This document shows positions 1-64,000 of a DNA stretch of 64,000 bases, piece by piece. Numbering within the stretch: the first letter of the stretch is position 1; every line of letters begins with the position of its first letter. Made by a program: the position numbers and the translations under genes. The notes under the pieces were generated by a model. It saw only the letters and a list, made by a program, of their open reading frames with translations, searched no databases and was not told the DNA's origin. The stretch covers positions 2,480,001 to 2,544,000 of the forward strand of contig JAPEIS010000010.1 of assembly GCA_029531795.1 (NCBI GenBank). Direction: 5' to 3'. This stretch comes from Sclerotinia nivalis. Its lineage: Eukaryota > Ascomycota > Leotiomycetes > Helotiales > Sclerotiniaceae.

Positions 1-78
1 TCACATGACGAAGATCCAGAACCATCAGAAAAGAATCCAGATGAAAATGAAACATGCTCGAGTATAAGAGTAAAATGA
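1..78 (+). CDS. possible 3' end of a gene cut by the window edge
   Basis: Frame 1 is open from the first base to TGA at 76-78 and encodes an acidic, Pro/Ser-rich tail (starts SHDEDPEPSEKNPDE). The composition looks like a real disordered C-terminus, while the other two forward frames do not. Only 25 residues are visible, so neither the product nor the exon boundary can be judged. It could equally be untranslated sequence. Confidence 0.25.
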   Translation, partial: SHDEDPEPSEKNPDENETCSSIRVK

Positions 79-1588
79 CAGGTTTCATTCGTGTTTCTGT
101 TTCTGATCCCGTCTTTAAAGCTCTGGGGTTGCTGCTGGCTAGAACCTCATGATGATAGTATGTATGTATGATGTGACGTGATATGAGATGAGGCTGTGTG
201 GGAGGTACGCATTGAAGGTTCTCGATTGAATTTTGTTAATGGGAAAAGGATGGTCGGATATTCTATGATAAATCACAGACTCTTAGTATACGACTTAAAT
301 ACAATCGGATTTATTAATATCATTGTTTATAGATTCATTGATTGATTGATGATAGTATTGTAATTAGAGATTTTTTATTTGATTAATTATATATATATAG
401 CTACTCGAGTATAACCTTTTATACCGAAAATATCAGGCGGAATCGGTAATCGGTATGATGTTCGTCCACAGGTGCTTTTTTCCTTCCGTCCCGATGGATT
501 GGGTAGTTGTCGTTATGCATTACATTTATACAAAACATTTAATCTTTATGCGCATATGTATACCATAAAATTTGTCTTACCGCCTTGAATTTTAAGGATG
601 ATGTTGTACAGGCAGAATTATTTGACTGGTGGCAGAACCAAAATGTGAGATGAACTTTTCGGCACAACACCTTCGGTACATTATTCACACCGGTAAATGT
701 GCAAATAATATCAAATGACAACTTGATTTTCATTGACTGATATTACTGTAATTACGTGTATTTATTCGTGGATAAATCCAATCGATACACAACAATTTTA
801 ACATTTTTGGTCCCTCCAACCTCCAAACATGACATGACGTTCGCTCATCCAATATCTAATATACGTACGACAAGGGGTGGGGAGCCGCTCACGCAAAGAA
901 GGATAAAAAGGATAAAAAGGATCCGCTTAAACCATTGAAGGAAAGAAGCTTACGAGTCCTGGTTGCGCGTTCGAGATGTGTGTGATGCGGTGATGGATTT
1001 GTCTACAAGGAAGGGAAGGGCAATTCATAGGGCATTGTTGGAAATTGTAAGGGAGGTAGGTCCTAGATGGGTAAGTAAGTATACAAGCATACAAATTGGG
1101 ATTGGGAAGAGTAGCATTTGAATTAATTATCTTTTTCTATTTTGGATGAGCTTTGTTCTCTTTTGAATACCAATCTTACATCTTACATCTTCCATCTGTA
1201 CTTTTGTACTGTATTTCTTCATTCTTTCTTGTTACTTGTACTTTTATTGATATTTTGATATCACGACGTCTTTTATTTGATTCCTTCTTTTTTGATTTCA
1301 CCAGAGAAAAGAGGCAGGTACAGACAGATTTGAAGATCATCCATACTGAAAGCCTCCCGCTTCTTGGCATACGCAAAGCCTATCCTCTTGGCATCATCAT
1401 AATCCTACGGTTTTCAGGAACAAGGTGAAATAAGGCGGGAATCTATCAGAATTAAGAAAGAAAAATTAGAGAGGAATTGAAACCTTGTGTTTCCTTCTTT
1501 CCTTTTTGGTCGCGGGACGAGAGAAGGGAGAAGGGAGAACGGAGGATTTGTTTATCATTTATAGCGGTTTGTGTTTTTGATTGCGATA
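79..1588. other. intergenic, no gene recognised
   Basis: AT-rich intergenic sequence upstream of the SGNH-like gene. Short open frames exist on both strands but none resembles a known protein or has a convincing start and intron structure. Pyrimidine-rich stretches at about 1130-1300 could be part of the promoter or 5' UTR of the gene at 1589. Confidence 0.6.
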
Positions 1589-3230
1589 ATGCGCGCTCTT
1601 ACAAGATTAGGCGCTTTGGTGTTTGCGATGGTGTTATCGTTAATGACTATCTTGGCATTATTACCTCAATCAAGATATACGGAACATTTGAAGAAGATTG
1701 GAATAGGAGGGACGAGTATTAATGATGTTACGGATGGTTTATGGAGTTGGGCAAATGGGGATGATGTTGAAGAGGGTGAGGAAAGTGGTGTGAGATTGGT
1801 GGTTTTTGGGGATAATTGGGTTGATGATACCGTTGAGGTGAATGAGGATGGGAAGGGAAGAAGTTGGACAGAGGTTCTTTGTGAAGAGGTATGTTTTTTG
1901 GGTTTGGTTCTTGGGTTTCGAGGGCTTGAAGTTGTTAAATTCATACATTTACTAATTGATTTTTGAATAGCTTTCATGTACTGCGCATATTAATTTAGCA
2001 GCTTCACAACCCTCATCTTCATATCCTTCATCACCACCCACAGGAGCTTTCGCATCGAATAAAATCTACCTTTCCTTCATCGAAAACACCACTGGTCAAA
2101 ACAATGCAGAAACAAAATTAACCACCGAAACCATGCTCCCAGATTTCGAGGCCCAAATAAAATCCTTCATCGCCCTTCCTCTCCCCAAAAAGAAACTTAA
2201 AGAAACAATCTTCGTCCTCTCATTCGGAACCTGGGATGTATGGCATTACGCATCTCTCGATTACTCTAAAGCTCGAGAAGCGCAAAATAAAGCCGTCGAA
2301 GAAATGTTCACCCAACTCGATACTTTATATGCGCATCATCGAGAAACGCTAGAAGCTACCCATGTTATCGAGAAACCACATAACAAATCCCACGTGGTAC
2401 CAAAACCACAATTCAGAGTCGTCATTCCAAAGTTATTCGATCCTACCATGTTACCCGGTTGGTTAAGTCAAAGACCTGTTCCGTTAAAACCTAGTTCTGT
2501 GGCGGAACATCAGAAAAATGCCATTTCGCTTTTGAGGGATTGGGATAATAAGATGGAAAATAGTATTAAACCTTGGTTTGCTAGTACACCTGAAGCTACT
2601 ACTTCGACAGAATGGATGGAACCGGTGCCACAGGGGGAAGTATCTGGAGAGGCGGTTCCGGAAGTTTTTGATAAGGATGAGCAGGGGGAAATAGGTGAGG
2701 GTGATGGCCAAGGTGGAGAAGGGAAACAAGGTGAACCAAGTGGACAAAATGACTCCCAATCTCAACCTAAGCGAGAAAAATCCGGAGAAGAAGCGGAAAA
2801 TCAAACGGAAATTCCTCCTCCTCAAAAAGATATTTATTATTATGATCTTCAACAACTTCTTCTGGAAATTATATTAGAACATCAACTCGAAGATGAAGGA
2901 TTATCCGATGCTTCTGGACTCGGCACAAAAGAAAGTCCTTACATCTCAGTATACGATCCTTGCGTACAAGAAGGCGAAGGAGATGGAAACAACGAAAAGA
3001 GGAGGAAAAGTAAAAAGACCGAAAAGAAAGGAGGAGGAAAATTACAAGAAAACAGAAGAGGAAATTTACCGGATATTAATGGTCTTTTGATCTGTGAAGC
3101 GCCGGATGAATATCTTTTCTGGGATGATTTTTGTATGGGGGCTAAGGCGAAAGAGATGGTTGGGAAGGAAATTGCGGGGATGGTTAGGGAGGGGAGTACG
3201 TTGAGGGCTGCTTGGGGGTATGGGGTGTAA
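1589..3230 (+). CDS. SGNH/GDSL-hydrolase-like membrane-anchored protein, catalytic residues apparently replaced
   Basis: Two exons, 1589-1888 and 1971-3230, joined across an 82-bp phase-0 intron (GTATGT donor, CTAAT branch point, AATAG acceptor), giving 519 residues. The ATG at 1589 is the first in frame and is followed by a hydrophobic segment at residues ~8-25, a signal peptide or signal anchor. Block I is seen at residues 71-80 (VVFGDNWVDD), the usual position of the GDS nucleophile of SGNH esterases; here it reads GDN. A central FGTWDVW (block III-like) follows, and a C-terminal PDEYLFWDDF ends in Cys488 where the family's DxxH has His. Residues ~280-350 and ~420-450 are acidic or basic low-complexity. 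The family normally hydrolyses esters or acetyl groups on lipids and glycans; with Ser and His both absent this copy may be inactive. Fold assignment is good; catalytic status is inference. Confidence 0.75.
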
Positions 3231-3548
3231 CAGGGGATGGGGTGGAGGGGAGGGAAGGGCTTTTTCTTGGGTTGTTATGTGATTAGAGGGGATGAGATGA
3301 GTGGTATGGATGGGAGTACTTGAGTTACGAGAATAGCGTGCATACGTGTATAGCATTTGTATAGCATTTTACTGCATAGCATAGCATAGCATCAAAGGCG
3401 TTTGGAATGGAAATTGGAGTTAGAATTAGAGTTAGAATTGGAGTTGAAATTGGATACTCGGTGTGAGAGTGTATATACTTTTTCTTTTTCTTTTTTCTTC
3501 TTTTCTCTTTTCTGAAGAGAAGGGAGTGAGGGGTGCTGATTCATTCCT

Positions 3549-3612
3549 TTAGAAGTTTGAAAGTTTAGAAGTTTGAAAGTTTAGAAGTTTGAAAGTTTAG
3601 AAGTTTAGAAGT
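3549..3612. repeat. 16-bp tandem repeat
   Basis: Unit TTTAGAAGTTTGAAAG is repeated about three times, followed by a shorter TTTAGAAG copy. It lies in non-coding DNA downstream of the SGNH-like gene. Confidence 0.85.
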
Positions 3613-4575
3613 TGGAAGTGAATGAATGAAGAGATGAATATATAGTATAGTATGGTATATATATGAATTAAATCTACTTTCTTTTTTCCTTCTTTCTTTT
3701 TTTCTTTTCTTCTTTTGTGTGGATAGATGATTGATAATTGATAATTGATAGTTGATAGTTATATCCTGTAGTGTAGTAGAGCGGGGCTTTGAGAAGGGGG
3801 GCAATTTGGGGAGTGATGAATGGGCAGTGGAGAGTGAAGAAATATTGTGTGTTTTGTTTTATTTGTGTGTATATGTATAGAGAGAGGAGGGGAAAGGGGG
3901 TGGATAAGGAATAGAAAATCGATCTTGTTTTGTTTTGTATTGTATTGGATAATATTACAAATAGAGGAAATATTTTACAGTAACAGGGTTTTATTTTGAG
4001 GGTGTATTGTATAGGTGTATTATATATTGTATGTTAATGTATTTTATATTCAAATTGCCCCGTCTCGTCTCATCTTATCTTGGTTGGAAGTTAGGTTATA
4101 TTAGATCAGATTATGTTTTGGGTGATGAAATGGAGGGGAGTAGAAACGATGAAGTTTCGGGGCGAAGCGTGAGGGCGAAGGAGGAGGAGGAGAAAGGAAG
4201 AGCAGAAGAAGGGAGATTGATGGGGAATGTAGTGGTGAAGCGGTGGAATGATGGGTTGGGGTATATATAGGTTTTGGATGCGGGCGGGGGAGGAAAAGGA
4301 ATTTGAGGATGGGGGATGGGGATGGAGGAGTTGGAGATGAAGGGGGAGGTGGAGATGGGGGTAGAGGTGGGGGTGTAGGGCGAACAGAGCGGTTGGAGAA
4401 ATTGGAGAGTAGAGCGACTAGGGTGGGCGAGTAGAAAATAGAAAATAGAGATCAAAGGGTGGGTAAGAAGATCCTAGAGTGAGTAGAGGTGAAAATATAA
4501 CATTCTAGGGGATCTGGGATGGAAAACGGGAAAGATGATGAGTTGAGTGGTTCAAGTAGTTCGAGTTATCAGATC

Positions 4576-4680
4576 GAGGGTAGAGGGTAGAGGGTAGAGG
4601 GTAGAGGGTAGAGGGTAGAGGGTAGAGGGTAGAGGGTAGAGGGTAGAGGGTAGAGGGTAGAGGGTAGAGGGTAAAGGGTA
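4576..4680. repeat. heptamer minisatellite (GAGGGTA)15
   Basis: Fifteen consecutive copies of GAGGGTA, nearly perfect; the last unit is AAGGGTA. The unit resembles a degenerate TTAGGG-type telomere repeat, but it is internal and has a 7-bp period. Its purity suggests a young, length-variable locus. Confidence 0.95.
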
Positions 4681-5288
4681 ATAATTTGATACTTTGTTTG
4701 AGGGGAATTAATATCTGCTGGGTTGAGGGGGAGACATTTTGGGAATGAGATAGATGGTAGATGGTTGAAGGGTGTTTCGGGGTGATTTGAGTGAGATTTG
4801 AGGTCTGAAGTTTGGGCTTGGAGGCTTAAATTGGAAGATTGGGATTTAGGACTTGAGATTTGGGATTTGAAAGAAGGGAGGTATAGAAGGGAGGTAGAAA
4901 TTGTGATTAAAATTGAAGGTTCAGGGTTTGAGTTTAAGTATTGCTTTATTGATTGATTGAGAGATAACTTGATTGATAGGTTAGGTCATTCAAGAGATCC
5001 CATTCGAGCTGAACCGAACTGAACTCTGTCCTGAATACAATACTAGGTGAGAAATTCGGGAGAGTCAAGGAGACGGTATGAAATATGGGGTAGGCAATCG
5101 AAGAGTATGAGTACTCAGTTGTTAGTTGTGTGGTTAATGGTTCACGGTTAGAAACTTTATGATACTCGGGGAAGAGGGGTGGTTGAGCTGCGAGGAGCGG
5201 GTTGTGTTTTACTCTTCAGTGTGTTTGAAAATGGACATTTTGTCTTTGGTTCGATATTTAGGGGGTAAAGGGGTATTGGTATAGAGAA

Positions 5289-6640
5289 TGATTGATTGAT
5301 TGATTGATTGATTGAATTAACGTCTACACTGAGTCTAAGACTATCTAAGACGGCTAGAAGCTTTGTAGGCTCCTAACAAATAACAACTGGTGAAATGCTG
5401 GCCGTATTAGGCTGTAGCTAGTACAATTTGGAGAGATTGAGATAGCCTCAATCTACTAATTTTGAATAGGGGAAGTGAAAACTAATCCTGGGGAATAAAT
5501 CCCGCTTTACAAATACTCTCGTATATAATAAAGAAAATAACAAATGAAATATGATATAAATCGAAATTGAAACGATTTACCCCGCATAGAGGGGTAAATT
5601 GATCAAAATAACCAAATTGATCAAATTGATCCAATTAACCATTTTCTCCTGGTTCACCCCTTTCTCCTTCGTCTTTTTGTTCTATATCCTCTTGCATTCT
5701 AGCAAGATGCTATGGTCTGGTGGCTATTTTTGTTGTTTCGATAAATTCGAGGGTTTTGATGATTCCTATTTTGGTGTGAAGTAGATATTTCATAGAAAGT
5801 CGAAAGGTAGGATTGTTTGTTTTGAGTATTCTTTTAGCTGATTTGTATAAAGAGCAATTGAGAAGAAGATGATCTGGGGATTCTTTCTTTTTATATCTAC
5901 AATTATCATTTGATGAGATTCCGAATCGTTGTAAGTAGGATTTGAAGTATCCGTGATTGATTTTAAATTGAAACAAAGTGCTAATAGAACTTCTTTTGGT
6001 GTTTTCTGGAATTCCGATCTTTGAGTTAGTTTTTCAGGAGTATATTTTCGAATAGGCTGATTTGAATGAATTAAGAAGGGATTTCCATTCCTCGGATTTC
6101 GTCTTTTTGATATCCATTCCCAATGAAGTAAAGCTGGTTTCGTTTGATGATGATCTTTGTTTTGTAGTTTCTTTTGCTAAAGCATCAGCCAATTCGTTTC
6201 CTTCAATAGAGGTATACCCTGGAATCCAATTAAGGGAGATTTCAGTTTCTTTTCTAAGGAGAGTTTCTGTAGCTTTGATTGTTTTAATTTGGTATATCTG
6301 GTTAAGAGTATCAGAGGGTGTTTTCAATCGGTATAATCCGGCTTGATTGTCTGAGTAGATTTTGAATTTTTCGTCTAGTTGAGTAATGGAGTTAGTATAT
6401 TCGATTGCTTTAGTGACTTCAAGAAGTTTACTATTATAGATAAGCTGATTCATTCCAATATTGATAGTTTTCTGATGTGAAACCTGACCATTCGACAGAA
6501 TAACTGCAATCCCGATTCCAATTCCGATTCCATCTAAAGTGGATGAGGCATCAGTATATATTGTAATGGTATTCTTGCATTTGTATTTGAATGTAAGGTT
6601 ATAGACAATTGTAGTATCCTTTTTTGCTAGCTTGCTGATA
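5289..6640 (-). mobile_element. LINE copy A (Tad-like), 5'-truncated, decayed
   Basis: Minus-strand 3' part of a non-LTR retrotransposon. The (ATTG)n tail is at 5289-5314, followed inward by the conserved 3' UTR stem-loop (5315-5360) and the 3' UTR shared with the other copies. The ORF2 C-terminal region follows: a zinc-binding-like motif (residues CRYKK...SPDHLLLNC) encoded about 5710-5976 and an RNase H fragment encoded about 6034-6600 (IYSDNQAGLYRLK). The element stops abruptly inside the RNase H region at about 6640, where the tail of the next copy begins. Stops and frameshifts make it non-functional. Confidence 0.88.
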
Positions 6641-7826
6641 TTGATTGATTGATTGATTGATTAAATTAACGTCTACACTGAGTCTAAGACTATCTAAGAC
6701 GGCTAGGAGCTTTATAGGCTTCTAACAAGTAACAAATGGAGAATTGCTGGCCATATTCGGCTGTAGCTAATACAATTTGGGAAGATTGAAGTGGCCTCAA
6801 TTTACTAATTTTTGAATGAGGGAAGTGAAAACTAATCTTGGGGAACAAAGCCCACCTTACAAATACTCTCGTATATAATAAGGAAAATAACAAATGAAAT
6901 GTGATATAATTCGAAATTGGAACGATTTACCCTATATAGAGGGGTAAATTGACCAAATTGATCTAATTAACCATTTTCTCTCAGTTCACCCTCTTCACCT
7001 TTGTCTTCTTGTTCTACATTCTTTTGTATTCTAGTTAGATGTTATGATCTGATGGCTATTTTTGTTTCTTCGATAAATTCAAGGGTCTTAATGATTCCTG
7101 TTTTGGTATGAAGTAGGTATTTTATAGTAAATCGGGAGGTAGGGTTGTTTTTTTTGAATATTTTTCTTGTTGATTTGTATAACAGGCAACTGAGTAGGAG
7201 ATGATTAGGAGATTCTCTCTTTCCATATCTACAATTATCATTTGCTGAGATTCCGAATCGTTGTAGGTAAGATTTGAAATATCCATAATCGATTTTAAGT
7301 TGAAACAAAATACTAATAGAGCTTCTCTTAGTGTTTTTTGGAATTCCGATCTTTGAGCTAGTCTTCTAGGGGTATATTTTCGAATAGACCGAATTAGATG
7401 AATAGAGAAGAGTATTCCATTCTTCGGATTTCGTTCTTTTGATATCCATTCCTAAGGAGGCAAAGCTGGTTTCGTTTGATGATGATTTTTGTTTTGTAGC
7501 TTCTTTTGCCAAAGCATCGGTCAATTCGTTTTCTTCAACGGAGGTATGCCTTGGAATTCAATTAAGGGAGATTTCAGCTTCTTTTCTAAGGAGAGTTTCT
7601 GTAGTCTTGATTGTTCTAATTTGGTATATCTGGTCAGGAGCATCAAAGGGTATTTTCAATCGGTATAATCCGACTTGATTATCTGAGTAGATTTTGAATT
7701 TCTCGTTTAATTGAGCAATGGAGCTAGTATATTCGATTGCTCTAGTGATTCCAAGAAGTTCACCATTGTAGACAAGTTGATTCACTTCAATATTGATGGT
7801 TTTCTGATGTGAAACCTGACTATTCG
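6641..7826 (-). mobile_element. parent LINE copy, 3' segment (split by nested insertion)
   Basis: Minus-strand 3' end of the parent element: (ATTG)n tail at about 6641-6662, 3' UTR stem-loop, 3' UTR, ORF2 C-terminal zinc-binding-like region (7042-7308) and part of RNase H (7558-7836). At 7813-7826 the sequence AACCTGACTATTCG is the left target-site duplication of the nested element. The continuation of the same reading (the RNase H N-terminus) resumes at 13868 on the other side of the insertion. Confidence 0.85.
7813..7826. repeat. left target-site duplication of nested LINE
   Basis: AACCTGACTATTCG, matching AACCTGACCATTCG at 13854-13867 apart from one C/T transition. Copy A shows the uninterrupted target at 6479-6500, which confirms that the 14 bp were duplicated on insertion. 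Confidence 0.9.
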
Positions 7827-8079
7827 GATACAACAAATTTCGAAGAACAAAATTTCTTCGAAATACAATCAGTTCTTCCCTTTATTTAATAAAGAAATAC
7901 TCCCAAAATTCATTCCAATTGTTCCCAAGTGAATCGGCTCAGTAGTTGTTGTGATACTATCGTCGTCGCTCAAAACACGAAACTTACACGAAAATTCGTA
8001 TAAAAACTCTTTCCAACTTCCTTCAACTTTTTCTCTTATTTGAATATATAAGATTTTGATAGATTTATCAAATCTAATA

Positions 8080-9561
8080 ATGGATTCTTCGATGAAAGGA
8101 TCCTTTGGATTATCTTCTGAATCTATTCCTCTACAAATAATAGTGATACTAGATTCTCCAATATTTAGCCCCTTTATTATTGATTCAATTTCTTTATTCA
8201 GAAATCTTTTTACAATACAAAGATTATTCAATCCTTTGAATCCTACCTCAGTCCAATCTTTCAATTCGCAAAACCAATTGAATATTCTCAATTCAAATGA
8301 TCCATTCCGATTCTCTGATAAATCGATTCCTTTTAAAATTAATAACAAACGTTGTCGATAATCAATCAATTCTGAAATCAAACAATTTAGTCAATTAGGA
8401 TCTAACTCCACAAAACCAAAAGAAGTTATCCAAAAAGCTAAAGATCTTTTTATTTTAATTATCTCTTTGGAAAAGGAAATCAAAGAACAATCAAAGATCC
8501 TAGATTTAATCGAAATATTTCGTAAATATTTCGAAAAAGGAAAATTGATAAAAACTTCGAATATTATTACATTACAAATCTCCCATCTCGAAAAAACTAC
8601 TAAAAGAATTGAAAATCAAGCCAATCATCTTTTCAACCTTCCTAATCAATCAATTATTCCTTTAATAAACACTTCATCAATTAACAAAGTAAGTTATACT
8701 ACTATTACCAAATTAGTAGGGGAATGGAAAGTAGTTTCCAAAGGGAACTCTACAAAACAAAAGTCTGTAAAGTAAAAGAATGATATTCCTAACAAACGAT
8801 TAATCCTTATCAATCCATTTCTTTATCAACCCAATTCTTTTATACTATTATATACAAGAAACAAGATCAACAAAGCCTTCAAAAAGACTGGCATCAACAA
8901 TCCAGTTATTTTGGCCATTACTACAATTAGAAGTAATAATATCATCCTAACCATTAATAACCCCTTCAATGCACAATTCCTTATTGAAAAAAAAGAGGTC
9001 TGGAATTGTATCCTCGAATCAAAAAGATTTCAAATCGACAAATTATAATACAAAGTGATTATATACAAAATCCCAATCAAGGAATTCTCTAATCCAAAAG
9101 GAATGGATTTGATTAAAGACGAAATTAAAACCTTCAATTCAGGGCTCATTATAATGAGCATCCCTTATTGGTTTACTAATGCTTCTAAAAGAACTACTTA
9201 ACAAAAAGAAGCAATTGTGATTGTATTTGCTATACAAAAGGAAGCAGAATTAGCTATTCGAAAAAGACTTTATATCGCTGATATTAGCGTTAGAATTGAA
9301 AGATTCTATCCTTCCACCTCTTTCTTTCAATGCAATAAATGTCAAGAATTCGGTTATAACGAATTATATTGTAAAAAACCTTCAGTTTGTGGACTTTGTA
9401 GTAATAATCATGCTACAGCTGGTTATTTTTGTTTAATTTGTCAAGCTAAAGGCAAATCTTGTCAGCATTTAATGATCAAATACGTTAATTACAAAGGAGA
9501 ATATAAAGCTAACTCTAAAGCATATGAAATATACCAAACAATCATTCGGAAATCCAATTAA
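8080..9561 (+). pseudogene. LINE ORF1 (gag-like), nested copy, decayed
   Basis: The start ATG at 8080 (MDSSMKGS) aligns with the parent copy's MDSPMEGS. Encodes a Ser/Pro-rich N-terminus, a basic middle and a C-terminal array of cysteine motifs (CNKC...C, CGLCSNNH...C, CLIC...C), the nucleic-acid-binding knuckles of LINE ORF1 proteins. The first knuckle has Tyr where the chelating His is expected, explicable as a C-to-T change. Several in-frame stops occur (for example at about 8362, 8775 and 9046). The stop codon TAA at 9559-9561 overlaps the ORF2 ATG at 9561. Confidence 0.85.
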
Positions 9562-12500
9562 TGTTATACAACAATATTCGCATTCTTCAAATCAATCTAA
9601 ACAAGAGTTTTCAAGCCATCGAAAATGCTCTTCAACTTGCCTTAGAATTCGATATCGATCTTATAATCATTCAAGAACCTTGGATCCTTTCAAACCCTAA
9701 AAAAGATTACTCCTCAACCAGATCGATTGCTCATTCTAGCTTTTTCCAATTCCTTCCAAATTATCCTCCGAACCTTCGTCCCTGTACAATGACCTACATC
9801 TCGAAAGGATTCAAACCGCTAATAGCCCTAACCCCCAACTCTCCCAAAGATACAGATATTCAAATTATCGATATCACTCAGAGAAATCATACGATTCAAT
9901 TATTCAATATATATAACGAAGCTAATCAAACTAAAAAGAAAGATTATATTATCGAAAGATACCTTTTCAATACTCCCCTCTCTCATTATACTATCCTTAC
10001 AAGAGACTTCAATTCTCACCACCCTTAATGAAACCCCTTTTCCAACAAAAGCTCAAATACCGACCAATTGGCCAAATAGTTTAAAGATCATAACCTCATC
10101 CTTTTTAATGAAACAGGGACCAATACCTTCTATCGAACGAATATAACAAATTCAAGCGTTCTAAATCTTACCTTAGCTATTGAAGTGATATCCTTTAATA
10201 TTATTGATTGACAAATCCTTCCTAACCTTGGATCAGATCATTTAGGGATCCTATTTGAAATAAAAAGCACTAGAACCCGTTCAACAAATATCGTTCTATT
10301 AGCAAGATTCAATACAAAACAGGTGGATTGGGACAAATTCACAAATACATTCAAATCAAAGCTATCATCTTCAATTATCCTGAATTCTAATAATTACCTC
10401 AATATCATTACTTCAGAATCCAATTCTCTTGATTTTCTTCTCGACAAAAACCAACAAAAGCAAATATTGAATAAAACTGTAATAGAATTCATCCGAATAA
10501 TCACCCATTCGACTGAAATCAGTATACCGAGAATCAAATCAACCAAAAGGGCAAAGCCCTAGTGGTCTCCACAATTGAAAGCTCTTCGGAAACGATTTGC
10601 AAATGAATATGAAAATGTTAAACAATACCCTGAAAACGATATATTCAAGAAAATCTACCAATCAGCAAAGAATCATTACTTTCAAGCTATTAAAACAGCA
10701 AAAAAGAATCATTGAAACAAATTCCTTGAAAAAGAGGATATCCAAACAATCTTCAAAGCAATATCCTATACAAAAAATCTTCAAACCGAAAGGATTCCGA
10801 ATATCCGATCTAATTCCTCTCAACTCGAAAACTCCTTCGAAGAAAAATACTCAGTTTTCAAATCTGTTCTATTCCCTCCCCCTCCAAGTACTACAGCATT
10901 CAAATAGGAAGGATACAAACAATCGAAGAAGTGGGACTGACCTAAACTCACAGAAAATGAACTTCTTAATGTCTGTTCAACTAAAATCAAAAGAAAAACT
11001 TCAGGCTTAAATGGAATCATTCAGGAGATTGTTATTCGAGCTTATAAAGCAATCCCAAAAGCTTTCTTTATCCTTTTTAACAATCTGATTGATCTTGGTT
11101 ATCATCCTTTTTGTTGGAAACAAGTCACTGGAGCGATACTCAAGAAACCTTCGAAACTAGATTATACCATTCCAAAAGTATATAGGATTATTACCCTCCT
11201 CAATTGTTTAAACAAAATAAGTGAGAGAATCCTAGCTCAAAGGCTCAGCTATCTAGCCGAAACTACGAATCTATTGCATCATTCCCAAATGGACGGAAGA
11301 CAAAAGAAGTCAGCTATCAATACAATAATCTTGCTCACCATCGAAATCGAAAGGAATACAAGAATCAAGAAGAAAACCTCAGTTCTTTTCCTAGATGTCA
11401 AAGGAGCCTTCGATTATATATCCAAGAATCGACTCTTAGATATCTACAAGAACCTCAATCTTCCAATTAGTCTTATTGCATGGATATCGTTATTTCTGAA
11501 AGAAAGGCTATTCAAACTGTTATTTGACAATCAGATCGAAACCTTCAAACTAATCAATACTGGAATCCCTCAAGGAAGCCCCATATCATCAATTCTTTTC
11601 CTGATCTATATCCGAGATCTTTTTCAATCGAATTCGGTTGAATATCTTTCTTATATTGATGATATAGCCTTAATCACTCATTCTTCAAATTGGAAAAAGA
11701 ATATCGTTTCCCTTGAAAGAGCAGCGAAGCAAATCTATGCTCTGGGTGAGAAAAACGCCATTCAATTCGATTTAGCAAAAACGGAGTTAATGCACTTCTC
11801 CATTTCCAAATATACAAAAAAGACTTCAATCAAGCTTCCAAATTCTGAGATTGTACAACCCTTATTACTAATTAGATGGCTAGGTATTTGATTCGATTCC
11901 GGCCTCAATTTCAAGCAACATGTTATAATCCGAGCTATTCAAGTTAAGACATCCTTCTACCGAATGGCCAGATTAGCCAATACTGAAAAAGGACTTAATC
12001 CCAAAGCTTTAAGGCAATTCTATATAGCATATGTTACCAGTATAACTGATTACGGATCAATCATTTAGTGGAAAGATTAAGTCCAATTCAAAAAGATTCT
12101 TCAATTACTTCAGAATCTCGCTCTACGAAAGATACTAGGAGTATTCAAAACTTCCCCAATAAAACCAATGGAAGTGGAAGCTGCTTTGTACCCTCCGGAA
12201 ATCAGATTAAATGCTGGAATCAGACAATATGCTTTCAGATTATTGAAAATCTCACCTTCCCACCTTGTTAATCTAGTTTCCAAAAGATTAATTGCCGAAA
12301 AAGAAGATCAAAGCTCGATAATAACCCTTCGAAGAAAACTACCTAAACCTATTTAGCTTGAGAAGATCACGAATTCAATCGAAGAAGATATCGATCCTTT
12401 AACTTTAGAGAAAATCGATCATTTTCATTTCCCTTTTTGGAAAAGGGATATTCCATACAAAATCAATATTAGCAAGCTAACAAAGGAGGATGCTGTAATT

Positions 12501-13502
12501 GTCTATAACCTTGCATTCAAATATAGATGCAAGAATATTATTACAATATATACTGATGCCTCATCCATTTTGGATGGAATCGGAATTGGAATCGGGATTG
12601 CAGTTATTCTATCGAATGGTCAGGTTTCATATCAGGAAACCATCAATATTGGGGTGAATCAGTTTGTCTATAATGATGAACTTCTTGGAGTTACTAAAGC
12701 AATCGAATATGCTAGCTCCATTGCTCAATCAAACGAAAAATTCAAAATCTATTCAGACAATCAAGCCGGATTATACCGATTGAAAACACCCTCTAATGCT
12801 CCTGGCCAGATATACCAAATTAGAGCAATCAAGGCCATAGAAACTCTCCTTAGAAAAAAAGCTGAAATCTCCCTTAATTGAGTTTTAGGGTATACCTTCG
12901 TTGAAGAAAACGAATTGATCGATGTTTTAGTAAAAGAAGTTACAAAACAAAAATCATTATCAAACAAAACCAGTTTTGCTTTATTGGAAATGGATATCAA
13001 AAGAACGAAATCTGAAGAATAGAATACCCTCCTCTATTCATCTAATTCAGCTTATTCGAAAATATACCTTTGGAAGATTAGCTCAAAGATCGGAATTCCA
13101 GAAAACATCAAAAGAAATTCTATAAGCATTTTGTTCCAGCTTAAAATCGATCACGGATATTTCAAATCCTACTTACAACGATTCGGAATCTCATCAAACG
13201 ACAAATGTAGATATAGAAAGAGAGAATCCCCTGATCATTTTCTTTTCAGCTGTCCTTTATACAAAACAACTAAAAGAATACTCAATAAAGATAATCCTAC
13301 CTTTCGACTCATTATAAAATATCTATTACATACTAAAATAGGAATCATTAAAACCCTCGAATTCATCGAGGCAACGAAAATAGCCACTAGATCGTGGTAT
13401 CTCATTAGACAACAAGAAGAAAATGAGGCAATCGAAGGGGAAGAAAACGAAGGAGGAATGAATGAGGAAGAAGAACGTGATCAATCCAATCAACCCGGCT
13501 AA
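9561..13502 (+). pseudogene. LINE ORF2 (endonuclease-RT-RNase H), nested copy, decayed
   Basis: Starts at ATG 9561 inside the TAATG overlap with ORF1. Visible blocks: APE-type endonuclease (IIIQEPW at the Mg-binding Glu block; RDFNSHHP); reverse transcriptase with FLDVKGAFDYI (motif A), GIPQGSPISS (motif B) and YIDDIA (motif C catalytic Asp pair, intact here); RNase H with IYTDASS and IYSDNQAGL; and a C-terminal Cys/His region CRYRKRESPDH...C. The tail after residue ~1270 is acidic (EEENEAIEGEE). Interrupted by many stops and frame changes, so not translatable as one protein. Confidence 0.88.
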
Positions 13503-13828
13503 TTTGATCATTTTGGTCAATGTGGTCAATTTGGTCAAAATGGTCAATCGAATCATGTAATCAATATGGCCAAAACGATCAATACAATCATTATTTCATT
13601 TGTTATATTCCCTTAGTATATATGAGAGTATTTATAAGGCGGGCTTTGTTCCCCAAGATTAGTTTTCACTTCCCCTATTCAAATTATAGGATGGAGACCG
13701 TCTCCATCCATTCAATCTTGTATTAGCTACGGCCTATTAGGTCAGCATTTCACCATATATCATTTGTTAGGAGCCCTTAAGGCCCCCAGCCGTCTTAGAT
13801 AGTCTTAGACTCAGTGTAGACGTTAATT

Positions 13829-13853
13829 AAATCAATCAATCAATCAATCAATC
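13829..13853 (+). repeat. (AATC)n 3' tail of nested LINE
   Basis: Six tandem AATC units end the nested element and abut its right target-site duplication. The same tail, (TCAA)n in the sense direction, ends all five LINE-related copies in this window. It acts as a microsatellite-like 3' terminus in place of poly(A). Confidence 0.9.
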
Positions 13854-13867
13854 AACCTGACCATTCG
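13854..13867. repeat. right target-site duplication of nested LINE
   Basis: AACCTGACCATTCG, partner of 7813-7826. The downstream bases (ATAGAATAACTGC) continue the RNase H sequence of the parent element. Confidence 0.9.
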
Positions 13868-16800
13868 ATAGAATAACTGCAATCCCGATACCAATTCCGA
13901 TTCCGTCCAAAGTGGATGAAGTATCAGTATATATTGTAATAGTGTTTTTGCATCTGTATTTGAATGCAAGGTTATGGATAATTGCGGTATCCTCTTTTGC
14001 TAGCTTGCTGATATTGATTTTGTATGGAGTATTCCTTTTCCAAGGAGGGAAATGAAAGTGATCGATCTTTTCTAGGGTTAAAGGATCGAAATCTTCTTCG
14101 ATTGAATTCATGATCTTTTCAAGTTGAGTAAGTTTCGATAGTTTCCTTTGAGGGGTTGCTATTGTATTTAGAGTTTCCCTTTCGGTAGTTAGTTTATCCA
14201 TAATTGTATTGACGGGATGGGAAGACGAGATTTTCAACAATCTGAAAGTATATTGTCTGATTCCAGCGTTTAATCTGATCTCCGAAGGGTATAAAACGGT
14301 TTCCACTTTCATTGGCTTTATTGATAAGGTTTTGAAGATTCTTAGAATCTTATGTAGAGCAAGATTCTGGAGTAATTGAAGAGTCTTTTTGAACGAGGTT
14401 TAATCTTTCCATTAGATGATTAATCCGTAATCAGTTATACTAATGATACATACTATGTAAAGCTATCTTAGTGCTTTAGGGCTTAGCCCTTTCTCAATAT
14501 TAACTAACCTGACCATTCGATAAAATGAAGCCTTAGCTTGAGTTGCTCGAATAGCAATATACTATTTGAAGTTAAGGCCGGGATCGAATCATATTCCTAA
14601 CCATCTGATCAATGATAAAGGTTATACAATCTCAGAATTTGGGAGCTTGATTGAAGCATCTTTAGTGTATTTGGATATGAAGAAATACATTAATTCCGTT
14701 TTTGCTAAATCGAATTGGATAGCGTTTTTCTCATCGAGAACATAAATTTATTTAGCTGCTCTTTCGAGGAAAAGGATGTTCTTTTTCCAGCTTGAAGAAT
14801 GAGTGATTATAGCTATATTATCAATATATGAGAGATATTCAATCGAATTCGATTGAAAGAGATCTCGAATATAGATTAAGAAAAGGATTGGTGAGATTGG
14901 ACTTCCTTGAGGGATTCCGGTGTTGATTGGTTTAAAAGCTTCGGTCTGACCATCGAACGAAAGTTTGAGTAATCTTTCTTCCAAAAATGACGAGATCTAT
15001 ACAATAAGACTAATTGGAAGATTGAGGTTCTTGCAGATATCTAAGAGTCGATTCTTGGATATATAATCGAAGGCCCCTTTGACATCTAGGAAAAGAGCTG
15101 AGGTTTTCTTTTTGTTTCTTGAATTCCTTTCGATTTCGATAGTAAACAGAATTGTTGTATCGATGGCTGATTTCTTTTGTCTTCCACCCATTTGGGAATG
15201 ATGAAGTAGTTTTGTTGTTTCAGCAAGGTAGCTAAGCCTTTGAGCTAATATCCTTTCACTTATCTTGTCTAAACAATTCAAAAGAGCGATAACTTTATAT
15301 ACTTTTGGAATAGAATAATCTGGTTTCGAAGGTTTTTTGAGTATAGCTCCAGTAGCTTGTTTCCAGCAAAAAGGATGATAATCGAGATTAATCAAATTGT
15401 TGAAAAGAGTAAAGAAAGCTTTTGGGATTGCTTTGTAAGCTCGAATAATGATCTCCTGAGTAATTCCGTTTGGGCCAGGGATCTTTCCTTTGATTTTAGC
15501 CGAGCAGGCATTGAGAAGTTTATTTTCAATGAGATCAGGCCATTCCCATTTTTTTTGATTGTTTATACCCTTCCTATTCAGGTGCAGTTGTATATGGGGG
15601 GGGAGGGAAAAGGGTAGATCTGAAGGCCGAATATTTTCCTTCGAATGAGCTTTCAAGCTGAGAGGGGCTAGATTGAATATTCGGGATCCTTTCGGTTCGA
15701 AGATCTTTCGTATATGATATTGCTTTGAAGATCGTTTGAGTATCCTCTTTTTCAAGGAATTCGTTCCAGTGATTCTTTTTTGCTGTTTTAATAGCTTGAA
15801 AGTAATGATTCCTTGCTGATTGGTAGATTTTCTTGAACATATCGTCTTCAGAGTATCGTTTAATATTCTCATATGCTGATGAGAGCTGTTTACGAAGGGC
15901 TTTCAATTCTGGAGACCACCAAGGCTTTGCTTTTTTGGTCGATTTGGATCTAGGTATACTAGCGTTTGCTGAATTGGTGATAATTCGAGTGAATTCCATT
16001 GCGGTTTTATCTAGTATTTGTGTGTGCAGGTTTTTGTTAAGAAGAGAATCGAGAGAATCGGATTCTAGAGTGAGGAGATTGAGGTATTCGCTCGAGTTGA
16101 GGATTGTTGATGTAGTTATCTCAATTTCGAGGGTTAATGCAAATTTGTTCCAATCTGCTAGTTTTGTATTGAACTTTGCTAATGGAGCAATATTCGTAGT
16201 ATGAGATGAAATACCTTTTATTTCAAACAGGATCCCTAAATGATTTGAATTAAGATCAGGAAGAACTTGCCAATCAATAATATTGGAGGATATTGTTTCA
16301 GTAGCTAATGTAAGATCTAAAATACTTGGATTTGTTATATTAGTTCGATAGAAAATACTAGTCCCTGATTCATTGAGAAAGATAAGGTTTTGGTCTTCGA
16401 ATCATTCGGCTAATTGATCAGCATTCGAGCTTTTGTTTGAAAAAGGGTCCCACCAAGGATGGTGAGAGTTGAAGTCCCTTATAAGAATAGTATGATGAGA
16501 GAGAGGAGTATTGAAAAGGCATCTTTCAATGGTATACTCTTTCTTTTTAGCTTGATCAGTTTCATTGTATATATTGAATAATTGAATCGTGTGATTTCCC
16601 TAAGTGATATCGATAATTTGAATATCTGTATCTTTGGGAGAATTGGGGGCTAGGGCTACTAACAATTTGAATTCTTTCGAGATGTAGATCATTGTACAGG
16701 GACGAAGGTTCGAAGGATAATTTGGAAGGAGTTGGGAAAAGCTAGAATGAGCAATCGATCTAATTGAAAAGTAATCTTTCTCAAGATTTGAAAGGACCCA

Positions 16801-16920
16801 AGGTTCTTGAATGATTATAAGATCGATATCGAATTCTAAAGCAAATTGAAAAACACTTTCGATAACTTGAAGACTCTTGTTTAGGTTAATTTGAAGAATG
16901 CAAATATTGTTGTATAACAT
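13868..16920 (-). pseudogene. LINE ORF2, parent copy, decayed and interrupted
   Basis: Minus-strand ORF2 from ATG 16920 (MLYNNICILQIN). Endonuclease with IIIQEPWVL; a long open stretch 14997-15872 carrying FLDVKGAFDYI of the reverse transcriptase; GIPQGSPISPILF and YIDNIA at 14748-14984. The catalytic YIDD has become YIDN, a GAT-to-AAT change expected from RIP on the opposite strand. The RNase H N-terminus (IYTDTSS) stops at the nested insertion; the rest of the domain lies at 7042-7812. Confidence 0.87.
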
Positions 16921-18403
16921 TAATTGGATTTCCGAACGGTTGTTTGGTATATTTCGCATACTTTAAAGCTAGCTTTATACTCTCCTTTGCAATTAACGCA
17001 TTTGATCACTAAATGCTGACAAGATTTGCCTTTAGCTTGACAAATTAGACAAAAATGACCAGCTGTAATATGATTATTGCTACAAAGTCCACAAGCTGGA
17101 GGTTTTTTGCAATATGATTCGTTATAACCGAATCCTTGACATTTATTGCATTGAAAGGAAAAGATGGAAGAATAGAATCTTTCAACTCTGACACTAATAC
17201 CAGCGATATATAGTCTTTTTCGAATAGCTAATTCTGCTTCCTTTTGTATAGCAAACGCAATCACAATTGCTCCTTCTTGTTGAATAACTCTTTTAGAAGC
17301 ATTAATGAACCAATAAGGGGTACCCATTATAATGAACCCTGAATTGAAGGTTTTAATTTCGTCTTTAATCAAATCCATTCCTTTTGGACCAGAGAATTCC
17401 TTGATTGGGATCTTGTGTATAATCACTTTGTACCATGGTTTGTCGATTTGAAGTCTTTCTGATTCGAGGATACGATTCCAGACTTCTTTTTTTTCTATAA
17501 GGAATTGTGCATTGAAGGGGCTATTAATGGTTAGAATGATATTGTTGCTTCTAGTTGTAATAATGGCCGAGATAACTGGTCCGTTGATATCAGCCTTTTT
17601 GAAAGCTTCATTGATCTTGTTTCTTGTATGTAATGGTATAAAGGAATTGAGTTGATGAAGAAGTGGATTGATAAGGATTAATCGTTTGCTAAGAACATCA
17701 TTCTTTTGCTCTACAGGCTTTTGTTTTGTAGAATTCCCTTTGGAAACTACTTTCCATTCCCCTACTGATTTGATAACAGTAGCATAGCTTGCTTTATTAA
17801 TTGATGAAGCGTTTGTTGAAGGAATAATTGATTGATTAGGAAGGTTGGAAAGATGATTAGCTTGATTTTCAATCCTTTTGGTAGCCTTTTCGAGATGGGA
17901 GATTTGTAATATGATAATATTCGAAGCTCTTATCAATTTTCCTTTTTCGAGGTATTCACGGAATATTTCGATTAGATCTAGGATCTTCGAGATTGTTCTT
18001 CGGTTTCCTTTTCCAAAGAAACAGCTAGAATAAGAAGATCTCTAGCTTTTTGGATAGCTTCTTTTGGTTTTGTGGAGTTAGATCCTGATTAACTAAATTG
18101 CCTGATTCCGGAGTTGATTGATTGTCGACGACGTTTGTTATTGATTTTAAAAGGAATCGATTTATCAAAGGATCGGAATGGATCATTTGAGTTGAGAATA
18201 TCCAATTGGTTTTGCGAATTGAAAGATTGGGCTGGGGTAGGACTCAAGAGATTGGATGATCTTTATATTGTGAAGGGGTTTCTGGATGGGGGGATTGGAT
18301 CAATAGTGAAGGGGCTGGATGTTGGAGAGCCTAGTATCACTATTATTTGTGGGGGAGTAGGTTCAGGGGATGATCCAAGGGATCCTTCCATCGGAGAGTC
18401 CAT
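16920..18403 (-). pseudogene. LINE ORF1 (gag-like), parent copy
   Basis: The start ATG at 18403 encodes a Pro/Ser-rich N-terminus (MDSPMEGSLGSSPEPTPPQ). A stop at about 18290 and others to about 18000 separate it from a clean 338-codon stretch (16920-17936) carrying the coiled-coil-like HLEKATKRIENQ region and three cysteine knuckles near the C-terminus. The ORF1 stop and ORF2 start overlap as TAATG (16918-16922), exactly as in the nested copy. Confidence 0.85.
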
Positions 18404-18690
18404 TATTGGACTTGATAAACCTATCAGAGCCTTATACGTTCAAATAAGGAGAAAAGTTGAGGGAAGTTGGAAAGAGTTTTTACGCGAATTTTCGTGTAAG
18501 TTTCGTGTTTTGAGCGACGACGACAGTATCACAACAACTACTGAGCCGATTCACTTGGAAATATGATCTTCTCTTGGGCCATCACCATCAAATCAATAGA
18601 GTCAATTGCTCATTCAATCTCAAATCAATCAAAGGGAAGGAATCATAATTTCTCGTTTAATTTCTCCTGCTTGAGGGGTAACGCTTCACC

Positions 18691-19604
18691 ATGGATCAAA
18701 TCAATGGCCTTCCGCCTGTTTCCGACACGATCAGCGATACTCTATCTGCATCACCTAGAATCACAAATCCGTTTTGCTCAATACATTTCCTTTTCATCGC
18801 CTACCCATCGAAATTCGATCAAAAATCTGGAAATTCGTCGGTAATCAACCACGCAACCTTGATATCTGGCAACGAGATTATGGTCTCGATGGGAGTTTCC
18901 TCTTTTGTTGGGTAACGCTAAGCGCTGTACCTCCAATTCTCCATACATGTCAGGAATCTCGTAAGGTTGGCCTTGAATTTTATGAATTGGGCTTCGGACG
19001 TGTTATCAAACTATCTCACGGGACGACGATTAACATTGAAGCGAGGATATATGTTAATTGGAATAAGGACAGAATTTTTCCTATGCAGGGGAGAAATTTG
19101 GATGACGCAGTTTATGAGGCTATTGCTGACGCAGGCGAACGCCCAAAAATGACCACCAATATCCAAACAATGGCCATTCGTGCTGATCACGAGGAACCGG
19201 AATTATCAATACTTGGGGCTGGCTTCATGGATAAAATATCGTTCTATTGTGAACCTTCTATATCCTACAATAAACTTAAATCCAGAAATCTAACAATTGA
19301 ATTTGAAGAAATTGATGGAGTTGATTTTTCATTCAATGGAGAGGTAGAAGGGCTACAGGACTTCTTTAATAGGGTTGCGGAGGAGCACGATCTAATAGAT
19401 GAGGAAGCTGGATTGGCATGTGAATTAGCATGGTTTCTGCGGCCTGTCGAGTCCAGGAGTTACTGGATGCAATCCTCGAAAATGAAATCGCCAGACGTAC
19501 GGTTAGGGCGGATAGTTATATATGGAATTGAGAGACGTAGTGTTGAAAGCAAGTATGAGATGTGGACTCATGAGGGTTGGGTACCAGCGGAGACGGACCT
19601 ATAG
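18691..19604 (+). pseudogene. 2EXR-family gene with an N-terminal frameshift
   Basis: A 2EXR domain is read at 18774-19604 (FHRLPIEIRSKIWKFVG, then TCQESRKVGLEFYELGFG and RIYVNWNKDRIFP). That frame has no ATG before a stop at 18756-18758. The ATG at 18691 opens another frame (MDQINGLPPVSDTISD) that would join it by a one-base shift in the TTTT run at 18772-18775, giving a normal 2EXR N-terminus. Either a real frameshift or a sequence error. 2EXR proteins are abundant in filamentous ascomycetes and have no established function. This member lacks the C-terminal P-x-W-L-F/Y motif of the others and lies 130 bp from the end of the parent LINE. Confidence 0.65.
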
Positions 19605-19883
19605 TTGCTCGCTGAACCGATTGTTTTTATGGAATAGTATCCAATTGTATCCAATAGTCCGGGGTCGCACTCCGACAACAAGGGATTCTTGATTCATTCA
19701 GGAAATTCATTTCATGGGGACTATCAAGGCTGAATCAACCCATTCGAAAGATTCAATTCATTTACAACATCTATGTCATTTGGAAGATTGAATCTATCCT
19801 GAATCTTCAATCATATTCAACTATCGCAAGCTTTCACATCTAATCTACTTTTCCGGAGTACTGGATACCTTGCAACTGCAATG
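19605..19883. other. intergenic
   Basis: Short spacer between the frameshifted 2EXR gene and the non-autonomous retroelement. Nothing recognisable. Confidence 0.6.
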
Positions 19884-19899
19884 CCAAGGCAAGGGACTG
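19884..19899. repeat. left target-site duplication, non-autonomous element C
   Basis: CCAAGGCAAGGGACTG, a perfect 16-bp match to 20761-20776. Confidence 0.95.
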
Positions 19900-20762
19900 A
19901 TTGATTGATTGATTTAATTAACATCCACACTGAGTCAAAGACTATCTAGGACGGTTAAGAGCTCAATCGAGCTTTTAATAGATGGCTATAGGTAATGTTA
20001 TCTAAATAGTATACAAATTTGTATATATTTTTGATGAGGGAAATGAAAACTAATATTAAAGAGTAAAGCTTGATCTTTATATAGTATCATATATAAAAAT
20101 AAAAATATCAATCAAAGTATTACATTTATGATTTTCCAAATCCGATTTCTCTATCAATCAAATCCAAACAATCTTCTTTCATATCAACTCTTTATTCTAT
20201 TTGTAACTTTCCAATAGTTATATTTTACTTAATATCGACTTTATAGAACCCTTCAAATCATAAAGATATTGATTCTATAAAGTACCCCAATCCTGTATAT
20301 AGTATATCCTTTATCGAATTTTATAATAGATATATTATTAGTTTGGATTGTTCTATATAGCTTTTTCAAGTATATAAATTATTGTTATTTTGATTCAAAT
20401 CGAAAGAGATAAAGCTTGAACTTTAAAATCGAATTTGATAAATTGTATTCGATACCTCAAAGGGATTTTGGAAATGATTTTGTAGTATATTGTTATAGAT
20501 GATAATATTGTCCTTTGTTTTGTAATAAAAGTAATATTGTAGAAAGTATAATCCGATAATACAATTATCAAAAAACCAAGATCTGGTTTTTGCTATCAAT
20601 CAATTCGGAAACAAAAAACGTTGCGATCGAGTGTTTTTTCCTTTTCCAATCATTACGATTCTATCAAATGATTCAAACTTAGCTTTGCAGATTTTAATAA
20701 TTAAATAAAAGAACTGGAGGTTCGTAGAGGACACCGCGTACAGGTGTTGAGTCTTGTCCTCC
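19900..20762 (-). mobile_element. non-autonomous LINE-dependent element C
   Basis: An 861-863 bp insertion flanked by a perfect 16-bp target-site duplication. In the sense (minus) direction it starts GGAGGACAAGACTCAACACC, runs through AT-rich non-coding DNA and ends with the 3' UTR stem-loop and (TCAA)n tail of the local LINE (19900-20040). It encodes no protein. The 5' ~95 bp and part of the body match element D at 60135-61224. It looks like a SINE-like passenger that borrows the LINE reverse transcriptase through the shared 3' end (inference). No tRNA-, 7SL- or 5S-like promoter is visible at its 5' end. Confidence 0.85.
20670..20762 (-). ncRNA. candidate HDV-like self-cleaving ribozyme, element C
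   Basis: Sense strand 5' end of element C. P1: GGAGGAC pairs with GTCCTCT (7 bp, first pair G-U). P3: ACC/GGT closing a 7-nt loop TGTACGC. P1.1: GT of that loop with AC just after P1'. P2: GACTCAA with TTGAATC, one C-A mismatch. P4 is weakened by A/T changes but keeps CAG/CTG. The catalytic-strand motif CTAA is present before P2'. All elements occur in the order of an HDV-type double pseudoknot. See element D for covariation. Paper fold only; not tested. Confidence 0.55.
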
Positions 20763-20776
20763 AAGGCAAGGGACTG
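20761..20776. repeat. right target-site duplication, element C
   Basis: CCAAGGCAAGGGACTG, identical to 19884-19899. The first two bases (CC on plus, GG in sense) may also be the element's own 5' GG. Confidence 0.95.
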
Positions 20777-23700
20777 TTCGTATGGGTTCTGTGCTTTGGA
20801 GAGGAAATATCGATAGCGAAGATGTAGTCAAGGGTTTCAAATGGCATGATCATAGTGTAATCTTAGTTTTTAGGCAATGGAGCTTTGAGGGTGTAGTATT
20901 TGTTTTGGATCTACTCGACGGAGTGTTGAGAATTAGCTAAATTTTCTCTTAAACCAGTGTTTATTATGAAAGATAGAACTTCTAATCTTACTCAAATATC
21001 TTATGTATTCCAAAAAGATACCATATAACTTTGTGAGTTTCAAATTTTTTAGTTTCCTGCCTTTATTCTTAGAACACTGTCTGAAGCTGTATACCTCACC
21101 TGCTTATACGACTATGAAATACACATACAGTAACATGATGACTTTGCTGACCCACAACGAACTATACAGATGATGCAGCTTCTCATGATGTTAGAGAGAG
21201 ATTTAATGCAGATATATCGTACAGTACCATCAAGATGGATAATAATGGATAGGAAACAAAATGCCGCAGCCAAATCAGTAGGAAATTCAGCGTGTCAATG
21301 ATCCAAACTGGTAGATTGGATATAAAAGTTTCCAAGGGATGATTTGTTTGTAAATTTTAGAGATCGATTTTCATTTGGATTGAATGGACATTTTAAATCA
21401 TCTGAATGGTTGGAATTGATTCAGTGTTTGGAGGTCTTTTACTGTGTGGATTGCGGTCCGGACTATTGGACCCACTGAGGAGGTTTGAGGTGAGTGAAAG
21501 GCTCCGTGGGTAAAGACATGTTATTTTTGAATTTAATGGTCCAAACGGGAAGCAAGGAAGAATAGAAACAGAAGGGCAGCACTGGCAGCATCACTGGTAT
21601 CACCAAGTTCAATATTCACAAAATCACGAAGAATCCTAAGGAAGTTTATGAAACGAATTTTCGTATCCATAGCCACGATTTGCATATGAGCTAAAGACTC
21701 CTCTGAGAATAATATCAACGTCTGTGAAAGTGGTAGCTAGTTGAAAGCTAGGTAACACCACTCGTAGCCTCTTTTTTTGCAAATGCTTCGTGGAGTAGCT
21801 ACTATGATATAGTAACTCTATTTTTACACGAATTCGAGGTCAAGATGGATATTTACTATGATTTGAGGATAGGATTTCTGATTTTATTTCATCAGGTCGT
21901 CGACTGTTGACGCCGATAAAACTTCAGGGATGTTGCATTTTCGATGGATACAAATAGAATAGAAATAAGAAGAAATACAAGGTTGTAGGACTATTCTTGG
22001 AATATACGTGCGGTTTTCTGCAGGGAGCACTTCGGAGTAGGAAAGGGTATGGGCTGCGATGGGCAGATTGGCGACAATGGAAAATGAAGGCGGAGAAAGG
22101 AGAAAAAGCATGAAGAGAACCTAAAAAGTTCTTCTCCGTGAATTTCGAGACTTAGAAACTACTCATTCAAAGGAACAGCTTCTCAAATTGAAGGTTTATA
22201 GTTGCACATTTGATGTCTAGATCAGAGCTTGCTTTTGCTCACCCAATTTAAGCGGGCTATTTTCTGCTTGAGTTTCATACTCGCTCGAACTTGAGAAAGG
22301 CATTCAGGCGTTGAAGAATGGAAATAATGGACGTGCTTCACTGTCACTACCATGGCCCTTGCATTGCCAAATTGTGATTGGAAACTCAGAAGCAGGTGTT
22401 GGTCGTTTTGAAACCACTCGAATTGGATTGTTCGGATAGCATAGGTGTACTTCCTTGTGGTATCTCTATGAGCGGCTCCCAGATTTTAGGGGATACTCGC
22501 AATCTTCAGCCCAATAGCAGTGCATCGTGTCTAGGCTGGCCATCGTTAGCTTTACAGGCTCAAAGCATCGATTATCAGGAGACAGCCCAGCTGAGAGAAC
22601 TTCGACCGTGAGAAGTTATTCATCATCAGTAAAAAGGTATCACAGATTAAGCCAATAGCAATGGTGGAAAGTACTTCTATGATCTCAATATGAGAGGTAA
22701 ATTCATTGGCCTGCAAAAAAGAAATGGCATAGTTGCCTTCCAAACTTTATTGCCTAAAATGAAAGCTCCCTAGTGTGGATTCATTTCATACGGCTATGAA
22801 CCGAGTTTACGAAATTAGCCACCAAGTGAGGGGCCAAATTCAATAGAACGGTTAATTCAGGTGCTGAAATTAGAGCTAGCTGCGCTATACTGTGCAGACT
22901 CGGGGCAGCACAAAATTTTCAATCTAGTTATTGATGATCAATGATCACAGAAGCGAAGTGGAGGTGATGAGTGGAAGAACTTGGCGCGGTGCCAAAATTT
23001 ATGAGACCGAATTAAAAATATCGGGCAGTTTCATTCCATTGACCCAGGAATCATAAGTATGAAATATCTGTTAGAACTCGTGAGCTACGCAGAGACTCCT
23101 CTGGCAGACAGGAGAGAATTGATGAATTAGGTGAAATGCTTGATATACTGGATGAATATCAGTTAGTGTAATATCAGCCAGCAGCACTGCTGCGGGGGCA
23201 GGAAACCCGGTTAGCTGGGCCTGTTTGGGATTCCAAATTTTCTACGGGATTGTGTGAATGGTATACCATACCTCTGCATATTCCATGCTCCTGTAGATGT
23301 GTAAGCAGTCAGATGACGTTATAACGCAAGCTTCAAGCATAGATTAGGTATAATTTAAAGAAAGAGCAGATGATTTTGAAGTTTTGATATCACGAAAGCG
23401 GCTTTGAAGGTGTTTAGTCGTTTTATACCTTTCTTTTTCCAATTCTGTCATGTAGATACCTGCCAGCTTAGTTTTTGACCGTACTTGAAGCGTGCAACAA
23501 GTAGAATCGCGTATAAACTTGAAGGCACTGAAAGCTTTTATATTACCGCGTTTGCATATGAGTAGCCTCGGCTCAGCTTGTCCTCTCGGAATAAGATATG
23601 CGTATCAATACCAAAATGGCCATGTTTGAATACATGTTTACGGTTAACGCGTGTATGTCTAAAGAGCCGTACGGGCCGTATATTTACCCCAGTTAAGTTA

Positions 23701-24007
23701 ACCTCATCATGGTTGGAGTTCGCGCTGTGGAGGGCTGTTTTGAGAGATGCTTGCTGTATAAGAAATTCTTATGAAATGACAAGTGCTTATTGTATAAAAG
23801 ATGGATGTTTTGTCAAGAAATATATAATTATAGACCTTTTCAAATGATGGAATTTTTCACTCTCATACTTTCAACACAAAAAAGTTTAGGAAACCATCAA
23901 ACAAAACCTTCACGGAAGGTCTCTTTAGCTCTTCATCACCAAGACAAAATTGACTCGTCATTTATTCAAACATTTTACGAGTACTATCATCATCATAGAT
24001 CCGAAAG
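20777..24007. other. gene-poor region
   Basis: 3.2 kb with only short open frames on both strands; none resembles a known family or a decayed 2EXR gene on reading. Some AT-rich tracts. No RNA gene seen. Confidence 0.5.
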
Positions 24008-25042
24008 ATGTCTTACGCACTGTCAAATTATCCTCCAACTGCTAGAAGACATAACCGAAGCGGAAGCCCGCCTGCCACTGGTTCTGGTTGCTACGAAGAC
24101 ACGGACGCACTTCGGCATCAACAACAGGAAGAGTTTCCTCATTTGCTCGCCCGCCGTCAAAATCGGAGTAAATACATCCCAAGACCTCTCTTACCAAACT
24201 ACTCAATTGTTCCCTCGACGATTGACCTCGAAGGTACATGGATTGAGCCTTTCCTAAAAGAATTTCCTCAATTCACGAAGCTTCCGGCAGAACTTCGAGT
24301 CAAGATATATAAGTTCGCATGTCTAGAACCGAGAGTAATTCCTATCTGGCCAGTCATTATCAATCGTACAAACAGACAAGTAGAATTTCGATTCGGATCC
24401 GAGACTCCTGCAATCATGCAAGTCTCCCACGAAGCTAGAAAAGAATCACAAAAGTTGGATATCTACGTTCCATCGCCTGATCCTCCATTTCCATTTCCTC
24501 GCATCTGGTTCAAACCTACTGTCGACATCATTTGCCCCGTACGGAATGGCAGAACCTTATGGACTGAAACCCAGCTTTCGATATTCGCTCAAATCATTAT
24601 TCACATGAAGATCGAACGATTAGGTCTTGATAATTTCGTTTCTCCAGATTACAAGTCCGAAGCCGACCTAGACGAGTGGAACAACTTCAGCAAATTCGCG
24701 AAATGGATGAATCAGAATCTTCGTCAAATATTTCTTTACACTTCGTTTAAGCAGTTTAACATCCGTTACCAGCCTCTCAAACTTGTCGAGTCTACCAAAA
24801 ATCACCCCGAGCAAAGTCCAGAGGTACTTATGATGATTTCTATCCCGGCGTGCAGAAGATTCGGAGAATTGCATCTAATGATACTGGACCTAGAAGCCTC
24901 TCGCGTTGCCCAAGATATAATAGATGAGGCTTACGAGGAGTTTGGCCGAGAGAAAGAAAAAATGCCTTTCGTACCTGGTTGGCTCTACGAACATCGAAAT
25001 ACCTGGAATCGGCCAGAACTTACACCCTTGTCTGCCTTATAG
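24008..25042 (+). CDS. 2EXR-domain protein
   Basis: Single-exon, 344 residues, ATG at 24008. N-terminal ~80 residues polar and disordered. The 2EXR domain starts at ~86 with FPQFTKLPAELRVKIYKFA, continues with VSHEARKES (~139-147) and closes with IWFKPTVDIICP (~166-177), the repeated E-x-R type pattern of this family. The C-terminal half has features shared with the neighbouring members: KIERLGLDN, LRQIFLYT and a terminal VPGWLYEHRNTW. Function unknown for the family; no signal peptide or membrane segment. A leftward in-frame extension is not possible, and an overlapping frame at 23790-24257 is a shadow. Confidence 0.85.
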   Translation: MSYALSNYPPTARRHNRSGSPPATGSGCYEDTDALRHQQQEEFPHLLARRQNRSKYIPRPLLPNYSIVPSTIDLEGTWIEPFLKEFPQFTKLPAELRVKIYKFACLEPRVIPIWPVIINRTNRQVEFRFGSETPAIMQVSHEARKESQKLDIYVPSPDPPFPFPRIWFKPTVDIICPVRNGRTLWTETQLSIFAQIIIHMKIERLGLDNFVSPDYKSEADLDEWNNFSKFAKWMNQNLRQIFLYTSFKQFNIRYQPLKLVESTKNHPEQSPEVLMMISIPACRRFGELHLMILDLEASRVAQDIIDEAYEEFGREKEKMPFVPGWLYEHRNTWNRPELTPLSAL

Positions 25043-26264
25043 ACCTCGGCGAAAGACCATTTGCTTCGAATATCAGGCATCAGATTGTTGGGTGCACAGC
25101 TCGGGTAAATTGTATACCTGTTGAAGGTGTATAGATGCTGGGTTCTGTCGAAACTGCCAGTGACAATACTTTTATGAGTTGGGATTTGGTACTCTCATTT
25201 AATAATCTAATCTCTGCAACTAATCCATTCCAACTTTGACAGCTGCGCACAGGCAGAGTAGTTAGGGGATGACGTTAGGGTGATGACATCTGCAGTCCAA
25301 AAACTTCGGCTTTCTTAATTTATGATGGCGGAAAGATCATCAATTTATTTCTCACTGATATTTTGAGTTATGATGGACTTTGGCTATGCTTTTCTTTTCA
25401 TTTTCTTAAAATAGATAATCCAGGAGTTAGTTCTGATGCCTTTCAGTGAATAGCAAATCAATTAGTTCTCTACAAATTTTGCCCCATCGTAATCTATCTT
25501 GTGAAATGCAATTTTTGATGAAGGTGCAATTCAAGCACCTACTTCTTCATAGAATGCTGCAGACGTGACTATGACGTTGCCAATGGTACAAAAATCCTAT
25601 GGCCTTGTAAGTAGTCAGATTCTACCGTACTCCGATGCTCTCTCCAGAGGCGCACCAAATAATCTGCGCTGAGTCCTGAACGAGTTTATTTAACCGTACA
25701 GGTTTATTGCTTTGCTATATACAGCCAATTGTATGCCTAAGCAGGCCAATAGCACCTCAAATTTGACTCATATAGAATAGTCCAGTGAGCATATTCCCGG
25801 AAATTGGCCAAAATAACTGAGCCCAGTGACCTTCAGTCGCGTCGCGTGCGATGCATAAAAGGTAGTAACATAGTCCCCCTCCACAAGTTGTGTATTTCAA
25901 GTTTACAACAAAACATAAACTCTACAAAACTCTTTACACTGTCCTGAAGCTTTACAATTAAGACAGATTCAAATAACATCAAGTTGGACTTAACGAAATC
26001 TTTACATTCTCTGTACCTGATTTGAGACTCTCTCGTGAGTAAATTCCTTCATCTGTGTCCCTTTCAAACTGTTGGATCCATATCCAGCATCATTTCAATC
26101 GACACTAACGACAACCTATCTACCTATGAGGTAGTTGCGCTAACTACCCGTCTTTATTAGCCTCGTTTCTTAACTGAAATATTGCAATTTTAAACGTCTA
26201 AAATCAACCGCGCAACACACCTACTACAAACCTCGCTGAAAGATATTGCAAAAGCATATTAAAG
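25043..26264. other. intergenic/promoter region of the next 2EXR gene
   Basis: No gene. The segment 26124-26150 (ATGAGGTAGTTGCGCTAACTACC) has a diverged counterpart at 28515-28539 in front of another 2EXR gene, suggesting that the promoters were duplicated together with the genes. A possible 5' UTR intron begins with GTGAGT at about 26035; its acceptor is uncertain. Confidence 0.5.
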
Positions 26265-27311
26265 ATGTCTAATTCATCAGCTATCTCCCAAGAGCAAGCC
26301 TTGATCGCGGCGCGATCTCCCGCAACTACATTTGAGAAGTTTGGAAAGCTCCCTGCCGAAATCCAGCACATGATCTGGGGATTTGCATCAGGTCATGAAC
26401 GCGACGTTCCTGTTCATACAGTAGAAAAAACAATACCAGCGGAGGAAACGAACAACCCACATCGCCCAGATATTCACATCTACGCCTTCAGAAGTATTAA
26501 TCCTTTTCCACAGATGATGCACGTGTGCCATGATGCCCGTAAAGCCGTGTTGAAGCATCACACACTAGCCTTCGATGTTGAAGAGCAGTTCCCTGATCTC
26601 GCACAGCGCCTTTATGCGACTGGCCAGGTCTACTTCCGTCCAGAATGTGACACCATCTGTCCAATGCCCATGTGGAGGGCGGAACATCAAAGAGTTTTCG
26701 TGGACAAGATGCGAGACTTCAAGGTTGAGAAAATTGCTTTGAGTGATTACTCTTGTCCGGAAGTATATAGAGGAGAAGCAGATCGCTGGGGCGACTACCA
26801 AAAACGTCGAGTTGCCATTCCATTCACTTCAATCACTCCCAGAAGACTAGACTGGATGACTGAGGACATCAAAGAGATCACTCTCTGGACTCAAACGGAA
26901 GCTTTGCCTGTGGGTTCCTCCCTCACATTCGTAGAATATAAGAACTGTAGCCTTCCAATGACAATTCCACGTCGCCAAGTGGAAAGCTGCGAAAACTCCA
27001 TGGAGAGTATCACTATTTGCATCGATGAACTACTCAAAGCTCAGAAAGAGCAGAGGAGTGCGAAAAAGGAGGCTGAATCCAATAGATGGCAGCAGAGGAA
27101 GGTTCTTGACTGCCCCCAATGGCTTTACGACAACGTCAACGGCGTAGATGATTGGAAAGCACCCACACGAAAGCTCAAATGGCATTTGAGTAAAGATATG
27201 CAAGTAGCATCTTTGGCGAAGACAGCGACATCTTTCATCAGCGGGTATGTCTTTTCCTTGGTTGGATTATTTAGAAGTCGACCAGGGATACAGTCAGGGG
27301 AGAGTAGTTGA
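26265..27311 (+). CDS. 2EXR-domain protein
   Basis: Single exon, 348 residues, ATG at 26265. 2EXR domain from ~23: FEKFGKLPAEIQHMIWGFA, then HVCHDARKAVLKHH (~86-99) and VYFRPECDTICP (~122-133). Downstream it carries KVEKIALSD, IKEITLWTQ and, near the end, CPQWLYDNVNGVDDW, matching the layout of the other local members. A basic helix (KAQKEQRSAKKEAESNRW) precedes the terminal motif. The last ~35 residues are hydrophobic/basic (SFISGYVFSLVGLF) and could touch a membrane, unlike its paralogues. Closest local relative by motif wording is the gene at 28699. Confidence 0.87.
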   Translation: MSNSSAISQEQALIAARSPATTFEKFGKLPAEIQHMIWGFASGHERDVPVHTVEKTIPAEETNNPHRPDIHIYAFRSINPFPQMMHVCHDARKAVLKHHTLAFDVEEQFPDLAQRLYATGQVYFRPECDTICPMPMWRAEHQRVFVDKMRDFKVEKIALSDYSCPEVYRGEADRWGDYQKRRVAIPFTSITPRRLDWMTEDIKEITLWTQTEALPVGSSLTFVEYKNCSLPMTIPRRQVESCENSMESITICIDELLKAQKEQRSAKKEAESNRWQQRKVLDCPQWLYDNVNGVDDWKAPTRKLKWHLSKDMQVASLAKTATSFISGYVFSLVGLFRSRPGIQSGESS

Positions 27312-28698
27312 CGGATTTGTTTCCGGGAGAATCCGTCTGGTGGAGCTGGCATACTGCGATAATTGGCGGCATTGGATTTAAGAAAATTTGGAGTACAAGA
27401 GTCTGCGGTCTGCATTACTGTATAGACTTCCTGTCTCGTTGCGGAAGAATCGTAACTGTAGCATAGATGGGATGCTTGTTATATGATTTGAAAATAGTGG
27501 GATATTTTGTTGAATAGATATATTGGTTTAGATACGCTTTTTTTGCCTGCGGTCCTCTATCTTCATGAGATGAATTGGCAGCGAACGGTTTTACCCGAGA
27601 TTGCTTATTGAATATACAACTCCGAAGAATTTTGATTTTAAAGTTTTTTGCTTGACTATGATCTTGAGATTAGTATTGTGCAACATGTGACCAAAGTTCT
27701 GATGATCTGACTCCCGCCCTTCTGATTCTTTTTATATGCAAGTTAAACTATAATGAATGATTGCATCGAAGTATGATATGCCAGATTATAAGATTCTTGT
27801 AGTCATTACTACACCATCCGTTACCTGAATCTACCAAGCTTCCTGGTTATGAGGACATTAAGGGCGTTGCTATTGATTTTCGAGATTTTAGCACTAGTTG
27901 GGAATATGCACAGCCGCGAAATTCCTTCGATTTAAAATGTAAAATTATGGGGCATCGTACGAATATAATACTCCCTATGATTACAGACAGATACACTACA
28001 GTAGCATACAAGTCATCACTCATTACTGAATTTTCTATGATGAAAACGTAGAATCTGAGCTGCTCGTAATTCTTAGGCCTGTACAATTAATCTAATCTCG
28101 TCTCTCTTTCGCATTCTAGATACCCCGCATACAGCTTAGCATGGCTTATTTACTAGTGAATACCCAAATTCATTTGCTACTAATGAAGAAGATACATCGA
28201 CTGGACTAGTCTGTCACTACAGTAGCCTTTTACATTTAAGAAAGAATAAATTCGCCTTGCCTGAGAAGCACTCTGCTTTTCAAACTCAACAACATTTACC
28301 ATAATAACGATCTCAGCTTTCACAACAGAATTTCATTTCACAAGCTACTTTTGGTTAAAATTAGATGTAACATCAAGGAGAGAGAACTACTTCACGATAG
28401 TTACTCCATTCAATATTGGGACTAAGTTGTTTGGTAAAAAGTTCATTTTACATCATGTACCTGCATATCCTTGGATTACATTAAGTTTCTACTACCTGGC
28501 CTATGAGATACGAGGATGAGGTACCTATGCTAACTACCATCCCTTTCTACCTAGGCATCCATCGGTTTCAACACGGTTATCCATCTTCAAATCTTTCAAC
28601 GAACCTCTTCTTTTACTCAGAACATCTCGGGACCAAAACCACATTAATCTAGCATTATAGCGGAGTATTTACCGAAGTACATTCAATACCAAGGCAGT
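27312..28698. other. intergenic
   Basis: No gene recognised. The promoter-like segment 28515-28539 resembles 26124-26150 (see the 2EXR promoter finding). Confidence 0.5.
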
Positions 28699-29564
28699 AT
28701 GTCTACCAACGTAGAGCCTTGCCAGGTCACCGACGCTGCCAACAATCAAATGATTCCTTTCTATAAGCAGTTCCCAGAGACATTGAAACGATAATATTTG
28801 AGGAAGTCTGTTACCATGAGCGTATCGTGCCAATCCACATCTCAGAATCTAATGTTACCATTGAAGGATTCGGCGGATCTTTATATGTCAGGCCTCTTTT
28901 GTGCTTCCGAAGTAATAACCCCGTTCCAGCTATCATGCACGTCAATGCAAATGCACGAAGTATTGTATTACGCCACTACAAACTTGGATTTGGCGTCGAG
29001 GATATGGTATGTGAACAAGTCAAAAGCCTGAAGCTAGATAAGGATCGCATCTACGTAAATCCAACTTCAGACATTATCTGCGCAAAACACGGTGCCCGAG
29101 GGACTCTGTTCATGGCAAAACTGAAAGACTTAAAGGTAGAGAAGATCGCTTTGAACAAACAATCTTGGGAGGAACCTTTTGAACCATATTTTGGTCTTGC
29201 TGTCTGCCCTATTGATGGATCTCATGGCCGTGGGTGGATTGACGAGAACATGTCAACTACAGCTCTTTGGACTCATAGTCAACCGACGGAGCTTTATCAC
29301 AGGAAGGACAAACCATCACGATCGATATTTGAAATGTATTTCGGGAATACATCCAGAGGATTTTACTGCTGTGACGCAATGGAAGAAACGGATTCTTTAA
29401 CTAGAGGCTTGGCTGTAGTTCGAAAGATACAACGACAAAAAAACGAAATCGCCGACATAGAGGGTCGTGACAGACAAAGGATGGATTTATGTCCAGAATG
29501 GCTGTACAGCAACTTGGATACTTGGACGAGACCCAAGCATAGATTCTTGCTACATTGGCAATGA
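28699..29564 (+). pseudogene. 2EXR-family gene with an early frameshift
   Basis: ATG at 28699 starts MSTNVEPCQVTDAANNQM and reaches FYKQFPETLKR before TAA at 28792-28794. Shifting by one base at 28791 restores IIFEEVCYHERIVPIHISE and the long frame to 29564. The join recreates the normal 2EXR opening. The body has IMHVNANARSIVLRHY, RIYVNPTSDIICAKH, KVEKIALNK, MSTTALWT and the terminal CPEWLYSNLDTW. The rest of the frame is intact and not RIP-degraded, so the lesion is recent or a sequencing error. Most similar to the gene at 26265. Confidence 0.75.
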
Positions 29565-31682
29565 AATAGTGCCGAAAGAATTTGGGCTAGGTATGAGGGA
29601 GATTAATGTGTGGTATTAGGTCTCAATCGAAATCTCATTGGTGAGTGTCGACGCCAACATAAGTCACGGCTAGTATTTTATATCAAAATAATACCGGCTT
29701 GAAAGCAATCTGAGAGCTTCGGGTATGAATATTTGCAAATATGGTTTTATGGCGGTCAACGTGGCTGGGTCGGGCGGATAGGTGAGAAAGAGGTTTTACT
29801 GGTGTGAGAGGGTGAAATGGGTGGCATAGGAAGGATAGCTGGATAGGTGGTTGTTTTTGGCTTCTTATTTATCTTTGCTACGAAATAAAGTGTGGGAGAT
29901 GGGTCCCTGGATATGCAAAATTTCGATAGGGTCATCAGTAGGGTTCATTACATCAATCTTTCTTCCAGGTGTGAGAATTCCTAATAAGTTATTAAATCAC
30001 TTAATAATATTTACCGAACCAATGGTTATATGATCACGTGATATATTAATAATATGATTTCATATTATTATATTTTATTATTATATAAAATTTCGATCAT
30101 ATATCATATCAGAATGATTTATAATGGAATAGAATGAAATGGAAGCATATAGAATTTTCTTATTCTCAGATTGAATACTATTGGTTATTATTTCCTTTTA
30201 TTATATATAAAATGATTCTATAAGATTCGATTTAAATCGATCTTATTTATAATCATAGAATAGTGTAGAATCTCATTAAAATCTATAAATACGAAGATCT
30301 TCTTCAAAGAATTCTTCGAAAAAATAAGCAGATAAAAATTCAATATTCAATATATATATAATTCTGACTTCAATATTCTATTGTTCATATATTCGATCAC
30401 TCCTAAGCTAAATACGACTAAGTCTTCCACTATTATAATAAATAATATTATAGTATTATTATTATATTATTTATTATTATCCGATCAACCTCCTCCGAGA
30501 TAATAAGCCACCCTATAATAGATACTGTAATTGTGACTATAACATCCGCTCATGCCCCGCTGTCTTCGGTCCCCCTCCCTGACTTCCACAGAATAATAAA
30601 TGCAAGCAATTAGAAACTATTTTCTGAGTGTCATTTAAAAGCAAACAGAGCGGTCACTTTCGCCCCTCAAGAAAATCATACTGTAGTCAAGTGATCAGGA
30701 GAAGCCAAGAGTCCCTGATTGCGACCGAAAAATAGATTTGTTCCTCGTGTAAAATAGATCAAATCATATAGCAGTGGTAGATCACTCAGTCAAAGTCCCA
30801 CGTGCGAAAGTGTATGTCTGCTGTTTGTTACTAACAATCACAGGAAAGAGTTATAAGCGTAAGAAAACCTTCAATTTTACACTCCCTACTTTCCCAAAGC
30901 ACAAATTTCGCTCTCACCACTTCTCATGTGTATACTATTGTATTCAGGTGAATCTCGGGCACTTTTGCGTCATAGCAGAGACACACCTGCATAATTTACA
31001 CGAAATACTTGTTATATGTATCTATAGCTTTTGGAACCAATGCTGTTGTATATATTTGCTGATGGAAATTCTTTTACAAGACGATCAAATCCATGCTATC
31101 AGATAACAGATAAAGTGAAGAGAAGTATGTAGACACTATAATTATTTTAATTTACTCTGGAGTTCCCAGACCTACATAGCCATGTCACTTCAAGCCCCCA
31201 GAGGCCATAGAGTTGTATATCATTGATTGTATTGTGACTTCAATCAGTTCCATTCTGCTTTGCTTTCTTTTCCAGGCATTCGCAACCCATCTTTTCAACC
31301 ATCCTTCCTTAATCAGTTCCTTCAGTAATTCATCCACCCGCAATATCCCTCAAACTATCCTTACTCAGGAAATCATCCACTAGCACCTTCATTCAAATAA
31401 GTTTCTCCATAACCCTTTATTTCAGAAAGGTGATTGAAAGCTTTGGAGATATCTCATCCTCAAAATCTTATAATATGTTGGAATCAACGTTAAAATGTGA
31501 GGGATTGCAAAATAAGATCTTAGAGCCGACCTTGTAGAATCCGGAACGCAAAGCTCATCATATTATGCGGAACCAAATTGAAGTACTTAAGATATATGTA
31601 CAAAACAAAATAGACAGAAATACCCTAGCCACACGTGCCCTTGGAAATGTCATTGTTAGCGTCGGACCATATAGGTAGCATG
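29565..31682. other. gene-poor, with an AT-rich block
   Basis: 29985-30480 is strongly AT-rich with TGATCACGTGAT and a TATA-like ATCTATAAATACG at 30281-30293, resembling the composition of a decayed LTR; its ends were not found. The remainder shows nothing recognisable. The frame 30774-31106 has no family resemblance. Confidence 0.4.
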
Positions 31683-32795
31683 TTACCAAACTGGCAGCCT
31701 TTCAATTAAAACCATAGCATAGCTATGCACTGGATGCTGGTACCAACCCCAGGTAGAAACTTTCTGATTAAGACTACGAGTCTCAATCATGAGCTGTGGT
31801 TTGGCGGCCAACCAATCACTCTGAACATCGAACAGCCATTGAGGAACGCCAGCGACCTTGATCCTTGGTCTACCTTCCTTTCCAGCTGCTATATCCTCAC
31901 TATTCTGGTTGGCATAAACTCTGATAATGTACTTGAAACCTTTTTTAGCGGCCCTAACCTGTTCCCAATGCCTGCGGGTCTGCCGGAAGAGAGGAAAATA
32001 GAATCGAAAAACGTCAGTGGGTCCAAAAGATAGTTCTACATCAGTGTTCAATCTGTTGGTTGTGATGTAGTAGAAGATTTCTTTGACATCTGGGCTCCAT
32101 TTCTCTAGACTATACTTATGCAAGAATGTATACCACGTATCCAAGTTGAATGCCGGTAGTTCTGCGCAGTCTTCGCTGATTGCAATCTTCGAAACTTTGA
32201 GGACGTCGAAGAAGAGTTTCAGGCCGACTTCAAAATTTTGGGTGCTCCAGTGCTCAACAGGGTAGGATATGTCGATCGCAGGGTTAAACCAAAAATTGGG
32301 ATGGATATGTTGCACCATGAGCATGTCGTTAGCCTCCAGACGCCCGTCTAGTACATTGTATCGCTTTTTCGCTTCTTTGTAATAGTCCTTACAGGCGACG
32401 AAACATTCCGGAATAGGAGCATTGCTGTAAAATTGAAAACCCCCTGGCCCCATCTGTGGCATAATTCCAACCGGGACATTTCGTGGATTAAAGTCGACTG
32501 CGTCACTCCAGATCATGATCTGGACCTCCATGGGGAGATATCTGAAGAGAGGAAATTCCTCACATGTGCCATGCAAGGAGTCGATGCGAGCCGGATTGGG
32601 ATCATTTAGCGGATTGGATGCGCTAGTCATGTTTGTAGACGTAGATGGTGCTCCAGTCGCGTGCATAGAAGTCAGAGATGCCATTATGGCATTGACTGCA
32701 CGTCGAATTGAAATCGTCACGGCGATAGTGCTATCAGATAGTAGCTTCCATGCTGCTCGAAGTCTTTTCCGTGAAATCTCAATAATCCTCTGCAT
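31683..32795 (-). CDS. 2EXR-domain protein
   Basis: Single exon, 370 residues, ATG at 32795 (a later Met at residue 39 or 44 is also possible). The N-terminal ~75 residues are basic then Ser/Thr/Asn-rich. 2EXR domain from ~81: FPLFRYLPMEVQIMIW, RNVPVGIM, PIPECFVACKDYYKEAKKRY and FWFNPAIDISYP. The C-terminal half repeats the local pattern: KVSKIAISED, VKEIFYYITT, VPQWLFDVQSDW. Transcribed divergently from the 2EXR gene at 33616 across an 820-bp spacer with an internal duplication. Confidence 0.85.
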   Translation of the reverse strand: MQRIIEISRKRLRAAWKLLSDSTIAVTISIRRAVNAIMASLTSMHATGAPSTSTNMTSASNPLNDPNPARIDSLHGTCEEFPLFRYLPMEVQIMIWSDAVDFNPRNVPVGIMPQMGPGGFQFYSNAPIPECFVACKDYYKEAKKRYNVLDGRLEANDMLMVQHIHPNFWFNPAIDISYPVEHWSTQNFEVGLKLFFDVLKVSKIAISEDCAELPAFNLDTWYTFLHKYSLEKWSPDVKEIFYYITTNRLNTDVELSFGPTDVFRFYFPLFRQTRRHWEQVRAAKKGFKYIIRVYANQNSEDIAAGKEGRPRIKVAGVPQWLFDVQSDWLAAKPQLMIETRSLNQKVSTWGWYQHPVHSYAMVLIERLPVW

Positions 32796-33615
32796 CCTTT
32801 CTAGATTAGTTCAGGGAAGTCGGTTTTGAAGTTGTGGTTCAGTAATGGAGATGGGAGGGCTTGTATGTTGACAGGATTTCAAGATTCTGATGTCGGTAGA
32901 ATGGCCATATTTATGCAAAAGCCTGAGATTCCCGATCAGGGGTTACGTCATGAAATCAACCTGGGGCAAAGTGAACAATTCTATTAATAGCACCACACTA
33001 CATCATGCGGTAAAGATGCTACAGAATGAGTAGTTGCGCGAGTTCATTAACTCCTCGCTTAGCCTCAAAAGACCCAAATCTCAGGATGTTTCATTGTACA
33101 AGAGATGCAAATTCATTCAAAAGTCTTGAAGACACTACTCAAGGTCATATCACACCACCTACCTTGTCCAACTTAGATCAGCACATTTGGTAGCACTACA
33201 CTTTAGGGTAAAAAAGATGCTAAGCAAACGGCTGCGCAGGTTCATGAACACCTCGCCTAGTTCTGAATAGCCAAATTTCACAATTAGCGGTTGTACACAA
33301 TCAAGATAGCGTCAAAAACCAGTAATTACGGCGATTTGCCACTCTGTGGGTTATGCAGTGCGTTCTTGACGAGTAAATCTTTCAAATAGTCTGCATAGAT
33401 ACCTGTAGATCCCAACATCTTCTTCTTAGAATATCTTCTTCCTAAAACATAACTGACATCTTGATCCATCGACCATATTTTCCAACATAACTTTAATAAC
33501 TGTTGGTGACAACCACGCAATTATCAAACGAATGAAGTAACTTGACAGAGGCGTCACTCTTGCGACAGATACTATTCATCTTCTACCTTGAAAGTTTCAA
33601 TCCATCAAGACGGCA
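32796..33615. promoter_or_regulatory. shared divergent promoter of two 2EXR genes, with a direct repeat
   Basis: Spacer between divergent 2EXR genes. Two diverged ~115-bp direct repeats (32988-33107 and 33191-33305) share TAGCACYACACT, AAAGATGCTA, TTCATKAAC, CTCGCYTAG and GTACA segments in the same order at a ~203-bp offset. They may be duplicated regulatory modules; no known factor site was recognised. Confidence 0.45.
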
Positions 33616-34497
33616 ATGACCTCACCACCCACGACGATCCTTGGTTCCTCTAAAGCCGGCTATTTGAGTCCGCCCTCTTCTCCGGAGATCGAACCCATCT
33701 CACCAACCCTACAAAGCTTGCCCTACGAAGTAATTGGAATGATCTTCAATCACCTCAAGAGCAAGCAACCCCGCAATGTCGCCATCCGTTGTAGGAAAGC
33801 CGGCAATAGCTTTGAGGTATACAGCGAGCAGCCCATCCCCATTGCAATGAGCGTCTGCCATATATCAAGACAGTGGGCGAAAGACCAACAAGTAGTATCC
33901 CTTGCACATCGCGGAGGATACACGGGATCGTTGGAGCAAATTCAATGTCTCTACTTCAACCCAGAGCTCGATCTCATCTGTCCAATCAATGAGGGTGAAT
34001 GGAGCCAGGAAGCATTCCAGGCAATGTGCAAGATCATGCAAGCAACTAAGGTTCAGCGCATTGCTGTCAGTGACTGTTCGCATTCCGACGCTAGCTTCAA
34101 GAGTCCCTGGGCATCTTTTTACCGTTCATCTAATCTAGAGAATTGGAGCTCTAGCTTCCGTGAGGCGTGGATGTACACCACAAAATGCGATCTCGGCATA
34201 AGTCGAAAACTCCAATTCCTCACATGGGGGGAAGCGCAGTTAAATCTTACTTTGACCCAAAAAAGTGTTCGGAGCATTCAGATGCACAAAAGCAGACCAA
34301 CCATGAAGAAGGTTCATGCTCTGAGGAAGGCTCAGAATTTAGCAGACACAAAGGCGAGGAAGGATGGCAAGGATAGAATTCCAGTTGCTGGGATGCCGAC
34401 TTGGCTCTTTGAGCAAATAGAGGAAGAACAAGTAGAGCTTGAGTTGAAGATAATGGCGGAGGTCACATCACTCAGCATTGCGGTCGGGCATCAATGA
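33616..34497 (+). CDS. 2EXR-domain protein
   Basis: Single exon, 293 residues, ATG at 33616, the shortest intact member. Pro/Ser-rich leader (1-30), then ISPTLQSLPYEVIGMIFNHL, PRNVAIRCR, PIAMSVCHISRQWAKD (~75-90) and LYFNPELDLICP (~112-123). The shared downstream motifs are present: KVQRIAVSD, FREAWMYTT and MPTWLFEQIEEE near residue 266. Shares wording (RNV, PIPI, IPVAGMPTWLF against KVAGVPQWLF) with its divergent neighbour, so these two are probably an inverted duplicate pair. Confidence 0.85.
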   Translation: MTSPPTTILGSSKAGYLSPPSSPEIEPISPTLQSLPYEVIGMIFNHLKSKQPRNVAIRCRKAGNSFEVYSEQPIPIAMSVCHISRQWAKDQQVVSLAHRGGYTGSLEQIQCLYFNPELDLICPINEGEWSQEAFQAMCKIMQATKVQRIAVSDCSHSDASFKSPWASFYRSSNLENWSSSFREAWMYTTKCDLGISRKLQFLTWGEAQLNLTLTQKSVRSIQMHKSRPTMKKVHALRKAQNLADTKARKDGKDRIPVAGMPTWLFEQIEEEQVELELKIMAEVTSLSIAVGHQ

Positions 34498-37163
34498 AAT
34501 CATGCAGATGATAAGGCGGCGGAGGAAAGTTGGAAGATGGCTCTAAGGAGGACGAAGAAATCCGGGACGAGACTAATAGACACAAGCATCTTCATCATCC
34601 TTCACGTTTTTTTGAGAGGCCAGCCGCCTGAGCGCGCTAGGTGGTAGGTCTCTTGAGATAGGTAAATTTTGAAAGCGCCTCGACGATCTACATCGCATAA
34701 GGTCTCAAAAGCTGAATTATTTATGGAGTCCCCGAGATAAGCACAAGGGATCCTACTACTCTCAATCTCGAGCGTCTAAACAACCTCAAAGTTATGATCG
34801 CATTTTCTTTTTTGGCATTTTATGGCAGCAGTGTATGTCTGAACAAGACCTAGGTAGAAGAGAACTTGCGACGAGATACACATTACGGAGAGATACAAAC
34901 AATTAAATACTAGGATGTATCAAAAGAATGATGATTATGCTGTCTATTGTGAAAGAATGGCGAGTCTATACCTTCTTCCATATGTTCCAAGCCATGCAAT
35001 TGACCAGCAATCAGTAATAGATTGCTATTTTGAGGTTAAATTCCCCATTTACAGCATTGCTCTATATTGTGGACATGAGACATACTAATGACCCATATCC
35101 TAATCGAGACATGACTATTGAAGGTAGTTCGAAGAGCATTGGGTCTTACCTAAGACAATAGCTAGCAGACTTCTGCGAGGGTTTCCTTCCTAAAGTTGTA
35201 TATATGCGTCTGGACTTCACATCAGGAAGCAGACTTCTGAAAACTTCCCTTTCCTAAAGTTGTATATGTTAGCTGTGACTTCCGTTAGACATGCTACTAG
35301 ATTACTATTTTTTTAGTCATTAATACCAGATGAGAGAGTAAACTGCTGAATGGCATTACATTTGAGTAGAAAGTCTGCTACGTGGAAGACATCGACTGTT
35401 GTGGTTGTTCGTTAGTGGATCTTGCTTGAGTTATGTAATTCCCTTGGTCATACCGATAAATGCATGGGCACAATATGATTATAGCACAGCACGCAATGAT
35501 CTTTTGACAGAGAAAGTATGTCACGACTGCTAAGCGGTCTGAAATTGCGCTGAGAAAGAAGGTCTCGTTGTGGAATTGAGAAAACAAATGCCAAACCAGG
35601 AAAGTTTTCTGGATTACTAAAACCAAGCCCCCACCCAGCCTTCCCCAATAATTTTATCACGAATTTTCGTCCGCCTAGCTCCATACTACAAAACAGGAGA
35701 TTGGTGTAATGGTTTACACCAATCAAACTTTTGATCGATAAAGGCCACTTATCTGAGAAACTTACCTGGAAAACTTCCCGATTCACTCCACACCTTTCCG
35801 ACTCTATGCAAAGAAATTTCCCACCTCAATTCCAATAGAAACATGCCCAGCTGGACTTCCATTTTCCTTCCAGTCTTGCCCCATTCCGAAAATTGTTAAA
35901 CGTTTGGCGTGGTTATATGCAGTTAGACTGTGTAGAGATCAAGGCCACTCATCCCAAAACTGCCTTGATTCACTTACTTGAAACATCTTCAGTATGTCTA
36001 TTTCAAAGCTTTCTTCACTTTCTACCCGAGATATTGTCGGACTTTGAGACCGAAAAGTCCTCAAGCTTTAAATCAAGACGATATCGAAGCAAAACTCCAA
36101 TGGCTATGGTAGACTTGTGTGCATAAATCTAGAAGACATTGTAATATTCATCTAAGAAATCTCCAATTAGCAAAGTTCAAGCATGAAAATTGCACTTGAC
36201 ATGTACCTCAGAGCTCCATGTGTCTTTAGCAAGTATGTGCTATGATAGCCTTGTATTCAACTAAGTTATGTTGTTTGCATTAAAAACTGCATCGAGAGCA
36301 CAGTCCTTAAATACAATCCAGCTACGGGCAGAGCAAGGCCACGGAAAGAAGCCAGATTATCACGGCCGTAGGTACACATGTCACATACACCACCAGATAC
36401 ACCCCATGTCTGCATTGATTCTAGTCCCTTGAGGCCCATCCGTTATGGGCAAAGTATGTGCCATGATATTATTGTATCCGAATAGGATCTTTTGGTTCGA
36501 ATCGAAAGCACGGTTCTTAATACCTTTAGAGATTGTAGCATCTGTCTGCATTGGACGTATCCCGCAGTCCCCATCTCTATTGGGCAAATTATATGCCACG
36601 ATATTGATGAATTTAAAGAATATAATGTTGTTTTGTTCGTAGGGGCTTATAATGAAAAATCAATCCCTTAAATTCGTTGTTGCATCTTTCGAGAAGTCTG
36701 TGATGATGACGGCCGTATGTACGTGTGTCATTAGCGAAAGACTTTCCGCCGCCTGTTCACCCTAGCCTCTTTCAGTACTCTGAAAATACTTCAATTCTTC
36801 AATATTTTTGATTGATACCGCAAGTCGAATGATATCGAGTTTCACATCCATTGACAGGTGATACCCACAGCACCTGCCTGTCCATATTTCACTTGGAACA
36901 ACCGCCACCTACCTTCCACTCATTCCCATAGCACATCCAATTCAATCAATCTTCGCACCTACACCACAACACAATTCAAAAGCTGTATAATAGACCAATT
37001 TCTACAACATATCAATTTTCATCCATTTCAACATCCACGCGATCACAAATCTGTACAATGTTTTGACTACTATTCGCCTCCACTCTCATTCCTCTCCCAT
37101 TCCTGCTCATTTTCATTAGCGATCCCGCGACGATTTCCCCAACCATTCCTTCATCCCCACCCT
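34498..37163. other. gene-poor region with short direct repeats
   Basis: No gene recognised. Direct repeats: 35165-35212 and 35229-35276 (GCAGACTTCTG ... TTCCTAAAGTTGTATAT, 64-bp offset); and a diverged module around 36230, 36445 and 36580 (GCAAAGTATGTGCCATGATA and variants), with GGCCGTA-GTAC segments at about 36364 and 36710. Origin unknown. Confidence 0.45.
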
Positions 37164-37646
37164 TTAAGAAGAGATCGCCCAAACACACTCTTCAAACGGC
37201 ACACTCTCATTAATAATCGCTTCAAAAACCCCCCTAGCAATCTCCTCCGGTAACCTCGGCACCGTCTGATTCGCCAACGCTACCGCTCCATCAATAACCT
37301 CCTGATTTCTACTCGGCACATTCACAGAACCCAACGTCGCCTTGAATCTCGTCGCTTCTCTTACATATGCAGCTCTGTGGGCTAAGAGGTTGATAAGTTG
37401 GTTGTTGATGTCGTCAATACCGGCGCGGACTTGGTCGAGGGAATCACAGCATTGTGTTCCATTGGGAAGGGTATAGGAGGGGGTGCCCCAGGGAATGGTG
37501 CGATTCGTATCGACTGGTGATGGGGTGGGGACTGGAGAGTTGTAACATACAGATGCGGGGTCGGAGACTTTTGTAGCGGTGGTGGCGGAGATGGCGAGGG
37601 GAGAGAAAGCGAGGAGGAGAGCTTGGGAAATGGTGATGAATTTCAT
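37164..37646 (-). CDS. secreted AroQ-type chorismate mutase / isochorismate-pyruvate-lyase-like protein
   Basis: Single exon, 160 residues, ATG at 37646. Signal peptide 1-20 (MKFITISQALLLAFSPLAIS). The mature protein has a Pro/Thr-rich linker and then one AroQ helical domain, ~68-156. The sequence follows PchB-like enzymes: Arg74 in QVRAGIDDIN, Arg91 in LLAHRAAYV and Lys102 in TRFKAT align with the active-site Arg/Arg/Lys of the family, and Glu152-Glu153 in FEECVW fall where PchB has Glu-Gln. Members convert chorismate to prephenate, or isochorismate to salicylate plus pyruvate. Four cysteines (34, 66, 67, 154) could form disulphides. Secreted chorismate mutases are known effectors of plant pathogens; which reaction this one catalyses is not decidable by reading. 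Neighbour on the same strand: intradiol dioxygenase. Confidence 0.85.
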   Translation of the reverse strand: MKFITISQALLLAFSPLAISATTATKVSDPASVCYNSPVPTPSPVDTNRTIPWGTPSYTLPNGTQCCDSLDQVRAGIDDINNQLINLLAHRAAYVREATRFKATLGSVNVPSRNQEVIDGAVALANQTVPRLPEEIARGVFEAIINESVPFEECVWAISS

Positions 37647-39141
37647 GATGGGTAATTGACGTAAGTAATGATTGATTTAATCGATGGTGGCTTTCTGTGT
37701 TGAACTTTGAGGTTGAGAGCGTACTTATAGGACAGCCACCGAGGACGCCTTGGAAAGGAGTGAGACTATGCGGCTTACAGGGTCAATCATGCTGTTCTCT
37801 CCCCTGTAAACTTTATGTATGTGCTCGAATCAAGCCTAAACAGCCTATAATGGTTAGGATATATGAAATTGAGTTCGAGTTGTTCTCCGATCGGATACAT
37901 TACAGGGATCCTTTGAGTATTCAGGCACTACTTTACAGGCCTTTATCTGCATTTGTCCATTGAAACTCAATTACAGTGGATTACAGCATACATACATACG
38001 GTGTGATGTCTCAGCATAATCCTTGACAAGCACAAAGTAGATATTAGAAATTCCTGGAACAAAGAAATGTAAGGGATCGGGGGTCCAATTAAGGTTATTT
38101 CATCTCTTATTGCTCGGGCGGGGCACAAAAGAAGCATACGCCAATCTAAAATCATTATTATTCTTTCAAATCTCAATGAAATTTATTGAAATTTTGTATA
38201 ATTATAATTAAAGTAATGATATATGTATTGTTCGAATTCGACATTATTCAAATCAATATTAAAAGAAATATAATAATTTGAATTTGTAAATTTAAATTTT
38301 TATTTATTTATATTCAAAGTATAAATACTTTATCAAAATTTAATATTTTATATTACAAATTTCTAAGATAATTAAATGAAGATTTCCTTATTCATCAATC
38401 AATTGAAAACTTATGAAATCTTATAAATTCATTTAAATATCATTTCATAAACTTGAAAAGTTGAAGAAAACTATAGGGCAAATTCGCTTATCTTGCGTAT
38501 GCTTCTTTTCCGATCTTCACACACCCAAAATGAATATTTGAACTCTAAAGATATCATCAAAGTTACTTTAAAAATTTAATATCGTGGATATTCTTAATTC
38601 TAAAATTACAGAAAGAAAAATGATGATTCTATTGGGATTCTCCTTGTACAAAATAATAATCCAAGAATCACTGACACCCAGCGAATCGATGAGGCCTCTC
38701 AATAGCACAATACAATAGGGGCTGGAAGCGGATCTTTCCCTCATCGTTACGTATTGGCGCTCATACTCTATATTCAAAGCTTGAGAAATGTTCCATATAA
38801 ATGATCCTCTTTCAAAAGATTTGTTTGGCACGATAACCTTAAAAGATTACTCAGCATCTATTTTTGAAAATAATTATAATGTTGAAATGGAAGAAAGGTG
38901 AGTTTTCCGTGGCCAAACAGGCCCTTAAATGATATCAATCGTTTGTTATAAGATTAAACATCACCAAATTATTACCTTGTGTATAAATGAATTTTTTCTG
39001 TTAAATGCCAAGGTACAAAAGGTATATTTGATCTATCTAACATGCGGTGAACAGACAACAGTGGCCCTGCAGTTCAGTTACAGTACATGGACTCTTATTT
39101 ACACGAACAGCAGCGGTAAATTCAAATGCGAAATCAACACC
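37647..39141. other. intergenic with an AT-rich inverted-repeat element
   Basis: No gene. Contains the AT-rich segment bounded by inverted repeats (38127-38509), listed separately; the rest is unremarkable. The first ~100 bp are the promoter side of the chorismate mutase gene. Confidence 0.5.
38127..38509. mobile_element. possible MITE: AT-rich DNA bounded by 15-bp inverted repeats
   Basis: AAAAGAAGCATACGC at 38127-38141 and its exact complement GCGTATGCTTCTTTT at 38495-38509 flank about 350 bp of very AT-rich non-coding DNA. No target-site duplication was identified, so the termini may lie further out. Confidence 0.4.
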
Positions 39142-40370
39142 TTAAAAAGGTGGTCTAGTTCCATTCCCCGGCGCGGTTCTATTACCACCTCCACCACCTC
39201 CACCACCAGTAGAAATCTGGTGTCCACCATCAGCTTGAAGCGTTGCGGCAACACTGTAGTAAGAATTATCAGACCAATCCGCAGTTGTATTAATACCGAT
39301 TTGAATCCAGGCCAACAATCCATCCGTGATATCATCGCTCAAATATAAGAATTCAGGAAACGGATCGAAATCATTCTCGGCTTGAATAATGGACCACCTA
39401 TCATCGGCGTTGCTGGTGATGGATTGAGTATTGGTGGTGTATGGATATGTAGCTTCGACTGCGGTACGGAGGACTTCGTTAAAGAAAAGTTGGCCAATGT
39501 GTGTTACGGCTCCTCCTTGAATGGTGTTGTTGGCAAAAACAGTAACGTTGGTGTGGGCGAGGAGATGAGTGTGTGTTGCGCGCCCCCTATAATGACCTGG
39601 GAAAATGGTATCGAAAGTTGCGACTCCGTCGGAATCAGTAGCTTGGATACCTCTCAAGAAAGTAGAATCCCAACCTCCGTCGGCTACATTTCCAGTAACG
39701 TTGATACCGCCGTAGACACCGGTGGCATTCGCATTCCAAATATCGACGTAGATATTCGGAACGGGCTCACAGGTTGTTATGTCTATGTATTGCACTTCGA
39801 GGTGGAGCGGGACACCAGCCTGTCCGTCAGTCACGTTTTGACGGATGCTTTCGCCGATAACATAGTAAGGACCGTCAGTATTAGCGGGAGTAAGGATGCA
39901 TGAGGTGTTAGCCGCAAAGATGGTGGATTCGGGGGTGTCGAAGCTGTAATCGAGCACACCAGTTTCGTTGTGGTTGATGGCTTCATAAACCTCAAGTGTG
40001 GCGAGATCACGACGGAATTTCTTGGGTACTATGGCCTCAGATTAGTATTGATCATCAGGGAGAATTTCTATGATGTGGTCTTCAAGCGGAGGTACTGTAA
40101 ATGCGTCTACTCACAAGTCTTGATGTCGCGCTTAGCTCGAAGAGAACGAGCAGCTTCTGCACGACGAGCGATGGATCGTGCAGTAAGTTGACGATGCTTC
40201 AAAGATCCAGAGCAAGAGTCGAGCGACCTTTTGGCAGCAGAAGCCATTTGATCACGAGCGATGATTTCTCGCTTGATAGCATGGTGATCATGGTGTTCAC
40301 CTGGATGGGCAATGACAGGTGCAAGGCAAGCTGCCGAAAGAGCAAAAGCAAGTTTGGAAATTTGAACCAT
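39142..40370 (-). CDS. secreted intradiol ring-cleavage dioxygenase
   Basis: Two exons, 40370-40115 and 40028-39142, joined across an 86-bp phase-1 intron (GTGAGT donor, CTAAT branch, CATAG acceptor); 380 residues. Signal peptide ~1-21 (ends APVIAHPG). The catalytic domain carries the non-haem Fe(III) ligands of intradiol dioxygenases: Tyr191 (TGVYGG), Tyr232 (GHYRGR), His238 and His240 (THTH), with Arg235 placed as the substrate Arg. GPYY (140-141) and IGQLFFNE are also family-typical. The C-terminus is a Gly-rich run and N-glycosylation-type Asn-Xaa-Thr sites. Such enzymes cleave catechol-type rings between the hydroxyls to muconates; the extracellular fungal branch acts on aromatics outside the cell. 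It lies 1.5 kb from the secreted chorismate mutase on the same strand. Confidence 0.92.
40029..40114 (-). other. intron of the intradiol dioxygenase gene
   Basis: Donor GTGAGT at 40114-40109, branch-point-like ACTAAT, acceptor AG at 40030-40029. Removing it keeps the frame (DIKT then LPKKFRRDL). Confidence 0.85.
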
Positions 40371-43128
40371 ACTGGTGATCGATGGGAATTGAAAATCAGA
40401 AAGAATGATTCGATTCAAGTTTGAAGTGTGAAGTGGAAGTAAAGTTGAATAGGTTGATGATGACAATAAAGAGAGATCTCAAGATCTTATTTATGTTTCT
40501 GAAATATTGAATTATCTATCTTTGAGATCATACGGTTACCATGAATGTACCATTCACCATCATCGCCATCATGTTGACCACTCGTCACCATGAATGTCAC
40601 TGATACCCACCATCACCAGCATGGTCAATAGTACATTCAGTCTTGGCAAATATAAGGTCCTTGCAGTCTTCGCAATGAACTTCGTAAGCACCAGTTCATC
40701 CCAGTCGACCTATTTCGAAACATCTCATCCATGATTGGTTCAGACGCTCAGATCTATTGTTGCCGTCTACCATAACTCCCTCTTCTTCCAGGGCCCCCGT
40801 TTCTGAAGAATTCCCCATAGAGCATATTGCGTCGTTTAAAGATGCACATGTACTATAAGGGGAATGACCCCGTGAAGAATCAATGAACATGGTTGTATAA
40901 CAAATACAAAATCCTTGGTACTCAGCCTAGTCATAAGGCCAGGACGCGCAAGAATTATCCGTAAGGGGGGGCTTAATTGAGCTTGTATAACAGTACTACA
41001 ATTTACCGACCTATACCCCAGTGGGGTTCAGCAATGAGTCGAGACCCCAGGGGAATGTAGTATTCAAACTTCAATTGAAAACTCATCAAGCTTTCACCGA
41101 ACGCATAGAGGAATAGAAATTTTACACTACTTTGCGACAAAAGCACCAAGATGAGCTTGCTGAACAACATTGTAGTTCATGGGGTGTAAGTCTAGATTAA
41201 CCAAGCAAGACGCCATTCTGGGGAATCTATCCCAATTTTAGCCCAATTTCAGCCCAATTCTAGCCACGACTATCCCATGTACTCCTTGGGAGTAGATCCA
41301 ACGCCGACCAATTCCTCTCCAACGCGTCGTATGCTTTTCCAAACCTCCAAATGAAAAATTCACACCCATACCCTACAAAAAAACCTCCCCAAAAACATTC
41401 AAGCATAAACATTAAAAATCATGAAGTTTCATAGGAGGAAAGCGGGGTTGTCGTCGCATGTCCTTTAATGCCAAGCGATTGGACTCGTCATCTCGTGAAC
41501 TGCCGGTCTCCACATTAGTACTCCACTGAAGAGGCTCATACCTCTGGTACACGAAGTAGCTTTGTTCATACTTAAGCTTATCTTAACTGTGGAGCTTTTT
41601 TGTTACAGCAGTCTAGAAGTTGGTATTGATGCATAGAAATGTCCTTCTGCCAGTATGAGTATGAGGAAGCCTTCGATTTGTATGAATTGCTATGAAGGAA
41701 GACTTTGGGAAATTCTCTGATGCTTGAAAAAACCGTGGTGTATATTAAGAAAATCCAGCGCATATCAACATCCACGGGTCTCTCCCGATAGGTACCTGGC
41801 TAATATATCTTCAAATAGCCGCTATCCCCTGGAATTCCATCCCTCCATCTCGATAGGACGTTTGCTCGCGGAAGGAGGGGGTGGGCGTTTTTGAACCTGC
41901 AAAATCTTTCTAGAACAAACGGCAATTGGAAAAAGGTACAGAGTATTCGTATACCCTTCGATAAACCTTGCCTATATTGTGTTCCTGCTAGTCTTTGGTA
42001 CCCCCACCATCAAATTTCCATGATGTCGTAATCGTAGAAAAAATATCGAAGTCTGTGAGGCCCCATTTATTTTTCCACGTTACCTTGCAGCTTCGGGTAC
42101 TCTCTTTTTGCTGATTAATCGCTAAAAACTACAGGCTTCAAGTTGAGATTTGGGGCTTGATTCTCAAGCTAACCCCTCAAATGGATATCTTATTAAACAA
42201 CACCATCCCCCATCCATCTTGATCGTTATCTCACAATATTGAATACCGTCTTATCTCACTTAACTGAACTTAAGCTCATTCCTTTTTGAGCATTAGTTTT
42301 CTCGTTCAAATGATAGTGGTTCAATTGATAGGACTAAATGATTGGATGAATTATCAAAGTAGATTATCTTATACTCAGTTTTTTGCTTTGTATTCCCGAT
42401 ATTATTGTTTTGGCGGGGTTGGTCTAACTTAAATGGGTTTAGGCTTAAGCTCAGTTAAGTGAGATAAGACAAATTTATCACATGTGATTACTTACAAGAT
42501 CGCGAAAAAGGATAAAAAAGGCAACGAACATTCATGCATGGAGAAAACTTAATACATACGTGTCAGGGCGAATGCACAGGCGGCTGGAAAAAAAATTGGA
42601 GTGTGAAAAGCTGCCGTTGAGTTTGGCGTGGATATCAAGTGGTGGTGTGGACTTGGGAAGAGATACGGTATCCGTTATGAATAATCTTGAGAGCCGGTGA
42701 TGATGAGTGTGGTAAAATTATGAATGTTTTATGTTAAGAGGGTTTGTGGTTTCATAGGGATTTGTGCGAAGAGTACAAGTAAAATGAAATATAGGATACT
42801 TCTATGATTTAGACTGAGTTTGGAATACCAAAAAAATGCGATGAAATTATAGATCAAAAATTGGACCATCTTAAGAGAATACTTACATGTTCGACTTGAC
42901 ATGTGGGCTGATCCCCCCGACACTTCAATTTTCTGTTCATACGAGGTATTATAGAAGTGGCAAAGCCCCTGTGAACAAGGCTTGTGACTGAGAGGAAATA
43001 TTCGTTCAAATAGAGGATTGGAGAGATTTGGTAAAACAATTGATTGGAAGCAAGCTACTCGATACAAGAAACTTGTAATTTTTCTTTGAGGTATGGATGT
43101 TTCGCAGCCGAGATATGGTTGCATGAAT
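40371..43128. other. gene-poor region with one MITE
   Basis: No gene recognised in 2.7 kb. The first ~150 bp form the dioxygenase promoter. Contains the 28-bp-TIR element at 42248-42470. The frame 42729-43124 on the minus strand shows no family resemblance. Confidence 0.5.
42248..42470. mobile_element. MITE with 28-bp terminal inverted repeats
   Basis: GTCTTATCTCACTTAACTGA... (42248-42275) and its reverse complement (42443-42470) differ at one base in 28. The 223-bp element has no coding capacity, so it would have been moved by a transposase in trans. No clear target-site duplication was seen. Confidence 0.75.
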
Positions 43129-44611
43129 TCAATTCGTGCTCCACACCCTATTCCCCAGAATCCAAGTCTCTCTCAGCTCTCCCAATTCATTCATAACCAC
43201 AAAATCTCCTCTCCTACCTACTCCAAGCTTCCCTCTAGACCGCAAGTCCATTGCATCCGCCACATTTTCAGTAACAGTCATTACCGCCTTCTGGACAGGT
43301 ATATTCGCCCATTCCATGAGGTTCCGGACACATTCATCTAGTGGAATACAAGTGCCTACCAGGGTTTCCGTTCCAGCGATGGTAACTTTATTTCCGGCTT
43401 TGAGTTGTGGCTGCGGGATCTGGGGATGCCCAGGATACGGACCATCGGGGAGACCGGAGAGCTCGACGGAATCTGTTATTAGGATAGCTTTATTGGGACA
43501 GGCGTGGTAGGCGAGGGAGACGATTGATGGATGGAGGCTTTTGGTTGTTAGCAGGAAATGGGGTAACAGAAGAAAAGCAAGAAATAATCGTAACAATAAA
43601 GAAAGGAAAACAAGAATGGGAGAAGTGGAAAGGCCTAGGAGTGGAAAGCCTAGCGTTAAATCTTGTAATCATTACCACGAGACGGAAATGGGGATTTTAA
43701 CATAATTGAGTCGTTTGGAAGGAGATAGATCTTGGCATGAAAGTTATCACACATCTCAACCACACTTTTAGATCCATCTGAGTCAAATGTTGTACTTACT
43801 GAATCGCATCGGCGATCAATGAGTAATATACCATCCCACTTGGTATAATACCTATGAATGTTTAGTGGTCAATTTTCATGTGCAGTTACTCCAACTTACC
43901 GGCCAAGCCAGGTTCCCTGTGATGCAAAGGATTCATAGCATTGAATGTGTGCGTCAAAAGATTTGCACCAGCCCTTATGCCCGCCAGTCCCTCATCGTAA
44001 CTGGCCGCACTGTGTCCCATACTCACTCTAATATCATAGAGATAGGTCAATAAGGAGATAAGTTTCGATGCGCCAGGTAGCTCTGGGGCCATGGTCACAA
44101 GCTTAATCGCAGTGTTGAGATTGTGTTCACCATAGACGTTTTCAAGCGACGATGACTCGGGAATATGCATATTCTTCGCGTTGTGAGCACCTTTCTTACT
44201 CGGAGCCAGGAAAGGTCCTTCGACATGCGCACCTAAAACGCTCGCACCAATGGCTGAATCAAATGGTCTTAAAAACGGCAGGACATTGTGGAAGACATCA
44301 GGTTCAACGGTAGGTACTGTGGGGTAAAATGCAGTTACTCCTGTGCTTGGAAGATATTGCGACAATTTCCGTACACCATCTTGGTAACTAATAGGATCGA
44401 CATAATCCGCAAAATGAAAGCCCAAGGCGCCATTGATTTGTAGGTCGATGAAACCAGGAGCGATGATACTGTTCTCAAGACCTATCACTTGGGCATCGGC
44501 GTTACACTCCTCGTTGGGGATTATCATGCCATTCTCGTCGATGGTAAGGGGAGTGTCAACTAGGTCACCATGGATGCATTTTCGACAGTTGATGAATTGA
44601 GTGTGCCCCAT
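43129..44611 (-). CDS. nagA: N-acetylglucosamine-6-phosphate deacetylase
   Basis: Three exons, 44611-43900, 43851-43800 and 43537-43129; introns of 48 and 262 bp with GTAAGT donors; 390 residues. Deacetylates GlcNAc-6-P to glucosamine-6-P in the cytosol, the step between GlcNAc kinase and deaminase in chitin/GlcNAc catabolism. Amidohydrolase features: PGFIDLQINGALG near the N-terminus, HVEGPFLAP (metal-binding Glu), SMGHSAA (His), THTFNAMNPLHHREPG (His), exon 2 VYYSLIADAI joined to HLHPSIVSL, then ITDSVELSGLPDG carrying the catalytic Asp. The C-terminus GRRGDFVVMNELGEL is typical. The short 52-bp middle exon restores the conserved ADxIHxHP segment, supporting the model. It shares an ~880-bp divergent promoter with the C2 protein gene; no other GlcNAc genes are adjacent. 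Confidence 0.93.
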
Positions 44612-45487
44612 AGTTCAAATTAAGTTCGGCTTCGAATATGTTCAGCGATCACTAGAGAATGAAGATGAGATATCTTGTTTTCTTGTCTTTAACTTTAACT
44701 TGATGTAGGAGAACACGGTAGCGGGGTCAAACGGACACAGTGCTTTGAATGTTGCGCTCTGAGCCTAATGCTACTATCTCCATATTTATATCAGATTTGA
44801 TTGGACAAAAGTTTTGTTTGAATTGTGTAGACCAATGGATTGATGAGAAACATTAGAGGGCTGAAGCTACTTCCCGACCCCGTCAAAAATCTGCACAGAT
44901 CATCCATCTAAAAGGGGTAAAAAGCTTCAGTGGAGATGATCGAATTCGGAGAGCTCTCCCCGATGAAAGAATTTGAGCTCATCGTCGCATTGATGAGCCT
45001 CAATACCAACACAAAATATCATCTCATCCAATAGATATTGAATATTTTATTTAGAATTGTTCTAGATGGAGATAAATCAAGAATTCATCTACCTTTTCCC
45101 TTTTCCCTTTTCCCGTATATCAAGTTCACTCCCGCTTTGTGATTGCGTGGCTGATGCTTGGCGAATGTCTCCAGTGAAGCCACACGATATGACATCACCA
45201 TTTTTTCCTTGTTATGCTGGTAAGACTCAGCAATTATTTTATGATAGCTAGGTAAATGTAAAATTGCCTTCTGTGTTTTCTTTATTTCCTTCTTCATGAT
45301 ACCCAAGTCAATTTTCTTTTACAAATTCAACATCACCAAAAAATACTTTCATTCAATTCTATTCCATATCAAAACTGTACTTTGGTTTGTTTGCTGTTTT
45401 GCTTGACCAAGAATCCTCGCGCATCTACCTTCCCACCCTGCGACCTTTCCACTCGACCTCAAATCAAATACTTTTCCACCTCTAAAG
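44612..45487. promoter_or_regulatory. divergent promoter region, nagA / SMP-C2 gene
   Basis: About 880 bp between divergent start codons. Pyrimidine-rich tracts occur at 45090-45120 and 45280-45480 on the plus strand ahead of the C2-protein ATG. No specific regulatory site could be assigned. Confidence 0.5.
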
Positions 45488-48400
45488 ATGTCGAGCGACC
45501 AAAAGAAAATCCCTGGAGGACATTACTCTGGGGCCAATCCAATTCCAAATATTCAACGATTTGTGGAAAGTTTAGATTCCGAGAAGAGAGATAGGGATGC
45601 AAAGATTAATGAACAACTGGAATCACGCACGCAACCTCAACCGAAAGATCATAATCAAGGGCAACCAAGTGGCATTGACGGAACAAGGAAAGTGGTGACG
45701 GATCCAACAACTGGAAAGGATGTGGAAATTGAGGATGTCAATGCAGATTTCATGAAGGCGGTTGATGATCCACAGGTATATTGGTTCTGCGAGTGCTTCT
45801 CGATCTTGACAGTTTCGCTGACATTTATGGAAACAGCTTTCCGTGCCAAATGCGAATCTCAATAAGCCGACAACGAGAAAGACAGAAGCAACTCAATCTG
45901 GGGAGGAATACAGAAATAATCAAGATACCACCGCACCACCAGAACCAGTGGAACCTGGAAGTACTTCCGATGTACCAATTCATGGAGAAAATACAAACAT
46001 TTTATTTCATCCTACACCCGCGGTCAGCTATGAACCAATGTACAAATCTCTCGAAAATCGAACAACGGTACTTGCTGCGGGAATATTCTTGGCTATCGTA
46101 GTCTTAGGGAGATTGTTTGGTGGTGTTTTATATGGCCTCATTCCGTTGGGCGCATGTGTTGCATCAGGCGTGTTTCTTTGGATGAAAGAGTTGATCAAAT
46201 CTGGTCGAGCTAATGAATGGGAGAGTGAAAGGCAAAGAGGTCAAATGGTTGGCAAATTCTAATCCACGATTCATACCCAAAGCTAACATTCTTAGGCAAC
46301 TGCAAATCTAATTCCTGAATCCGTCGAATGGATAAATAGTCTTATGGGGATCATGTGGGGACTTATTGATCCCGATTTATTTGTCTCCGTTGCAGATACT
46401 CTCGAGGATGTTATGCAAGCTTCAGTACCTAGTGTTATCGAGAATGTCCGAGTCGCAGAAATCAATCAAGGAACAAATCCTTTTCGGATCTTAAGTTTAC
46501 GTGCCCTTCCGGACGGTCATGTTCAGGAAATAAAGGATGATATTCATCGACAGAATGAGAAGAATAAAGATCCTCAAAAAATCGCCGCAGATGAGGAGGG
46601 TGGAGATTATTACAATTTGGAATGCTCATTTGCATATCATGCTCAACCTTCAGGAGCTGGAGCTTCCGAAAAGTCAAAGAACATGCATATGCATTTGGTA
46701 TTTTACCTTGGTATGAAAGGACTTTTCGGGATGTGAGTTTTATTTCCATTCATCTTGTGGCAGCACTAATTCATATAGCCCTCTCCCGATCTTTGTTGAA
46801 CTCCAAGGCCTTGTCGGCACTGTTCGATTACGTCTCCAACTTTCTCCAGAACCTCCATTCTTGAAAGCTCTAACATTCACATTCATGGGACTTCCAAAAA
46901 TTCAAGCTGGATGTACACCAATGCTTGAAACTGGTATCAATATCCTGAACCTTCCTCTTATCTCCAATTTCGTCAATTACGCTATTGGTGCCGCCGCGAA
47001 CGAATACGTTGCTCCAAAATCTATGACTTTGGATATGTCCAAATTGTTAAAGGGTGACGATATTCAAAAGGATGTCGAAGCACTCGGTGTTCTGTGGATC
47101 CGAATTCATAAAGCTACTGGCCTAAGCAAACAAGATCGTCGTGGAAGTGATGGTGGTGGAAGCGATCCTTATATCACTGTCAGCTTTTCTAAATACGGCA
47201 AACCAATGTATTGCACCCGAGTTATCCAGGATGATCTCAATCCAGTTTGGGAAGAAACTTGTGCTTTGCTCGTCACTCCTGATCTCATAAAAGCAGATGA
47301 ACAACTTTCAATGGAACTTTGGGACTCTGACCGATCAACTTCGGATGATGTTGTCGGCAAGGTCGAACTTTCAATGCAAAAAATGATTCAACATCCAGGA
47401 AAAATGTATCCACAAGTTTCTAAACTTCGCGGCATGGATTCCGATAGTTCTATGCCTGGTCAACTTCATTGGGAAGTTGGATACTTTGGTAAACCACAAT
47501 TCAGGCCGGCAATGAGGAGTCACGGAAAGGATGTCAATCTACCCAAGGAATTACAAGACAAGGAAGAATTACAAGATGCTAAAGGAAGTCTTGATACCTC
47601 TGAAGAAGTTGCTGTGGTTCACACTCCTCCTGATCCATTATGGCCAAGTGGCGTTTGCAGTGTTATTGTTCACCAAATTGTTAACCTTGAATTACAAAAT
47701 ATCAAAGGTAGTGATGGTAAACGAAAAGGTAAAGAATTTGAGCCAGCAGTGGAATATGGGGAGAATAAGGAAGAGGAACATAAGAAGTTACCAAGTAGTT
47801 ACTGCACTATCTTGTACAACGATGAATTGGTACGCATCATTTCACTATACCTATTTGTCAAAACTAACTCCATCTCAGGTATATAGGACACGGTCGAAGG
47901 TCGTCAGTTCCAAGCCTATTTTCAATGCAGGTACTGAACGCTTCATTCGTGATTGGAGATCAGCGATCATTACCGTTACAGTTAGAGATCAACGTATGAG
48001 ACAACATGATCCAATTCTCGGAGTTGTTCCTTTGAAGTTATCAGATCTCTTACAAACAAGCTCTCAAGTTACAAGATGGTATCCTCTTGATGGTGGAATT
48101 GGTTTTGGCCGGATCAGAATCTCTGTTCTCTTTCGAAGTGTCGAAACAAGATTGCCACCACAACAATTAGGCTGGGATGTAGGAACTTTTGAATTTACAT
48201 CTGACAGAATTGTCGCTACTGGTTATACCGACAACTCAAAATTAAAGCTTCGAACTGGAGGAAGTGTTGGAAAAATCAATCGTACCCAATGTCGAAAGTT
48301 GGAAGAAGGTGATGGTGTATTTTGGGACCTTGCCAAGAAGGAAGGAAAAAATAGGGTTCGTCTTCCAGTCAAATACCGTTACCGTTCACCAATCGTTTTC

Positions 48401-49333
48401 GAATTTCACGTCACCGGCAAACGTGGAGCAGATGCTTATGCAGTAATTTGGCTTCACAAATTAGAAGATAATAAAGAGGAAGAGATCAGTATCCCTATCT
48501 GGAGAACTGATAAAGGGATGAGACTTACTGAGAACTACATCACCGAAGAAAACTTCCGCGATATTCCAGATATCAATATTGAAGAAGTTGGACGACTTAA
48601 GTTTTCAGGAAGATTCAAAGCTGGTATGGATGAAGATCACGAAAAGTTTGTAACTGACAATGATTCTCGAGAAACCCAAGAAACATGGGAAGCGTGTCAT
48701 TCTGAAGGTGTGCGTGATAGAATCGTAAAGAAAGAAATCCCACCAGCTGTTCAACAACTTCATGATCAGTCTTTAACTCAAGGAAGAGATGTTCTCAGTC
48801 AAGCTGATGAAGATGAAAAGAGGAAATGGTTGGATCAAGATGGTAACGACTGGAGTGGAGCTTTTGGTCAGGATCCTGCGCAGTACGTAGATAAGAGTGG
48901 TTACGGACAAAAGTATCAGGATGCTGATTATGAGGCTAGCATGGTTCGTAAACCACGAGGACCGGGTGGATGTGTTGAAGCAAATCTCAATGAAGATATG
49001 AGCGAGAAAACCGGTACTACATCTTCAGATTCCGAAGATTCAGATGCAGAATCCGATCTCGGTTTGAACGATGCTACGACCAGATCAACAAATGGAACTG
49101 CAGAGGAGGACGGAAATAATGGATCAAGTCACTCGAATAATCCGGTAAAACAATATCAAAACTATAAGGAAAGCTCAAAAGGTCTGCATAGGAAGCAAAG
49201 GGGTTTGATGCAGTGGAAGCCGATGAGGAATTTGGCCTTTGCAAAGGATGAGGTAAAATTTGCGGCGAGAAGAATAAAGAATAAGACAAGTTTGAGTGGT
49301 AGGCAACCGGATGTTGAGACGGAGACTGGTTAG
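45488..49333 (+). CDS. SMP- and C2-domain membrane-tethering protein (Mug190/tricalbin-like)
   Basis: Five exons: 45488-45775, 45837-46247, 46296-46732, 46779-47829, 47879-49333; introns 61, 48, 46 and 49 bp; 1213 residues. N-terminal ~165 residues disordered; a hydrophobic hairpin at ~172-211 (VLAAGIFLAIVVLGRLFGG) anchors it in the ER. An SMP-type lipid-binding region follows, ~235-450 (ATANLIPESVEWIN, PIFVELQGLVGTVRLRLQ, LTFTFMGLPKI). C2 domain 1, ~482-600, has GLSKQDRRGSDGGGSDPY and WDSDRSTSDD as candidate Ca2+ loops; C2 domain 2 spans ~660-790 across the last intron. The tail is acidic then basic. Tricalbin-type proteins tether ER to plasma membrane and transfer lipids; the layout best matches fission-yeast Mug190 homologues. 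The second intron uses a weak GTTGGC donor. Confidence 0.9.
46248..46295 (+). other. 48-bp intron with a non-consensus GTTGGC donor
   Basis: The exon boundary RQRGQM / ATANLIPESVEW is the expected continuation in this family; the only GT that fits is GTTGGC after the ATG codon. Branch-like GCTAAC and acceptor TTAG follow. Confidence 0.75.
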
Positions 49334-52116
49334 GGGGCTACAAGGATAATGTTTCTTCTACCGAGTGATGGATGGCGTGTACGGAAAATGGTTTGGCAAA
49401 ATAATGGATTTATTCTGGGTGGTTGATATGTGGTGCGTATGGGTTTTTTTCGTGATATCATGAATGGGAAATGAGCGAATGATGTAAAAATACGATGCAT
49501 GCATTATGGAATTATGAAAGGAAAAACGTAGGTACTTAATTGTTCTGATAGTGGGGTGGTAATAACCAATACATTTCAAAAGTTTATGGTGCAAGCATTG
49601 GGTGTGATGTGCATGAATTAGAAGAACTAAAAGTCGGATATGTCGTTTACCGAGTGAGTTGGTTGAGAATTATTCTTCCCCCCTTCACTCCCTCGTTACG
49701 TACCTAGGTATTTATCTACCCACAGCTTTACTATCTAATAACTCATCATCACACCTCACCTCTTACTCTCTTTCTTTCTTCACCCCTATTCACTTCCTCG
49801 CGTAGACTAGTTAGTACTCATATCTCTACCCCTATCCATATACCAATCTACCCCTATCATTGACATCACTGAAAGAGCAGTAGTATGATATGATATAATA
49901 ACTAGGAATCACCGAATAATTCATTTATATCAGTATATATATATATATACTATCTAATATTATTTCTCGACTTATTGATCTTTTAGAGTTGTTATAAGTC
50001 TAAATTTCATTTCATTTAATTACTACAAAATGCGCTGAAATAATGGATTAGTGTAGTGAACTAGTGGGGCGAAATAAGTTTTTCTGGGAGAAATTTATGA
50101 GGAGAGTTTGGGGTTTTGGTTGAGGATGAGGATGAGGATGAGATTATTTTGTATTGGAGTTTTTGTGTATATGGATATTTTTTGCAGCCGATGAACCCCA
50201 TTGTAAGATTATCCATTCATCAAATTTTGACTTAGCAAAAGGCTAAATCATTACTGAAGATATTAAATCCAAAAAAAGCCATCAATGAACATTTCTTCTG
50301 CTGTTGCTGTGATTAATTCATCAAATCAAATACTTCGAGTCATTTCTCCTCTGTTCTATGTTCATGAACGCTCGGTGATTTTTGGAATATACTCAAACCT
50401 ATAAAATGTCAAAGTTATTAAAGTTCACGAATACGCCGTGATGATATCCTGACACAGCGGATGAAGAGGAACCTCAATGATCCTTTTTCACGAAGCAGAA
50501 TCATAAATCACTCATGAAATAGTTGATTGATACTAAACTTTTATGCGTTCTTGAATCAATGAATGAATGAAATTGCGCTTCATCGCATCGCGCATTTTTC
50601 TATAAACTAACCGGCGCAAGTTTCTAAAGAGATGAGAAAAAATCTAAGCTGTCTGATTTGCTTAAGCTCCGTCGTTGTATAAGTCCCAGTAAAATTGATA
50701 CCAGTGTCCGGGACATCTTTATTTTCTCCGCCGTTAACCATTTCCTCAACTGAATCGTTCGGTGAGATCTATGATCCCGGCACTCTTCAAATCCTAGATT
50801 CCTTCTATCCCATCAATCCCATTATCCACCAGATTCTTGTCCTTCATCTCCTTATATCATTTCATATTCTTCCTCCTTAACCTCTGTCTCTCTACCTTCA
50901 CTGTTCAACTCTCTACCTTCAACATCCTCATCCTTCATCTTAACCTCTTCTCTAGCATTCCTCTCTTCAATATCGTCGCTCATTCCCCTTCATAAGTCAC
51001 ATCCAAATCGTCTCCCTTCATAATGCCCCCACTCCTCTCACTATTTCCCCTCCCATCATCATCATCTTGTTTATTATCCATCTCACCAATCTGGCTGCCT
51101 ATCCCCTCATATCTCCAAAAATCCTGTAGTTTCATCATAGCTTTCTTCTCCGACTTCTTCTTCATGATCACTACTATCTTCCTCGCGCTCTTCCTCGGTT
51201 TCCTTCTCAAACTCTCTTTGATCATCATCTTCCTTATCATCCTCTTTGCTTTCACCTTGCAATTGAATCCCCTCTCTCATCGTCACAACTCATACATTCT
51301 CGTCACATAAGAACTTACGCTTGTCCCTCCGTACACGAGAGGCAATCCTGTGAGGCTATTTTCCACTAGGTTCTGCTAACCGCCTTAGTAACCCTGATGT
51401 TTTGTAATTTCGTGATTCAATCATCTCGCTGGGTATATCCCGCTCGATGTAAAAGTATGCCTTGTATACCACCAGGTCAATCTACAATCATCGACCAATA
51501 CTCAACATCAAGTAGGAACAAAGATACCTCACTTCGCTTTCAATGGTTTTCTCAACTCGTAAGCCTTGCTTGACAAGATGTAAGATGTTCTTTTGTTGTC
51601 CATTCTTCGGAGTAGTATCTCCTAGTTGGTGTCCATAATTGTAACTATCTTTCATTGTCAAAAGGAAAAGTAATCTTGAAACATACGATTTCAGCGTATC
51701 CAGCAAGTAATCGTGCTGTATCTCTATTTTTCAAATCCTTGGGTTCCCGTGTCCTTGTACTCGTGCTGCCAGAAAGCACAGAATTATCCACTTGAGTATG
51801 GGCCACTATTCCCCTTGTAGTTTACCATCTTGTGGCATGTGCTTAAAGTGGATGGTTCTATACTTCCTGGCTGCACGAGTGAGTATGTTGTCGTGCTTTT
51901 GAAATAATCTCCAATTCGAGCATAAAGTCTCACTCGAAATTTCAACTTCACTTCACTTCACACAACAAACGTCACAAAAACAACTTAGGACGGAAAATAT
52001 GCTATAGGTCAACTTCTCTGCCTCTAACTCTATGCACCGTTATCTATCTCTCCAAAAAGGTATACTGTCTACCCCATTCTCACAAATTCCTTAGCCACTC
52101 CATCCATTAAATCATC
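49334..52116. other. gene-poor region
   Basis: No convincing gene. A (GAGGAT)n-type microsatellite lies at 50124-50145. At 50852-51283 the minus strand contains two short acidic frames (MREGIQLQGESKEDDKED at 51283-51108 and MSDDIEERNAREEVK at 50983-50852) that could be exons or relics of a disordered acidic protein. No splice model was convincing. Confidence 0.45.
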
Positions 52117-54400
52117 TCAAGCGTTGATCTCCGCACTTTCCTTCCCACTACTCCTATCAGGCTCCACCTTCTCAATCTGTTCCGGGCTCCCCGTATTTTT
52201 CGTATCGGGCGCTCTGAAATCCGACGTCTCGTCAAAATGATAGAGTGGCTCTAGCACTGCATTCTTCCTCATGAATACATATCGTTGAACCCAATATGGA
52301 AGGGTCTTAGTGATTTGATATCTCATGAATGTGCGGGTTGGGATGGCGAAAATGTAGTCTAGTTCTTCCAGGGTTCGTTGTTTGGTTTCGGGGACGACGA
52401 GGAATATCATTATGAAGGCGACGATGTTGAGACCGCTGTTTTGTGTTAGTTGGATGTGTGTTTTTGGGAAGTTGAGGGGGCGGGAACATACGCGTAAAAT
52501 GAGAAAGCTCCGACAGGATGGAATGTTTCCAAGATTTTAGGGAAAGAAATTGAGAGAACGGCTGCCCAGAATAAACAAGTTGCAACAGCCCAACCCATTC
52601 CTACTTCTCTGTGTGATAAGGGGAAAACTTCCGCCGAGTAAGTAAAAGGAACAGGTCCTTCTCCTGGTGAGTAAAATGCGGCGAATATGTAAATAAATGT
52701 CGCGATGAGTGCAATATGCGCAGTGGATTTCTCATCGATGAGGAAGCAGAGACCAGCTGCGAGGAGAGACCAAGCCATTTGTGGGAAGGTAAAAAGGAGT
52801 AAAGAGCGTCGACCAAAGGTGTCAATGGTCCAAATGGCTGGCCAGCTAGATAGTTGGCATATCATTAGCATCATGCTACAGACATATTAAGTTTGGGCAA
52901 ACGCTCCAGGAAGACTTACGCGAACACGAAATTGACCAATCCAAATCCAAAACTTGCAATCAAAGCATTCTTTTCACTAGTACCCGCCTGCCTAAAAATA
53001 GTCGAAGAATAAAACGAGATAATGTTGATACCGCACATCTGTTGCGCAATCATCACAGTGAACGATGCAAGCGTTGCTCTTCGTACACGGGGAATGGTGA
53101 AGAGTTGAATGAATCTACTGACGTAGTTGGTTTTACCGACGATGGCTGCTTCGATTTTGAGCTGACAATCAATGAAGTAGAGATCACGAGCAGCGAAAAG
53201 ATCGTACTTGCGAAGTCGGCAAAGAGAATTGTAGGCTCTTCTATATTCTCCACGCTTCATCAACCACCTTGGAGATTCTGTGGTAATTGTTAGTTAATTG
53301 AATTATTTTAAGCATAGAATATACCTGCCTGGGCAGAAGAAAATCAAGGCCGCAAGAGGCAGAGCTGGAATAAATGCAGAGCCAATTTGAAGTCTCCATG
53401 CAATTTTTCCTGTATTAATGACGATCAAGTTCTGGAGAAATGTCAGCTAAATGATTGTTCGTTCTGCCAGAATGAACAATACTTACTGCAGAAAACCCCA
53501 AGAAAATACCAAAAGCAGTCCACATTTGCCATGACATAACTAATGCACCTCTAATCATAGCTGGACTATTCTCTGCTGCGAAAATTGGCACTGTGCTTCC
53601 TTTCAGGCCCATTCCAATGCCGAGAATTATACGACTAATGAAAAGAGTTTCCCATGATTTTGCGAAAGCTCCTCCAATGGGAGTAAAGACACAAATTATG
53701 GCTGCAATGAAGATTGTACCACGACGTCCAAACCAGGTATTGAAAGGATCGCTAAGCCAACATCCCCTATGTCCAAATTAGTCATGGTAAACTGTTAAAT
53801 GAGCATCAATCTTGACTCACAAAAAAGCAGATCCAATATATGGAGCCGCGTTAACCAAGCCCACAAGCCAATTATCACGATCATGATTAGGAGACGCGGA
53901 GTTATCTCCTTGACCGATACCAAACTCTGCTGGAAATGAAAGATTCGCTCCATTGCTACCCGTCTGATCCCAACCTTGAACAGCTGCACCGAGAGAACAG
54001 GTAATAATTGTCAAATAAAGCGTCCTCGGATGACTCCATCTATGCGCCGCTTCATATCGTAAAGCCACTTTCTCTTCTTCCTCCAATCTCCCTACGCTTT
54101 CGAAACTCCCTGGATCAGCCGCTACCAAAGCACCTTTCTCGAGTAAGGGAAGGATATCGTTGAGATCGTTGGCTTGTGCGAATTCTCCTACGTCTCGAAT
54201 GATGGTCGCTTCTGATAATCCTGCTAAAGGATTTTGTATTCTATAAATCAGTAATTAGCAAATGTTACAGTTTCCTAGGAACTGAATTAGTTGACCAAAA
54301 CTTACTTGGCGGTAACATTATTATTTAAATCTACATGAGTAGCTGGATGAGCATGTTCAACAGTGTTGATATGGTCAATCTGATCTTTCACTGAAGTCAT
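52117..54400 (-). CDS. MFS sugar transporter
   Basis: Seven exons: 54400-54306, 54240-53821, 53766-53487, 53431-53329, 53277-52920, 52845-52492, 52435-52117; 642 residues. Twelve-helix sugar-porter family protein of the plasma membrane, proton-coupled hexose or related sugar uptake by family. Signatures: [11 protein letters not shown] after TM1, FGRRGTIF (loop 2-3 motif), [16 protein letters not shown] and [17 protein letters not shown] (PESPRW), [25 protein letters not shown] and [15 protein letters not shown] near the end. The N-terminal ~90 residues and last ~70 are hydrophilic. Intron 4 (53278-53328) must start with GC to give PESPRWL; the GT four bases on breaks the frame. Substrate cannot be read from sequence. 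Confidence 0.92.
53278..53328 (-). other. probable GC-AG intron in the sugar transporter
   Basis: Splicing at CCAG/GCAGGT and CACAG/AATCTC yields the canonical CPESPRWL. The nearby GTATAT donor with the same acceptor leads to stops; the GTATAT donor with an alternative acceptor at CCAAG gives CPGRWL, which loses the conserved residues. Confidence 0.65.
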
Positions 54401-57208
54401 TTTGCCAGACAAGAAAGGAAACACAGCAAAAGACTTGGGGAAAGCTGGGGAAAGCTGGGGAAAGTGGATAAGCAAGTAGAAAAAATTGGGGAAATCATAA
54501 GCCTTATATATAATCTTATGCCTCTTGGATTTGGTATCATCCAACCTTCCGCTCCTTCAAACTGTAGCTACATGGCCTAGGTTACATCCTTGTATGTGCA
54601 TAAAAGCAACACCATGTAGAAAGACGTTCTTGTCCACAGTTGACCAACCAACTGTGAAACCCTTGTACAAGATCACCAGTCAGAGTCGGCACGGCCGAGA
54701 AGAAAAACATGATAAAGTGATAAAGTACCCCAGGTATCTAACATGCCAGTCTTAGGATTCCGAGGTAATTTTCAAGGAAATGGGGAAAAGTGCCATTTGA
54801 AGATCTAATGCAAGCTTAGGTTACATTGACTAGGCTGAGCTAGGGCAATTTCAAATAGATTTGGCGCGCGCTCGCAGTCAGTCTCAGATTATGGCGCGAT
54901 TTAATAAGCCAAAGGAACGCACTACTAACTTTCGAAATATCAAATGCTTATAATTCTTGAATTAACTCCAATCATACAATTTTATCTTAGTTGAGTTGTA
55001 TAAAGATGACTGTAAAATATTTTGAGCGATGAATATAAATATTGTAATTTAATAGAAAATGATTAATTTATTCCTTGATCTCTATAACCAAAGAGATAAA
55101 CAGTTACCTAGATGATAAATAATTCGAAAAAGTCAGATTTGTTTGATAATGGAAATAGTTACGATTTTTGTAGTGACCGGCAAGACCTAGCTAGAAGAAC
55201 CTTGTTCTAATGAGAAGCACATGCTCTACAAAGTTCTATCGTGGGTCATGATATTCTCTGTAACACTTCAAATTGAGTTTCAGAGTATTATAACAAGTAT
55301 ACTTGAGTAGTGGGAGTAAGGGAAAGGTTTTTGTTTAATATTTGGTTTTTACCACAAATAATTGTTATAAATTGTTGATTTTTGATACCATAAAGTGAAT
55401 GGCATTTGGAACATACTCAATAAGAGTTTTGATTTCCGATAAAAACCAATCGACCCCATGGTACGAGATTATGTGTGTACAAGGAACGTACACGAGCATG
55501 AGAAGGATCGTCTTCCTTGGCTATGACTTCACGGACAAGATCATCGGCTCATTACGAACTAAAAACGTCCTGGCCGGTAAGGTCGGACACTAATCTCGGG
55601 GGGTTCAAAGAAAACTGTAACTCACTATTGGTTGCTTATTAAAAGTTGACAGGAAGAAGATTTGTCAAGGTGATAAAGATGTGCTTCGACACCACCTTAC
55701 AGCAGTGCCATGATTCCCATGAAGGAGTGTACTGTGGCATTTCGGTAGACTCGGGTCAATAGACGCGTGACGGAAGCATCCTTCAGCGAATTTCTAAGCT
55801 ACTCAAGCTACTCAAGCTACTCCACGCCAAGTCACCGAATGAGGTGGAGATCGTCAGCTCAAATCCATGCCTTATCTTTTACCCCATGGAGTCAAAACCC
55901 TAGTAAAGTTTCTTCAAAATCCCCACATTTACCCCAACAAAATTGCCATTTGGTACACTGGACGGTGCCTATGGGCTCGCTTAGCCCTGATTAGGTGGTT
56001 CAGGTATCAGAATACAGGCCTCTTGTAGTGCTAAGATCCTGTAAGGCCCTATAGCCGCATCTAAACTCAAGGAGTTCACCATCTCGCAAAATTCAAATCC
56101 TTCATGACTCACTTATTTTGTCGCCATCGCCATGGCGGGGAAGTCATTCCAAGTTATTTAATCCAATGAATGGGATTCAAAAGTGTCGGTGAGGCTTATC
56201 GGGTAATCGGGTGGCCAAAATGTGTGAAATATAAGCCCTAATTGTTTCGTTTGAAGATGGAAATGGCTGGTGTCAAGCTGCGCCGCACTATCATGCCTAC
56301 AAACAAGTTTTACACAAGAACATCCAATTACCATACGTGATGGTAGAGTGGTAGTTCAAATTGATAGTGGAACGATAAAGGTAACGCTTAATTACGGCGA
56401 TTTGCGTTCCGTTATTCGGTTCCGTTCGGACGACAGGCGGATGGAGGCGAGGATATGTTCATGGGCTGCGCATTCGAGCTCGGTGCTTTGTGCTAGAGCT
56501 CAGAGATAGGGGAAAGAGGTTGTGATCTAGATGTCGAGGCAACGAGCCCACTACTTTCACAATTCTGATAAACATGATATTGATGGTGGAAGACTTACTT
56601 TTGATTCTTCGATGGCATCAATGAAAGATGAAACCACAAATACATCTGAGATCAAAACGCCGGAAGCCAAATTAAAACTATAACCTCAATTATCTCTGCC
56701 TCCAACTACCCAAACAAATTATTCACAAATGCCTCGCGATCAATCATTTATAATAATCTATCCCAAATTCTTGATTCAATTATATTCTTCTTTCAATCCT
56801 TTAATTACTGTGGTGTTATGAAGAAGGAAAATAAGAAAGTTGAAAAGGTATAAAGTTATAGAAAGAATACCTTTTTTTTAATACAATTTATATTCAATAC
56901 CTTTATCAAATCCTATCCTCCACCGCTCTCAATAACCTCCAAAAACTAATCCGCAAACTCAAGAATTCCATCTTCGAAATTCCTTCCATCTACCACCACC
57001 ACAAACCTTTTCAATCTGAATATCTTGATTCTTATACTAGTCTATAATCAGCAATCCTATCGTGATATCAAGATTCAAGTATATCTTCTCTTATTACTTA
57101 TATAAACATCTAATTCACTTTTCTTAATCTCCTATATAAATATTACTACTATAACAATTACAATTCAAGTATAATATTTAACAGTCCTATAAAATATATT
57201 ATTGTTGG

Positions 57209-58030
57209 TATTCACGTGCTCTTAAAGCATGTGATCCTCACTTAAGCGAAGGCTTCTATATTGAGGCCTTTCGCACTCAATGGTTCTTTCGAACCTTGAT
57301 GCGCAATATAATCTTTAATTTAGGGGTCAATTGCGTAGCAATCCAAGCGCCCTCACGGGAATCTCTTTTGTGAATAACCTCAATACGATCGAAAACGTTT
57401 TCTATCGGATACGACGATCACGGAGTTGTACCGACAATTATCATTATTATTAGAAAATTCGATATATAAATCATCTAAAAATGAAAATAATTATATTAAG
57501 AAAATCTCTATAAAAGAAAACCTATGAATATAATAATGAATATGATAATGAATAATATAAACCACTCCACCAGGAAGCCGGCGAAAGGAATCGAACCTAA
57601 ATAGTATTATATTTCATATCGGGTATCACGGAGGCAGCAGACAGGATAACAGAAATCACTTTTGTTGATAAGACGTAGCTCGAAGAGCTACGTTTCTATA
57701 AAAGGAACGGTTTCTTAAATACATTTATGTGTAGCGCTAGCCCCGACCGGGGCTAGCCTACACTTATCCGAGGTCCGACTCCTATGGGTCGGAACCCGAG
57801 CGGTCTCCGTATACCATATACGGGGACCCCGTGACATCGGGTAACAATAAAGATTAATCTTTCTATTCTGTCACGGTTCGAAGGATTAGGTAAGCCGATC
57901 ACCCCGCTCGAGGTCGATCACGTGCCTATAACTAGTAGTATATATAACCCTTTCGGGGTTATCGACCTTTCGCTCTCTAGTTATAGATTCTAAGGATAAT
58001 TGAACCCTGATTTTTCAGCTCTTTACGGCA
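57209..58030. mobile_element. LTR-like remnant with dense perfect hairpins
   Basis: Begins near TGTTGGTATTCACGTG, contains an AT-rich stretch with a tRNA-3'-end-like complement (GCCGGCGAAAGGAATCGAACC at 57580-57600), then a compact series of strong inverted repeats (57673-57693, 57729-57763, 57802-57828, 57911-57986) and TATA-like TATATATAA at 57939-57947. This mix suits a decayed LTR retrotransposon end, but paired LTRs and target-site duplications were not found; an organellar-derived insert is an alternative. Confidence 0.35.
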
Positions 58031-58790
58031 ATTGTGTCACAAGTGCCAAGAGATACCAAAAAAGAAGCTAAACCAATATACATGTAAGTAGGAAGTAGAA
58101 CTTAATCAAAGAGTAAAGGATACCTGCGTTTCAACTTCCTGCCTGACAACCTTCAGCTTTTTCGACGGACGATACAACCCTATGTTTTGCTCATTGCTTT
58201 TTTTTTGTCTTGAAAACTTATTCTCTTTTTCTGCTTTCACATAACTCACGCCTACGGCAACCCGAACTCGGGATGAACAAGTTCATTTGTTGAGGTGTAT
58301 CATCGTTGCAAAATGATGAAGAAAGAAATCAAAGCATTCAAAAATATTACTGGAATATTGATCCCTTTCTAGAAAAGATAGAGATATACCCAACCCTTCA
58401 CCTTCTCCGGCGATTGTTCCCGATGCATGCAGGATCTAATGAACGCAATCTGCACCTCTATTTCTTCAACTAGATTGTCTACAGAAACGCACAACATCTG
58501 GGAAACTTACACTCTCTCCCTTCCTCATCTCACTTTCTTCTTCCAGGAAAATCCATTCCGCACCACATCCTGCCTACACCACATCCCATAATTGTAATCT
58601 CGACCTCCGTCGATCAGATTTTCGACAACTTCAAAAGAGAAGAAAATCAAAGAAAATATAAAACATAGAATATCCACTACAAAGACCTAGGAGAGTTGTC
58701 ACTTAATGTATTATTCTAACCCAAAAGTGGAATATAATCCGAACCTTCGTTCTTATAGAATCTCAAGGGTCGCTACCTTGAGATATCTGA

Positions 58791-58940
58791 AGCAATTGAA
58801 GAGGGTTGGGGAACAAATGTCTAGAGAGATGATTCAACGGAATGAGTGTTTCTTTCACGCAAGCTGGAGCAATTGAAGGAGGTTAGGGGAAAAGAGATCT
58901 GAAAAGATAATCCAATGGAATAAATATTTCTTTCATACAA
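58791..58940. repeat. two ~73-bp tandem units
   Basis: 58791-58862 and 58868-58940 are diverged direct repeats (AGCAATTGAAG ... TTTCTTTCAYRCAA). A separate 23-bp motif, TATCTTGAGGATCACTACCT and variants, occurs at 58761-58783 (variant), 59004-59026 and 59182-59205. Confidence 0.75.
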
Positions 58941-60121
58941 AAATGGATAAAGATACGAGATAGATTCAGGAGGATAAAAGCTACACTGAATATTGCAGAT
59001 GGATATCTTGAGGATCACTACCTTGAATCAATTGTTTTACCAAGCCAGAAAAAAGAGAGAGATGATTGATCAAATAAATAGATAGATAATTGTTTTCTCA
59101 CACATCCCGCAGTCGTTTTCGACTCAGAAGGGCTCATCATGGAATCTGTTTATCGAGCTCGGACTGAATGTTGTCTACAGGTATTTTGAGGATCGCTACC
59201 TCGAGATATCTTGTACAGTTTCTTCAGCTTCGAGAAGAAGAACTTTATGCTTCAAGTCTTAAAGAATAGAATCCATGTCGAGAACTTTGTAAATGTTTTA
59301 TATTCTGTGAGGATCCCGTGAATCATTCATACCTGCATGGCCTAGTGCTAGCCAGCTAGTGTCCTCGTACCTTCAGTCTCCCCCTCAGTGTTCCACTTCG
59401 TCTCTCTGTACTGCATCACATCCCCTGAACTGCCCAAGGAGGTGCGTCCGTTCCATGAACCATATGGCTTTTGTGGCTGATTTTGACTCGTTTAACATTG
59501 CCCTCAAGTACATTCATCCTTGGATGCCAAACTCCCTCCGTCGTAGGTCCCGATAATTTCGGCAGCCTTTGCCAGACCATCAGGACAATAATCTGCGCTG
59601 CAACAACTATCTAACCCTTTGCCGCAAAATGATATCCTCAACATGGTGTTCTACCTCCGATCGCACAACGTTCATACATCGCATCAATGAGTCATGAGTA
59701 ATCTGTCCCGTTATCAGTAGATTTTGATTTAAATTTACCAAGCCCTCTTCATATACCGTACCACGGACGCGCGTAGATGCGCAGACGTTCGGCAAAGCTG
59801 TCGAAGGCTTTGGGGTGGGATAAAGCAACTTTTATCGAAGCTCTTTACAACAAGAGCTCTTTGAAAATAGAAGTTTTGACGATGAGCTTTTTTGGAAATT
59901 TGAGGAAGGGAATTGCTGGTTGATATAAAGAGAGTAAGACAAGCTAGTACTTTAAATGGGTTCTATCTGTGATTATTTGGGGTTCTTTGATGCAAGATTG
60001 TTATTTGCTTTATACCAGTGTGAATTGGAGTTGAGCACAAAAAAGGAATTCTTAATTGAAATATTGATAAACAGATCAAATACTGATGTTAATATGTTTA
60101 AATCAATATATCAATATGAAT

Positions 60122-60134
60122 ATAAGAAGGGTTT
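60122..60134. repeat. left target-site duplication, element D
   Basis: ATAAGAAGGGTTT, repeated exactly at 61225-61237. Confidence 0.92.
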
Positions 60135-60220
60135 GGAGGGCGAAGACTCAACACCTGTACGTGGTGCCCTCTACGAACCTCCAGCTCTCTATTGAGAGTC
60201 TGCAGAGCTAAGATTGAATC
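60135..60220 (+). ncRNA. candidate HDV-like self-cleaving ribozyme, element D
   Basis: P1: 60135-60141 (GGAGGGC) with 60166-60172 (GCCCTCT), 7 bp including a G-U wobble at the first pair, as in HDV-type ribozymes. P2: 60145-60151 with 60214-60220, one C-A mismatch. P3: 60153-60155/60163-60165 closing loop TGTACGT. P1.1: GT 60157-60158 with AC 60173-60174. P4: 60182-60189/60194-60202, CAGCTCTC against GAGAG-T-CTG. The catalytic strand CTAA at 60208-60211 puts C60208 at the C75 position. Position 6 of P1 is G-C here and A-T in element C, a compensatory change. Predicted cleavage is just 5' of 60135, exactly where the element begins. Confidence 0.6.
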
Positions 60221-61162
60221 ATTTGATGGAATCGGATATATTGGAAGAGAGAGAGAGGGTTTCCTGATTACGATATTCACGATAAAAGGGTTATTATGAT
60301 TTTACAACATCAATATCTTCGAAAGGATGAACGAATATCAATCCAAAATACGGATGATAGCTATAGAAGCCCTGGTTAGATTCAACATCTGCCATCGACT
60401 ATTACCTCAATACGAGATATAATACGCCTAATAAATCCCTTCTATTCCAAAAAGGTTTTTTTGATATGGAATTTGCTACTGTTTTATTCGCATTTTATAC
60501 CTTTTTTCGATAATCGATTATCGAAAACACATTCATTTTAATATTACGATTATTACGAAACAGAGAATACCATTATCTATCAATTAATGCTATACTTTGG
60601 GCATCGATACGATATTACACCTTTTTTTTGATTTTACAAAAATATTTTTTGTACATATATAGATAGGATTAGGGCTACGCCCCACTATCATTACATTCAA
60701 ACGATCGATATTCTATTCGGCAATTTCGATTATTTATATTCAAACAAAGCTGAAGATTATCACACCTAGGAAGGTATGCAAAAAAGCTAATGAATGAATT
60801 CGAGCTGAAGAGAATAATGTTTTCCAATTGTTTTTCACTAATATGAGGATTCTTTTGTTATACTGAAGGTAATCTTGACAAAGATGATTTTTAATCTTTA
60901 TAGAAAGTGGATATCGGAATAGTAGATTGGGTCGAAGAAGAAAATTATATCAATGGGATACTTTAATTAGCAAAGGGTAGGGAAAGAGTGAGGAAGGAAA
61001 GATTTTAGAGGATGAAGATATCGGGCTTTATTCCCCAGTATTAGTTTTCACTTGCCCTCAATTAACATTTCAAGGGTTGAAAAGAAACCCAAACTATACA
61101 AACTGTATATTAACTAACATACAATTCCCCATAGCATTAATTAGGAGCTCATAGAGCCCCTA

Positions 61163-61197
61163 GCCGTCCTAGATAGTCTTAGACTCAGTGTGAACGT
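61163..61197 (+). promoter_or_regulatory. conserved 3' stem-loop of LINE and passengers
   Basis: CCGTCCTAGATAGTCTTAGACTCAGTGTGAACG just before the tail; found with few changes in copy A, the parent, the nested copy, element C and element D. CGTCT...AGACG closes the stem in the LINE copies and changes to CGTCC...GGATG in element C with pairing kept. Probably the RNA feature recognised by the LINE reverse transcriptase (inference from stringent-type LINEs). Confidence 0.6.
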
Positions 61198-61224
61198 TAA
61201 ATCAATCAATCAATCAATCAATCA

Positions 61225-61237
61225 ATAAGAAGGGTTT
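61225..61237. repeat. right target-site duplication, element D
   Basis: ATAAGAAGGGTTT, directly after the (AATC)n tail, identical to 60122-60134. Confidence 0.92.
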
Positions 61238-61470
61238 AGTAAGCGATATCAAAGATTATTTGTGTATGGAATGGAGGTTTATTTCTTGATCATTTAGAGG
61301 CCGATGGAAACAAATAAAGTGCGTTAATTATCTTTCATGATGTCGGATAGGGCGGTGCAGATATATAGAATGCAATAATGGCTATATATGGATCTGAAAC
61401 GAATACTGTTGTGAGAGTACACGAAACGGGGGGTGATGGTTAAATACAAGTGATCAACAATATGTACAAG

Positions 61471-61609
61471 TCAACTACTCTACTTTTGGGCCACCCCTCT
61501 TTTGAGCCACTTTTTCACACCAAAATTCATGAAAATCAACATTTTTAATTTTCTTATTGGTATAAAAGGGTGGTCCAAAAGGGGGGTGGCTCAAAAGTAG
61601 AGTAGTTGA
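61471..61609. mobile_element. fold-back element (long-TIR MITE)
   Basis: 139 bp whose ends are ~50-bp imperfect inverted repeats: TCAACTACTCTACTTTTGGG... from 61471 against ...CTCAAAAGTAGAGTAGTTGA to 61609; the outer 18 bp are perfect. The centre is AT-rich. No coding capacity. It could fold into a long hairpin as RNA or single-stranded DNA. Confidence 0.75.
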
Positions 61610-62564
61610 TTTAAGCAATAGCATAAAGGCCTCAAAAATTGATCATCCAGAAGGTGAGTAAACGTATTGCAAACATCTTTAGACAATTTCACTGACTCTT
61701 GGTAATAAGTTGAATAGTTATATAGAGGTTAGCACGTTTACAGATGACGGCCTCTAGAGCTAATGTGAATATAAATGGTGTTATGAGAGGTTGCTAATGA
61801 AATACACAGAGTGCTATAAGAATGCCGTAATTTGGTACAGCATGATTGTAATATTTCTATTTGTAGGTATAGTCTATATACCTGATAGTTTCTGCATATA
61901 GTATTTGGATCCAAAAGATGTAGGGTAAAGGAAATGGAATAATAGTAAATTTCCATTAATGAGAAATCCTCCGCTTTTAAATTGCAGATTGGATAATTAG
62001 TTTTCAGGGGTTTTTATAATGGGTTTGGGATGATATTAGGGCTGTCAATAGTTTGTGAGAGCTGGAAAAGTGAGAAAGATTTCAATCGTCTTAAACAAAG
62101 CATCCAAATATATAGGAATTTCAAAAGCATTAAGCAACTACTGGGCTATTCTTCCAAACACCAGATGAAAATTATTTGCAGGAATATAGAACAATACCTT
62201 TACCCATAATCTCAGGGTTCCTATGGTGGCAAACCATCCTCTCCCAACTCTTGATTTTATTCTGAAAATCTATCTTATAAACATTTCTGTATTACTATTC
62301 CTATATTCGATCATGTATAAATATATCTTCTATACAATATTATAGCGATCAATAATAACATTCACTTGTAATTTGACTATTAGTATCACTTTGAGTATTA
62401 TACACACTTGTAGTATCATGACGCAGTATTTGTAAAATGTATGAAATAATTCTTGGTTGTTAGGATGTATAGAAAGGACTCTATTTAAGCTATACACTTA
62501 GGCACTAGCGCAGACGCTAGTCCTATGTACGGCATCTGGTACATGATGCTGTCCCGATAGTAAC
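61610..62564. other. intergenic
   Basis: No gene recognised. Near 62500-62560 there is a short perfect hairpin (ACTAGCG CAGA CGCTAGT, 62504-62521) beside TGTTAGGATG, reminiscent of the hairpin-rich remnant at 57.7 kb. Confidence 0.45.
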
Positions 62565-62771
62565 TTAATAGGAAAAGCAAGAAGTGCAATTGATTGTGTA
62601 ATGAGAACACCCTGCACACCACACACAATCCCCGCCATTATCTAGGCCACAACAACAACACACCCAACCACCGACATTTTGCCGAATAACAAGAGCTGAT
62701 TGAGCACCAGTCGTTCCAGTATCCGACTGCTTGCAGGAGCTGCTGGAATGTTCGCCTACATTGAAACACAT
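62565..62771 (-). CDS. small RanBP2-type zinc-finger protein
   Basis: Single exon, 68 residues, ATG at 62771. Residues ~36-55 match the RanBP2-type zinc-finger pattern W-x-C-x2-C-x3-N-x6-C-x2-C exactly (WVCCCCGLDN...CAGC), followed by H and two more Cys (SHYTINCTSC) that could bind a second metal. RanBP2 fingers bind single-stranded RNA or ubiquitin in other proteins. No neighbours hint at its role. The pattern match makes chance unlikely, but a frame this short could still be spurious or one exon of a longer gene. Confidence 0.5.
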   Translation of the reverse strand: MCFNVGEHSSSSCKQSDTGTTGAQSALVIRQNVGGWVCCCCGLDNGGDCVWCAGCSHYTINCTSCFSY

Positions 62772-64000
62772 GTTTGCGGGAATGGTTTGATGAAGTCTTA
62801 ATTTGAATGTGTCGATGTTGAATATGCTTGCTGTGTGCTTAGTTTTGGATTTTTTTAGGTTTTGATGGTGTAAAGTTGATGATGATATAGATGATGGGCG
62901 AGGCGGGACTTTTTATAGGCAAAGCCGAGAAGAGAACAAAAGAAAGACAATAAGACAACAAAGGAAAGACAATAAGACAACAGGGAGGAACAAAGAAAGG
63001 TCACAATAAGAAACAAGTCGCCTCGAGAATGAGCGACAAAAGTGTAGGTTAGAAGAAATTGACCTTGTCTTGACCTCCCTTACGCTTAGCGAAGATGAAT
63101 GAAAACACCCCTCATCTTGAATGCGCTCGGAACACAAAGAAAATTAAGAGTGGTTCAAATTTCAGAGTATTGACGATTGATTGTGTGGAAATCGAGGGGA
63201 CAATAGCTGGAAGCGAATAGAACCTGGAGAAAGGCCCATGAAGACACTCTGAAATATTTTGCCTCGTTTTATTTGCAAATAATCGTTATGTATGTTGACA
63301 TCAAAATGCAATTCAAATTTGACCTATCGCCCTTTGACCCGAAAGGGTAGGTTCAAGAATTTTCGAGATAGTAACAGTTGTTATGACAGACAGATATCTG
63401 GGAACTCTTTCTTGGGATACGCCCTGTGCTGTAAGAGAAATTGTTGTGTACAGGGACACAGCAAACGAGATGGATGATGAGGAGATATACTTTCGTGATG
63501 AGATAAAGATAACAAAATTGGAGCAATCACTCGTGGTGATCGAAGTGTATTAAATAATAGGAGTAATAGTAACACATGACCATCAAAGACAAATCATGCC
63601 ATGAATACCAAAATTTCTATAGATAAGTTATTAAAGCTACAACAAATGACAATTTCAATATGAACTAAGCCCAGACATCATTTTCGGATAGACTAGAAGT
63701 GCCTGAATATCCAAGTTGTGTTTGTGAAAAGTCTCCAAATATATGCAGATTGCCTGACACTCCAATGATGCACGTCTCCAAATCCACCAATGTGGAAATT
63801 GGCAAAGTTTTCCAAGCCAATAGGCCTGTAACAAGAGAGCTCGAGGTTCTTTTTGTAAGAGCAATCTTTTGTACTGTGGATGCGTTTTGCCGACAAAAGC
63901 ACAAAACTTCAAGATGACGGTAATATCAACGTCGACATCGATGGCATCTGACAATAAAGATGCCGCAAGACGATATGGATTATCATTTGATTTAGAAATG
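62772..64000. other. no gene recognised to window end
   Basis: Contains the upstream region of the small zinc-finger ORF and overlapping short frames on both strands near 63655-63954, without family resemblance. Confidence 0.5.

Follow-up and report, generated by a model that had tools for sequence, protein, structure and literature searches.

Predicted HDV-like ribozymes at the 5' ends of LINE-dependent passenger elements in the genome of Sclerotinia nivalis

Ribozymes of the HDV-like class are already known to head LINEs and the shortened forms of such LINEs. In the portions of the published texts drawn on here, they are placed at the 5' ends of R2, R4/Dong, RTE/baggins and L1Tc elements, with cleavage at the first base of the element in several of these clades (PMC3774820), and also at the heads of non-autonomous elements, namely NARTc/SIDER, in which NARTc is a truncated L1Tc (PMC4035085), and the R2 SIDEs, which are internal deletions of R2 (PMC3414825). 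Retrozymes are likewise described as non-autonomous, and are associated with hammerhead ribozymes and circular RNAs (PMC7761336). A further arrangement is that of MINE in Magnaporthe, where a full-length WEIRD sequence is fused by template switching to a 5'-truncated MGL LINE; WEIRD itself was described in 2007 as an abundant 1.1-kb non-coding RNA with no known function and no relatives among the genomes available at the time (PMC2104539, in part). Among the literature matches listed, with subscription papers mostly outside the search, we found no account of passengers that have a ribozyme head while their LINE lacks one, and none of a ribozyme in WEIRD-type RNAs; no literature joining WEIRD, LINE, ribozyme and fungus was found either.

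The first-pass annotation of a stretch of Sclerotinia nivalis DNA had proposed that the first 86 bases of one element (its element D, our family A) form an HDV-type double pseudoknot, and that a passenger of a fungal Tad-type LINE thereby uses the same means of forming its 5' end as the LINEs named above. Beyond that reading, we observed that the fold heads several families of element, that the LINE is without it, and that one of the families is MINE/WEIRD-like in its arrangement. The best reading of these sequences is that the passengers, and not their helper LINE, use HDV-like self-cleavage for their 5' ends.

The window, by which we mean the whole 64,000-nt stretch that was analysed, contains a family A non-autonomous element of 1,090 bp at 60135-61224 on the plus strand. 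The element is flanked by an exact 13-bp target-site duplication, ATAAGAAGGGTTT, at 60122-60134 and again at 61225-61237, so that the duplication, as had been claimed, ends directly before the predicted cut site. Its LINE-like 3' tail (61022-61224) terminates in a (TCAA)n run and matches 13640-13852 of the window (73% over 218 bp) and 6725-6639 (88% over 87 bp). No open reading frame of more than 50 aa lies wholly within the borders of the element, and ARAGORN gave no match at 59900-61400 to a tRNA-like head of the kind that marks a tRNA-derived SINE. The window also holds, on the minus strand, a family B element at 19900-20762, with a ribozyme match at 20668-20762 and a 14-bp duplication, CAGTCCCTTGCCTT. 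Elsewhere in the window, between 24008 and 34497, 5 open frames (at 24008, 26265, 28827, 31683 on the minus strand, and 33616) are similar by eye and are perhaps tandem paralogs. Of at least 120 relatives of one window protein, the best-ranked that bear an organism name are from Glarea lozoyensis (64%), Trizodia sp. (61%) and Monilinia fructigena (70%), as would be expected of a leotiomycete.

All of the helices that had been drawn for the head of the family A element were confirmed. The predicted ribozyme occupies 60135-60220 (plus strand, as are all of its parts), with cleavage predicted 5' of G60135. P1 is formed by GGAGGGC (60135-60141) and GCCCTCT (60166-60172; this 3' strand is seen in the aligned copies), and comprises 7 bp with a leading G-U pair. 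P3 pairs ACC (60153-60155) with GGT (60163-60165) and encloses a 7-nt loop, L3, of sequence TGTACGT (60156-60162), in which GT (60157-60158) pairs with AC (60173-60174) as P1.1. P4, with its loop, spans 60179-60205, and is followed by the CTAAG of J4/2, which begins at C60208 and aligns with the GCUAAGA of the Rfam family RF02682; we presume by likeness to HDV that C60208 is the catalytic residue, and it is altered in a few copies, e.g. that at locus L062. The 5' strand of P2, GACTCAA (60145-60151), pairs with 60214-60220. The head thus has these structural features of the HDV class: at its extreme 5' end a P1 of roughly 7 bp, with P1' abutting P3', a double pseudoknot in which P2 and P1.1 are present besides P3 and P4, and a C at the start of J4/2.

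A search with an HDV covariance model, which had been suggested as a check, aligned RF02682 (HDV-F-prausnitzii) to 60135-60221 over all 74 model positions, beginning exactly at 60135, with 23.2 bits and an E-value of 0.017 (a blind scan of 211 nt with all Rfam families), though this score does not reach the gathering threshold of 44, so that a default Rfam scan of the window lists nothing. Rfam applied to 5 other loci (L092, L101, L051, L080 and L106, from families B, C, E, G and H; 6,803 bases) gave nothing at E ≤1. A bare descriptor of the fold matched 24 times, counting both strands of the window and including the 2 true ribozymes, and is therefore of no use by itself. The minimum free energy at the ribozyme was also unremarkable when compared with shuffled sequences (z -1.23). 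Because of this unremarkable folding energy and the looseness of the descriptor, the case rests on comparison of copies. It should be noted that in the free-energy minimum GGAGG (60135-60139) is bound to CCUCC (60178-60182, CCTCC in the DNA) and not in P1; this pairing is available to family A and, by eye, to B, is absent from family C, and may be an alternative, inactive fold.

We searched the genome (50.3 Mb, 31 contigs) with the first 266 bp of the family A element, where 40 of 176 first-look candidates were scored and all 40 matched, with 100 bp of the family B element (172 first-look candidates, 40 scored), and with core patterns of the fold, which gave 188 matches as against 74 for the reversed control with a short pattern, and 20 against 0 and 39 against 2 with the others. 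About 7 sequence families bear the fold, if D is counted with B; F and H, with one copy each, have no proven borders. P1 reads GGAGGGC/GCCCTCT in family A, GGAGGAC/GTCCTCT in B, and GGGATGC/GCATCCT in C, which has a short P4. The one copy of family D (L054) has a P1 as in C and, by eye, a B-like body; family E (L080) is a distant relative of C with a P2 that appears to be GACTCT/AGAGTC. Family F (one copy, in L087) has the P1 GGCCAGC/GCTGGCT, and family G, of about 0.9 kb with a CA-rich tail, has GGCCGGC or GGCCAGC paired with GCTGGCT. In family H (one copy, L101) the P1 strand is GGCCAGC, P3 is GCC/GGC in place of ACC/GGT, and P4 is long. The A and B copies are near-constant in length. Between the A and B elements, alignment at E 1e-3 is confined to 123 bp at the ribozyme and 132 bp at the tail.

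A covariance model of P1, P3 and P4 (model R1), the seed of which comprised 7 sequences from families A, C and D, was run against 52 source sequences (186 kb) and recovered families B, E, F, G and H, all of which are absent from the seed. E-values were 3.2e-17 to 1.1e-14 for B, 3.2e-10 for E, 7.1e-8 for F, 1.5e-4 for H (with P4 skipped) and 2.8e-5 to 0.36 for G. The family B ribozyme at 20762 of the window scored 79.9 bits with a covariance model whose seed excludes its family. In viral contigs there were 22 matches to the core pattern, none of which was recovered by model R1 at E ≤1, and prokaryote contigs gave 0 matches to a similar pattern.

Two of the single copies lie near open frames. 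The solitary family H fold (L123:281-422, in L101) has a 12-bp P4 stem, CTTGTACTTACC/GGTAGGTACAAG, and by eye a P2 of ATCTCT/AGAGAT; a 713-aa open frame, HET-type-like by look, lies some 0.5 kb downstream of it, and the fold is possibly a ribozyme outside any mobile element. The family F ribozyme (L087:1477-1566) lies downstream of a G element and is followed, after about 230 nt, by an open frame resembling, by eye, Ty3/gypsy RT/RNase H; no duplication was found for the family F copy.

Covariation among the genome copies, which had been named as the test of the fold, was observed between families in P1, P4 and P2. Standard pairs made up 95.9% of the pair cells in 44 distinct rows, as against 39.8-48.5% when partners were slid by 1-3 columns, and the covariation score was 0.590, as against 0.203 in shuffles and at most 0.134 in the slid controls; these values are favoured by the fitting of the alignment to the structure, and the rows include L078:103-192 (E 0.93), probably a chance match. 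Changes on both sides of a pair were found in 5 of the 7 P1 pairs, 1 of 3 in P3 and 9 of 10 in P4, and the P1 exchanges between families are visible by eye in the alignment; as the first-pass annotation had noted, the minus-strand copy at 20762 already differs from the family A copy by a compensated change of G-C to A-T in P1. The number of further pair types was not above that in shuffles, 345 of 500 of which reached the observed number.

For counts of intact helices we used 94 copies, i.e., 103 rows less 9 with unrelated heads and a P1 of 6 pairs or fewer, admission having required 5 of the 7 P1 pairs. All 7 P1 pairs were kept in 89 of these copies, across 4 different helices (GGAGGGC, GGAGGAC, GGGATGC and GGCCRGC), and P3 was complete in 93. 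Both P1.1 pairs were present in 93 copies, a figure that is biased upward, since the fetching patterns and the row filter contain that stretch. Uncompensated substitutions in P1 or P1.1, which had been named as grounds for rejecting the fold, were confined to a few copies: at least one P1 pair was broken in 5 of the 94 and P1.1 in 1 of the 94, and P1.1 is also broken in L084:1646, which was excluded by the filter and stands outside the count. The intact share is an upper estimate, because copies were collected through similarity searches or through patterns that include L3 and, in part, TACGAA, and because of the P1 requirement for admission.

P2 lies outside the covariance model, and it was complete in 74 of the 91 copies scored in register (the single copies E, F and H were left out) and had 1 or 2 mismatches in the other 17. 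This in-register count replaced a looser one, through which other helices could pass. The window copy reads GACUCAA/UUGAAUC, with one C.A mismatch, as do 11 further copies, whereas GACTCAA/TTGAGTC is fully paired in 39 copies. The family forms of P2 (GACTCAA/TTGAGTC, GATTCAA/TTGAATC and CTCTC/GAGAG) are compensated, and in the commonest form of each multi-copy family both P1 and P2 are fully paired.

We then compared the positions of target-site duplications with the first base of the fold, G1. Among the 54 A and B copies, 52 had a duplication of at least 10 nt; when upstream flanks were paired with downstream flanks at random, 15 of 1065 pairings did. The duplication ended at G1 in 43 of the 54 and stopped one base before it in 8, and in one copy (L037) it lay 11 bases away; none was found for L025 and L038. 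In family G a duplication of at least 12 nt was found in 10 of the 12 copies tested, 8 of them ending at G1 (the control gave 10 of 132 at ≥10 nt), and none was found for the copies in L093 and L105 (7 nt only). The duplication ended at G1 in 2 of the 4 family C copies tested, the random-pairing controls covering A, B and G; L070 has an AT-rich repeat 8 bases from the first G, and no duplication was found for L072. Copies of D (L054), E (L080), F and one G (both in L087), tested within their own loci, gave no duplication. By these duplication borders, families A, B and G and two of the C copies begin where cleavage is predicted. Copies extending 5' of the first G had been named as a further ground for rejection; among copies with a duplication the extension was 0 to 2 bases, with two unclear exceptions, L037 (11) and L070 (8).

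The flanks of the G copies had features of their own. At L089, 2 G elements lie head to tail, 918 bp apart, each after TTTA[CT]GTATACGA[CT]G, as if the second had used the target site of the first. Several of the G copies in L087, L091, L092, L093, L096 and L103 have a CTACGACCACC-like target immediately to the 5' side, and this shared flank suggests a target preference.

The helper LINE lies at 7922-13852 on the plus strand (5.93 kb, counted from the 5' end through the tail match) and starts with TTCCCAAGTGAATCGG. The 5' part of a second copy occupies 14400-18561 on the minus strand, with its 5' end at 18561. The 2 copies match at 84.4% over 4,162 bp in an alignment that begins at the same base of each, 7922 (+) and 18561 (-), and this 5' end is common, within 5 bases, to 39 of 39 other scored genome copies (40 scored of 113 candidates). 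Rfam gave no HDV match at the LINE 5' end at E ≤5 and the fold descriptor none, and model R1, run across the whole window at E ≤10, found the 2 passenger ribozymes and nothing at the LINE. The last 210 bp or so of the LINE match the tail of A and B, so that these have both the 3' tail common with a LINE and the target-site duplications of a LINE-dependent passenger; they do not have the 5' end in common with an autonomous ribozyme LINE that would mark a SIDE-type deletion derivative. Compensated P1 changes, exact ends and the common tail thus supported the proposal that a passenger of a fungal LINE uses the ribozyme. RVT_1 was found at 14997-15872 (E 3.4e-11), and RVT_1 and RNase_H were the only Pfam matches in the LINE pieces scanned; 'Tad' is a label which we assume.

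Family C differs in build. Its modules are 1,186 to 1,223 nt long and non-coding, with the ribozyme at the start, and they have no match to the LINE. Of 17 copies, 16 stop at an identical ...TATTATNNCTG (CTA in one), without poly(A), and in each of 16 copies a different sequence follows by direct fusion. This sequence is the window LINE, entered at 6 different points, in 6 of the 16 (blastn) and in 2 more at the protein level; the remaining 8 of the 16 junctions were not placed on the window LINE. Copies L072 and L076 have a stretch in common, at 92%, beyond their junctions. Family C alone thus combines a full-length, non-coding 5' module with a variable, 5'-truncated LINE, which is the MINE/WEIRD arrangement. 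At L072:1698-1785 we observed repeats resembling the 3' half of the module's own ribozyme (TTTACGAATCTG..GCAGAGCCTGAG). Decayed extra ribozyme halves in module C were considered and rejected (5.4 bits, E 1.4, not significant).

From these sequence comparisons, the first ~86 nt very probably constitute a self-cleaving ribozyme of the HDV class by which the passenger RNA acquires its 5' end, with the helper LINE copying the passenger. Cleavage, co-transcription and template jump are steps that we infer. The passenger would be transcribed within a longer transcript, and the ribozyme would fold and cut just 5' of G1, leaving an RNA with a 5'-OH that is headed by the ribozyme; the presence of these heads on the passengers, with none on the helper, suggests that the passengers free their own RNA ends from the surrounding transcripts. 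The LINE enzyme would supply nicking and reverse transcription: its reverse transcriptase would recognise the LINE-like 3' tail, copy the RNA by target-primed reverse transcription and run off at the first base of the ribozyme. By this proposal the new copy would again carry the ribozyme, and the duplication would abut it. The LINE would form its own 5' end without a ribozyme. In family C the same head would sit on a non-coding RNA without LINE tail, and a jump of the reverse transcriptase from LINE RNA to this RNA would bring it into the genome.

Could the 5' block instead act at the DNA level, as a promoter with its transcription start at G1, the fold being incidental? LINE copies are sharp at their 5' end without a ribozyme, so that sharp ends alone do not require one, and the HDV-like Pr77 block of trypanosomatids is reported, in the portion of text drawn on here, as both promoter and ribozyme (PMC4035085). 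Yet the compensated changes in P1, P2 and P4 keep an RNA fold and not a sequence, and this block and the tail are all that A and B have in common; we consider the promoter reading improbable. We would give still less weight to the view that the fold is the relic of a ribozyme once captured, now dead and hitch-hiking on elements that no longer need it. The broken pairs in single copies are what such decay would produce, but the ribozyme and tail alone have stayed alignable between A and B, and full pairing of P1 and P2 in the commonest form of every multi-copy family likewise argues against a relic.

Least probable, in our judgement, is an origin from circular ribozyme RNAs, retrozyme- or viroid-like, that were reverse-transcribed as units. 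A unit that begins at the predicted ribozyme cut, and a family C 3' end that is invariant without poly(A), would both fit such an origin. However, a single exact pattern for a head-to-tail junction of family C, allowing up to 30 nt, had 0 matches in the genome, the invariant 3' end points to a linear template, and the C module at L072 is less folded than its shuffles (z +2.35, 15 shuffles).

Returning to self-cleaving heads on linear passenger RNAs, we offer one extension tentatively, as possible but somewhat less than even in likelihood. WEIRD-type RNAs may be parasites built for template jumps, in which the ribozyme would set the 5' end and the non-polyadenylated 3' end would serve as landing site, and whose sole route into the genome would be as second template of a LINE reverse transcriptase, each time with a new piece of LINE; the same head would have been swapped onto several unalignable passengers of a ribozyme-less LINE. 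If this is so, the Magnaporthe WEIRD should also start with an HDV-like ribozyme. If the RNAs cleave, the HDV-like ribozyme would be a tool that the passengers possess independently of their LINE and that is spread widely through a fungal genome; it would explain the exact 5' ends of promoterless non-autonomous elements wherever they are inserted, and would give the head of WEIRD-type RNAs a testable function. The 4 P1 helices of different sequence in one genome could serve directly as a test series for this class of ribozyme.

In comparison with described systems, the closest Rfam family, RF02682, is the best match to the fold yet stays below its gathering score, and takes its name from a bacterium. 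The R2, R4/Dong, RTE/baggins and L1Tc elements have the same class of fold at a non-LTR 5' end, but there the autonomous LINE bears the ribozyme, whereas here the passengers do and none was found in the LINE. NARTc/SIDER and the R2 SIDEs are, like the elements described here, ribozyme-headed and non-autonomous, but are shortened ribozyme LINEs, whereas the 5' end of the present passengers differs from that of their LINE. Retrozymes are also non-autonomous and ribozyme-bearing; they differ in having hammerhead ribozymes and circular RNA, and no family C dimers were found here with the one exact pattern used. The MINE chimeras resemble family C in the non-coding 5' module of about 1.2 kb with constant ends, no poly(A) and varying points of entry into the LINE, and 2 whole family C chimeras are flanked by duplications. 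The portion of PMC2104539 drawn on here mentions no ribozyme for WEIRD, and that of PMC3978060 contains nothing on the ends of WEIRD. The likeness to MINE described here is one of arrangement, and it is confined to family C, elements A, B and G being of another build, with A and B of near-constant length.
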